Origin: Utricularia gibba
Taxonomy: Eukaryota > Streptophyta > Magnoliopsida > Lamiales > Lentibulariaceae
NCBI GenBank assembly: GCA_002189035.1
Contig: NEEC01000015.1
Coordinates: 1,240,001 to 1,304,000 of the forward strand
Reading direction: 5' to 3'
Length of the DNA: 64,000 nucleotides
In this document: piece after piece, positions 1 through 64,000 of the stretch
How positions within the stretch are numbered: position 1 is the stretch's first letter
How the letters are laid out: each line of letters opens with the position of its first letter
The notes under the pieces: generated by a model
Seen by the model: the letters and a program-made list of their open reading frames with translations, nothing else
Database searches by the model: none
Told to the model about the DNA's origin: nothing
Translations under genes and position numbers: made by a program

Positions 1-1465
1 TTTAGGAAAGAGCTTTCATCTCTTTTCATTTCGTATCAGTGAGGCGCAGCGCAGAGATAACAATACAGAGCAGAGAGAGCTGCAGTGAGACAGTGTGTGT
101 GTATGTGTTCGATTCTATGCCATAGACGTAAAATAGGCGATCCCCCCCCACCCCCACTAGTTGTTGTGTTCAGTTGCAATGCTACGCCCATTACATTACA
201 TATAAAAAAAAATAGCTGCACTGCAGCACTGCAACTGGGGTTGTTTAGCACTGCAATTTCTTGGCACCTCGAGCCCATAAAAATCCCCTCCCACAGCCAC
301 CAAATTATTGGAATCGTGTTGCACCGGGCGGGGGCCCCCACCCATCTGAATCAGACGCGGCCACTGTGCCGGCCGGCTCCGCTTTCCTTCAATCCTCACC
401 AGATCCATCCTTCGCCATTTAATGCTTCTGTTATCAAACTTCCCCCCGTCTCCCTTCTCTTTCTCGTTTCCTCGCAACCAACCTGCGCTTCGATTTGAGA
501 GCTCATCACAAAAACTATTATTTACAAATCTCAACACCTAATGTGCTTCAAATTTTTGTGGGGTTTAAATTTTTTGCCACTACATTTTAAATGTGTTAGA
601 AACTTATTCAACTTACGTATAAAAATTGTTCTTAGTGTGTGAGAAATTTGATCAACTTATATATAAAAATTTATTTTTAATGTGACAAAAAAAGGAAGAT
701 TAACATTTTTATCAAAGATCCAATTTTTGTGTTAGTAAGAAACTCAGTATACCAATGATCATTACAAGAATGCATTTATTCATTTTCTTTCCTTTGGTTT
801 TAAATACAATATGGTATATCAATAATTTTAAAATATTGTATATTTTGAGATCAATACTCATGTTTTAAGTTATTAAGAGCATTATACTTGTCAAGTTTTA
901 CTTGTGACATCTAATATGATTTATCACTTGCATAAAATTGGATTATAAAGATATTGATTAATTTAGATCCAACTTTATTTCATTGCAGTATTGATTCATT
1001 AGAAATCCAAGATATTATTTGCAAAAAACTTATTGTTTCCAGGATTGCATCATATGGTATTAGAGTTTAGATACTACATGGTTATGTATCACCCCCATTC
1101 ATCACATCTCTAACCAATTGTTTGAAAAATCACAATTGAACTGTGTAATTCGTCTATCTAGATTTTGATTTGGTTCAAGAATTATTTGATAGTATCCATT
1201 GGGTTGCTAAACTTGGGTGAGGTTTGGAATCATGGGAACTTTCTGGAATTATAATATTAATTGTGAATGATGACGTGGAAAAAGGTGGTGAAATGTATAA
1301 TCATTCCGTTAAGGACATGCTTTGGACCTTGTACGGTGATGGGGCATGCGCATATGGGGAATGATGATGGCATGGGGATGCCATGCCATAGCACTAGCAG
1401 GGCGAATGATATGATATGCCATGGTGTGGATGTATGCATGTGTTGCCATGAACTGATTGTCCCGG

Positions 1466-1480
1466 CATGCATGCATGCAT
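1466..1480. promoter_or_regulatory. Overlapping RY-type CATGCATG repeats
   Basis: Three overlapping CATGCA units form a near-perfect palindromic run. They lie in a 200-base stretch (about 1310-1490) unusually rich in ATG, CATGCC and GCATGC words. RY elements are known binding sites of B3 factors (ABI3/FUS3/LEC2). No gene starts nearby, so function here is speculative; it may be simple-sequence drift. Confidence 0.25.
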
Positions 1481-2028
1481 CCTGTCAAATGCGTCATGGT
1501 TCCGTCCTCTCACATCAAATCGTTCCATCCCTCCATCGTCATCATCACCATCACCATCACATCATGCTCATCTCCCTTTGTTTTTTTTTAATTTTAAATT
1601 TTCTCCTTTTAAGAAAACCTAAATGTAATTAAAATAAAAAATTAATATGAAATTAAATATTTCATTTTGCTTCAAATTCTAGAAATGCTGCTGTGTGACT
1701 GCTGTTAGAGATATTTGTAGATTGAGTTCAGTTAGATACCAGCAAGAACTACAATCAAACTTGATTACATATTCGATTAATTCATTCTTACCCAAATCGT
1801 CAATTTCAGTTTTTAATTGATTTTGTTCCGATTCTAAATAAAAATAATCGATTCGAATTCGAATCTAAATTAGAACCATTTATAATTAATTTTTATATCT
1901 TTTTATCCATATCAAAATCTTTCATTATTGGTTCCAGTTTATCGACTCTCAAACAGATTTCGTTCTAGTCGGTTTTCATTAATATCCGATTCATGAACAT
2001 CCAACGGTTGCAAATTGGAAAGTAGAAA

Positions 2029-2066
2029 ATGGGCTCAAATTTGAATGGGCCCATCTAACTGGGCTA
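2029..2066. promoter_or_regulatory. Cluster of TGGGC (site II) elements
   Basis: Three TGGGC/GGCCCA words occur within 40 bases (ATGGGCT, TGGGCCCA, TGGGCT). Such clusters mark promoters of TCP-controlled housekeeping genes in plants. The DNA just downstream (2100-3300) has no long frame, so the target, if any, may be a non-coding RNA. Confidence 0.35.
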
Positions 2067-4639
2067 GATAACTTTGAATTGGACTTAGGAAAATGCTTCG
2101 TCCTGCACCACGTTCAGATTTTGTACGGTCTCCTTATTTGCATGCATACAGATTATACCTCAGTCTCTGAGAAGCAGCACAGCACAGGTTCTTTCGTAGT
2201 TTTGTTTTCAGTTTAGCCCCCTGATAAGAGAGGAGAAAGTTCAGCAGAAATCCAGAAAACTTAAGAGAAGAATAGCCCAGAAGGGTTTTGGCAGCAGTAG
2301 GTTTTCTTCCAGGGCGCACACCTACCAGGACACTCGCTCTCACAGGCTCTCTGGAGAAAGAGATAAGTAAATGGCTGACACGACGTTGATGTACCACCAG
2401 TGCAATTGACTATCTATCTAGCAACTTGGAATTGAATCTTCATAAGCATTTATGCACGATTTTATCTGTTGAAAAGCTTGGATTACAGATGGCGGCATTA
2501 CTAGCTGATAAACCCATGGATATTCATATCAATAATTGGAGACAAAAGTGGGATGTTACATTAGGATGGGTAGTATAGGAAATTGGGACGTCATGGTTGA
2601 AAGTTTGGTAATGTTATCAGTTGAATTTCAAGCAGATTTGTAATGCTTCTGTAACTTGGTTTTGGAGAAAACACATTTATCCCACATTCAGAATCTCATA
2701 AAGTTGTTGATTCTGATTCTGTACTTCACCCCCCCAAATCTTTCATCGGATTTCTCTTTTTGTGGGAAGTGTTCAGGGAGTGAGTGGGGGATGCAGACTG
2801 GGCACTTCGCTTTGAAACAAATTTATGCCTTGGTTCATGCACAGAGACACATGGGGTTTATATCAAACCCCACTTCGTATGTAGATCTCTATCTATAAGA
2901 TAAGGTTTGCTCCATCAGAAAAGTGGAATACAGTTGCATCTACAGATAGAGACAAAAAATACGTCATTCGAGGGACGAAAGATGCAGGAACAAGTCTTTC
3001 AGCTTCTGTAGCGGCTTGTGCTGGTGGAGCCTGGGAGCATGAGAACCAGATTCTTGAATAACTAGCTGCCAAATACACGCAGTTGTGGTTGTGAAGGGCC
3101 ACACTTTCAACAACTCCGGGGAGCATAGGCTGGCTGTGTGTTTGCAAACAAACAAGAGTGGATAGGCGGGGTTCCTAGTCACTGTTGCTAATTTCTGGAT
3201 GTTCTGCATCTCTGAAATGAGACTCTAATTCCCCTTCCAGATCTGGGGAAGTACAGTAATAAGAGTTGTTCAGTTTTGCGGGAGAATGTGGATTCTCACG
3301 CAACTTCTGTTTCTCTCAGGTAACAGACGTTGATGTGGTGCTCCGAGAAGAAACATAAATCATTAGCATGGTAAAAAAACGAGTACAAATCAAATCACCC
3401 ACCCCTCTTCTGTGTATTTGGTGCGTCCCAAAAAACAACTTTCAGAAAATGATTCTACAAACCCTTCAGTTTTTTTAGGATCAAAGTTTCATAAACTTCT
3501 CAAAAAATTGAAACACTTCATTATTTTTAAAAATACTTTTATTAAAACTGGAGCTACATCAAACAAACATAACCAACCTTTATTGAACGTTCATACCCAC
3601 TTTTTATAATACACAGGGGCGGGTAATGAACTTTCATGGGTCCGCCGGCGACAGGTCACTCCGTGGCGGCGACCCAGGGACACCCAAAGATGATTAATTT
3701 AGTATGATGAAATCTGAAGTTTCTTTGATGTGCAACATGACCATCTCGAACAATGCAGCAGCAGTCCCGTCTCTTTCTCCCAAATGAATGCGTGTGTCCC
3801 AACAGCTCCATCCATGTCTGAACTGTGACAACCGCCATGATTGTCTGAGGAAGAGGGACTTCTACGACGCCCTTCATTTACCATCTTCTAAATTGACTTT
3901 GCATAGTCTTTTAACACCCACCTGGTCTCCCTCAACCCAATTAAAAATCAATCCTTTGTTCAATCATGTATTTTAAAATTCCATATTGAACCTGATTCAA
4001 ATTATTATAAAAAAGATCGAATCAAATCATGAATAAATTGAATAATAAGTTAAATCAGAATTTAAACAAAATGTCAATTCTGCATTTAAAAATAAAACTG
4101 TATTTTACTTAGTTAGAATAAATCCATATTGGTTTTTCAGTTTCGATTTTGAACTTTTTGGATAAATCACACTCTCAAACAGTATACTTAAGCAACATTT
4201 GAAAACCATAAGAATGGTTTTGTATTCCAAACGTACATCTAATTTTATTCTAATAGAATTAATTTTTTAGAATCATTTCATTTTTTTTATGAAAAATATG
4301 AAATATTAGATTTTTTAAAAGAATTAATTTTCGAGAAATAACTCTAAAATTGAAATTAAGGTTATATCCTTATAAATAATTTAATTAACTTAATTAATAA
4401 ATTATAATTTTAATATGAATATATTTAAATTAAAGTAATATTATAAATGATAATTTAAAATATAATGTAATATTTTTATTATACAAGTGGTATATAAAAA
4501 AATATTTTTCAAATTATAAATTAATAAAATATAATTATTAAATATGAATAAATATATCATTTAATTATGAAAAACAATATTTATTTTTTATATTCGTAGC
4601 ATAAATTTATTTTATAATATTCATTCTAAGCAAACACTT

Positions 4640-4642
<3 letters not shown>

Positions 4643-4700
<58 letters not shown>
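4643..4700. repeat. (AT)29 microsatellite
   Basis: Uninterrupted AT dinucleotide repeat of 58 bases in AT-rich intergenic DNA about 500 bases upstream of the HD-Zip gene. Confidence 0.95.
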
Positions 4701-4702
<2 letters not shown>

Positions 4703-5165
4703 AATCTTATTTTATCAGAATTTTCGATTCCACAAAAATAAATTTTAGAGTGATTTTTTCAAACGTATACGAAATCACAAATTAGTAAGTGTGGGTTATT
4801 TACAAATTTAAAATGAAAATAAAATAGAATAAGAATTGAAAGTTGTGTAGAAAAGTCCATAACTACGAGCTTCACATTTCTAGAGATGTAGGTCCAACGC
4901 CACGTGAAGCAATACACGAGAAGTCACCTCCGACGACTCCCATCGCTTTCCTTCTTCATCAGCACCTTCAGATATTGCTTTTTTTTTTTTGCTTTGGAAG
5001 AACTAGAGGCCTTTAATTTTTCAAAACCCGCCATTAATATTCATAAATATGATGCAGGGCAAGTTGCATTTACGATATTTTAGAAAGTCTGAAACCTAGG
5101 CTATCTGTACATGCGTATATATGGGATGCATTGGATCGCACACTGGAGACGGATACAACTGCATA

Positions 5166-5994
5166 ATGAGTAGTAGTAGCAGCAGCCGTCTTCAGAAAGC
5201 CAAGTTCCAGAAGAAGAGGCTCACCCAAGACCAGGTTCGGGTCTTGGAAGCCAGCTTCAACGCCGGCAAGAAGCTGGAGCCGGAGCTCAAGTTCCAGCTC
5301 GCTAGGGAGCTCGGAGTCCCGCCGAGGCAAATCGCGATTTGGTAACACTGCAACTTCGGATCTAGGGGTTTTTCTGGGATATCACATTCTCTTGTATCAA
5401 GAGCTTTTGTTTTTTTGTTTACTAATGAGTTTTGTTAGAAATGAGGTTTTCTGATTCTCCATTGGAACTTTACTGCATGAACTAACTTGGGTTTGATTCT
5501 GAATTTGATAACTTTGGATTTGTGGGTTTGCTTGAGCATCAAATACTAGAGGTATCACATTCTCTTGTATCCAGGGGGTTTTTTATGACACGTGGGTTGA
5601 TTGATAGCAATGGTAATGATGCAACTTCTTTACATTTTTTTTGTGGGAAAGGTATCAAAACAAGAGAGCTCGATGGAAGAACCAGAGTCTGGAGCTGGAC
5701 TACAGCGCGCTGCAGCTGCGTTTAGAAGCAGCACTTGCTGATAACAAGGAGCTAGAGAGACAGGTGGAGAGTCTTAGGGTCGAGCTCAAGCGAGCTCAAG
5801 AGGCGGTGGCGCTCAGCAGCAGGGCGGATGCGCAGGTCCCGGTGGCTCTGAGCGGCGGCGTCGGGAGCTCCGGGAAGTGGGGACCCGGTGAAGCTCTTGA
5901 GTTGGAAGACCTCTACGCCTGCCTGTTCCTTGGAACGACCAACGCGTCAAACCATGGTCAAGTTTCAGGAGACGGGGATTTTGTGTGGCTATGA
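5166..5994 (+). CDS. HD-Zip class I transcription factor, ATHB52-like
   Basis: Two exons: (5121 or 5166)..5341 and 5652..5994. The intron 5342..5651 splits the Trp codon of homeodomain helix 3. The joined protein has a homeodomain at about residues 15-70 (KKRLTQDQVRVLEASF through IWYQNKRARWK), followed directly by a leucine zipper, about 71-110. HD-Zip I proteins bind CAATNATTG-type sites as dimers and often act in stress or light responses. The LTQDQVR start of the homeodomain and the C-terminal LEDLYACLF motif followed by a terminal VWL resemble Arabidopsis ATHB52. From 5166 the product is 172 aa, close to that family. An in-frame ATG at 5121 would add 15 residues; I favour 5166 because homologues begin shortly before the homeodomain. 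Odd: helix 3 has Tyr where most HD-Zips have Phe (WYQN instead of WFQN). Family certain, orthology likely. Confidence 0.9.
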
Positions 5995-7124
5995 GCTTCA
6001 CTCCCTCTCTTCCTCCCTCCCTCTGTAACTCGAAAAGCTGTAAATGAAGCTCCACTTCAACGTAGACTTTCCTTTTCCTTCTTCACTAAACAGATTATGA
6101 AACTAAGCTCCAAATTTAATGAAGTAACACCATGGCCAAACCTCCCGGGAGTAGGGTTTCAAGTCGTTTTCAAAAAAAGTAATTATTACCCTTTTTATTC
6201 TTTTTTAACAAAATAATTTTTCAAATATTTCTAATAAAATCGAAATTGAGTATTTGTAACTTATTATCTTAAAAAAAGAAACATCGTTACGTATTTAATA
6301 ATTTAATTAATGATATATTCGAATTATTTATATTTAAATAAATATACATTAAAAGTTGTGTTTTGATACACATATTTCATAAATGTATGAAATTTTGATT
6401 AATTAAAAAAAAACTCAGGTAGAAGAAAAGTTTTCAAATAAATATAATTCTTAATATTCAATTATTTGGAGAAAACTTCCAAAGTTAGTATATTTTTTAT
6501 ATTAAATTTCGTTTAATAATATTGAATTTGGAATTTTTGAGGCCATTAAATCTAGAAATTATTGGAAGGGTGTTTGTCTAAAAAAAATGAAAAATGAAAT
6601 TAATGCAGAGTATACTCCGGCGTACGCCATCATTATTCAAAGTGGTCCAATAAGATATTATATAATAATCTGGGAGCAGAAATACAATATTAATATATTA
6701 CAGCTAAGCCCCTAACTTTTTGACTAATCACAGTTTAATTGGGTTTTTTAATACCAATTTCCCATTTTTTACGTCTCTGCAATTTTCCGGGAAGGGGATT
6801 TTTTTGGTCAGCCGTAGCTACGAATGAATTTAAGTACCAGAAGTTCAATTAAATAATCCAACTTCGACGGTCAAAAAGAAGATAATAATAATAATAATAA
6901 TAATAAATTTTAAATGAGTATATAAATGGGAACATGGGCCTGTTGCTGGATTCGAGCCCAAATAAATTTGGAATATATGTATAAATATAAATAATTCTAT
7001 ATTTATGAAATTAAAAAAAAAAGGACAAAATGTGATGACGTAGTGGGTGAGGGAGTACAAAGAAGAGAAGCCTGCGGGAAGTTCTTGTTTCCTTTTTCCC
7101 TCCTAACAGTTTTTCCGGTCTTGA
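5995..7124. other. AT-rich intergenic region with (TAA)n repeat
   Basis: 3' flank of the HD-Zip gene and promoter of the MMS21 gene. It holds a (TAA)n trinucleotide repeat at 6882-6906 and several A/T tracts. No open frame of note. Confidence 0.7.
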
Positions 7125-8649
7125 ATGGCATCGACTTCCGTCCCTCGGAGCAACGCTGGTTATGGAAGGATTGCAACGGCGGCGGCGACAATTTACTCCG
7201 ACAATCAGAGTCTTATCTCTGTGAGTCTCTGTTGCGCTTTCTCTTGAAATTTTTGGTTTTTTTTATTTAACGTGTTTCCAACAATGGAATCCCATTAGGA
7301 AATCAGAAAGACTATGCATATGATGAAAGAAGTCGCTGTCGATTTGGAGAAGGACGACAAATCGGAAATGGTATTTTCTTTGCTGAAGCCCTCGTAGTGC
7401 AAGGGCGGTATCGATTTCTTATATTATTTTTGGTTGGATAACTGCGTCAGAGTTATCAATTTTTTTTTGAAATTTTTCGGCTATGGGCATTTCAATTATC
7501 TTGCTTTTTCCATGCCTCCTTAGGTTAAGCAACTTGAGGATGGCGTTGTTAAATTAGAGAAAGGTTTGAACGAGATTTATTGTTTTTCCAGTGTCATTCA
7601 ATCCATTGGGAATGAATATCAGCCTAGGGACGAGGTGATAATCGTTCTAAGTGTTACTTCTGTCTGCACTTTTTACTTATCATGTCATCATCTAATGCCT
7701 GGACTACAGTTAACCGATTTCAAAAAGCTTCTTGATGATAAAATCGAAAGCTTGAAGGTAAATGTCCAACATGACCAACGATGGCTACGCCAGTTCCGTG
7801 AAGCTATTTGGGTATTGATGCCTTGACTTTGAAATTGTACATGATTCTCTAGCAGATAAGGTAATTGTTGTGAACAGAGCTTTTATACACTGTTGTCTTT
7901 TGCCACTTCGCAGAATGTTCATCATGAAGGACAACCCATGCCCGGTGAAGAGCAAGAGGACATAATAATGACCAGCACACAGAGCAACTTACTGAACACG
8001 ACTTGCCCACTAACTGGAAAGCCCGTTTTTGAGCTTGAAGAGCCAGTTCGGAGGTACCTTTTTCAATTTTGTGTCCGCAAACTCAGGGGACTGCATACAG
8101 CTGGTGCTAATACATACATTCACAGTGGACTTTTCAGCTCATTACATTCATATCATGACCTTGGGTGCTCAACTGTATTGCAATGCATATCATCTATCAT
8201 TTGTTTACCCAAGCATAGATGAGCTCGCTCATTTTCCCACTTGTTATGGTGTATTACTATCTTATCAACATTATCGCATAGTAGATTTTATTTTGTTGAC
8301 TCTCAAGAGTATATGCGTTGTCAATGTCAACAGTATGGACTGCAAGCACATATACGACAAAAAGGCTGTCATGCGACACATGAAGTCCAAAGTTGCAAGG
8401 ATTTCCTGTCCAGTTGCAGGTACGTCTTATGTCTTCCAGGAGGACACTAGGTGTCCTGAGAAAAAAATTTGTGACATAGCTAACTGAAAATCTCCCCCAC
8501 CTCCACCCCCTGTAGGATGCCCAAAATTGCTTGTGGCCGGAAGGGTGATTTGTGATGCATTGTTGCCGATGGAAATCGATGAAATGCGTTCAGCAAACGA
8601 ACATCGTGCCGGTGCTGATGCAGTGGAGGATTTTACTCGATCAGATTGA
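7125..8649 (+). CDS. MMS21: E3 SUMO-protein ligase MMS21/HPY2 (NSE2 subunit of SMC5/6)
   Basis: Seven exons join cleanly: 7125..7220, 7299..7370, 7524..7634, 7710..7811, 7914..8053, 8334..8419 and 8516..8649, all with GT-AG introns, giving 246 aa (Arabidopsis MMS21 has about 249). The N-terminal half is helical, matching the part that docks on SMC5. The C-terminal half is an SP-RING: C158, C177, H179, C199 and C204 lie in TCPLTGKPV, SMDCKHIYDKK and ISCPVAGC. The family attaches SUMO to targets within the nuclear SMC5/6 complex, acting in DNA repair, root meristem cell-cycle control and endocycle onset. LTDFKKLLDD, FREAIWNVHH and the MTSTQ stretch are nearly unchanged from the Arabidopsis protein. 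No disruption seen. The start is the first ATG of exon 1 and gives the expected N-terminus. Confidence 0.95.
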
Positions 8650-9194
8650 GAAAATAAGTCCTGGAACAACTTTAAGCAGAGGCATCTCGTTTAAAAAGGT
8701 AGCAATTGGACATTTTCATGTATTTTGACAAACAGTCCATAGAGATCCTTCGATACTGCCAGGGTTTTTTCATATCCAAGAACTCCAAGCACATAGATGT
8801 CAGTTGTCAAAATCACCTTAATACAACCATTCATCATATTTTTTGAATTTTTTCCCTGTCATGTTTATATTATTTGCTACTTGAGTGCTGACACCATTCG
8901 TGCTCCCCATCCTATCCTCCTGCCACCCATAACATTAAACATGTATCTTCAGTGGCATTGATGAAGAAATATGTGGCTGGTAATCAAGAATCTGGAGGGG
9001 GCAAGTGCAATTTCCGCAAGTGGAGCTAGCTGGTTGCAGTGATGCAAAGATCAGCCAATCTCACATGGTTTCCAAATCAGCTACTTTGACAGCCTTTAAA
9101 TACATAGCAACTTCTCCTTTTGGTAACCAAATGACAGCCCCACCATTCCCATGAGAACACTGCTATCCTTCCAAGCCTGTTTCTTCCTCTAGAG

Positions 9195-10035
9195 ATGGCT
9201 TCCTCTGGTGAGACCGGCGACCTTGGGGAACTTCTGGAGAAGGGATGGTTCTTTGGCAACTCACTTGATGGTAAGCAAGACAAACTCTTGATGTGTTGTT
9301 CTGCACATCATTGTTGCAGTTATGGAGCCCCTGAAACTCTGTTCGCGAAATCATTTGATGGAACCTTCGCATCCATCGTGAAGCTCGGGAAATCGAGTGG
9401 TGCAACTCTGTTGACAAACACATCGAATCCCCTTGAAAGCAATGAACCCTCTCTCAAATTGCTGCGACCACCTTCTCTGCCTACCGTCATGGAGGCTGGA
9501 GACGAGGTTCTAGATGATGAAGAGAACGAGTTTTCTATGGTAAAACTGATTGCACAGGCCTCAAAGAGCGACCTTGACGCCTTCTCTCCAAAGGTACCAG
9601 AATCTCCGTTTATTTCTCGACTGTCAGATACACAACTTCTTGCCGTTTACCTCTTTAACATCTCAGGGATGGGGATTCACACCACACCAAAGCATCATAC
9701 GGGGAAGCTTTGTGAGGATGAAGTCACCATCTCAGCTCAGGCCACAGATGAACTCGAATCACACCAAGGTCGAGCAAGTAGAAGGTAGTTTCAGGGAGCT
9801 GGGATTGCTGTATGTTGACGGCAAAGAGTCGGGTCAAAAAGTGGTCATCCCGGATTTGAACAGGGACAAAAGGAGGAAAAGGAACACGACGAGCCCACCG
9901 GCGTCGTTAGTGCGCCTGGGCGAATACGGCCAAGCGGCGACCAAGTGGAGCCACCAGCGATCCACCAAGGAAATGAAGATGAAGATCAAGTCGTGGGCCA
10001 GGGCCGTCGCCGCTAATGTGCGTCGGGAATGCTGA
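9195..10035 (+). CDS. DUF1685-like plant protein of unknown function
   Basis: Model: exons 9195..9593 and 9667..10035 with a 73-nt GT-AG intron joining in phase 0, 255 aa. The N-terminus carries GELLEKGWFFGNSLD. A middle acidic block follows LLRPPSLPTVMEAG and reads DEENEFSMVKLIAQAS. The C-terminus has VEGSFRELGLLY and ends in KSWARAVAANVRREC. This order (GWFFGN start, PSLP plus acidic plus KLI-QA block, ELG segment, WA-AVA-NVR end) is what I recall for plant proteins annotated as DUF1685, whose biochemical role is unknown. Reading through the intron gives a 197-aa product that loses the conserved C-terminus, so I favour the spliced form. A GTAAGC at 9271 could suggest another intron, but it would be only 49 nt. 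No targeting signal is obvious. Confidence 0.65.
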
Positions 10036-11792
10036 CAAGTGACAGCTGACAAGCCCCTAGACGGTTGTGAAAATTAAAATAAATAAATATAATATTGGTT
10101 TAATAAAATATTAAACAAATTGGTGGACACTGCCACCTGCCCACACAAACACAAAAGGGAAATTATTGACAAAAAGAACCATGGAAAATACGCACAATAC
10201 ACCAACCAACGCACTAAAACTTTATTATATTCTATATATTTGAATTATTAGAACAAATAATTTTACGTCAGCATTTCAAATTAAAATAATTAAGTATATA
10301 ATAAATTATAAAACAATATTAATTAATTATGTTTATTTTTTTAAATATTATTATCATTTATTATATATTTGAGTTTCATGTATATTTTATTTATATTAAA
10401 ATTAATTTTCACATGTATAAATGGTTTCTAAAACTCTTCTTTATTACTATTTTTTCTTAATAATTTTTTTTTTGTTTTCCATCTATTTTAGATATATGTT
10501 AACATTTTAAATACACATTTATAAAATTTTCCATGACATATAATTTTAATTATAACCACATAACATATACTTATGTAAATAGATTTTATAATTTGTTAAA
10601 AATAAAACATAATTAAGTGAATAAAATTAATATTAATCCCGGAGATGTCCTGAGGCTTGCGTCCGGCGGGAACAAATCATGGCGTCGGAGATTCCGAGTA
10701 GGTTAGCGTTTAGATGCAGACGGAGGGCGTCTCATTATTAATTTGTTGATCCATAATCCAGACTTGCCACCCCCACTTTGCCCACTCCACTTGCTCCTGC
10801 TTCTCAATGATTCACATGTAGCCACAGTCCCCCCACTACGCAGCACAGCCGCACCCCACTCTTCGATTCTCTAGCCATCCGTGGCTCCGGCTCCCGACAC
10901 AATGCCCTGCTCCTTGGCTGCACAGCACTGTCCTCTTCTCCCGCTCCCGCAGGTTGCAGCTCTTCACGTGCACCCCAAACAACCCTCTGCAACCCTTTCC
11001 CGGCGGAGAAGCATCCAACGGGAAGCCACCTTTGGTGAATGTTGAAATTCATTATCCATGAATGGGACGAGCATAATTGAATCCTAATTACACAAAAAAT
11101 ATAGATCAACTAAATCCAAACGATTAATTATAATTTGTAATTTCTTATATATTTGAATATATTACTTTCATTATTTGATGTGATATTGTGTATTCTAACA
11201 ATCTTCATGCTTTACATGTAAACCGAAATGAAATTCTTATAGTGTTGGAGATTCGAGAATGTTGAATTCTGAGGTATCGATAAATTATTTAGAACATTAT
11301 GTTAGAACATATAGTTGGAAGAAAATGCGATGAGTCACGATCGCCATTACAGCATCATCTTCGTTTTTGGATGGACACCCAATCAGATGATGCGACGTCA
11401 CTCGCGAAAATGACCTTTTGAATATTTTGTATGGAATAGTCCAAGAGTTGGTTATACGCTATAGTTTTTAATCATTTGAATTTGTATTTTATATTTATTA
11501 ATTTGTTTTCTGGTGTAAAAGACAATTTGCGAATGACAAATAATCTAAATCACGATCTGTTTATTTTGAAATATTGAAAAGGTTACATATTGGACAGGGG
11601 AGAACGTCAGATGTTGTACAAAAGAGGAATCATGGTCTGGGTGGGGTGCAGGAGAGCTGGGTGGCGACGCACATAGGGAATGATTCCCTTCTTGTTGGGT
11701 TATTATTAACTCTCTTGTCTTTTAACCGGGGTAAAAAAAAAAAAAAGGAGCGGGAGGGGAGAAAGCTAGTTAACCTTTTACCAGGCTTGGAC
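10036..11792. other. Intergenic region, no gene recognised
   Basis: 10050-10620 and 11100-11580 are AT-rich. 10630-11040 is GC-richer and contains a CACGTG G-box inside TTCACGTGCACCCC near 10966; the same 14-base word recurs near 15735. Minus-strand frames of 60-101 codons here show no family motif. The last 200 bases are probably the 3' UTR of the acidic protein gene. Confidence 0.5.
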
Positions 11793-14094
11793 TCAGACTC
11801 CGGCTGCGCCGACACCGAGCGCGGCTCGCCCATGCGGCTCCACCTTGCGACTCGCGTTTTTCCAGAAGCACAGGTCTGGCATCAGCTTAGCCGCGGCTGT
11901 TCTCATCGGCTCCGACTTGCACCTCGTCAGAACAAACCCTTCGTACCCGGTACCGTTCACCAGTTTCTGTTCGATGATGGATGCCATCGACGCCGCCGGC
12001 AGCGAGCAGGATGAACGTGCTGGCTGTTGGGGCCGGTGGGCGTCGCTCCTCTCAGGCAAGGGAGGGAGGATCTGGGAATTTGGTTTGGGCTTGGAGTCGA
12101 TGCTGGGCCTTCTCTTGACTGGCTCGCCGCCGTCTTTGGATGTCTTGGGTTGTTTCCGAGGTCGCTCCGGCAGCCACCGTATGAAATCTGTGCTGCAAAC
12201 CCATGTCTCCTTTGAAATCTCCATCGAGAGCTTCGGCTCGCACATCATCAACAGCAGGCATTCCGGTAAACGCGTGGCTTCTTTTCCCAGATCCGCGTTT
12301 ACATCTGCAAATTCTTGATTTTGAGGGTCGGGATCTCTGAGACTGTTACCTGATTGATGATTCTCGTCTTCCTTAACCTCGACGACATTCATCTCCTGCG
12401 CCTCCATTTCTGTCTGGGATTCTACGGCCTGTTGCCCCTCTTCTCCGATGGCATCCTGCAATTCACTCCGTTCCTGAGGATGCGCTTCTTCTTCTTCACT
12501 CCTGTCGATTACCCCTTCATCTGATTCGACTGCAGGCGATGAAACAGCCGTTGATGGATCATCTTCTGCTAGTACTTCGCCTTCAACGGGCGAATCTTCA
12601 CGATGGGCTGTGTTTTCTTGCTCCAGAAGTGCTTCGAATGAGGAAATATTAGACTCCACATCTTCATCTTTCTCAGCTTCTAAGAATGATTCCTCCTCAT
12701 TCCACTCAATTTGTTGCACCAACTCTTCATCCTCTTGAGCATTTTTTTCTGATTCCTCTTGCAATCCCTCCTCAGCAGTGCTTGCAGTGCATTCATCCTG
12801 AGAAGTTTCTGCTAGTTGCTCCTGGACAAGATCTTCATCAGCTGCTGCAAGTTCCTGTGGAAATTCCTCTTGGACCGTCTTCTCTTGAGTACTTGCTAGT
12901 GTTTCCTGTTGGACCCCCTCCTCCGTAGTGTTTGCTACCACTTCTTCAATCTCTTGGACCTTCATGTCCAAGTGGGCCTTCTCTGTTTCTTCTCCACATT
13001 CTTCTGAAACAGTGGTAGCTTCATTGCCATATGTACACTGCATTGTAACCTCTTGTTCCTCGTAGTTTGCGTCCTCCTCCTCAATGTCTACGAATCTGGG
13101 CGCCTCTGAATTGAAGCGATGCATAAGAGAAGCCATTTTCATGGGATCAGATCTGCATCTCATGAGCAAAAGAGCATTCTTTGGTGGAACGCAGATGCCC
13201 ATTGTTGCATCTTCTTCTTCTTGGCGCTGCCCTTTCACTTCGATTTTGTCATCCTTGACTTCAATATCCTCAAACACGTGCCTTCTCGAGCTTCTCAACG
13301 ACGCCGGCTCCGGCTCCGGCTCTTCTCCGCGGCTGTCGACTACAAGCTCAATATCCCTCCGCCTCCCACCTTCGCTGTTGTTTACCGGAACCAACCACCG
13401 TCCGAGGGCGGAGCCCCCGCAACCGCTTTCGTTCTGGTTAGATCCGGTTCGCCGCTGAGCCTTTTGTCGTTCACACGTTGAAAAGCAAGAATTTTTACAG
13501 GGGAAAAAGCAAGTGATGTCGTCGCCGAATCCCCTAAAAGTCTCGCAAATTGAAACCGGAAGATGGACCCATCTCTGATTCCGGTGAGGTGAGCATTCCG
13601 CCGCCGAACAACCGAAACCCCTCTGCGTCTGAAATGAACCGGCGTCTTCTCCCCTGCGGTACTCCCTTGCTCCACTTTTCGAAAACTAACATCCGCACTC
13701 CGCCTCCTTGAAAGGCTCCGTGTTTGCTTCTTCCCCTTCTTCTTCGTCTTCACTCTCACCTGCCCAATACACGTGACCTTCGGAGAAGACGGCTCAGGAT
13801 TCTCAAACGAACACCCCTTTTCCTCCCCGTCGCAGAGTAAAAAGGCGACCTTTTCATACTACCGTTGGTGCGGAGGCGCCGGCTGAGGGACGGCGTGAGA
13901 GTCACCGGCGCTGACACCTCGCGCGCTGTACGGCCCGGACTGAGAATCGATTTTGAGAGTTTCATGGAAGAAGAAGACGAAGAGAGACGAGATGGGAAGC
14001 AAATGAAAAGCTCGCTAGTAGGCGCAGCAGGGGCGCTGGTGGTGCTACTGCTCCCAATGCTCGTGGTGCGAAAATGTGGCCGCTCCACGTCCAT
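11793..14094 (-). CDS. Acidic plant-specific protein with RC[RK]S-x-P motifs; frame broken twice
   Basis: The intact downstream part runs from about 13650 to 11793. It reads PHRNQRWVHLPVSICETF, a Cys-rich FFPCKNSC stretch, GRRRDIELVV, ALLLMRCRSDPMKMASL, a long Glu-rich region (about 250 residues), a second LLMMCEPKLSMEI repeat, and the C-terminal LTRCKSEPMRTAAKLMP-like and LGVGAAGV motifs. Upstream, ELFICFPSR and RRLRTNGSMKRSP lie in one frame (14094 to about 13818), and FENPEPSSPKVTCIGQVRVK in another (about 13812 to 13660). Adding one base at each of two GGGG runs (13814-13817 and 13651-13654 on the plus strand) would merge all three frames into a single intronless protein of about 767 aa. 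That matches a plant family I know only as uncharacterised. Either the allele is a pseudogene or the sequence lacks two bases. If only the intact part is used, translation could begin at 13394. No function is known. Confidence 0.7.
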
Positions 14095-16768
14095 ATCACC
14101 CACCTGGATGTGATTTCTTGTTTCACCGGTGGTGAAATTTCAGGGTACCAAGTTGATGACGAAGAAGATGAGAGGAAAATGAGTAAAGGGTGAAGCTTTT
14201 CTGCTTCTTCTAACCTACAGTGCCTCAGAAGGAGTCGCGTGGGAGCAGCCTGGAGTTTAACAAGAGATGGACAAAAAAAAAAAAGTGGTCCTCTGATCCA
14301 CAGGCCCACACTCCCACACATGTCATGAATGGTAAAATGGAGTTAAAAAAAACAGGTAAAAAAATGAGACAATTTTGGTAAAAAAAAAAACTAAAAAATC
14401 ACATTCTTTATTTCCATAAAAATTGTGCTTTTAAAATCACATGTCATAATAATTAATTATATTAACAAATTGAACATATGATTTTAAAATAAATTATATT
14501 TTTATTTAATATCAATTCCAAAAAATGTTACAATTTTTGAAAATTAAATATTAACATTTTTTACAAAACAATACTTTTAATATTAGAATTAGTACTAAAA
14601 ACAATCATCACAATAATATCGAATTAAGTGATTTTTTTTAAAAATATGGAGGAAAAAAAGATTAATACAGTCTTTGGTAATCATTTCGCATGGCCCACTC
14701 TTTGACCGCATGGCAGGAGCCTTCATTAAATTGCACAATTAATTAATTTCTGAAAAATAAAAGGTTAATTAATTTAGAGCTGTGCTTGTTGTTACAATTC
14801 ATATCAAATACTAATAAATTAAATTTAAAATAAAAATATTGATGAGGCATTTATCCCCATGTTGTTAAAATAATATAATTAATATTAAAAGCTAGTGACA
14901 TTGACCGGGAACAAGAAAAGGGCTCAAAAAGCCAACAATGAATAGCACCCGGGGGACGGGTCCCGGGCATCGGGATTGTGATGTGTTTGGATCGGGTTGT
15001 TATGCCAAGTGGGCCTCTCGTTGAATGGACTCTCCCACGTTCACTTTGTTCCATTTCTTCTTTGAAATAACTACACATATTTTGAATCGTGAATTATCCA
15101 TTTTAAAATAAAGAAAAATGAATTATCACGATTCAGTTATATATTTTTTATTATTTTTGAAGAAAATGTATTAAAACTCTTTAAAAAAAACAAATGATTT
15201 CAATTACGATTTAAATCGCGATTGAACGCTTAAAACCGCAAATTATTTGTGAAAACAATTTATGATTTCTTTTACATTTTCAAACAAGGCAAGTAAAATG
15301 TATTTTAGTAATAAGTTATTAGTATGTCTAAGTATAACGTAATTATGTATATATATATTCAATTGTATATAACGTTTAATATTGTAGAATAGAAATCTAA
15401 ATATATAAATAGTATAGATATAATTAACATTTTCTTTCATTTCTATTTATATACACTAATTACATACTCAAAAAATAAGTATTTAAGTGATATAGTTATA
15501 CAAAATTGATATATATATATATATATATGTTAATTAATCAAACAGTTTACATGTAAATTTGAATATAAATATTTTATAATATACTATTAAACATACTTTA
15601 ATCATGTGTTGCTTATGATAGTTTAATTAATAATTTATTTAAATTATTCGTATTTACATAAATGTATATTATTTAAATAGGGGAGTAATTTACGGAGGAA
15701 AGTGTAGTGCTCCACAACGCTCCACGGGCTTTCACGTGCACCCCATATCACCAAATCTCAGAAAAAAAGAAAGAAATAGGACAAGATAAGATATTCCCGC
15801 CTTTCTCGCGCAGACAAAGATGCCTCTTCAGTCTTCTTTTCTTTTTATGTAATAATTGAAAATATTATTACACGCCGGTTTAACCGGCCGGTCCGATCGC
15901 GGTCTATACACAAGGAATGAGCATGTGAATGTGATGCGGCCCCTCCGGCTGAACTGGGCACCACTCTGGCGCCCATGTATTGATGGGCGTCAGACGTGGT
16001 GCCCAAAACGGTGGCCACGATACTCTCGGGATGATCTGATTTGGGGGTGCCTTGATATAATTCAATACTTCTGGTGTGTTTCTGTTAAGATGAAAATTTT
16101 AGGGGCAGAAAGTGTATTTATAAGGTATTTGGGAGCAAATTATAAAATGAAAAAATGTGGGGGCGTAGTTTGATTTGAGGGGAAAAGGTGGGCCATGAGA
16201 AGAATAGAAAGCGCGTTGGGGTGACGTCGCCATTTCTATATAAAAGAGGTTTGAATATGAGCCGTTGGATTAGTGACGTGGGCGAATCTAACAGAATGTG
16301 GAAGAAAATTTACCACTGTAATAAAACCAGCCACGCGTTCTAGTGTAATAAAATCTGAAGCGAGCAACATGAGGAGTGTGAGTGAGTTTTTTATGGATGG
16401 AAAAACGAGAATTTAGGCGACGAATTGGAATCAGAAGGAAATGGCAAGCCGATGCAATAGGATGGTTTAGATTCCCCATTCATTTTTCTGTATCTTCGTT
16501 GATGGGTTGGTTCTTTTTACGTGTGCTTGTTGGCGTGTGAATCGAGCTGCTGACTGTCGTTTTGTAATTTATTAGGTCAATATTCTTGGTTCTTTTGGAA
16601 ACCTGGGGCATTTCCAGCGAAGTTAGATTTGCTGTTTTCAGAAGAAGAATATGTGTGTATGGTGAGGATTTGGGGTATTACTTCCCTTAATGTAATTGCT
16701 TGTTGCCCTGTACTTCAGATCTTGTAATTTACAAGGTTTTTTTGGAATGCTAACGATGTGTTTGTAGA
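14095..16768. other. AT-rich intergenic region and SPEAR gene leader
   Basis: 14340-15700 is strongly AT-rich, with a short (AT)n run near 15510-15528. 15700-16230 is more balanced and probably promoter. 16245-16768 looks like the untranslated leader of the SPEAR gene; an AG acceptor (TTTGTAG, ending 16767) sits directly before its start codon, suggesting an intron in the leader. No coding frame with known motifs. Confidence 0.55.
16237..16244 (+). promoter_or_regulatory. Putative TATA box of the SPEAR gene
   Basis: TATATAAA lies about 525 bases before the start codon, just downstream of a TGACGTCG (bZIP-type) word at about 16221. The distance fits a transcript with a leader intron. Confidence 0.45.
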
Positions 16769-18091
16769 ATGGCCCGTGAGGAGCGGATTCTGAGTAACAA
16801 TGGCAGTGCCGCTGTTTCCGGTGGGTTTGGTGCTTTGAGATCACGAAGCTCTAAGCAGAAAAAAGCGCCTCAGAGGGGATTGGGGGTCGCTCAGCTGGAG
16901 AAGATCATAGTGGAGGAGCGATGGAAAATGGAGGCTTTGCAATCTGCAAATGCTTTTGCTGATAATTATGCCCCTGATCCTGCCGAAAGTTTAACTCTTC
17001 GATCCCCAAATGTGTCTCCTTTGTCACCATCATCGACGAATTTGTGCATACCTCAGGTCCATGTTATGAATCACGAAACCAGCCTGCAATCGCCTGCCAG
17101 TGGCGATCGGCATGGACTATGGCATTCGCAAGTGAATTTTAAAAGTGTGCCTGAGAGATCAGGCCATTTTCAGAGGTGTTCTTCGATGGTTGGTGAAGTA
17201 GCTTACGAACATGTATTGTTTATGAATAGATCTGTACGGTCATGATGGTATATTTGCAGGTGAATGTAGCAGCAGCTCCTGTGATCTCACCATCACCAGT
17301 AATCTGCTTCAAGTTAGAGCCCCCTTCAAACCAAATCCTTCATGGAAACTTGACAGTACAAGATACTAAGGTTTGACAGTCTTTTAAGAGGGTTGTTTCA
17401 TCAAAAAAAAAAAAAAAAAAAAAAAAGCTTTTAGGTACTTTACCTCATTGGCTTCATGATGAACTTGTTATTTTACGAATGTCTCATACAGACAAATTTT
17501 TCTCTTTTTATCCTTAACGAGAACAGATGGCTAGCATGAAAAAGAGGTCCTTTTCCTGTTTACATGGGAGCTGTGTAGACGCCAGCAAGTATCCGAATGC
17601 AAGTAAATCGAGATTGGATGAATCTTTACCGTCATGTAGCGGCACAAGGCGGTTGATACTTAAACAAGGGAGGACTTTCACCAGGTGCGTTGCGTTCTAC
17701 ATGCCAATGTCATACTCTGTTTCCTCAGAAGAATCTCATAAGTGCTTCCTTCAGTAATGGTCCAGGGCTAAATGGCGATTTTCTCACGCTTGCTCCTCCA
17801 GAAGCTGCTTTTCCTGATCCAGACTCTACCCAGAAGAAGCCTTTGGCGATGAATGCTGATATTACGCACTTGAAATCCTTGCCATGCCAGGTGCAGCCAG
17901 CAACGACTTCGAACTAAATTGATCATATGAATATGTAACTAACTTGTGTTTGATAATTATAGGAAAATCCCGAGAGCAGGAAGGAAGTGCCTCTCGGGTT
18001 CTTCCCAATCAGCCCTGGAGCCAGCCCGTCTAGCAACAGCATCGACAACGGCGAAAATGGTGAATCGATCGACCTCAATCTCACGCTTTAG
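16769..18091 (+). CDS. SPL/SPEAR (TIE-like) EAR-motif transcriptional repressor
   Basis: Five exons: 16769..17197, 17260..17370, 17527..17684, 17755..17890 and 17963..18091, giving 320 aa with all phases consistent. The SPEAR helix is at about residues 32-52: KKAPQRGLGVAQLEKI followed by VEERWK. The protein ends with the EAR motif IDLNLTL just before the stop. SPEAR proteins (SPOROCYTELESS/NOZZLE and TIE1-4) link TCP factors to TOPLESS co-repressors through this C-terminal motif, controlling leaf shape and sporogenesis. EERWK after the helix resembles SPL-type rather than short TIE-type members. Odd: intron 1 would be only 62 nt and intron 3 is 70 nt. Reading on past the exon 1 donor stops early, so the EAR end depends on splicing. 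Middle residues are Ser/Pro-rich with no domain seen. Confidence 0.85.
17403..17426. repeat. Poly(A) tract in SPEAR intron 2
   Basis: Run of 24 A on the coding strand inside intron 17371..17526; length in the assembly may be unreliable. Confidence 0.9.
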
Positions 18092-18238
18092 AATCCTTCT
18101 CTGTTCATGCATTTTTCTAAGGTCGTGTGCTTGGCTTGTGATGATGATGAAACAATTCATTTTTCCAGACTTGGATCTTGTTTATTGTAGTTACGTTCTC
18201 GTAAACTGAGCTTAGTAAAACAGTAATAGTACTGCTAT

Positions 18239-18628
18239 TTAAAAGAACAAAAGGGTTGAAGTAAAGAGCACTACACCGGTGAGGTGCCGCTGCCACTGCC
18301 ACGTAGTTTGAACCGCCGCTGCGTAAGGATAATAAAAAGGGGTCGTGGGAGGAGGGTAATATTGACGGCCTCCCCCTCCGCCGTAGCTACAGCAGGCGGG
18401 CTGAGTTCCCGGAGGGCAGTTCAGTTGGCCGGCGAAAGGAACTGGTGGTGGCGGTGGCGGATACTGCGGAAGTGGGCAGTTATCACTACACAGTGGAGGA
18501 GGAGGTGGAGGAGGAGGAGGGGTTCCGGCGACAGAGTCCCAATTTTCTGCAGTGCTGAGTGCTTTAGCCGCAGTGAATAAAAGAAGGGTGGCTGAGAAGG
18601 AAAACCAGAAGCTTGAAGAGGACCACAT
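18239..18628 (-). CDS. Secreted proline-rich (extensin-like) protein
   Basis: Single-exon frame of 129 aa from the ATG at 18628. The N-terminus has a signal peptide (about residues 5-22, SFWFSFSATLLLFTAAKALS). The mature part has a run of nine prolines (residues 37-45), a C-x3-C pair, YPPPPPPVP, CPPGTQPACCSYGGGGG and YYPPPTTPFYYPY. The C-terminus is hydrophobic (GVVLFTSTLLFF), as in GPI-anchored wall proteins. This pattern fits small leucine-rich-extensin-like or hybrid proline-rich proteins of the cell wall; precise family unsure. It converges tail-to-tail with the SPEAR gene, their coding ends being 147 bases apart. A longer frame opens upstream but only from non-ATG codons. Confidence 0.7.
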   Translation of the reverse strand: MWSSSSFWFSFSATLLLFTAAKALSTAENWDSVAGTPPPPPPPPPLCSDNCPLPQYPPPPPPVPFAGQLNCPPGTQPACCSYGGGGGRQYYPPPTTPFYYPYAAAVQTTWQWQRHLTGVVLFTSTLLFF

Positions 18629-18830
18629 GGTTACACTTGCGGCAGAGTTGATCAAAATCTGTCAACCGGCGGTATATTAAGGAACAAATGCGGTATACCT
18701 CACTTTTCATCTTAGCCTATACACTCGACACATTTCATTCTGCCGTGGCCTTTTAGCGGTTGCTTCCATCCTCTAGTTTTTACAACAAAAAGTAGAATTA
18801 AAAAAATGGGGCAGCACCCTATTTATCATT

Positions 18831-18960
18831 TCATGACAGGACTCTATCATCAGGATCTGCGAGTTGATGATCACGATACACCAGCTGTCGTCCTACGCTT
18901 AGCAGATTGTATGAGGCTTCTGGAACAAAGTAGACATTTTCTGATGGTGAGTGATCTTCC
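18831..18960 (-). other. Unassigned exon-like stretch (possible terminal exon)
   Basis: On the minus strand, an acceptor-like CTGAAACAG precedes 42 codons ending in a stop at 18831. The peptide includes ENVYFVPEASYNLLSVG and DPDDRVLS and looks protein-like. I cannot tie it to a family. On the plus strand the same DNA is also open from an ATG at 18806 up to a perfect GTGAGT donor, so strand and reality are uncertain. It lies between the proline-rich gene and the 3' end of the TTL gene. Confidence 0.25.
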
Positions 18961-19603
18961 CTGTTTCAGCAGGTAACACAATATCTATGTAACCGTAATC
19001 TATGAAAAATTTCCATGTGCTATCTCAATTTTTTTGCTGTCTGTGTAGCTTTGTAGTAGAGATGAAGAGGGGGCCGTCTTTCCTTATGTGGTTACTTCAC
19101 CACTGCCAAAGAGCCAACTGCCGCTCAACTGTTCTTGTAAAGCTTCACACCATCACTTTTTATGAGGTGGGCTGAATGATACAAGGAAAAGGTGCGGTTT
19201 CATTCAGTCATTGAACAATTCGATTGATAGGGTATTTTTATATGCTCTTAAACCCGTTTAACAAGGCTACAGATGCCACTAGCACAGAGAATGATTAGGC
19301 ACCACAGCCTGAAGAATCAGATTCGTTGTTAGAAATGCTCTGTAGTATTATTAGAATGAGCTAAAAATTATAACGATCTTCTCCAAAGTGAAATCCATTC
19401 CATGCCAAAGAACACAAAAAATCAAACTTGTGCTGTTGTCGAGTATGGTAGCCAGCCAAGTGCTGTATATCTTCATGCATGTACAAAGGGGTATGCAGTT
19501 GATACCCTTATGATTCTATATGTCTTGATTTGTTATTAATAAAATGGAGCATGAGGTGGGTTGAGTATTTCTGTATGGGTTCTGTTGGCAATTTTCTGAG
19601 TAT

Positions 19604-21959
19604 CTAAATGCAGCAATCACTCACAGATGACTCCAGCATCTCTTGGCTGGGGCACAGCAGTTCCTTTACTCTCCTTCCCTGTCTGTATATTATGAATGTT
19701 GGTACTACTCTTACATTCTCAGCTCTAGCTATTTCCAAAGCACCATCAATGTCCACCTTCATCAACATACAATCAATTACCCCTCAAAGACAATCTTGTC
19801 TTCCTGCAAGATGCTTTGGGAAGGACAGATTGCTTACCTCCATGAAGTTAAGAGATGGGTAGTTGGTGCGTAAAGTGTTGAAAAAGGGAGACATTTGCTC
19901 GCATTCTACGTTGGAGGGCGTTCTGAAATGGATCACAGAAACACCTGCATACACAACCAGCTCCTAGTATCATCCATGGCGACAAAAGAATGAAAACCGA
20001 TGCATCAAATGCCTACCAGAGGAGCAAATTGCTGCTTTGAACTGCTCAAGATACGTTACAGACACCAGTCCCTGTAATTTGAGCTTCTGTACATCTTCCC
20101 CTGTTTCGGATTTCTCCAATTGCTCATGTGCTTCATAAAGTGATGCGGCAATCTCATTGTCACATGGAAAATCTCTTGCCAAGACCTCGTAGTCATTCAC
20201 AGCATCCCTCCAACGTCTCATCTACGCAGAATGAATGATACTGACTTCAAGTTTGCATAACACATGTCGCGGATAACAGATCAATGTACCTGGAAGTATG
20301 CCGCAGCTCTGCGAAGCAAAGCCTTTGTGTATCCGGGATTGATGCGAAGCGCTTGGTTGCAATCTTCGATCGCCGTTTCCCATTTTCGGAGCTTATACCA
20401 GCAAGCTGCTCTGTTGCAGTAAAGAACAGAGTTCGTGGGATTGACACGGAGGCCTTCACTGTAGGCTGTACATGCCTCTGTTAGCCTATCCGACTTGAAC
20501 AGACTGTTGCCACGAGAACGTGCGCGAGCCACCAGCTTCACATTTTTGAGGGAAGTTGAGATTTCAGCACTGCGAGGATCCCTTTGTGCAGCTTCCTCTA
20601 CATTCTTAACTGCATCATCAAACCTGCGTATGTTGGTCATATTCGTAATGTGGTCTGAAGGGAAAGCAGCATGGCATGGGATGTGTTGGTGACTCACTTT
20701 CCCTTGCCCAGTTCAATCTGGCTTCTTACTAAGAAGGTGTAAGCATCTGAATGCATTCCGAATATCGTTGAGCTTGCCGGCGACGGAGGGGCATCGATTT
20801 TCAACAGCATTGAGACGGCATCGTCTAGTTCAAAAAGCTTGAACTTGGCTTCTGCTCTACACGCAAAAAACTGGAAATGGACATAACTTTTGTATGGCAA
20901 TTGGTTTTAAATCATCACCTTTCACTGTTTGATTCAACTTTGTAGTGCAGCCGGAAGTCATAAAACTGTTCAAAGTAAGCTGCAAAAGAGCAAGCATTGC
21001 GTACCTGAGGTGAAGCATCTGCTCCGGCGGCAGCTGCGGCATCCATTTCTCTCAGTACCTTTCTCCAATCACCAAGCCTACGTGCACCACTACACTCACT
21101 CAGATGCTGTTTCAGACGGTTCAATGTATCCAAATCTTTCGTATTCGGGTTATGTACACCGAAGCAAATGTGCCTCCTCGCGTTCTCAAGCTGCCCCAGT
21201 CTGCAGCTCCTGAAATCATTACATGAAACAGAAACTTTTCAACAAACAGAAGCAGCTAGCTCACCTAAGAAGCAGAGACCCGAGTCTATGATGAGCTCTA
21301 ACATATTCCTGATCCAAGGCGATGGCGTTTTCACATTCCTGGGCAGCTTCAGAAACTCTGTTTATACATATTAAAGCTGCAGACCGGTTGAAACGCAAGG
21401 TGGGATCACTTGGAGACAAAGCAATGGCCTTATCATAAAACTTCAAAGCTTCAGCAAAATAACCCTTTGTGTAATATTGATTCCCCTGTTTCCTGAACTC
21501 CTCTGCATCTCTCTCCCGGAGTACATCACCAGCTCTTGGTCCAAGTTCTAGACTGGGTTTCTGTGAAAAATTACGCGGAACTATTGAACCATCCCCGTAG
21601 GATGAGGTACCAGATAGCAGAACACCAGGCCTCGATGGCTGATTCATGATCGCGGATTCAGGAATCCGCCCCGACGGGATAATGTTGCCGAACGTTGGAA
21701 AGTTGATAGAGCGACAATGAAAATTGGCCCCTGCTTTAATAGCTTGCAATCTTCTTGGAAGATCGATATTGGATTCGCCGGAAACTGAGTCACAAGAACT
21801 GGAGCGGCTACTCGTAGTGGTGGAACTGGAAACGAATCCTCCACTGGTTCGAAACTGAAATGGTGAAATGGGTGAACCCGGATTGCTCTTCAGAATGTTC
21901 TTCAACCTATCAGATGAAGAACGTAAATCCGAATCCGGGTTTGGCTTCTCAAAAGACAT
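19604..21959 (-). CDS. TTL: TPR-repeat thioredoxin-like protein (TTL family)
   Basis: Seven exons on the minus strand: 21265..21959, 21005..21200, 20698..20870, 20290..20623, 20017..20221, 19838..19944 and 19604..19756, giving 620 aa with all phases consistent. The first ~150 residues are Ser-rich and disordered. Then come TPR motifs in two groups: about 155-250 (EFRKQGNQYYTKGYFAEALKF type) and about 380-500 (ARARSRGNSLFKSDRLTEA type). The C-terminus, about 540-620, is a thioredoxin-like fold: GVSVIHFRT, MSPFF, then ENVRVVPTFIIY. The usual CxxC is replaced by CEQM, so redox activity is not expected, as known for TTLs. In Arabidopsis TTL1, TTL3 and TTL4 scaffold brassinosteroid signalling and cellulose synthase under stress. 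Start is the ATG at 21959 (MSFEKPN). The gene is divergent from the plastid protein gene at 22585 and may share its promoter. Confidence 0.93.
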
Positions 21960-22445
21960 TTTCACTAAAACACTGAAGGGGTGATGGGAACTTCAGTCTC
22001 CGGAGAGAAGATGAGACTGTATTGCAGAAATGGGTGAAATGTGAATCATGAATCACACATTGCTGCAAAGTTGCATGATCCTCTGAATTCTGGTTCTGAT
22101 CTATCTGATTACAAAGTTATCGCCTTTGTATGAGGAATAATGCATTACAATGACAGTATCTCTAGTTTTTGGTCGTCTTCCCAAAAGAAAGAAGAGGAGC
22201 AGAAGCAACTGACACTGCTTTTTCTGTCATCCCTCCATTACTGCCTGCATCATGCTTTTTTGCCCAAAAATTTACAATCTTTATTGCAGAGGTGAAAAAG
22301 ATTGGATTTTGATGATCGGGAAGAGAGGGATCGTCTATTTCGGTTGAAAATGTCGCTTCAAGATGTGGTTTGCGAAACAGTTGTATTTCCATTACATTTT
22401 TTAATGAAAAAATAGAGTAAAAACCTTTCAATTGCTTACTGGGTC

Positions 22446-22516
22446 GGGCCCATCAAGCATTGGGTATGATCTGGGCCGATGGATGGTAGCCCATATGAGG
22501 AATATGGGCTTTGGGC
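22446..22516. promoter_or_regulatory. Site II (TGGGC) cluster in a divergent promoter
   Basis: At least five TGGGC/GCCCA words occur in 71 bases (GGGCCCA, CTGGGCC, GCCCAT, TGGGCT, TGGGCA). They sit between the divergent TTL (starts 21959, minus) and plastid protein (starts 22585, plus) genes. Such clusters are typical of TCP-regulated housekeeping and organelle genes, which suits the latter. Confidence 0.55.
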
Positions 22517-22584
22517 ATATGAGAATACGGCCTGTGCTTATTACATGGTGTTCGGATTCTATCTGAACGCGGAAATGCAGGGCA

Positions 22585-24360
22585 ATGGCGGCGAGTTGCT
22601 ACCGGCCTACAGTCACACCCTTAAACCCTGGAGTATCTTCGGTTTCTTTCAAAGTTGCCAATCCATTGCTGAAGTTGGCACCGGGGATTCGCCGCTTTCA
22701 TGGGGTTTCTTCTATACGAATATACGCCCATGATTTGAATTCTTCCTCGGGCAATGTGAACAGGGGACAGAGTTACCGGTGTTTGGCTGGCCGGAGCAAA
22801 GGGAATTCTGGAGGGCCCGGAAGAATTGAGGGATTAGAGGAGCTCCGCCGTGAAGTAAGGCGGAATCTACGAAAGAAGGCTAGGAAGTTTGAGGAGAGCT
22901 TCTTCTATAGATTAAAGAATCCCCACAAAAATTTCCCTGATAAGTTCACGGAGGATGAGCTTCAGATGATTGGTCTGGGGTATGACAGGTTTGTCAAGTT
23001 CATGGGAAAGGACGACCCGAACTTAAAGCATCCTTACGATTGGTACAAGTATGGCGAATTTGGCCCGTATTCTTGGCGTGGGTTGGTGCTGGGTGATCCC
23101 ATTCGTGGAGGTTTTACCGATGAAAGGGTTAGCATGATTGGTACTGTTAGAGATCAGGAGGAATGGGAGAAAATAGAACAGCATGACATGGCTATTGATT
23201 ATCAGGAAAAATTGGACGCTATGGACGAGAGCAAGAGAAAGAGATACTTCTGGGTATTCGTTCGGCATCCAAAATGGCGAGTCTCCGAATTGCCATGGGA
23301 ACAGTGGACTCTGGTTTGTGAAGTAGCTCTTGAGGCTGGCGACCAAAGGCTGGATAAATGGAATCTGATGGGTAGGCTGGGGACCAAGGCTCGATCTTTG
23401 ATCACCCAATGTGCTGCTTGGATGAGACCTGATATAATATATGTCAAGAGGCCGATATTTCAATGCAGGTTTGAACCGCAGGAGGAGTTTTTCGCTGGGT
23501 TAGCTCCAATGCTAGATCCTGAAACCGAGGAAGATTACATGTGTGAGCTTGAGAATGATGATGGAAGCATGGAGTTGTGCACCTACTTTGGTGGTCTGTG
23601 TAAGATTGTGAAAGTGAACCCAAAGGCATTTGTTGATGATGTAGTGAAAGGGTATGAGAAATTGAGCGATGAGAAAAAGTCTAAATGTTTGGAATTTTTA
23701 TTTAACAATCATCCAATGATGCTGCTACATCCTTTCACAAAAGAGTGGAAGTCAAAGCTGGAGGAAATGGAGTTGGGGTGCGATGCCCCCGACGATGAGA
23801 ATGAGCATAATGGTTTGGAAGGTGATACAGATATCCTCGATTGGGTTGAAGACGATGGCAACGATGGGTACGAAGATGATGCTTTTGTCCCTAATGATGC
23901 AGACGTGAAGGACGAAGAATTAGGAATCCAAGAGCAGGATGATGAGGAGGAGGATTCAAATCCTGAACGAGATCCCAAGTATTGGGACGAAGAGTTCAAG
24001 AAGGCAATGAGAAGCATGGAAGGTATGGAGAAGCTTATAGAGAGAACTGCAGATGCAGCTGACAAGCACAATGCAAAACTTTTGGAGTCATTCCCGCAAA
24101 AAAAAGTAGCAACAGCAGCAGCAGCGGGACACCCGAACGAAGAGGAACTCGAAATTCGAGGCAAACGGGCCAAGATAAGTCGCGAGGAGTGGAAGCTGCT
24201 GGGGTATGGCCCTTTCATGAGGAAGATCCGCAAAAGTAGGATCCCTCCTGGGCTGTTCTTACGTGCAGCTGTTAGACCCTTCACTTACAGGAAACTTGTA
24301 AAGGAGATCGTTCTCACAAGGCATGCAATTGTTGAAGGAGACATTCGCCCACTAAAGTGA
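22585..24360 (+). CDS. Plastid-targeted acidic protein, possibly EMB3120-like
   Basis: Single uninterrupted exon, 591 aa. The first ~60 residues are rich in Ser, Arg and Val, poor in acidic residues and look like a chloroplast transit peptide (MAASCYRPTVTPLN onward). The core, about 85-390, is rich in Trp and charged residues: LRREVRRNLRKKARKFEESF, FTEDELQMIGLGYDRFVKF, YSWRGLVLGDPIRGGF, YFWVFVRHPKWRVSELPWE. A very acidic linker covers about 400-460, and a basic C-terminus (KISREEWKLLGYGPFMRKIRKSR) follows. No catalytic domain is recognisable. Plant-specific and likely plastid nucleoid or gene-expression related by its character, but that is inference. Its neighbours match a region of Arabidopsis chromosome 3 that contains EMB3120 (At3g14900), a plastid protein needed for embryos; I offer that identity tentatively. 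Confidence 0.8.
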   Translation: MAASCYRPTVTPLNPGVSSVSFKVANPLLKLAPGIRRFHGVSSIRIYAHDLNSSSGNVNRGQSYRCLAGRSKGNSGGPGRIEGLEELRREVRRNLRKKARKFEESFFYRLKNPHKNFPDKFTEDELQMIGLGYDRFVKFMGKDDPNLKHPYDWYKYGEFGPYSWRGLVLGDPIRGGFTDERVSMIGTVRDQEEWEKIEQHDMAIDYQEKLDAMDESKRKRYFWVFVRHPKWRVSELPWEQWTLVCEVALEAGDQRLDKWNLMGRLGTKARSLITQCAAWMRPDIIYVKRPIFQCRFEPQEEFFAGLAPMLDPETEEDYMCELENDDGSMELCTYFGGLCKIVKVNPKAFVDDVVKGYEKLSDEKKSKCLEFLFNNHPMMLLHPFTKEWKSKLEEMELGCDAPDDENEHNGLEGDTDILDWVEDDGNDGYEDDAFVPNDADVKDEELGIQEQDDEEEDSNPERDPKYWDEEFKKAMRSMEGMEKLIERTADAADKHNAKLLESFPQKKVATAAAAGHPNEEELEIRGKRAKISREEWKLLGYGPFMRKIRKSRIPPGLFLRAAVRPFTYRKLVKEIVLTRHAIVEGDIRPLK

Positions 24361-24629
24361 TAGCTTTTGCTATGTTTGTTCCTAGTTGTCATGTTGTTTC
24401 AAGCCACTGTTGCTGAGTATCTCTGGATCCACGGCTGTTTCTCTGCCGGCAATGAATCAAAAGCAGTAATTTTGAAACGTTTCAAAACGAAAACGAAACA
24501 AGGCGAAGGCTTGATCCCGGGATCTTCAAAGGCAAGTTTAGAAGTGAATTCACCGTCATCTTCTTGTTTTTTTCTGAGTAATTAGGGCTTGAACCCGGGA
24601 TAAGGGGTGCGTCGATGCTTACCAGTAAT

Positions 24630-24637
24630 TAGGGTTT
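24630..24637 (+). promoter_or_regulatory. Telo-box upstream of the PPR gene
   Basis: TAGGGTTT 36 bases before the start codon, with a related ATTAGGGCTT about 45 bases further up. Telo-boxes often accompany site II elements in promoters or leaders of translation and organelle genes. Confidence 0.4.
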
Positions 24638-24672
24638 TCATCGCCCGTTTAGTCCTTCCCTCATTTTGAAGT

Positions 24673-26058
24673 ATGCAGAAGGTGAAAACGATCTCGCCGT
24701 TCAGACTCTCATCGCTTCTCCGTTTACAGAAGGATCCGATTTCAGCTCTTGAGCTCTTCCTCAACCCGAATCCCGATGCCCCGAAAAAGAATTCCAAGCC
24801 CTTTCGTCACTCTCTGTTGTCCTACGATCTCATCATCACTAAGCTTGGGCGTGCCAAGTTGTTCCCTGAAATGCAAAGAATCGTGGAGAAGCTGAAAGAT
24901 GACAAACGCATTGTGCCTGAAGAGATCATTTTTTGTAATGTTATTACATACTATGGCCGTGGCCGTATGCCCGATAAGGCCATAAGGATTTTTCAAGAGA
25001 TCCCTATGTTTAGGTGCCAAAGGACGATTAAATCTGCCAATACATTGCTGAATAGCCTTCTTATGTGCCGGGAATTTGGTATGATGCGGGATACTTTTTC
25101 CTGGATCGAGAAGCATGCTGTCCCTGATGCTTGTACTTACAATATACTGATAAATGCTTGCTTTCTGAGGTCTGATTCCAGTGGAGCTTGGGAGTGGTTT
25201 GATGAAATGAAGAAGAGAGGATGCGAGCCTAACTTGGTGACATTTGGAACGCTGATTAATGGGCTATGTGGGAATATGGAACTGGGACAGGCTTTCGCGC
25301 TGAAGAGATGGATGGAGAGGGAGACGAATATCAGGCCTAATGTGCATATTTATGTGGCTTTGATCAAAGGTCTATGCAAAGTGAATGATTTCAGAAAGGC
25401 TGTTGAATTAAAAGATGAAATGATAAGAAGGGAGGTGCCTTTAGATCCTGCAGTTTATTCTACAATGATCAGTGCCTTCCTCAAGGTTGGTAGTAGGACA
25501 GAGGCATTTGAATTGTTGGAGGAAATGAGGCAGAATGGTTGTAACCCCGATACTGTAACTTTTAACGCAATAATACATGGATATTGTCAAGATATGGATA
25601 TTGATTCTGCTTTCAGGACCTTGTCCGAGATGGAGAATGAGGGGTGCATACCAGATGTGATCAGCTACAATATCATAATTGGTGGGCTGTGTCGTGATGG
25701 GAGGGTTGAAGAAGCTAAGGATTTGTTAGATGACATGCCACGCTTAAGATGCCCACCAGATTTGATAACTTACAAGACGTTATTTGATGGGTTTTGCAGT
25801 GCTTTGGATTTTAAAGCAGCAGCAGATCTTCTAGATGAGATGATTTATAAGGGTTATGTTCCTTGTATCTCTCGTGTATCTAATTATGTAGATGTTTTGG
25901 TGCAAGGGAATAGCATGGAAGCATGGACATTTCTGTTTAGGTTGCTGAAAATAAATCATACTTGTAGATATGTATGGAGATTTTTATGCTGCTTGGTCTG
26001 CAGGGGTTGTCCTGTAGAAGATCTTGAACGGGTTAGCTTACTGATAAAGGCTTACTGA
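24673..26058 (+). CDS. P-class pentatricopeptide repeat protein, At1g53330-like
   Basis: Intronless, 461 aa, as usual for PPR genes. About ten 35-residue PPR motifs run from about residue 50 to 430, for example DACTYNILINACFLRSDSSG, NLVTFGTLINGLCG and DTVTFNAIIHGYC. No E, E+ or DYW tail is present, so it is P-class. Such proteins bind organellar RNA in a sequence-specific way to protect, cut or splice transcripts. The N-terminus (ISPFRLSSLLRLQKDPISAL) and CQRTIKSANTLLNSLL closely resemble Arabidopsis At1g53330. Targeting to mitochondria is more likely than to plastids, but the N-terminus is ambiguous. The only upstream in-frame ATG choice is the one used. No break seen; the C-terminal last repeats are more diverged than the middle ones. 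Confidence 0.9.
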   Translation: MQKVKTISPFRLSSLLRLQKDPISALELFLNPNPDAPKKNSKPFRHSLLSYDLIITKLGRAKLFPEMQRIVEKLKDDKRIVPEEIIFCNVITYYGRGRMPDKAIRIFQEIPMFRCQRTIKSANTLLNSLLMCREFGMMRDTFSWIEKHAVPDACTYNILINACFLRSDSSGAWEWFDEMKKRGCEPNLVTFGTLINGLCGNMELGQAFALKRWMERETNIRPNVHIYVALIKGLCKVNDFRKAVELKDEMIRREVPLDPAVYSTMISAFLKVGSRTEAFELLEEMRQNGCNPDTVTFNAIIHGYCQDMDIDSAFRTLSEMENEGCIPDVISYNIIIGGLCRDGRVEEAKDLLDDMPRLRCPPDLITYKTLFDGFCSALDFKAAADLLDEMIYKGYVPCISRVSNYVDVLVQGNSMEAWTFLFRLLKINHTCRYVWRFLCCLVCRGCPVEDLERVSLLIKAY

Positions 26059-27449
26059 GTTCACCTCCTTTGAGGACGAGTTGCTCTCACTAAGCTTTGT
26101 ATCACAATTGATCATAGACATGAGCCTCTCTGTGAAATTCATGATAACTTGCATGAGCTGGGAAGGCTGGTAGCTACAGTTTCTGACGAACAAGGTGCGC
26201 CAGAAGAAGAAGAGCATTCTGCCGGACACATCTCAGCATCCAGCCTTCTCACTTGTGTACAAGACGGGCCTCTGACTCATGATGAGTTCATCGATCATCC
26301 TTAATTCTTGGGGAGTTTCTGGTGTTCTCTTGCTCGTCTCAATATGTTTACTCTCAACAGGTTGTAGCAAGAAAGCTTCCTACAAGGCAGACCGGGTTAT
26401 TCTTTGAAAACAAGTTCACTGATTGGGACTCTGATGGAAGGCCTTCAGCCACTTCTCATACAGTCATGCCGGTGCTGCACATGTAAACGCATGAAAGCAG
26501 CTTTGGTTGAGCAGTGAAGTTTCTACGTGGCAGGGGATTCGTCATTGAGGAAGGAGAATCACTCACACTTTACAAGGGAATGCATGGAGTATATATCTGC
26601 TGTTGCTAGTAATGTAGGATTCACTGATGGAAGGTGGAGGGTTTATGTATCAAAACGATGGATGGAAGTAAAGGTTGTCAGTGCTCAGCTCGTTGCAGAA
26701 TTATGAAGTATGCACAATAACATGAAAACATTGGAATCTGAAGCTGAAGCATTCCATCTAAGGCGGCCTCTGCGGATCCTTATTGGTTTTGGATTATCAA
26801 AGCGAAGCCTGGAAACGAAGAAGAGCTGCAACTATTCTGAATCCAGGAAAAGCTGAGAAACCCACCTGCGGATCGTCTCGTGGGGTTCTGGTATCTGACG
26901 GCAATGCTTCGTGATTCAAGACCTCCATCCAAACTTGACAAAACGGCTTCCTTTTTGTACTTCAAAAACGGTGACTTGTGGGGAACGAAGGTTTTAAAAA
27001 TCTGAGGTTGAATATTAGGCTTCCCTTTAGGGCTTGGGTGGGCATGATGTCTAATTGATAATAAAGGCCCATATTATTGGGCCGGGTTGAACCGTGGGGC
27101 AGCCCAAATACAAGTGCAGCAGTAGGAATCTGGGTGTGGGGCCCGCGAGCAGCCAACCCCGCTCTCTGTTTTCTCGATCCTCGAAAACAAAAAGGCTGGT
27201 GGGGGTGAGGGTGAGAGATGAAAATGGCGAAAAGCAGCTTTCACAAGCTTGGCGCAGTTACACAGTGACTAAGCGTCGTCTTTGTGGACTGGGATGGCTG
27301 AGTGAGGGCGCTAAATTTACAAGGTTTTCCTCCTTCCCCCAAGTTCCTCGCCTTGCTGTCGATCCCAAGTGTCGTCAGCTGTTTCTTCTGATCAGAGCTC
27401 TCGAAGTTTACAGCAACTTATTGCGAGGAGTTAGTTTGAATCTGGGCAA
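26059..27449. other. Intergenic region: PPR 3' flank and NHL gene promoter
   Basis: 26060-27000 has moderate GC and several short frames, none with a family motif; it may be a long 3' UTR or eroded coding DNA. A site II cluster lies at 27066-27108 and the rest is the NHL gene leader. An open frame at 27094-27453 overlaps this leader and shows no known motif. Confidence 0.5.
27066..27108. promoter_or_regulatory. Site II (TGGGCC) cluster upstream of the NHL gene
   Basis: GGCCCA, TGGGCC and GCCCAA within 43 bases, about 340 bases before the start codon. Confidence 0.45.
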
Positions 27450-29602
27450 ATGAGGCTCACCCTCGTCGTCGTCACATTGGCGGCATTTGTACTTGGAGGC
27501 GGGCTGGAGTTGCAAGCTGACGCCGCATCTGCTGGTACTCGTATTTATGCTTTTGCTTCTCTCACTCTTTTTTTTTTTTTTCAAAAAAGGCGTTTGATTC
27601 TGGGTTTGCTGCAGATTTGCCTGCGGTGAAGTTACGCTGTCAATTTTAATGCCATTTTGCTTGTGTTGCTTTATTTTGCCGATTATTTCTTCAGGGCTGT
27701 TGATAAGGCAGTTGACCTCTCTTGTGAAGTGGACTAGGCCTTCCTCGAAAGCTGTTAACCAATTGGGTAATTGTTTTTTTGGTCGCGATTAGCATTGCTA
27801 AGAGTTCTGGTTTTCATCATTCTTTCGCCATAGACTTGCTTTTTTTCACTAGCCGCTTTCTTGTAGATGTAAACGTGCTGCAATTTGAAGATGGGTATCT
27901 AGTAGAGACTGTGGTTGAAGGAAATGATCTGGGTGTCGTGCCGTACTCGATCCGAACATCACGGGATGGGGAACTGTTTGCTGTTGATGCCGTCAATAGT
28001 AACATTGTTCGAATTACCCCTCCACTCTCCCGATGTGGGTGCTCTCTTATTCCATTTGCTAAAATTTTGTCTTTGCTTACGTTGATTCCCATGTTACTCA
28101 TAGAGTGGCTATTGCATCCAAGCAGATAGTAGAGCAAGACTGGTGGCAGGGTCATTTCAGGGTCACACTGGCCATGTTGATGGGAAACCCAGTGATGCTC
28201 GTTTTAACCGTCCAAAAGGGGTTACCGTTGATGAAAAAGGCAATGTTTATGTAGCTGATACAGCAAATCTAGCCATTAGAAAGATTGCAGATGGAGGTAT
28301 ATATAGTCAGCTGCCTTTCTTTTACTGGACACATCAACAAGCATAACTTCTAGGCTAGCTTCTAACATCTTGGAGCATTCATCACAGGTGTGACAACAAT
28401 TGCTGGAGGGAAATCGAATGTTGCAGGATACAGGGATGGCCCAAGTGAAGATGCGAAGTTCTCCAGTGATTTCGATATTGTGTATGTTAGGAGTACATGC
28501 TCTTTGTTAGTTATTGACAGAGGGAACGTTGCTCTTCGTAAGATATCATTAAATCGAGAGGATTGTGATTACCAGAACCACTCAATCGCTCCAACAGGTT
28601 TGTGGGAATCTTGAGTTCTTTCATGATGTACCTTCCTTCAAAAATTAATTCATAGTGAATCCTTGAATTGTCCTTTTCGTGCAGACCTGTTGTTAGTTGT
28701 TGGTGCTATCTTAATGGGTTATATTGCATGCAAGCTTCAGCAAGGCTTTGGTTCCTTCTTTTCTCCCAGGATGGTACATTATCCATATCTGTTATCACGT
28801 TTCCATCTTAATCAAAAAGCTTATTGGTTATCTGTCATTCCTGCAATAATCTTCGCCTTGTTCTTGATTACCAACTTAACTTTTGACTTGTCGATGATGC
28901 CTTCTTCACTTACATCTGCAGGAAGGACATCATGGTGCTAAGATGGAGGAGGAATTGGGAAGTAAAGTGATGCCAGATTCTTCTGATGGTTCTGTGAAGG
29001 AAGAACAAGAAGCGGGTTGGCCATCGTTTGGAGAACTACTGTGGGATGTTATCAAACTCGCACCTGAAGCTATTACTGGAATTGCATCTCAGTTTGCACC
29101 CTCTCTCTTCAAAGAACCCGCCCACAGAGATAGTCTAACGCCACTAAAAGACTCTCTAGTCATGCCTGAAGATGAATCTGAGTCTTCTCCATCTTTGAGA
29201 CAGAGGACTCCAACTCCACTTTCTGAGACCAGGCAGGCTAATGTACCATCTCCCAGCTCCATTCCTAGGGATAGATTTTCTGAAGTCAAAACTCCGAAAA
29301 TGAGGTCTACCAGCTCAAAAGACCGTGCTGCTTTGCCAAGCAAGCACAGGTCATCAAGAAGGCAAGAATATTCGGAATTTTATGGGTCTGGCGACACTCC
29401 TCCTCAGCATGGACAAGTGAGATCTAAGATTCACAAAGAGAGATCAAGGCATAGAGATAAGAACGGGGAGGGGTCATTTGCAGCATCATCTGGAATGGAT
29501 TCAAAGCCTGTTGAGAACAAGGGAAGTAGCTACGACAAAGCCAAGTATGATCCTTACAGTTTCCGGAGCAAATTCAGTGGTGAACCATACCACTTCGAAT
29601 GA
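27450..29602 (+). CDS. NHL-repeat membrane protein (At3g14860 type)
   Basis: Seven exons: 27450..27534, 27695..27766, 27867..28034, 28126..28296, 28388..28597, 28685..28773 and 28922..29602, giving 491 aa with consistent phases. The N-terminus is a signal peptide (LTLVVVTLAAFVLGGGLEL). NHL beta-propeller repeats follow at about 60-210: VVPYSIRTSRDGELFAVDAVNSNIVRI as one blade, then DARFNRPKGVTVDEKGNVYVAD with TANLAIRKI, then DAKFSSDFDIVYV with GNVALRKI. A single membrane segment is at about 237-256 (LLLVVGAILMGYIACKL). The remaining ~230 residues are hydrophilic, Ser/Pro- and Lys-rich, and end in YDPYSFRSKFSGEPYHFE. Topology is therefore a secreted or lumenal propeller with a long cytosolic tail. 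NHL propellers bind protein or polysaccharide partners; this plant group has no known activity. Resembles Arabidopsis At3g14860 and At5g14890. Confidence 0.9.
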
Positions 29603-30114
29603 ATAGCTAAGAATGCTTCTTGCTGAACCAATGTATTTAGTATGTCTCTGCCATCTCTTCAACTCTGTTGGCATTGAGATTAGCATCCATGGGAATTGCA
29701 CCTGTTTTTGACTTTATACATCCTCGTGTGATTGCAATTCAAGCCTCTTTCAGATATCTTTACGTCCGTTCATAAATATCACAACCTGTTTTTCATGTCA
29801 TGGGCACCAAGAAACACCAAGATTGTTTCTTTTTACACAAGATCAGCTCGTCAGCTTCAATACAACAGCCGCAAGAAGTTTTCAACTGTCATTGGCATTA
29901 CATAAATCTTCTTTATAGATATATAGAAAATAAGCAATTGGCCAAACTGGCAAACAAAACAGAACAAAGCCTGTGAAATCAAGGAAATTAAAAAGATGAG
30001 GGAGGTTTTATAGACACAACACTTAGAGTAACAGTTCCTCAGAAAAATGAAAAACATTGTAAAATTATTAAGTCAGATAAGTTTTAGCAACATTGATATG
30101 CATATGCAAAACGA
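29603..30114. other. Convergent 3' flanks
   Basis: Space between the NHL gene (plus) and receptor kinase 1 (minus); AT-rich, probably both 3' UTRs. Nothing else seen. Confidence 0.6.
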
Positions 30115-33100
30115 TCAGAAATCTTTGGTGTGACTGTTACCACCTACATCTCTCGTTGAAACTGTGGCTGAAGAGTCCACCCATCCTGTGACGGAAGTAT
30201 CATGGTCCGAGGTCTCTTCAGACAACATCGACGCTCGTGTTTGGCTGTCTTGTGACACAACTTCAAGAGCCTTGAACTTGCCTTCTTCGTTCTGTGCGCT
30301 GCGCTTGATGACCGGGGCTTGAACTGGGATCTTCCCTTCGAGCATCTTCACCACAGAGGACATGGGGGGCGGAGAGTTGGTGAGGGATTGGCACACAGAA
30401 GTGCCAAGTCTAGCATCCTCCTGACCTCTGTTTTTGAGTAGTTGGAACCAAGGCTGGGATCCACAAGCTCCAACAGGTTGCCTTGCTCGTGCAGAACATA
30501 AGCCTGAACACAGGGTTGGGTACCATTGATTGATTACCAGTGCAAAAATGCAGATGAAACTTAAACTATGCACACAAGTTTACCCAGTCAAGAAGAAACA
30601 CAAACTCCTCCCTTGGCCTGTAGTTAGTGTTGCTTTTTCCGCTGACAATTTCTAGCGCCAGGATTCCAAAGCTGTAGACATCAGCCTTATCCGTCAAATA
30701 GCCTCTCATTGCATACTCTGGAGCCATGTAGCCTCTGGGAGAACACATGATAGGGAAAGTGTGAACATACACACACACAGCACAGAGATTTATATAGAAA
30801 AAAAAAAGGGAAGAAGCTTACATAGTCCCTACAACTCTTGTGCTGATATGAGTATCTTCTTCTTCATCAAGCTTGGCTAAACCGAAATCGGATATCTTGG
30901 CATTCAAGTCCTTGTCAAGAAGAACATTGGTAGCTTTGATATCTCTGTGGACAATTTTTAGCCTCGACTCCTCATGAAGATAAGCAAGGCCTTTGGCTAT
31001 CCCTATGCATATCTTCATTCTTGTTGGCCAGTCCAGCTTCAGTCGTTGCTCGTCACGGCCTAATTAATATACACAACAAACATAAGTATTACATGAGGGA
31101 ATCTATCATGGACACCGTCTCCAGCTTACCAAATATGGCACGAGCAAGACAGTTGTTTTCCAGATATTCATATACCAGGAGCAATTGGTTTGCTTCTATG
31201 CAACAGCCGAAAAGCCTCACAAGATTGGGATGCTGTACGGCAGAGATCACACCGATCTCATTCAAAAATTCTCGGTTTCCCTGCTTTGACTTGGAGGAAA
31301 GCTGCTTGACTGCAATCAGGGTACCATCTGAAAGAGCCCCCTGAAGCAGCAAAGTTTGTTTCAGGTTCATCTAAAGTTGAACCTAAACTGATGAAACCAA
31401 TACCTTAAAAACTGGCCCGAATCCTCCCTCGCCAATCTTGTTGGCAGCATCAAAGTTATTTGTGGCTGTTTTTAAATGTTTCAACGTGAAATACCCTGTT
31501 TGCAGATCAGGTGGTCGAAGATCTGTATCAAGGAATTGACAGGCAAAGAGTTAGGTGCAGAATGAATATCTCAAAATAACTCCTCCAAGAGTAGGTAGGC
31601 TAGAAATATGATACCATTGTCATCAGCTTTTCCTCCTATGATTCCCGTTTTCCATAGAAGAAGTAAAGCAAGCAAAACCGCCACACACGCAGAAACAGCA
31701 ATTCCAGCGATAGCTCCAGCAGGTAGCCCTGTGCTAACGTCAAAGTCTACAAAGAAACACGAAGCCTTGTGATCCAATATGCCCAAGATGAGAAAAAGGA
31801 AAACGTTAAGCTTGAAATAAGAAGATGTACTTGGTGTCACAGCAATGGCAGAAATCAGGGGTCCATACACGCCTCTGTCAGGAATGGCTACTGTCCCTTG
31901 TCCCCTCCAGAATAAATGGATCTCCAGTGTGCTGCCATTCACATTGACATTAAATTCCCTGTATATGCCTCTCCTTACACCACCAGCTTCCCTTGCGATG
32001 TCGAAGTCTGACAAAACCACCTCCCCTACCATGTATGAAAAATGAGGTGACTCATTTTGGAGATAAATATTACAAGTCTCCAGTCTACTCACTTGGATTG
32101 CCACATCAAAAATCCTTCTCCCAAGGCTGCTGAAGTTGGCAGTCTCAGTGAAAATGATTTCTGCAAAATACAGGCGAACTCTGTAGCTACCACTCCGCAA
32201 ACAAAGCCCATAGAACCGGAGAGAAGAAGGGGAGAGGCGTGCAGTTTGGTAAATTTCAGCATCCCCAGATATCATAGCTGAGGTGTTTGCTGCAAGAAAG
32301 CTGGCATCATCATTTCCCATGTAAACACCAGTGCTACTGTACCCCCATCTATTATTATGGCTTTCAAAATGTGACGATCCTTCACTACTCATGTTCTCTT
32401 CATATTCATTGTTTCCAATTCTTGTTGCACGTCCTCCACAGTTTATGAAAAACGAGAACCCTGCAAATGCAGTGAAATCAAGAGCATTTATGAATGAAAG
32501 AATACTCCAACTACAATATTAAGATGTCTTACGGTTTGCATTTCCAGGACAGGGGAGGTCTGGCCTCAAGCACCAATGATTTCTACAAAATAAGTAATCA
32601 TATGTCATGAAAATAAATATGGAGAACCATGATTCAGAATCTAATATATAATTTACAACAACGCACGAGTTACTCAATGTTGAGCTTGATTGACTGGCCA
32701 CCAAATTTCTGCAAAGACACATTAACACTCAAGCTACCAGCATCATCTAAAAAGGTTCTGTCAAATGCATGATTAAAAAAACTTACATGTTGGAAAACTG
32801 GCAACCAACTTCTTGGGACCGAGTGAAGTTGTTGAATGAGAGATCCCTGCAGTGGGAAGTAGGAATGATTCCCCAAGCAATATTTAAGCTATAGAAAACT
32901 GATGCACAGCTCCTTCTATGTTAAGTAGGTAATCAGCGTGTTGGATAACTGTGAGAACTTGGTGGAGAATTATATAAACTCTTACATGTTACGTCTGCTA
33001 TCCAGGATCCAGTCAGGTATTTCTCCTGTCAATGAATTTTCAGACAGAAATCTGCAAAGGAACCAAATAATAAAAATCCTGAAGCAAACAATCTTGAACT

Positions 33101-35371
33101 TTTAAGAACCAGCCACATTCCTTTCGAACTATGGTTAAGGTACATACAAGTAATCGATGCTCTCAACCTCCTGGAGGGTGCTGGGGATTTCACCATTCAA
33201 ATTGTTGAAACTCAGGTCCCTGCAAAAAGTAATAATACATAATAAGAAAAAGAGACACTCTCGTTATGAAAGAAATATGTCACAGTCCTTACAATGTTGT
33301 TAGATTACTCATGCTTCCTATGTATGGAGGAATCGGACCAGTGATTGAGCAATTTCTCAATATCCTGCATTGACATCCAACAAAACATTATACTTTTGAA
33401 GATTTAGGAGCCGTAAATTGCTTTAACCAATGCTACTTACAAGTCCTCCATTCTTGACAAACCTTGCAGATTAGGAAACCTTTGGCTTGGACCTCTCAAA
33501 TCTGCAATCCTCCTGATAGCATAATCCAACTAAAACTTCACGTCTTTTTTGGCTACTCAAGCTCAGCATGATCAAAGAAAAACCAAATCTATGCCTGTAT
33601 TTATTGGAATACGACATTCACAAATAGGGGGTACTCACAAGCCACTCAAGTTTCTCAATAAAGAAATTGTGCTTGGAATAGGACCCTCCATGGATGTGCC
33701 TTGCATGTCACTGATATAGATTTAATGCATAATTCACATGAATACTGCATATCATGAAAATTTCAAGAGGAATTGAGACAATTGCAATGTTTCTAACTTA
33801 CAGCCTTCCAATTCTGGTCCAATTGCCAATAAAATCAGGAATTCTCCCTGTCATCTGCGTCCCATCTATGCGACTACATTCAAAACAAAGAAGCTGGTAT
33901 TGACACACGTTCATGAACGAATTTTTGGCATATGATGTTTTGGGCTTCTAAGAGCATGCAACAGATCCAACGATGATCCTCTTACAAGTCTGTCAAGTTC
34001 CTCAGATTGGAAAAACTGGCTGGTATTGTCCCATTCAGAAAATTTGAAGACAGCATTCTGCAAAGGCAACCTCAGACTCAGAAAATGCGGTATGCCGAAC
34101 AAGCATCATGCTAAATTAAAATAAAAAAACAGTAATCTTACAGTCTCCTTAAATTGCTCAAATTTCCGAGACTTGCTGGAAGATTTCCCTCAAGGAGATT
34201 ATCTTCCAAAACCCTGCAGTTTTGTACAATGAAAGGTGGATGAAGAGTTTTATAAATGGAAAACGCATATGCTTTTCATCACTCACATTTCCTCAAGATT
34301 GGAGATGCTACCAAGTTCATCTGGGATTGGGCCACTAAGGCGGTTTCCAACAAGGGAACTGAAAAGAAACTACATTTAATCTGATTGTCAACATCTTCAT
34401 AATGATCATAGGTTACAAAAGCAAGCTTACAGTATTCGAACACGAAGCCGCCCATACGCTCTAGGTATTGTCCCATTCAGGTAATTCCGAGAAAGATCAC
34501 TAAAAAGATGAAAAAAGAGAAAGAATCAATCTTTTTTTCTGCCCTTTCATCTATTTAGTACAACCAAAGGATACAAAAGTTTATACTCACATCTCTTGTA
34601 AAAAGGTAAGATTCAGAAACTCCAAAGGCAAAGTTCCAGTCATATTTAGACCCCTCAGCCAGCTGAAAATAAAACATAATTTAAGAATGGCATTTTTGCA
34701 TTCATAATTTGCCGCTTGAAGGAGATTAAGATACGTACATGTTAGTAACATGGCATACAGTATTGTTGTTGAATGAACAGTCACAGACAACAGAGCTTAA
34801 TATTCTACGTCTAACGAAAGTCACATTAAATGCATCAGGATCAACGCAAGAACTCCTGGAGATATTGCTCCAGTAATTGTTCTGCAGCGTGGAGGATATG
34901 GCCTCAAGAGCTCGTACTGTTCGAAAAAATCAAAACTCCATGAGCAGTAGATAAAAAAAACAGCCCCACATGAGCAACAAAATCAGTGAACTCTAAATAG
35001 GCAGTAGGTAGATCGGAAAAATAATTCAGCATCATTAACTACATCTCCAAATTAAAGTTCTGTAAAGTTACTATGATTAAACTGAAACCTTCCTAAAATA
35101 ATGAGAACTTTAAAAGACCCTGGCATTCTTGACCAACCACAACAATAAGTTACCGTCCCAAGAATTCTACAGAAATCATACTTCAAAAGATACAAACACA
35201 CCAAATGAAAAGCAGCATTAAAATGCATCCAAAAGGGAAATCTTGCCAACCCGCTTCCCCATTTTTCCAACCAGCTTACACCAAGTAAAAAGAAGTCAAA
35301 CCTTCATCTTGAGGAATAAGTTGCGCCGCGCAAGTGCACAACAGCAGCGCGAAAACCCCGGAAAGAAGCAT
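30115..35371 (-). CDS. Malectin/LRR receptor-like kinase (LRR-VIII-2), copy 1, frameshifted end
   Basis: A many-exon gene on the minus strand. The first exon, 35302..35371, encodes a signal peptide ([18 protein letters not shown]). Exon 34739..34916 holds the LRR cap with its Cys pair; exons then encode one LRR each, mostly 72 nt in phase 2 (e.g. 34591..34662), down to about 33,000. A malectin domain follows (about 32,440-31,830: [19 protein letters not shown]), then a membrane segment (about 31,730-31,650: [13 protein letters not shown]) and a kinase (about 31,510-30,350). Kinase residues are complete: AVKQL lysine, [14 protein letters not shown] and APEYA, so an active RD kinase is expected. 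The family includes RFK1, LIK1 and At1g53430. Odd: against copy 2 one C is missing at about 30370, so the frame shifts after TLRPP and stops at 30348-30350. That loses the last kinase helix and the tail, which is otherwise preserved to 30115. Confidence 0.88.
30570..31800. repeat. Near-identical kinase segment shared with 37,700-38,940
   Basis: This kinase/membrane part of copy 1, introns included, matches copy 2 at an offset of about 7,139 bases. Over about 31,020-31,750 I count only a handful of differences. Immediately upstream, in the malectin and LRR exons, the copies differ at roughly one base in five to ten. Confidence 0.85.
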
Positions 35372-37286
35372 TCTTTTCGAAATGTGAACACCGTCAGAGA
35401 CCCCCAAATGGAAAGATATTAAGTTCCCATCTTTTGACTCCGTACGAGTGGAAGCTTCATCAAACTGCAGCCGCAGTAGAAAGACACATCTCCACAAACA
35501 AACCGCTCAAATGCTACGGTTGGCAGATGGATTCAAATAAATGCTGTTTCTTAGAAACAGAAGACGGAGAGGAGAGGACCCAGCTTCGCTAGAGTGAAAC
35601 AGAGCATTGATTGGCGTTGGTACTCCTCCGGTGAAAACGAAGACGAAGTTATCCAGCAACGGCTGATGTGTAACGATGCGACGGGACAACGTCTATGAAT
35701 TTCACGAAATTATCCGTAAATTCAAATTAAACAAACAGAAATAAAAAAATAAAAAAAATAAACGTCAAAGCCTCTGCAGTCGCCCCGACGGTAATAATTT
35801 TTTAACCCTCAAAATTTCCGATTTTATTTTATAGTCACTTTCAAGTTTCTAATTTGAATTTACGTAATTTATTAAAATTTAAAAAATACTTTTAAATTTT
35901 AACATTTTTAAAAAATGATTTGTATTTTATAATAAAACTAATTGTTAATCGTTTTTTCAAAAGCAAAATAATTGGAATTTAATATGTTTTATTTGTGGGC
36001 ATGACTCAAAAAAAGCTTTTTTTTTTGAGAAATGATATTCTATATAATTAAGTAAAATATAGCACACATCTTGGGAAGATTCTTCTTTGAAAAAGCACCA
36101 AGATTTTTCTTTCTTTGTAAACCCATATTGAACAATTTTAAGTATTAAATAATTATTTATTCATTTTTTGATACAACTTTATACCTCGAATATTGCATAT
36201 TATTTTCATAAATCATGAATTTTTTGGCGAAATAAAATATTATACCAAAAATAACGCGAGGGAATGAGCCGATGACGGGAAGTTTGAAATTTACAAAAAT
36301 TATTTGGATGCAAAATGAGATTTCGAATTTGAGGAACGGTGCTGACTAATGATAATAATGATGAATTCAGGGGTCGATGTTTAATTTTGAAAGTGGTTTC
36401 ATGTGAACGGTCTGAAAACCAAAAAATGAATGTTCAAATAAAGACGCCAGAGGTATATTTGCAGTAAACCAAAATTCGGTGTTACAAATGTTATTTATTG
36501 ATCAGGTGGGCCCAGTTCAAACTGGCGCACGTGGCCTTACAATCCCATCCTTTTCCGACAGCTAATTTTGCCCGAACGTGGACCCCCCTCCACCCCAACC
36601 CAATCCTGTCACCAACTCCCAGCTTTGTTCTGGTACTTATTGGTGATTTAAGACATTTATCATATAATATATGAATTTTACTGTGAGAATTAATCAATGT
36701 TTTAAAAATGATTTGAATTCAATAACTGGAATCGGATTCAATAATTTTAATTGTATTTTAAAAAAATTTTAAAACTAAAAAAATATGATTTAAACAGATT
36801 TAACTCACTCCTCGTTTTAATCATGAGCTTACATTAAAGCAAATCTGGTCTTCCATTACACATGAGTTTAAAATACTGGAGTTAATATAACATTGGACTC
36901 ATTTTCCGATGAAGGGGCCCACAATGGAAATTAATGTATTGGCCCAATAAGCTGCGGGTGTCGGCCCAAGTACGGACCGAGGTAAGTATCCTGATATGAG
37001 CCCAACTAGTTCGTGTGGGATGGAATTGGAAGAAATTTGAAGAGAAACACCGAAATCACATTGGCTAATAATTTGGTAACCTATGCTTATCTTGTAATTA
37101 TTGATGTAATAAACAATGTTTATCCATGACAAATATGTGACAGGTTTTGATGGGGTTGGTTCTATGACATGTAACGAGGTTCCCAACGGGGAGTACGTGC
37201 ATGGTATACCATGAGAAACACAAGCCGCTTTAAAAGGGAAACAACCAGTGATCTTTGGTAAGCCTGTCGTCGCTTCCATCTCTGGT
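35372..37286. other. Intergenic region between the tandem receptor kinases
   Basis: Promoter of copy 1 and 3' flank of copy 2. 35700-36480 is AT-rich. A group of GGCCCA words lies at 36915-36968, with more near 36510. No gene recognised; a 167-codon minus frame ending at 36899 has no family motif and overlaps the end of copy 2. Confidence 0.55.
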
Positions 37287-40200
37287 TCAAACTTTGGCCG
37301 GAGAAGATGAATCTGTCCACCCCGTGACGGAGGTATCGTGGTCCAGGGTCTCGTCAGACAACATCGACGCTCGTGTTTGGCTGTCCTGTGACACAACTTC
37401 AAGAGCCTTGAACCTGCCTTCTTCGTTCTGGGAGCTGCGCTTGATGACTGGTGCTTGAACTGGGATCTTCCCTTCGAGCATCTTCACCACAGAGGACATG
37501 GGGGGCCGGAGAGTTGGTGAGGGATTGGCACACAGAAGGGCCAGGTCTAGCATCCTCTTGACCTCTGTTTTTGAGTATTTTGAACCAAGGCTGGGATCCA
37601 CAAGCTCCAACAGGTTGCCTTGCTCGTGCAGAACATAAGCCTGAACACAGGGTTGGGTAACGTTGATCGATTGCCAGTGCAAAAATGCAGATGAAATTTG
37701 AACTGTGCACACAAGTTTACCCAGTCAAGAAGAAACACAAACTCCTCCCTTGGCCTGTAGTTAGTGTTGCTTTTTCCGCTGACAATTTCTAGCGCCACGA
37801 TTCCAAAGCTGTAGACATCAGCCTTATCCGTCAAATAGCCTCTCATTGCATACTCTGGAGCCATGTAGCCTCTGGGAGAACACATGAAAGGGAAAGTGTG
37901 AACATACACACACACACACAGCACAGAGATTTATATAGAAAAAAAGAGAAAGAAGCTTACATAGTCCCTGCGACTCTTGTGCTGATATGCGTATCTTCTT
38001 CTTCATCGAGCTTGGCTAAACCGAAATCGGATATCTTGGCATTCAAGTCCTTGTCAAGAAGAACATTGGTAGCTTTGATATCTCTGTGGACAATTTTTAG
38101 CCTCGACTCCTCATGAAGATAAGCAAGGCCTTTGGCTATCCCTATGCATATCTTCATTCTTGTTGGCCAGTCCAGCTTCAGTCGTTGCTCGTCACGGCCT
38201 AATTAATATACACAACAAACATAAGTATTACATGAGGGAATCTATCATGGACACCGTCTCCAGCTTACCAAATAAGGCACGAGCAAGACAGTTGTTTTCC
38301 AGATATTCATATACCAGGAGCAATTGGTTTGCTTCTATGCAACAGCCGAAAAGCCTCACAAGATTGGGATGCTGTACGGCAGAGATCACACCGATCTCAT
38401 TCAAAAATTCTCGGTTTCCCTGCTTTGACTTGGAGGAAAGCTGCTTGACTGCAATCAGGGTACCATCTGAAAGAGCCCCCTGAAGCAGCAAAGTTTGTTT
38501 CAGGTTCATCTAAAGTTGAACCTAAACTGATGAAACCAATACCTTAAAAACTGGCCCGAATCCTCCCTCGCCAATCTTGTTGGCAGCATCAAAGTTATTT
38601 GTGGCTGTTTTTAAATGTTTCAACGTGAAATACCCTGTTTGCAGATCAGGTGGTCGAAGATCTGTATCAAGGAATTGACAGGCAAAGAGTTAGGTGCAGA
38701 ATGAATATCTCAAAATAACTCCTCCAAGAGTAGGTAGGCTAGAAATATGATACCATTGTCATCAGCTTTTCCTCCTATGATTCCCGTTTTCCATAGAAGA
38801 AGTAAAGCAAGCAAAATTGCCACCACACACGCAGAAACAGCAATTCCAGCGATAGCTCCAGCAGACAGCCCTGTGCTAACGTTAAAGTCTACAAAGAAAC
38901 ACGAAGCCTTGTGATCCAATATTCCCAAGAAGAGAAAAAGGAAAACGTTAAGCTTGAAATAAAAAGATGTACTTGGTGTCACAGCAATGGCAGAAATCAG
39001 GGGTCCGTACGCCCCTCTATATGGAGTGGATGTTGTCCCTTGTCCTTTCCAGGATAAATGAATCTCCAGTGTGCTGCTATTCACAAGGACATTAAAGTCC
39101 CGGTATATGCCCCTCCTTACACCACCAGCTTCCCTTGCAATGTCGAAGTCTGACAAGACCACCTCACCCTACCATGAATTTATAATGAGGTAATTAGAAT
39201 CCAAGATGAATGTATAAACACTGATCAACTCACTTGGATTGCCACATCAAAAATCCTTCTCCCAAGGCTGCTGAAGTTGGCAGTCTCAGTGAACACTATT
39301 TCTGCAAAATGGAGGCGAACTCTGTAGCTACCTCTGCGCAAACAAAGCCCAAAGAACCTGAGAGAAGGGGAGAGACGTGCAGTTTGGTAAATTTCAGCAT
39401 CCCCAGATATCATAGCGGAGGCGTTTGACGCTAGAAAGGAGACAGCATCATTTCCCACGTAAACACCGTTGCTACTATATGCCCATCTATCATTATAGCT
39501 TTCAAAATGTGATGGCCCATCGCCAGTCAAGTTCTCATCATATTCATCATTTCCAATTCTTGTTGCACGTCCTCCACAGTTTATGAAAAATGAGAACCCT
39601 GCAAATGCAGTGAAATCAAGAGCATTTAATGAAAGAGTACTCCAAATTACAATCTCGAGATTTTATACTGTTCGCATTTCTAGGACAAGGGAGGTTTGGC
39701 CTCAGGCACCAAGCATTCCTACAAAATAAGTAAATGGTATGTTATGAAAAAAAATATAGAGAGAATCATGATTCATACTCTAATATACAATCTAGAAAAG
39801 CGCACATGTTACGTGTCGAACTTGAAAGACTGGCCACCAAGTTTCTGCAAACATACATGAACATTCAAGCAAACAGCTTTCAAATTAATTTTTATCACAT
39901 GCATTGTCAGAAATACTTACATATTAGTAGACTGGCAACCAACTAGGCGTGAACTTGTGAAATTGTTGAATGAGAGATCCCTGCAGTCAAAGATAGCCAT
40001 GAATTCCCGAAGCAATAGAAGACCGATGGATTGTTCCTTCTAGATTAAGTACGCAATTCTGATGTTTGTTAGAGTGGAACATCATCCAAATTCTTACATG
40101 TTTCGTCTACTATCCACGATCCAGTCAGGTACTTGTCCGGTCAATGAATTTTGAGACAAATATCTGCAGAAAATTTAAATATTGTCACCCCGTATCTGAT

Positions 40201-42484
40201 AAGAACCGCAAAACTCTTGGAACTTTAAGAACCAGTCACAGGCTCACAAACAACGCTTAGGTTACATACAAGAAACGGATCTGCCGAAGCTGTTGAAGTG
40301 TTCCAGGGACTTCACCATTCAAATTATTGACACTTAGGTCCCTGTGAAGAAGTGATAGTATATAAGTAGAAAAACGTCATATCCTTCAGACTAGAACATA
40401 AGCAGAAAGATTCTCTCGTTTAGCTTCAGACAATAACATATGCAAAAGGATGCTCTCATTTGAAGAAAAACATGCCCAAGTCCTTACAACGTTCCTAGAG
40501 TAGTCATGTTTCCCAAGTATATAGGGATCGGACCAGTGATTGAGCAATTTCTCAATATTCTGCATTCACATACAACAAAACATTATCCTTTGAGAGATTT
40601 TAAGGCCATGGATTATTTTTCAACAGTAGAACATACAACTCCTGCATTCTTGTCATATCTTGCAGATTAGGGAAACTTTGACTTGGTCCACGCAGATCCG
40701 TAATCCTCCTAGAAGGAGATTCATATGAGAGTCGGCATTTTACTATGTTAATCTTTATTGCAAGAGGCACTGAAAATAGGCACTTACAAATTACTCAAGT
40801 TTCGCAATTGAGCAAACGTGTTCGGAATAGGACCCTCCATCAATGTGCCTTGCATGTCACTGAAACACATTTAACCCACTGAACGCATGAAACTTACATA
40901 CAACGAAAACATAAAAAGTAAGAAGTGAAATAAAAGCAACATTTCTAACTTACAGTCTTCCAAGTCTGGTCAAGTTGCCAATAAAATCTGGAATTCTTCC
41001 AGTAATCTGTGTCCCATCTATGCGACTAAATTCAAAAAAAAAAATGACACTGAAACATATTCATGGACAAATTTGGGCGTAAATGTTTTGGGGCATCTAA
41101 GAAGATCTAAAAAATCCAGATAATGTTCTGCTTACAAGTCCCACAAGTTCCTCAGATTGGAAAAACTGCTTGGCAGCGTCCCATTAAGAAAATTTGCACT
41201 AAGTAATCTGCAGATTTAATCTCAGTTTCAGAGAGCACACCATTAACAGCCCTCGGCATCAGTTTTTTCATACTAAAGAAAAAATGAAATACTATTCAAA
41301 TAACTAGAAACAAGAGCAATCTTACAGTCTCCCTAAATTGCTCAAATTTCCTAGGCTTGCCGGAAGATTTCCCTCAAGCGAATTATCTTCCAAAACCCTG
41401 CAGTTTGTACAATGAAAAGTGGATGAAGAAGTTGTTTTAACCCAAACCAGATATGCTTTACATAACTCACAGTTCCTCAAGATTAGGCATGTCACCAATC
41501 TCATCTGGTATTGGACCATTAATACGGTTTCCGAGAAGGGACCTGAAAAGTACACTACATTTAATCTGACATTCGACATGTTTTGCTAGTTGTAGGTTAC
41601 CAAACCCGCTTACAAGAACCGAACACGAAGCTGCCCATATACTCTAGGAATCGTCCCATTCAGGTAATTCCGGGCAAGGTCACTGAAAAATGGTAAAAAA
41701 GAATCATGTTTTGGTCTTTCCGTGCAAGCTCAACTTTCAAAATTATTACATCTCACACTCCAGCACAACCACAAGAGGACACTTACATCTCCTGTAAGAA
41801 GGTAAGATTCACAAACTCTGAAGGCAAAGTTCCAGTCATATTTAGTCCCCTCAGCTGGCTGAAAATAAAAAGAATTTACGAGTGACAATTTGTATTGACG
41901 ATTTACTGCTTGAAGGAGATGATACGTACATGTTAGTAACATGGCAGACGGTATTGTTGCTGAATGAACAGTCACACACAACGGCACTTTGTATTCTACG
42001 CCCATCAAAACTCACGTTAAATGCATTAGGATCAACGCAAGAACTCCTTGATATGTTATTCCAGTAACTGTTTTCCAGGGTGGAGGATATCGCTTCAAGA
42101 GCTCGAACTGTTCAAAAGAATCAAACTTAGTACACGATCCCTAAATAAACACAGCATATGAACAGCAAACTTTCAAGAAAATCTGTGTTTTCCAATCGCG
42201 TCAAGAAAGTTGCTTCATAAAAATTTCGACCGCCCAAAACTTAAACTCGCTGCTTCGAGAATTTACAGTAATCAGAAACCATAAACAAAACGAAAAGGAA
42301 CATCAGAAAAATCAAAACCGGAAGTTGATCCAACCCATTCCTCCAGTACGTCCACCAGCTTACAACGTGACAAAAAAAAAAAAAAAAGGAAACGACTGAT
42401 CCTCCGAAACAAACCTTCATCCTGAGGAAGAAGTTGAGCGGCACAAGAACAGAAAAGCAGCGCAATAACACCAGCGAGTAGCAT
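37287..42484 (-). CDS. Malectin/LRR receptor-like kinase (LRR-VIII-2), copy 2
   Basis: Tandem paralogue of the preceding gene, same strand and exon plan. The signal peptide begins at 42484 ([18 protein letters not shown]). The LRR cap exon is near 41,935-42,110, and one-LRR exons extend to about 40,000. The malectin domain spans about 39,600-38,980 ([36 protein letters not shown]), the membrane segment about 38,870-38,790, and the kinase about 38,650-37,480 with [24 protein letters not shown] and APEYAMRG. The C-terminal frame is intact here: [15 protein letters not shown] continues to [13 protein letters not shown] and the stop at 37287. These plasma-membrane receptors carry an outer malectin plus LRR region likely to bind wall or peptide ligands; LIK1 and relatives act in immunity and RFK1 in pollen-tube function. 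The tail is shorter than in copy 1. No break found, though not every LRR junction was checked base by base. Confidence 0.92.
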
Positions 42485-43522
42485 TCTTCTCGAAATGCTT
42501 GACAGTCACAGGCCCTCGACAGAAATATATAAGGCGCCATATTTGACTCCGTACGAATGTAAACTTCATCAAACCAGTCAAATGCTACCCGGTTAGCGGA
42601 TTGATTCAAATGTGTATCCGGGATAGGGTTTGCGGAGAGGACCCAGTTTTGTTGAAGAAAAGAAAACCAGGGAAGGCGGATACCAGGCATGGTTGCAGTC
42701 TGCGGCGGAGCGCGTGGGTGCGGAGACTGTTTATGGAATGTTTTCCTAAAAATAAAAATAGAGCCATCAAATGGAAATAGAATGAATTTCATTTAAATTC
42801 CGATTTAAAATTGGGAATTATTTCAAATAAAAAATACATTAAAAAACTTAATTCAAAATTCATTTTTTATAAAAATATATTGATTTTCGATTTCATATTT
42901 TATAATCGATGCTAGAACGGTCGATTCATAAGCCATGGAACAAGTTGATATTGCTTACGTCTATCTATTTTATAGATCATTTTAATAAATTATTAATAAT
43001 GTGGACAAATTTGTTAGGGCAGGAGAGCCGCCTCGTCGGCACTGCTGGTGCTCGGCTGGCGGTATCATGATAAACATTGTAATTAATACAAAATGTTGGT
43101 GGGGTACAAATTATAATTACTAGAAACAATGGGCGGACGACATACTTAATTTGGAAGCTTTAGTACGGATGCGGATGACTCAATGAGTGAAAACACTGGA
43201 CCAAAACGAAATGGTAATAAAGAAAGATTTTTTTTAGTCACGTAAGTTAAACAGAAATCACTTAAATCCTTTTGTTTAAGATATATATATATAATAATAA
43301 TATATCTTGTGTGTAATTCTCTATTTGAAATAATTTATATTTTAAAAAATAGTTTTAAAAACAGTTTTATTATCAAATGATTTCTATTTTAAAAAAGATT
43401 AATTAAAATTTTTTTCCGATGTACTTTTCCAAAAATTTTATCAAATCAAAATTAAGGTAATGTTTGAAAAAATCAATCCATAATTAATTTTAACATAATT
43501 GAAAAAATTAATAAAATAACAT

Positions 43523-43577
<55 letters not shown>

Positions 43578-44197
43578 GAAGTATTTTTAAAATGATTATT
43601 ATAGAATTGATTAATCTTTTAAATAAAAAATAAAATTAATTTTTATAATTAAATTATATACTTATCCATATTTATTAATAATTATATTTTATATATTTAT
43701 TTAAATAAAATATATTATATAATATCAATATTTATCAAAACTTATCTAATATTATCCAAGTAATATTTATTTTTAAAATTATATTAAAAAATAAGTATAA
43801 TAATAAATCTATTTGTTACAATCATATTTTAAAAAATAATCCTATATAAGAAGCTATATATTCATATTTTTAGAGATTGAATTGACTATAAAAAAAAAAT
43901 CAATTCTCATAAGAAAAAATCATGTGCATATTTAAAATTTAAAATCAATTATATGAAAATAAAATTGAATTTAGTAGACTCTAATTAGTTTCAAGACATC
44001 GCCTAAGATATTGTATGTATAGTCATTGTTAGTGGGATAGTTCTCAGAAATTCAGACGTATGTGAAGGGCCGGCGAACCAAAGACGAAAACGTCTTAGCT
44101 TGAAGGGAAAGTAATCTCTGTTCGCAATTTGCTGGATGACTTTTTTGTAAGACGGTATTCTGCAAGAAGATCGATCCGGAGTGGTACGCGATAAGCG
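42485..44197. other. AT-rich intergenic region
   Basis: Promoter of receptor copy 2, AT-rich DNA with short AT and TAA runs near 43,280, a long (AT)n repeat, and the LIP5 leader. No gene recognised. Confidence 0.65.
43525..43574. repeat. (AT)25 microsatellite
   Basis: Uninterrupted AT repeat of 50 bases, 620 bases before the LIP5 start codon. Confidence 0.95.
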
Positions 44198-46299
44198 ATG
44201 GCGGCCGAGAAGGAACCGGCGAAGGCGTTGCTGCCGTATCTCCAGAGGGCGGATGAATTGCAGAAACACGAACCACTCGTCGCCTATTATTGTGATTCTA
44301 CTTTTATATTGCTTGCGTTTGTGATTGGAAGTGGAGTTTTGATGGGCTTTTCTAGTGTGGATTTGATCTTCGTTCGTGTATTGATATTGACAATAATCCA
44401 GGTCGACTTTACGCGATGGAGCGAGGTCTCAAGATTCCTCAGAGCGATCGAACTAAAACTACGAATGCCCTTCTTGTTTCCCTGATGAAGCAGCTGGAGA
44501 AGGTTGCATATTTCTCGATTTTGACTCTTATTGCACCGGTTAAGCAAGCATGTTAAGCTAATTCCTCCCTGCAATTTCTGATCTGTTCGAGTTTTAATTC
44601 ATTTCTGTTCCGATTACCCAATAACATCTCAGCCGTAAAGTTTTCATTTTGTTGTGGAATGATAGTTTACCCGTTTGGGATTATTTGTCACAAAATGAAT
44701 CAAATCTGAGGGAATTTGCGTTTGCGTAAGTATTGTGCGTGACTTCTCGATGTAATTGGCAGGACAAGAAATCATTGGTGCTGGAGCCTGATGATCATTT
44801 ACATTTGGAGGGTTTTGCCTCAAACGTCTTCGCTAAGGCGGACAAGCAAGACAGAGCAGGGCGGGCTGATTTGTGTGTACCCTGTGGCCCTGTAGTTTTA
44901 CTAGTGCTTTCTTTCCTCCATAGCCAACTGATCAGCTTATTTTTATGTGTTCACAATGGCTTTGCAGTTTGATGCATGGTATCTATGTTGGTGGTTGGCA
45001 TTCATTATATTGCTACTTTCTTGCGTCTGATATGCTACTTGGGATTGTGACATGATTTTATTCAATTAATATACTGCTGGTGATGTTTACCATGATGCAA
45101 ATTAGTAGAATTTGACCCAGCTCACCTAAGTATATAAGGGTGGTCGCATCCAGAATTCAGTTAATCTTCCATCGTTTTTTACAGGAGCACTGCAAAAACT
45201 TTCTATGCTGCCAGCATCTTCCTTGACATTCTCAATCAGTTTGGTCAACTTGAGCCTGATGTGAGTTTGATTTTATCTTATTTCTGAGCGCACCATTTTC
45301 ATCTCATCCTGTCATATTTCTTCTTTACAGCTTGAGCAGAAGCAGAAGTATGCGGTATGGAAAGCAGCAGATATAAGGAAAGCCTTGAATGAAGGAAGGA
45401 AGCCCATTCCAGGCCCTCCCGGTGGAGAGAATGACTCATATGTGCTGCCGAGTGCCTCATCTAGTGGTGAACATGTGAGGCAATTCTCACTGCAATTGGC
45501 TATGTTTCTTTGGAGTAGGTGTGGTCATCTGATGCTTTTCCCTATTTTCCAGCAGGGTGCAGAATTTGACGGAAATGGATCCTCTGCTCAACCAGGAAAC
45601 ACGAGTGTGCATCCTGCCAGAAGCAACGTATCAACGCCTGATGTATCACCCGATCTTCATCTCCGAGATGATTTTCAGCAACACACTAACTCACCTGAAC
45701 CTTTAAATCCTCCACAGTCGTCATCTTTCGGCATTTCCCCTCAATCCCAGTACTCCAGTACCGCTCCAGAACCTTCAAATGTTCCACAATCCTCTGCCTA
45801 TCCTATTTCCCCTCAGCCCCCATATCCAACCGATAGTGCTTATCAGCCATATTATCCACAACAATACCAGCCACCGCCTCAGCCTCCCTTTCATCAAGAT
45901 TACGGTTCTTCTTCACCTGACCCACACTCATATGTATACCCCAACTTCCAATCCTATCCTAGTTTTGCTGAGAGTAGCCTGCCGGCTGCTCCAACACATC
46001 ACCCTTCTCACTACCAGCCTTCTGATGCCTCTCCACCTTCCAACACCACGGTGTACCATTCCAGTTCTCCATATAACTCAGGTAAGGTGAATGGGAGTGC
46101 CCCGGATGCTCCACCACCGCCTAGCAGTCGGAAGTTTGAGTATGACAGCAGTTACCAGCCTCCACCAGACAGAATCGCTGAAGCACACAAGGCTGCAAGG
46201 TTTGCCGTGGGAGCTTTAGCATTTGATGATGTTTCAGTTGCAGTTGATCACCTTATCAAGTCTCTTGAGCTGTTAACAAATCCATCAGCCAAACACTGA
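44198..46299 (+). CDS. LIP5: LIP5 (VTA1-like) regulator of the ESCRT ATPase SKD1
   Basis: Six exons: 44198..44291, 44402..44502, 44763..44872, 45185..45260, 45331..45474 and 45553..46299, giving 423 aa, matching Arabidopsis LIP5 (about 421). The N-terminal Vta1 domain has MIT-like helices: YLQRADELQKHEPLVAYYC, then LYAMERGLKIPQ, EGFASNVFAKADKQDRAGRA, TFYAASIFLDILNQFG and YAVWKAADIRKAL. The middle ~180 residues are Pro/Ser/Tyr-rich and disordered. The C-terminal VSL domain is AHKAARFAVGALAFDDVSVA followed by LIKSLELL. LIP5 binds and stimulates SKD1/VPS4 in the cytosol and on endosomes, drives multivesicular body formation, and in Arabidopsis is a target of pathogen-responsive MAP kinases. Odd: intron 5 is 78 nt, free of stops and ends in a tandem CAGCAG acceptor, so retention or acceptor choice keeps the frame. 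Confidence 0.95.
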
Positions 46300-47919
46300 A
46301 GACTGTCATCTGGCTTGAAACGCTGCTCCCATCTAAATCCCCTTGTTCAGATTGAAAACGTCTGTGTCATTGTATGGGTTGGTTTCGTAGTTCAGTCATC
46401 ATCATAGAATACCAGGCACGGGATATGCACCCGAGAGTGGTGTTCACAAACTCATCCTCTCGCCGCCGCGCACCGCCGGGACGGCACATGGGTGCGAGTC
46501 ATCATAGTTGGTAAAGAAGCTACCATGTAAATTCAAGATAGGAGTGCTCCGAAGCCTAGTGTCGGATGGCTACAGTGACAAGCATGGTTTTCACAGGAAG
46601 AGAGACTGGGGGTCGTGATTACATTGTGAACCGATTAAACAGGGATGGAGCAACACAATGGGGGAAAAAAACAAGAGGGATGTAGGCCATGCCAAAGAGA
46701 AGGAAGAAACACCGGCTTAATCAAGGAGGCCCCGCATACCATTTCCCAACGTTAACCACACGGTATGGTCATTACAAAGCAACAGACGTCAACCCAGAGT
46801 CCTGGTTAAGTCTTCCACTTCACCTATGGGACGCGTCTTGACCAATCACAGCCAGCCCAACCATATGGTTAATTATCACAATCATTCTCCTCCCACAACA
46901 CAAACACACAACCATTACATAATCGACATACCAAGCCAACCAACCAACCACTTGGTCTCCTTATAATATATTGTATGTCTCGAATATTAAATCTTTGTAG
47001 TTTTACGATTTTCTCATTCTTAATTAGGAGTTTTTTAGGTAGTCACCCATTTTGAAATTACTCAAGCATGCTTAATTATGAAATTCATATCAATGATACT
47101 TCTTCTTGCTCAAGAAAATGTATGGTACAACATTTATACAATCATTTTATTTAATATTTTTTCTTTTTTTCATTTATAATCAATGTAGCATCAACACCAA
47201 AAGTCATGGTTTCCCACTGAAAGCATCCATCCCATTTTAATGCAGGAAAGACCCCAAGTCAGGGTTTCCCACCCACCCATCTCATTTTAATGTCTATCAT
47301 TTGGGGAGACTCGTTCCTCATGGCAGGGACATATTTGTCACCCCATTTTGGTAATAAATTATCAGCTTGTGTGTTTTTTATAGTGTTCATCATTGCCCAA
47401 ATATTTGCCACATTTGGAAAAAAGTTGTTATGTATGCTAATTAAAACTAGAATTATAGTATTTTACGTAATTTTGTTAAAAATTATTGGCATCAGCATTT
47501 GAATTTGAATTTGCGCATTGATGAGTTTTGACAAAAAATCGAATCTATGTGAATCGTAATGAGTAAAGGTTTTTTTTCTACATTAGGAAAGCCGTATAAG
47601 AAGGTAATTACTAATAATTAAATTAAAACTTTTTCTAAGATACATGATTAAAAAATATAAAAAAAAAATTACATCGACATTGCACAAAAAAAAATGAAAA
47701 GGAGTGGTTAAATGTACTTTTGGATTATTTTTTTAAAAAAACAATGGTAAATCATGAAGTTAAAAAAGGAAATTAAAAAGAAAAAAATTTTCACGTCCCC
47801 CACCAGCCCCGCTGGCTGCTCCACTACGGAAGCCACTAGTTGTCGCCTTCAACGGCCGAATTTTTACTCTATAAATAAACACACTTATTTCTCGCAAATT
47901 TGTAGCATTTTTTTCCGCC
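46300..47919. other. Intergenic region before the glucanase gene
   Basis: 46300-46560 is likely LIP5 3' UTR. The rest is AT-rich, with an A/T-dense block at 47,520-47,750. A TATA box lies at its end. No gene recognised. Confidence 0.6.
47870..47877 (+). promoter_or_regulatory. TATA box of the glucanase gene
   Basis: TATAAATA is 50 bases upstream of the ATG at 47920, implying a very short leader of roughly 15-20 bases. Confidence 0.6.
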
Positions 47920-48999
47920 ATGGATTTCTTCCATCTTTTCACGGCCTCGGTTTTCATCTTCTCTGCAGCTCAAGTTCGTTACGCTTTCGCGGACGGTGGC
48001 GGTTATATTGGAGTGAACTACGGCCGCGTCGCGGATAACCTGCCGTCGCCGCCGCAAGTGGTGCAGCTTCTCAAACAGACGGGAATTACGAGGGCTAAAA
48101 TCTACGACACTGATTATACTGTTCTGGGAGCCTTCGCCTCATCTGGCATCCGTGTCACCGCCGCGCTTCCCAATCAGATGCTCGCCGCCGCCGCCGCGTC
48201 CTCCTCCTACACGGATTCGTGGGTGCAGTCGAATATTCTCCCTTATCGCCAAGTGATCGAAGCGGTTACCGTGGGGAACGAGGTTTTCGTGGACCCGTCG
48301 AATGTGGCGGGTTCTCTCGTCCCGGCGATGGAGAATGTGTACAGTTCGTTGCTCAAGTACGGTCTCGGTTCAATCAAGGTGTCCTCGCCGATTGCTCTCT
48401 CCGCGCTGCAGACTTCCTACCCGCCGTCCGCAGGGAATTTCAAGGCGGAGCTGATCGAAGCGGTGGTGAAACCGATGCTGAGTTTTCACCGGCGAACTAA
48501 CTCTTCTCTGATGGTGAATGCGTATCCCTTCTTCGCCTACACCCAGAATACGAACACCATCGATTTGAATTACGCGTTAATGAACAGCAACAGCTCCACC
48601 GTCACCGACCCCAACAACGGCCTCGTTTACAAAAGCCTCTTCGAAGCTCAAATCGACGCCGTCTACGCCGCCATGGCCGCCGTAAACTTCAACGACATCA
48701 GCATCGTGGTCTCCGAGACGGGCTGGCCATCCCAAGGTGACGCGAACGAAGCCGGCGCCAGTATGTCCAACGCCGCCGCGTACAACGGGAATTTAGTCAG
48801 CCGCGTACTCACCGGCGAGGGGACGCCTCTCCGGCGCCGGGTCCCCCTCAACGTCTACTTATTTGCTCTATTCAATGAAAATCAGAAGCCGGGGCCCACG
48901 TCTGAGAGAAACTACGGCCTATTTTATCCCGACCAACGGAAAGTATACGACATTCGCCTCTCCCAAGCCGGCTCGACCACCACCGCCGGAAAGAACTGA
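47920..48999 (+). CDS. Glucan endo-1,3-beta-glucosidase (GH17)
   Basis: 359 aa in one exon. A signal peptide occupies about residues 1-25 (FHLFTASVFIFSAAQVRYAFA). The GH17 domain starts at YIGVNYGRVADNLPSP. The catalytic acid is E121 in TVGNEVF and the nucleophile E266 in VSETGWPS; NAYPFFAY and LFALFNENQKPGP are other family landmarks, and all are present, so an active enzyme is expected. It hydrolyses callose (beta-1,3-glucan) in the apoplast, in roles such as plasmodesmal gating, cell division, pollen development or defence. It ends soon after the catalytic domain (NYGLFYPD) with no X8/CBM43 domain and no clear GPI signal, so it is probably secreted and soluble. This coding region is markedly GC-rich, especially at third codon positions, compared with neighbours. 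Single-exon structure is somewhat unusual, since many GH17 genes split the signal peptide by an intron. Confidence 0.93.
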   Translation: MDFFHLFTASVFIFSAAQVRYAFADGGGYIGVNYGRVADNLPSPPQVVQLLKQTGITRAKIYDTDYTVLGAFASSGIRVTAALPNQMLAAAAASSSYTDSWVQSNILPYRQVIEAVTVGNEVFVDPSNVAGSLVPAMENVYSSLLKYGLGSIKVSSPIALSALQTSYPPSAGNFKAELIEAVVKPMLSFHRRTNSSLMVNAYPFFAYTQNTNTIDLNYALMNSNSSTVTDPNNGLVYKSLFEAQIDAVYAAMAAVNFNDISIVVSETGWPSQGDANEAGASMSNAAAYNGNLVSRVLTGEGTPLRRRVPLNVYLFALFNENQKPGPTSERNYGLFYPDQRKVYDIRLSQAGSTTTAGKN

Positions 49000-50472
49000 A
49001 GAACCCCATGGTTCAGAAGTTCAACTTGTTACAGTGCCTTTCAGTATATTTGTTTTTATCCCGTTAATATTAATGTTCAAATTTCTCCTTATTACAATTA
49101 ATGTGGCAGATGGCTTATTGATGTGTTTAGGTCCACCTGCCCTTTGAACATTTCACACAATAGTTTTCAATCAAATACATGAAACATATTCCTATTCTTA
49201 ATATATTTCGTATCATTTACAAAAATGATCATTCATACAATCTATAATTAAAATTTTTACATGACACAACCATTTTTATCATACACTTAAAAAGGGATTG
49301 ATATATTTAAGTAGTGTTCTTAAAAATTTTTGAAATATATTTTTACTTTTCAAAATTATTTTAAAAAATTATAAATAAAAAGTAAAATTAATTAATTATT
49401 TTATTTATTTAAAAATAACTTTTATAATATAATTTTAAAAGTATTTTTTATATAATTATTTTTATAATTAAAATATTATAGAACAAAACTATTTTTATTT
49501 TTAAAAATTAGAAATAATTTTTAAAAATTTTTCAGAACAATTATTTATATTACACTAGATGCATATTACATGATCTAGATAGAGACAATGCGCACCAACT
49601 AGCGGTTCTCGGGTCAATGCTCCATTTACCGATTGGGGAGTTTTGTCAACTAGTTCAGTGATGCTTTTCTTGGTAGTTCAACTGTGCATTTCGGGTCTAT
49701 CGTCTTCCTTCCGTCCGTTGCTTGTTGGCTTCGAGATTTAGGGTTTCAGGACATTGCTTTTTTTATGGGATAAAGACATTTTTGTACTCACGTGCTTGGA
49801 GACAATTATGTAAATGGAGCATTGAGGAAAAATGCTAATGGATAACATTTAGAATTTTATTTTTAAATAACATATCTAGTTGTAAATTATTTAATTAAAA
49901 TGAGATTTTAATATTTTATGAAACGTATGAAAGAGAAATTCTTTATTAAGGATGATGTGACAATGAAATATTATTTTGATAATAATTTAATTTTTTAATA
50001 AATGATATTATCTAAATATAAATGGATATATCAACAACACATTTCTTATATAATTTTTCCGTGTAATTACACCCCACCAAAGCACATATTAATTCTTTAA
50101 TTAGCTTAAAATTAATTTTTTATTCTCACGTTGTACGTGGAAGGCGGAGAGAGTATTTTGAAAGTTTTTTTTTATTTAATTAAATAAAAAAGGTACACAC
50201 ACTGAAGAGTAAATCAAGAAGTTCTGAAGACGGGGGAAGACCACGAGTGAAAACTACTCCAACTGCCAGCAGCCGAAGAAAGCAAGAAAAAACGAGGAAA
50301 AGCAAGAACTTGGGAATGGGGCAGGACGGGGTCGTGACTTTTGACCTACGGTTTGGGATGCGCCCTATCGGATAATTAATTACGAATTGGTTGGCGATGA
50401 AAAGGTGGAGAACCGGCGATTGTTGAAGAGCTGGGGTTTTTCCCCATTCGTCATTGACAAAAGTTTGTGAAG
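49000..50472. other. AT-rich intergenic region
   Basis: 49,150-50,180 is A/T-dense with many short homopolymers and no frame of note; 50,200-50,472 is probably the STAT-like gene promoter and leader. Confidence 0.65.
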
Positions 50473-53400
50473 ATGGATGGTTTCGTTGGGGGAGAAGATA
50501 AAGATTACCTTTTGTTGAAAAATCTTAGAGTGGAATTGACGGGGGTTAACGTTGGCGTTGAGGAAGGAGATGGGTTTTTCTCTCTGTTTTTCTGGCTTTA
50601 CATTGACACTTATGGTTCCCTCCCGTCAGTCATTTTAGCTCAGGTAACTAGTCTCTGCATTTTCTGATGTTTTTGTGCGCAAGTTTCCGGTACATGGTAT
50701 CATAATTGAAATGCATAGTTGACTTGTTCAAGAAAGCCTGAACCTTTGAGGTTGCTGGAGTAGGGCTCCTATTATGGACCTTGTGGAAATGAGGCATGTG
50801 CCCCTCAGGATGAAGTATCTGGCTGTAATTTTCTGTGACGCTATGCTAATTACAATGACAAGTATCAATTCTGACTGTCCGTCTGCAACCGAATTTTTGT
50901 GTACATTCACTGCTACTTATCTGTTTTAATGTTCATTTTGTAGAGACATCCAGATGTCACATCTTGGGTCCCTTTTCTTTGTTTGGATGAGAAGAAGAAA
51001 ATGAAGCTCTTTCCATTACTCTTTTTGCACAAGGAGGCCCCTGATCACGATAACCGTGTCATGTGGTCTCAAGTTGCAGTTGCCACCACCGAGGTTGAGT
51101 TTCCCATGAGGAAATGGGCTCACGTTGGATGTCAGGTATGTCACTTGCAGTAGTTAGCATTACATACTCAAATCTGTGTCTCTGTTTTACTTGTTTGGTA
51201 AGCATAGCATCTCAAATCACAGGTTTTGAAGGATATTGTAAGGCTTTTTGTTGATGGGGAGATGGTTGGAGAAAAAAATCTGAACAGCTTATTTAATAAA
51301 GAGTTGCATGAAGATATTTTTAGGAAACTGCATTTGGCATGCCCGCATGATGATGAGAATTTATTGCATGGCTATGTTCACCAACTTAATGTCATGCTTC
51401 CGTTATCCCCTGTCAAAGAGCATCGGACACAGGTTCATTCTGTTGATGCTTAAGATGATAGCTCAAAGCCACGGCTTTTTAATAATATCCTCTTTATCAT
51501 GACAGCACCCTCCACTCCAATTGTGTATTGATCATTCAAGTGCATCAGAAATTGAAGATGAAGGTGGTGTGTGGAGCGTTGTTGGTGGAAAGGTCAAATA
51601 AGCATTCACATGTTTTTGTTGTCATACATATTCTTGAGAAACATGCATTTGGTTTTTGTTGCTCTTGCCCAAATTTGATGTGTCCAAGCCGAATTTCACA
51701 TATTCTGACTCATAAATAACGTAACTCTCATTATTTTTTCATTCAAAAACAGGCATCATGCCGCAGGATCTTCTCTCTAGATGTCATGTTGTCAGACGGA
51801 CTTGGTTGCCTTGTGAACAAAGAATTAGAGGTTTTGATTGTCCTACATTTCATAGTTAATTTCAGTTTCATAATTCCTTCTTCTTGTCTAAGGTTTCTGG
51901 ATTTCCATGATCCATTTATTTTTCTTCATCTGAAGGTTGTTGCTGTGCTCTTGTATGCTGATAATGATGATCCAGTTGAGCACAACTCGGATGGGGAGTC
52001 TCCCCTTCTTACAAGTCATGATGGTATTGAATATGCTTCATGGGATCATCCTGTGAAACTAAGCTATGGTCGTGCTTCCTTTAAGCTTAAAATATCCCAG
52101 GTATTCAATTAAACATCCTGTTTTGGGTGCAATGTCTATTCAAGGTCCCTGATTTGATTTCCTTTTCATTGGCAGCTCTCTTCCAAGTGTGATAACAAGC
52201 TCTTCAGAATTAAGTTTACTCTCTCCGGGTTGGGATCGTATCCTTTTCTTGAGATCCTTTCACCACCAATACGTTGTATTTCACGTAGTAAGACAGTAAG
52301 AGCACCTTCTCTTCCATGGAGGAGGTCCTCACATAAATCTGATGATGTGAATGGATGCCAGAGCCCTGCAGCTGATGACAGATATCTGGAACTAATTCCT
52401 AACATCATACATGAAGCAAAACCTAGTCCTGCATCAAAGCGCATCAAGTTAGGACATGATAACCCCATTACTATGTTAAGAGATCGTGCATCAGCTTACA
52501 AAGGACATGAGTCTTGTGCATCTGCTGCTAATACGGTAGCTTTCTACTTTCCTTTGATCTCACTTCTTCTTTTCACTCTCACATATCTTCGATTACTTGT
52601 TTGAATTAAGGACACACTTGGGACATGGAAGGAGAGGAGATTGGAAAATGGGATGGATGCTAAGCTATCTGTCTGTAATAGTGATGATGCACCTCACGGC
52701 ATGCCAAGCTTTTCAAGTCCAGTTTCGGATGCAGTAGTTTTTAAATACTGCTTAGGAGGGACAACAGAAAGACTTGATTTGCTCAAAGAAATGGCTTTGT
52801 CAACAAATGATGAACAGTTAGCACACTTTGCTAAGCAGGTTTCTACCTACTCTGGATGCTCACATCACAGGTGATCTTTTGTGTGTCATATCTTCAGGGC
52901 TTATTAGATGCTATGTTTTGTTCTTCTCTAAGCTGAGGAGTTCTCAAGCGTCAGGTTGACTTTGGTATGATTACCATGATTATCTCGATATATCCAGGAA
53001 TCAAATAGAACTTGCAAAGCGTTTGGTGGAGGAAGGCACACTATCTTGGAACTCAATATCAGAGAATCACAATCAGATTTTATGGGAGAATGTGGCTATC
53101 AAGCTAAATGAGCACTTCTTGAAGATAACACGCTGTAATCGTCCATTACTGGATCAGGTATTCTATTTTGTGCTCCTACAGTTAAGTTTGCTAATTAAGT
53201 CTGCAACTTGTGATTATTTTTCCTTAATACCTTCATGTGTCGGCATTTCCATATTTTTCCAGGATTTGGAGTGCTTGAGGAGAATAGCAGGATGTCAAGA
53301 GATTGTGTCTCAAGAAAATTTTGAGAGGATATGGGCATGGTTATACCCTGTTGCGTCTACACTGTCAAGAAGTGAAATCACTCCGATGTGGGATTCATTA

Positions 53401-53859
53401 TCGCCTCTTTGGATGGAAGGATTCATCACCAAGGAAAAAGCTGAATCTATACTTCAGGGATCACATGGGCTTCAAGAACCTGGAACATTCGTTTTAAGAT
53501 TTCCTACTACAAGAAGCTGGCCTCATCCAGATGCTGGCAGTATTGTTGTTACATATGTTGGCAAAGATTCCAGCATTCATCACAAACTGGTTTCTTTCGA
53601 TTGGATGGAAAGGTGTGTTTTTTTTCTTTCTTCGCTAATAGAATGTGTTTTAATTCTCAAACTGCTTTAACCCATTTAGTCTTCTCTTCCATGGCAGGTC
53701 TTCAGAAACTGTAAGGCGTCTGCACGATTTGCTGCTTGAGGATCCTGAGCTCTCAAAGCTGGGGAGGTATGACATTAAATTTCTGCTTCTTGTGCTGTTC
53801 TTTTGGATGGCGTTTTTGCATGAGGTTTAATCATTCGTAGGAAGCTAAGAAATGACTAG
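50473..53859 (+). CDS. STAT-like SH2-domain protein (SHA/SHB type)
   Basis: Twelve exons: 50473..50643, 50944..51135, 51223..51432, 51506..51592, 51753..51830, 51936..52100, 52176..52535, 52611..52870, 52998..53157, 53263..53612, 53698..53766 and 53841..53859, giving 706 aa with consistent phases. The N-terminal ~190 residues fold like a concanavalin/LamG-type sheet (FFWLYIDTYGSLPSVILAQ, KDIVRLFVDGEMVGE). A middle DNA-binding-like region holds SLSGLGSYPFLEILSPPIRCISRSK, giving KLFRIKFTL before it. A helical linker and SH2 domain end the protein: LWMEGFITKEKAESIL, then GTFVLRFP with the phosphotyrosine-binding Arg, and IVVTYVGKDSSIHHKLV. This matches plant STAT-type linker-SH2 proteins, Arabidopsis At1g17040 and At1g78540. 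Their ligands are poorly known. The last exon encodes only a few residues; the gene converges on FAP3 with 175 bases between stop codons. Confidence 0.92.
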
Positions 53860-54034
53860 TTGCAAGAGTTGGATGGACACCAAAGACGGCGCAAGATTCC
53901 CCATAGATCAATATCATATCGAATTGAATGTATCATCTTGGAAATGCAGAAGAATGTACAGAGTTTTGGACAACCGTTAATCTCATCTGAGGCTTCCGCA
54001 GTTTTCACACAACCATTAATCTCAATAAGCTCAG

Positions 54035-55183
54035 CTATTTGAGCGCTGCAGCCAATCCATTGGAGACTGAAGCTTTGAGTGTAGGGGAAACTGGTTTGCC
54101 TCCAAGAAACACATCAAACAAAGCAAATGTGACATTTGGGGATTCAATCGTTGCATCTGGTGATGAAGGCCGACTGTTGGAGGAGATGGAGATCTGAGAG
54201 ATAATCAACTCATCATGGTTGAAAGATGCATCTCAGCAGAAATTGGAAATAAAGATGGGTTCTTGGAGGTGCTTACAAGCATTTTTGCGGTGTCCAACCA
54301 GGTCATGAATATGGAAGTTCCCGTCTTGAGAGACCGTCCTTGAAAAACACTGCGAAATTTCGAGAGGGCAGATTCATCCACGGCACTTCGGGAAGTGATT
54401 CGTGGGGTGACAGCTTCATCCAATGCATCCCAGAATGTTTTACCATCCACATCTCTCACCAAAGCAATATGAAGTGATTTTTCATCAGGAGCTGCCGATT
54501 TCATGGTGTTAATGAATTCAGTCCTGGTATGAAGAAACATATTTCTCATCATTACCATTGAACAATTTGTTAAAGAGTGATGGATCCTGATGTATTTCAG
54601 CAGCTGAAACCCCTTTCCAAGCAACAAGGGAGGCAAGTATGGATGGATTTGCATAGAAACCAGCAGCATAAACTTTAACTCCAATGATTGCGAACACTTT
54701 TTCCCTGAAACCTGAAATGAGAACTACATCAAGAATATCTATTCTTCGAAACTATGTTACGAGCAAACGCCATATGGAACAAGGAATGGAGATTCGGCAT
54801 CAGAAAACTGACCGGTTCCAAGCAAAAATAATGTGGAGGAGCAACCTGGAACACTGAGTGAGGTGGGGAATTTGACCTTGGTTTCAGCTTCTTCGGTGTA
54901 CGCCTCCTCTGAGAAAAGCGAAGAAAGCCATGAATGCTTACAGAAAAGCACATGCAATGTACTAGAAACCATTCATCAGCGTACCAGAAATGGAGGCTTT
55001 TGTTTTGAGGCGTATGTGGCATCTTCTACTCCACCGGAGAGAGAGATCGGTAGCGTCCAATGTTGATGAAAGTGAGCTAGGAACCGGCAATTTTGGAGTC
55101 AAATCAGTAAAACATCTTCTGGGGTTTATCTGAAGGGTTCTCAAATGGGGTAGAGGAACCGGAATTCCAGCAATCGAAGCCAT
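54035..55183 (-). CDS. FAP3: Chloroplast fatty-acid-binding protein FAP3 (chalcone-isomerase fold)
   Basis: Five exons on the minus strand: 54985..55183, 54813..54908, 54556..54711, 54277..54491 and 54035..54193, giving 274 aa with consistent phases. The first ~60 residues are a Ser/Arg-rich transit peptide. The CHI-fold domain follows: [64 protein letters not shown] and [18 protein letters not shown]. The end is [20 protein letters not shown]. Family knowledge: FAP1-3 are stromal proteins that bind fatty acids and affect fatty-acid metabolism; they lack chalcone isomerase activity. The sequence is closest to FAP3 (At1g53520). Odd: intron 3 is only 64 nt; ignoring it gives an out-of-frame product. 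The next gene, IF-2, is transcribed in the same direction and ends 524 bases upstream. Confidence 0.92.
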
Positions 55184-55706
55184 TTGCCAAAGGAATTTCT
55201 GATCCGTTTCGGGAACTAAAGCATATCTACTGGGGAATCAGCAGATTTATCCATTTTCATTTTAGGTCTGTGGGGTAACTCCAACGCCAAGCTGGATTCT
55301 TGTGGGGCATTTCTTATCTTGCAAAGAAATGAACTTGCAATAATCAGTGAAGATTCCAATGATTTACAAGTTCACTAGATGAATTGGGGGTATTCACAAA
55401 TGCAATAGAAATCCAGCAAAAAATGGCTTAACATTTTGTTTTGCCGATCAACTTTGAATCATGTGAAACGCCAAAATGAGGCTCAGCCTACTGCTGTGAG
55501 GTGTGAGCAAGCCAGGCTGCAACGTTGTTATACACGTGTATATCTGATCTATACAGCGTAACCCATGACAGAGACTTTCAGAAGGCAGGTTGCCAGAAAC
55601 CTCCCCCCATATTGGCTGCACAATGATCCTCTGTTTATTTTCCCCTTTCTGCAGTGATGAATGTCACGAGGAGCAAGGGATGAGGATCTCGAGCATTGCT
55701 TCAGTT
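55184..55706. other. FAP3 promoter and IF-2 3' flank
   Basis: No gene. A perfect palindrome TACACGTGTA (G-box core) lies near 55,530, about 350 bases upstream of the FAP3 start codon, and could act as a bZIP/bHLH site. Confidence 0.45.
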
Positions 55707-58700
55707 TCATAGTTGCATTCCAGCTTCTTCAAGAGCAGCAGACATTGATGCCGATGCCTCTTCAAGAGTTCTCTTCTTCTGCACAGTGTTGAAGGCCTCG
55801 ATAACATCTCCCTCTTCCCAGTCGTCAAAGCCCTCAACCCCAATTCCACATTCTAGTCCTGAGCTTACCTGGTGACCGGAACAGGCATAGGATCTACATT
55901 AGCCTGGAACTGCATAACTGGATGTTCTATGTGTGTGGGATGGAAATTTAAAAGCTAAATTTACCTCTTTCACCAACTCCCTCACTCGTCTTAAGGAACC
56001 TAGGACTCCAGCATGAACTTGTCTTCCCTTTCGGAGTACTCGAATTCCACAGTCTTTGGCTACCTTACCCTCCATCACCATGCATCCAGCAACACGGCCA
56101 CTCCCACTACTAAATACGGCCCTTACATCTGCCATACCGATTTGGACTTGTTCCTGTGGAGAGAAAGGCAGAGTTAGCAGGAGGTACTTGATGAGAGTTT
56201 GAAAGCAGAGATTTGAATGCATGATTTACCTCAACAGTTTCCAAGAGACCCTCCATGGCTTTTCTTACATCATCAATGAGGTCATAAATAACTCTATAAA
56301 CCCGAATTTCAACCCCTCTGCTATCTGCATAGCTCTTGGTGGAACCTGAAGCTCCAATGTTGAAGCCAAAAATGATACCCTTGCTCGCAACAGCAAGATC
56401 AACATCACTTGTGCTTACTTCCCCAGTTCCTTGCATTAGGAACTTCAGAGTCACGTTATCCTGTGGAAGCACCTGCAGTGCTTGTCTGATTGCTTCAATG
56501 GAGCCCTGGCCATCGACTAAAGTTTGTCAAATCAAAAGTGAGGGTTGAAGGACCAGAATTTCTATTCCCCAGCGAGTTCCAGATGATGTGGGTGCAAGTT
56601 TCTTGAGAGAGGTGCACGATTGCTAAAAAGTAATGCGGAAGCAATATTCCATGAATAACAAAAATCTTAAAAAGGCCTACCTGGACATCAACCTTCAATA
56701 TAATATTGAGTTGATGCAAATCCAATCCAGCAGTTTTCCCTGATGATACGGCTGAAGCAAAAGAAGAAAGGGTAATCTTCCCATCCCCAGCTTTTTCTGT
56801 TATACGTTCATTCCTCAAATACTCTGCTCGTGCTGTGGCCTTTTCTCGAGCTTCATCAAGGGAGCTGACAACCTCAAACTCATCCCCAGCTAGAGGAACA
56901 CTATTCAATCCAAGAACCTGCTCAAGAAATGCATTTTGATGTTAATAATGTGACAACAATCAAGCTGAGTTTTTTATCTCAATTTTAAGGGATGCGTTAT
57001 ACTAATCATTGACATTTAGGATAACTGAATTGGAAAAGATAATTTTTTTCACCGCACCTGAACTGGAATTGAGGGGCCTGCTTTTTCAACCTTTCTCCCA
57101 TTATCATCAAAAAGAGCACGGACCTGAGTCTCCAAAATGTCTGCATGTGAGATACATGCCCTGGAAGGAATGAAAACTATGAAGATGCTAATCTTAATAT
57201 ACGTGCCTTTCCAAAAGCTTCTCCACAAACCACGATATTTCCTCTCTCGAGTGATCCATTTTGAACAATGAACGTAGCCAGAGGTCCCTTGGATTTATCA
57301 AGCCCAGCTTCTATCACTGTCCCTTTAGCGTATCTATGTGGGTTGGCCTTCAGTTCTTGCAACTAAAGTATAATGAAGTAATATTCAGAACCACGTTTAC
57401 CAACACCAGCAGATAATTTTAAAATAAGCATATCCTTTGAGTAATAAATCAAACTAGAAACAAAATGATAGCTCTTGCGGCTAAAAGCAAATGGAAGTAA
57501 TATTCAGAGCTATGTTTACCAACATCAGCAGATGCTTTTAAAATAAGAAAAATCCTTCGAGTAAAAAGTCAGACTACAAAAAAATGATATTAAGATTCAA
57601 AATCGCTTGTTATAATATAGAAACAACAGTGAACTTACCTCTGCAACAAGCATGATTGTCTCCAGCAAGTCACCTACATTCTCTCCTTTCAGAGCACTGA
57701 CCTGTTTCAGATGTACATCATTGATTCAATTTCAGACAAATTGACGCATCTAAAAATGCACATTTAAATTGGACTTGCTTGGAACATTTCCCTTTTGTTT
57801 CTAGCAAAAATAATTTTTTTTAATTCGAAAAGATTTCTAACCTTAACCATTGGAACATCACCACCCCATTCTTCTGGCATTAGTCCAACCAATGAAAGCT
57901 CTTGCATAACTCGATCTGGGTTAGCTCCATCCTTATCTATCTATAGTGAAAGCGAATGGAAAGTAAAGATATAGACCTACTCCCTCAAAACCATCAGCAG
58001 AGTGAAAAGACAAGAAACAAATCACCATAAAAACTACCTTGTTTATCGCAACTATAATTGGTACCCCAGCAACTTTGGCATGTGCGATTGCCTCTCTTGT
58101 TTGAGGTTGTATTCCATCATCAGCAGCAACTACAATGACAACGATATCTGTAACCCTAGCTCCACGTGCTCTCATTGCTCCAAATGCCTGAAATTTCACA
58201 AAAATATTAAAACTCTTTATAAATACAAAACACGATTATGAAAGTGACACTGAAAAGAAGCAAATCAAACGTGATGCAAAGAAAACAAAGATCTACCTAA
58301 AATAACACATAAATATGCATATATAACCATAAAAGGAATGAGGATATTGCCTCATGACCAGGAGTGTCAATAAACACACAAGTTTGCTTTTTTCCATCAA
58401 GCGGTACTTCGACAGAATAAGCCCCAATTCCTTGTGTGATTCCACCGGCTTCAGAAACTACCACCTAAAATAGTTTGAGTTCAGATTCTTAGGAGTGTAT
58501 GATGAATACGGCGGTGAATATAATAAATCAAGAAAGAGTGCAGCAGTCCAGTCAGATATCTGTACCTTGCTTTTCCTTATGTAATCCAAAAGTGTTGTCT
58601 GTAGGGACAAGGGAAAGATTTAATAAGAACATACAGTTATTTTTCGAACTCCCATTAAAAGATTATTGATGTTCCTGACCTTCCCATGATCAACATGTCC

Positions 58701-60185
58701 CATTATCGTCAAAACAGGAGGCCTCCCTTCTAATTTATCCAAGTCATCTTCATCAAGAATTTCCTTCTTTTTTGCCATTTGTTCAACTTTCACAGACACA
58801 GCATCAATCACTTCCACATTGTAGTCTTTGCAAACCATCTTCACTATGTCTTTGCTCAGTTTTTGCACACCATCAGGCCTAATTCCCTTAGAGTACAGTA
58901 AACCAAGGATTTCACCCTCGCTGATGGCCAAGTTGTAGGCCAATTCTTCTGTTAGCATTCCGTCTTCATCGACTTCCATTATTTCTACTTTGACAGGTGC
59001 AGCATCTCGAGCTGCCTGAAGCCTAGCAGCTTTTCGGCTTGCTTTACTCCACTTTCTACCTTTTCTTCCAGATGAAGCGCCAGGAATAGAACCCCCGAGT
59101 TCAGATGCATCTTCGTCCACAATATCATCTTCTTTGTCAACAAGTCTCCGCCGAAGCCCTCCAGATGGACCACTCTTCTTTCTAAATTCATCTTTAAACT
59201 TACCAGGTGGAGGGCTCTTTCCTGGTTTTGGTGGGGCTAAAACAGCTTGGGCAATCAGAGGGTCAACAACAGGTTTCTTTGATGCAAATTTGTCAACTAA
59301 GATTGGTTTCCTTTTTGGTGGCTTTGTCCCTAAATCACCTTCAAATCCAACAGGTGCTTTAGCAGCAGAATTTACATCCTTCAATATAACAGGTTTCTTC
59401 ACCGGAGGTAATGGAGCTACAGAGGGTTTTGACTGCAACCTTGGCTCAGATTTTAGAGGTGGCGGAGGAGCTATTGGTGCTTTAGCTACAGATTGAGTCG
59501 TTTGTGAAGACCTTGGAGATCCTGTTACATCTCCTTCACCCTTTCCAGGTTCTTGTTTTTGCTGTTCCTTTACAACTTTTTCCACAGTTGCCACTGGATT
59601 TCCCTTCCGCCAGACACTCTTTAATGTCTTGCTCCTGCGATTTGAACCGTCATCAACTGAATTAGATGGAGTACCATTCTTTTGGTTGGGTATCTCAGTG
59701 GTTACACGTTTATTTGAAACATTCGGCTTCTTAATAGTTTCTAGCTTCTCCGCCTTCTCCAAGACCTCTCCTAACGACTCAATAACCCTGCTTCTCCCTT
59801 CCACATTACCAACCTTTCCATTTCCCGGTTTTCCCCCAGGTTGGACATCATCCCATGGAGCACTGCGAAAAGGATCCAGCTTTGAATCCGATTTCAGAAC
59901 TGGCTTGGGAGCAGCTCTAAGAAATGCATCAGCATTATCCTCTTCATCACCTCCATAGGTAGAGTGAAGAGACACTGAAGCCCCTTGCTCAGCGATGGAA
60001 TTGGTGGCCGCCCAAAATCTACCATTTCCAACATACCTCCATCTTTGCCGGCTCCAACACCTTCTAAAACTACTCCCATTTCTTTGAAAAGAGACCCCCC
60101 GCACTAAACAAACAGCGCCCTCAAAATCACCAAAAGAAATCACATTCACACCTCCCAAATTCACCAGGGAAGCTGAAGAAGCCAT
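55707..60185 (-). CDS. FUG1: Chloroplast translation initiation factor IF-2
   Basis: Twelve exons on the minus strand: 58680..60185, 58566..58598, 58351..58464, 58038..58187, 57842..57940, 57639..57701, 57207..57362, 57058..57123, 56681..56917, 56230..56505, 55965..56153 and 55707..55868, giving 1016 aa (Arabidopsis FUG1 about 1026). A transit peptide and a long basic, Pro/Lys-rich N-terminal region precede the GTPase. G motifs: GHVDHGK, DTPGHE, NKID. Switch 1 lies in [10 protein letters not shown]. Domains II-IV follow with [31 protein letters not shown] and [10 protein letters not shown], ending [16 protein letters not shown]. It places initiator tRNA on plastid 30S ribosomes in a GTP-dependent way; Arabidopsis fug1 nulls are embryo-lethal and weak alleles suppress var2 variegation. 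Odd: introns after DTPGHE and after EAFGK begin with GC rather than GT. Confidence 0.96.
57376..57588. repeat. Tandem duplication inside an IF-2 intron
   Basis: Two copies of about 94 bases (57376-57469 and 57495-57588) share about 80-85% identity by eye, both beginning AAGTAATATTCAGA and ending AAAATGAT. They lie within intron 57363..57638. Confidence 0.8.
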
Positions 60186-60314
60186 CCTAGAACACCTAAA
60201 TATAGCTCACCATTCCAAGGTACTCTACTTACGAAACTCCACTCAATCCGAGAGAAACAACGGAAAAGAATTCGTCCCAACCCAATAAAAGCTCAAAAGT
60301 ATCGAAAAAGAACC

Positions 60315-60521
60315 TCAAAACCCACCTGCAAGAAACTCCATAACACAGTTGCTGGCGCCGCAAACGATTATGAAATCATTCGAGGCCTGAGATAAGCTTA
60401 TCGCCGGAAGCGAGAGTGCTATGGCCCAGAAATGGTTTCGGTCCTGGGTTATCCTTTGTGTGGCTGGAAAGCCAGGAACTCGAGTGAAAATGGTGCCGAA
60501 TTTGCATGATAAGGTCTTCAT
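60315..60521 (-). other. Upstream open reading frame in the IF-2 leader
   Basis: A 68-codon frame starting with an ATG at 60521 (MKTLSCKFGTIFTRVPGF) lies 130 bases before the IF-2 start. It contains a CAG|GTGGG donor-like site near its end, so the leader may be spliced. It could be a uORF or the 5' exon of a longer N-terminus; no family match known. Confidence 0.3.
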
Positions 60522-60884
60522 TTCCCGTTGCCTCCGTGGCCGCTCAGGGGCCAGCCAGCCCTACACTTCTGATCTCATAAGGAATCTCGTTTTCTAGCCC
60601 TAAATTACACCAATTATAAAATAAAAATTAAATACATAATAAACACATTATGCAAAGATTAATCTGTTTAATCTTTTTCCCCACACCAATCAACTATGTA
60701 ATTAAATCATCTTATCCATCTAATCGTCATTAAGAAAAGATGGCCTGTATATTCCGATATATACAAGAAACAGAGGAACGGCGGAGCAGCGCGGAACTGC
60801 ATCGCGTCGTCTCTTAATTCTGCACATAATCTGCGCCTCAAGCTTCACAGATGTGCAAATGTTTATCGGCTCCCGTCTCGAGAA

Positions 60885-62624
60885 TCATCGCCGGCATTCC
60901 AAGTCGTGGGCGCTGATGAACGTGCCGTGGAAACCGTAGGGGACCCGAGAAGGAAGCTTCACAGTTGCGGTGAGTTGAAGAGTCATGGCGTTCACAATTT
61001 GCAGCTCCGATTCCCATGTTTGTTCGTTGTGGGTGAATACTAAGATGTATCCGTCGTCTTCGGATTCCGAGTCGGGGCTCCGGGGGAGGAAGAGGGGCTC
61101 GCCGCCATATTTATCGTTGCCGTAGATGAACTTTCTGGTTTCTCCGGTGACAAGATCCACTTTTGCGAAACCGGAAACTCTTGGCCACGGCTCGGCGATG
61201 GCAAGATACGCGAACCGGGTTTTTCTCCCCAGTTTGTTCCTGTTTACCATTCCTGCTTCTAAGTTCACTTGATCTGATTCCGACAAGATTCTTCGGCGAG
61301 TTGATTCTCCGGTGGCAGGATTCAGCCTTATTTCTGATAACACGCTCTTTAGTCCCTCTTCGCAGTCGACGAAAATCGAATCCGCCGGAGTCATACAAGA
61401 ACCAATGACAACAATTTCATCGCTATCCTTGTCCTCCCACGCATTCCATAAATGAAAGCAAAAGCAATCAGGAACTTCAATCCATCTAATACCAGAGGCG
61501 TTCGTCGCATACTTGTCAAGCAGACCAAATCTCGACACTTTTTCTCGGTTGAAGACCACCGGAGAACCGCCACGGATCATTTCTGACATTTTGAACTCTA
61601 CCTGCTGATCAGGGATGATCACAAAGTTCTCAGTTATGGCAAAATCGTGCATCATTGTGGGCTCATCAACAGGGACTTCCACGTCCTCTGACTTCAGCCC
61701 ATTTCTCGATACCCAAAAGTACTTCAAATATGGCTTCTGGATCACGTTGTAGCTCAGAGCAAACATCTCCCCTGAAACTGGATCGACCTTGGGATGCGCG
61801 ATCATGGTGGAATCTAATCGCCCCTCAAAATCGTATCTTCCCACAGTTTCAATATCTCCACTTTCGGTCACTCGAACGTGATACGGCAAATCGTCCTCCG
61901 AAATCGCCAGTAGCCGTCGGTTAAAGTAGACTAAACCGGCGTTAGCGACGCCGATACCCTGACTGGAGTCGAGGAGCTTAAACATTCCTCGGGCGAAGAA
62001 AAGCAGCAATCTTGCAATCCCGGTATGCCCGTGAAGTTCCCCGATGGCTTTAGGGAAAATGGGGCGTCCCAAAGCACGCTCTTGAACCAGTCTCTGCGTC
62101 TCTGTGAACCGGCAAGCGTAGCTGACATCTCCGCCGTCGAATTTCACGGCGTGGATCATGCCGTCCCCATCGAATAGGTGATGACCGGATACCGGCTCGA
62201 ATAACGGATTAGCGCCGTTTCTAACATAAACACCCCGAATCCATTCCGGTATCTTCCCAATGACTCGAAGGTTATGCTCCACCGGATGCTCTGGCACAGG
62301 GGAGAAGTTACCGGCTAACTGGACGCGAGGATCAGCAGTTTTGGGAAGTGGGTGTTTCAGCTCCTGCTCCGTCAACGCCTTGTCAACCGCATCCAACGCC
62401 GCCGCCGCCGCGTTTTGAATCCAGTTCCAGCTCTTAGTCTGAACAGGAGCAGGAGCATTGGTTTTACTCCGGAGCAGCCGCGGCGGCGCCGGCGGATGCT
62501 GCGGCATCGATTGTTTTAGAGGGAGATCCACTGTGGGCGTCTGCAAAACACAGTGGACATCGGATAAAACTGGATATCTAGGCTTGGTGTAAGAATTTGC
62601 AGTGGACAGAGAAGAAACAGCCAT
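60885..62624 (-). CDS. NCED: 9-cis-epoxycarotenoid dioxygenase (ABA biosynthesis)
   Basis: Intronless, 579 aa, as is typical for NCED genes. The transit peptide covers about the first 60 residues. An amphipathic helix that docks on thylakoids follows ([19 protein letters not shown]). The carotenoid-oxygenase propeller keeps all four iron-binding His: H277 (MIAHPKVDP), H326 (MMHDFAI), H391 (CFHLWNAWE) and H566 (YGFHGTFI). It cleaves 9-cis-violaxanthin and 9'-cis-neoxanthin in plastids to xanthoxin, the rate-limiting step of abscisic acid synthesis. [23 protein letters not shown] and [13 protein letters not shown] match NCED3/NCED5-type enzymes closely. The C-terminus ends AHDLECRR, where most NCEDs have ADDL followed by a few residues. 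A TATA box is 88 bases upstream. Drought or ABA induction is likely by family. Confidence 0.95.
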
Positions 62625-62711
62625 GTGGTGCCGGCGTTGGTATCTCAGCGAACGTGTGTGCCGGTTGGTGTGGTGGTTGTTGAGACTCTGACCCGATTGA
62701 TGATCTGAAGG

Positions 62712-62720
62712 TTATTTATA
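62712..62720 (-). promoter_or_regulatory. TATA box of the NCED gene
   Basis: TATAAATAA on the minus strand, about 88-96 bases before the NCED start codon. Confidence 0.6.
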
Positions 62721-64000
62721 GAAGGAGGGGACGCACACTCGCCAGCCCCAGCCCACGACTGCAACACTTCATCATCATCATCATCACTCTTCCATCATCT
62801 TCTTTGAAAACCATACCTATTTCATCACTCAACTTCAATTTCTTCCAACATACTCTTCTCAACAAAAATTCTCTTTATGGTTAAAATCAGCATTTTCCAT
62901 ACCTTTGTATTTGATTTAGTGTATTATTATTACTATAACCTTTTTTTTTTTACATTGTAACTGTAATTGTGTAGTCATCAGTGTTACAACGAGGACAAAA
63001 ATTAATTGCGTCATCAAGCAAACCCTAAAAAACTAGGTTTTCATGTAGGATCTGAATACTGTTGGAAAGTCAAAATGCAAAACATAGAAATGGGTGATTA
63101 GTACATTAAAAAACGAAATTAATATAATAATAAATATTATAATAAAATAAAATACTATTTAAAAAAGTGATTTTAATGAAAAAAAAGTATTATTTTTTAT
63201 ACAACCCAATTAACCTAAAAGACAAACCCCAAAATCCAAGGGCACAACTCCTAATTTCATATGAATAAAAGTTATCCAATTGTATTATAAAAGTGATCAC
63301 TATGTTTTTTAGGTGTGTAATAAAATTGATCATCGTATATATCAAATTTTGATTGTACTATATGAAATAAAAAATTACGATGATAAATTTTCTAAATGAT
63401 GAATCAAATGCAGGTGGGCAGAGGAGGATGTCAATTGCAAATTTACTACTACCAATTTCGTAGATTGACCGGGTGGGAGCATTCTAAGGATCCATCCCAT
63501 GATGAGATCCGACCATGAGCCTTAAATGTGACACGCGTTCGTTGGTAAGTGGTCACCTCATCCGCTAAAAGAAAATTTAATAAACTATTCGGATAGGCCA
63601 CACGCCTGGCTGCCTGCGCAGTTCAAGCTCCGCTGTCAGCAACCTCCGCTCCCTGTTCCTTTTTTTTGTCGTCAGCGTGCGCATGAAAGGGGGAGTCAAT
63701 TCCTCATGTCCCTCTCTGTCCGAATGCAAACAACCAAGACAATGGTGTTTTATGGCTGTTAATCGAGATTAAGGGTGTCGACTGGAGAATTAGTATTCCT
63801 AGATATTTTAATTTATTCGATAATAAATAATAATAAAATTTGTATTTAAATAAATATCATTTATCACATATTAAAATATTCATAATATATGATTGAAGTA
63901 ATAATGTACTCTGACATGATTGAATTAATTAAATCTATCTAATAAATAAATGGATTTTTCATCATAAATACAATCTTAAATAAGAAAAAATGATTGAATA
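62721..64000. other. NCED upstream region
   Basis: Probable promoter of NCED. It has a short (ATC)n run near 62,770, AT-rich blocks at 63,100-63,400 and 63,790-64,000, and a GACACGCG word near 63,530. I see no open frame of interest to the end of the window. Confidence 0.55.

Follow-up and report, generated by a model that had tools for sequence, protein, structure and literature searches.

Near-identical kinase halves on diverged ectodomains point to gene conversion between two tandem LRR-malectin receptor kinase genes of Utricularia gibba

Introduction

Within a 64,000-nt stretch of Utricularia gibba DNA (the window, by which we mean the whole stretch analysed, and whose positions are used throughout), two neighbouring receptor kinase genes are almost identical over one half and clearly diverged over the other. 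How did a single pair of genes come to have two such different levels of divergence? An initial annotation of the window proposed gene conversion, arguing that protein constraint alone would be insufficient. We re-examined the pair using complete exon models, silent-site and intron divergence, an outgroup paralog and searches across the genome. All A-B comparisons below rest on one assembled haplotype.

Results

Two tandem LRR-malectin receptor kinase genes

We constructed 24-exon models for both genes from conserved splice sites and homology. The genes are homologous neighbours, arranged head to tail on the same strand with a spacing of ~7.1 kb:

30109..35371, minus strand: gene A, predicted LRR-malectin receptor kinase, 24 exons (homology and splice sites, alignment)
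37239..42484, minus strand: gene B, tandem copy of gene A, 24 exons, ~980 aa (exon models, Pfam)

The reading frame of gene B is open over exons 1-15 and over exons 16-24, and its predicted product has, in order, a signal peptide-like start, LRRs, a Malectin domain (PF11721; 115.9 bits in a Pfam search of the translation), a TM segment and a kinase domain (PK_Tyr_Ser-Thr, PF07714; 167 bits), the LRRs also giving Pfam matches. The ectodomain of gene B aligns over its full length with PDB 9hhu, a solved LRR-malectin ectodomain (E 4.6e-112), and the kinase motifs AVK, HRD and DFG are intact in both genes. LRRs, a single Malectin domain, a TM segment and a kinase together form the architecture of an LRR-malectin receptor kinase; judged by this domain architecture, A and B are LRR-malectin receptor kinases of the subfamily VIII-2 type. 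With canonical sites, the exon 15 donor and the exon 16 acceptor are mismatched in phase, in A (32583-32708) and B (39719-39844) alike. The adjoining plus-strand genes, at 24670-26058 and ~27435-29602, appear from their translations alone to encode a pentatricopeptide-repeat and an NHL-repeat protein. Elsewhere in the window, repeats of ~270 bp at 4492-4764 and 43462-43725 form an inverted pair, 78% identical, one of them adjoining a TA-rich simple repeat; the pair looks like a dispersed short transposon.

Divergence between the copies is uneven along the genes

In 100-column windows, identity between A and B is 97-100% in the kinase half, 85-89% in the malectin region and 50-85% in the LRR half. 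Synonymous divergence per exon follows the same course, at 0.84 for exons 1-2, 0.45 for the LRR exons and 0.245 for the malectin exons of the ectodomain, and at 0.03 (TM), 0 (exon 20), 0 (exon 21), 0.06 (exon 22), 0 (exon 23) and 0.20 (exon 24) in the 3' half. Introns 1-17 are 12-52% diverged, whereas introns 19-21 show no differences at 225 positions, as the initial annotation's description of near-identical introns implied. Even divergence, which that annotation had named beforehand as the observation that would speak against conversion, is absent from the windows, the exon-wise silent sites and the introns. Indeed, change-point analysis of silent sites preferred, by BIC, four segments with divergences of 0.324, 0.199, 0.010 and 0.081. 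The resulting segments are as follows:

32650..35371, minus strand: gene A signal, N-cap and LRR exons 1-15, unconverted, ~32% silent divergence (segmentation)
31865..32649, minus strand: gene A malectin exons 17-18 and introns 15-17, 14.8% divergence at all sites, ~20% at silent sites (segmentation)
30218..31864, minus strand: putative converted block in gene A, comprising the end of exon 18, TM exon 19, kinase exons 20-24 and introns 18-23 (change-point segmentation)
30109..30217, minus strand: gene A exon 24 3' tail, homologous, 27% diverged, shutting the block on its 3' side (change-point segmentation)
37354..39006, minus strand: putative converted block in gene B (change-point segmentation)
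30870..31677, minus strand: putative recent core in gene A, with introns 19-21 identical (segmentation and silent sites)
38009..38816, minus strand: putative recent core in gene B (change-point segmentation)

The malectin and LRR regions had been described as more diverged, which they are, and this can be refined: the silent divergence of the malectin segment is intermediate between those of the LRR half and the kinase, and at all sites the LRR half is ~26-27% diverged. Exons 2-3 with intron 2 (34585-34935 versus 41781-42128) are ~15-16% diverged, below both flanking regions, and it is possible that this dip marks a small, older conversion tract.

The block ends within homologous DNA on either side and contains a near-perfect core

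Across the block of ~1.65 kb, A and B differ at 38 of 1649 columns (2.3%, all sites), against 14.8% in the malectin segment directly upstream, so the boundary is as sharp as first claimed. The block's upstream edge coincides with the receptor domain border. Within the block, the core has a single difference in 808 columns (0.12%) and none at 312 silent sites, and the shoulders on either side of it are 4.26% and 4.44% diverged in finer all-site change-point models. Core and shoulders differ significantly (p 2e-10 at all sites, 1e-6 at silent sites) and the shoulders are alike. The initial annotation had reported only a few differences over about 730 bases at an offset of about 7,139; the near-identity and the offset (maintained from ~30833 to 31676) hold, but the extent was underestimated, and two nested identity levels occupy the full block. 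Identity was unbroken over as many as 322 consecutive silent sites, compared with at most 61 across 10,000 permutations, in a silent-site test equivalent to the GENECONV check that had been suggested.

On the downstream side, the block ends inside homologous DNA: as had been noted for the 3' tails, the copies diverge again, by 27% over the last 110 bp of homology. This bears on the possibility that unequal crossing-over within the gene pair generated a hybrid gene, so that the 3' half became shared, and that a copy was later lost. Such an exchange would likewise give tandem genes in which an old 5' half is joined to a young 3' half, and for the older event something other than pure conversion is conceivable. 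Nonetheless, crossing-over predicts identity through the 3' end of the homology and into the flank, whereas the homology ends in the diverged 110 bp, and it would not create a nested core; we consider it improbable. After a single unequal crossover, identity would persist to the end of the homology; as the block instead stops short of it and has a diverged homologous flank on each side, gene conversion is the best reading of the pattern.

A further concern, which the initial annotation shared, is that reads from the kinase half were collapsed and duplicated during assembly, or that polishing made the copies alike. With 1 difference in 808 columns, reads within the core have no unique placement, and two one-base losses in gene A beside G/C runs (see below) resemble residual long-read errors. 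However, copying of reads alone would not produce 4.3-4.4% shoulders with scattered intron and synonymous differences. Even with the core excluded, the shoulders differ at 21 of 345 silent sites as compared with 488 of 1529 upstream, and the fetched loci contain no N. Assembly or polishing could account for part of the perfection of the core; shoulders of 4% and a step relative to flanks of 15-27% would stand regardless, and an artefact as the whole explanation seems to us very unlikely, somewhat more so than crossing-over.

An outgroup paralog shows even divergence

As an outgroup we used paralog C (L009 on contig C409), the closest other paralog, whose distances to A and to B are similar throughout. 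Between A and C, silent divergence hardly changes from the ectodomain (0.429) to the kinase (0.439; p 0.69), whereas between A and B it drops from 0.269 to 0.010 (p 1.6e-52); the kinase introns of A and C are 43-58% diverged. Because silent divergence from C is even along the gene, the kinase half shared by A and B is younger, not slower. A single old duplication after which the kinase half was more constrained or mutated more slowly, although in keeping with a kinase protein sequence that is more conserved in all paralogs, is refuted by this comparison and sits poorly with other adjacent pairs (below), leaving it next to no credibility, in agreement with the initial view of constraint.

We found no third near-identical copy that could have served as donor in the genome (516 contigs, 100 Mb), the next best match being the C409 paralog at ~71%, and A groups with B as its sister in the malectin tree as well as in the kinase tree. 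These two results argue that A and B were each other's conversion partner; the sister relationships also speak against a chimeric origin from another paralog. No near-identical kinase tract is present in the other adjacent malectin-LRR kinase genes (contigs C451 and C304), whose longest exact matches are 62, 23, 21 and 20 bp, suggesting that homogenisation was a local event rather than a rule of the family in this genome. In one tandem pair on C451 (L001:4556-5150 versus L002), the malectin exons are 78-89% identical against 68-75% partly on either side, with a 62-bp exact match, in a comparison in which constraint was uncontrolled; this possibly reflects an older conversion of the ectodomain, the opposite partition to that of A and B.

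We also considered whether long stretches identical between A/B and C in the kinase half caused conversion to occur there, and rejected this, as the longest runs (29 versus 17) showed no strong difference. At silent sites compared with C, the block is GC-enriched (160:108) relative to the ectodomain (157:181; p 0.0014). This modest, unpolarised enrichment fits GC-biased conversion and is a weak pointer towards it. Derived sites inside the block, examined for the direction of conversion, were too few to point to a donor.

Ectodomains under purifying selection, and two one-base losses in gene A

At the protein level, A and B are 78% identical over exons 2-14 (LRR), 84% over malectin and 98.7% over kinase exons 20-23. 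The ratio dN/dS is ~0.3 in the ectodomain (LRR 0.143/0.451, malectin 0.084/0.245), and replacements are not enriched at exposed LRR positions (15/55 versus 42/195, p 0.37). These values indicate ectodomains that were left unconverted and are under purifying selection, rather than adaptively diversified; the phrase "diversified ectodomains" in the initial annotation is apt only as a description. The functional outcome, as far as the sequences allow it to be predicted, would be receptors of mixed age, with two sensing halves on near-identical kinases.

Relative to B, gene A has two frameshifting one-base losses, in exon 18 near 32023 (GGGTGAGG to GGGGAGG) and in exon 24 near 30369 (CCGGCCCCCC to CCGCCCCCC), both adjoining G/C runs. 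Intron 17 of A is open in frame given the exon 18 loss, such that the losses either break the frame or need intron 17 to be retained. Derived first- and second-position changes number 45 in A and 60 in B, and A thus has no excess; recent lesions or assembly errors fit the losses better than an old pseudogene does.

Discussion

The divergence between A and B steps down at one domain border, is closed on both sides, is independent of constraint and falls to two nested levels. We propose that ectopic gene conversion between A and B homogenised their membrane and kinase halves, and we regard this as very probable. An old tandem duplication would have produced two LRR-malectin receptor kinase genes, after which non-reciprocal copying between them, probably through strand invasion as a break was repaired, would have overwritten ~1.65 kb, from the end of the malectin region to near the stop codon. 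This older event would date to the time needed to leave ~4% divergence. A second, later conversion of at most ~0.8 kb would then have returned the centre of the block, spanning juxtamembrane and kinase sequence, to near identity. The nested identity levels thus suggest no fewer than two conversions, the earlier one long and the recent one shorter. If plant rates of 7e-9 to 1.5e-8 per site per year are assumed, illustrative ages are <~0.7 My for the core, a few My for the shoulders and ~14-30 My for the LRR half.

The coincidence of the tract edge with a domain border may be a sign of selection, a matter that one pair cannot decide. Selection might partition conversion, such that the TM and kinase module is kept identical by repeated copying and conversions of the sensor half are removed, yielding a pair of sensors joined to a kinase that evolves in concert; we consider this doubtful, if worth stating. 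Regardless of the role of selection, the locus is a clean example, controlled by introns and by an outgroup paralog, in which conversion would have given the parts of a receptor gene different ages along a domain border. For such pairs, trees or dates based on the kinase would be off by more than tenfold (corrected silent divergence ~0.01 in the kinase versus 0.33 in the ectodomain), and kinase-domain phylogenies of receptor families can conceal older, diverged sensors.

By architecture, A and B resemble CORK1, an Arabidopsis LRR-malectin receptor kinase, in having LRRs, a single Malectin domain, a TM segment and an RD-type kinase. Phe residues F520 and F539 have been described in the CORK1 malectin domain (PMC9563578), and A and B each have two malectin Phe residues 19 positions apart, matched by motif and spacing. 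Conversion between tandem receptor kinases is already established. Tandem cysteine-rich receptor-like kinases (CRK) undergo gene conversion (PMC6368629), and in rice gene families that include receptor-like kinases, conversion tracts average 130 nt (range 4-1237), with the orientation and 7.1-kb spacing of A and B lying within the range in which conversion is frequent there (PMC2277409). Like the CRK and rice cases, A and B would represent conversion among near, same-strand duplicates at a usual spacing; unlike the rice tracts, their block is long, at ~1.65 kb with a 0.8-kb core, and its match to a domain border is mildly unusual. The closest parallel in layout is the OAK/At5g59670 cluster of Arabidopsis thaliana, in which an identical 2.7-kb fragment takes in the ectodomain plus 60 bp at the start of the kinase (PMC3136440). 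Both loci have tandem malectin-type LRR receptor kinases with a recently converted fragment whose edge lies near the border between ectodomain and kinase, although OAK has a malectin-like (double) domain and A and B have a single Malectin domain (PF11721). In OAK it is the ectodomain that is identical, whereas A and B are homogenised in the kinase half and diverged in the ectodomain, making this locus its mirror image.
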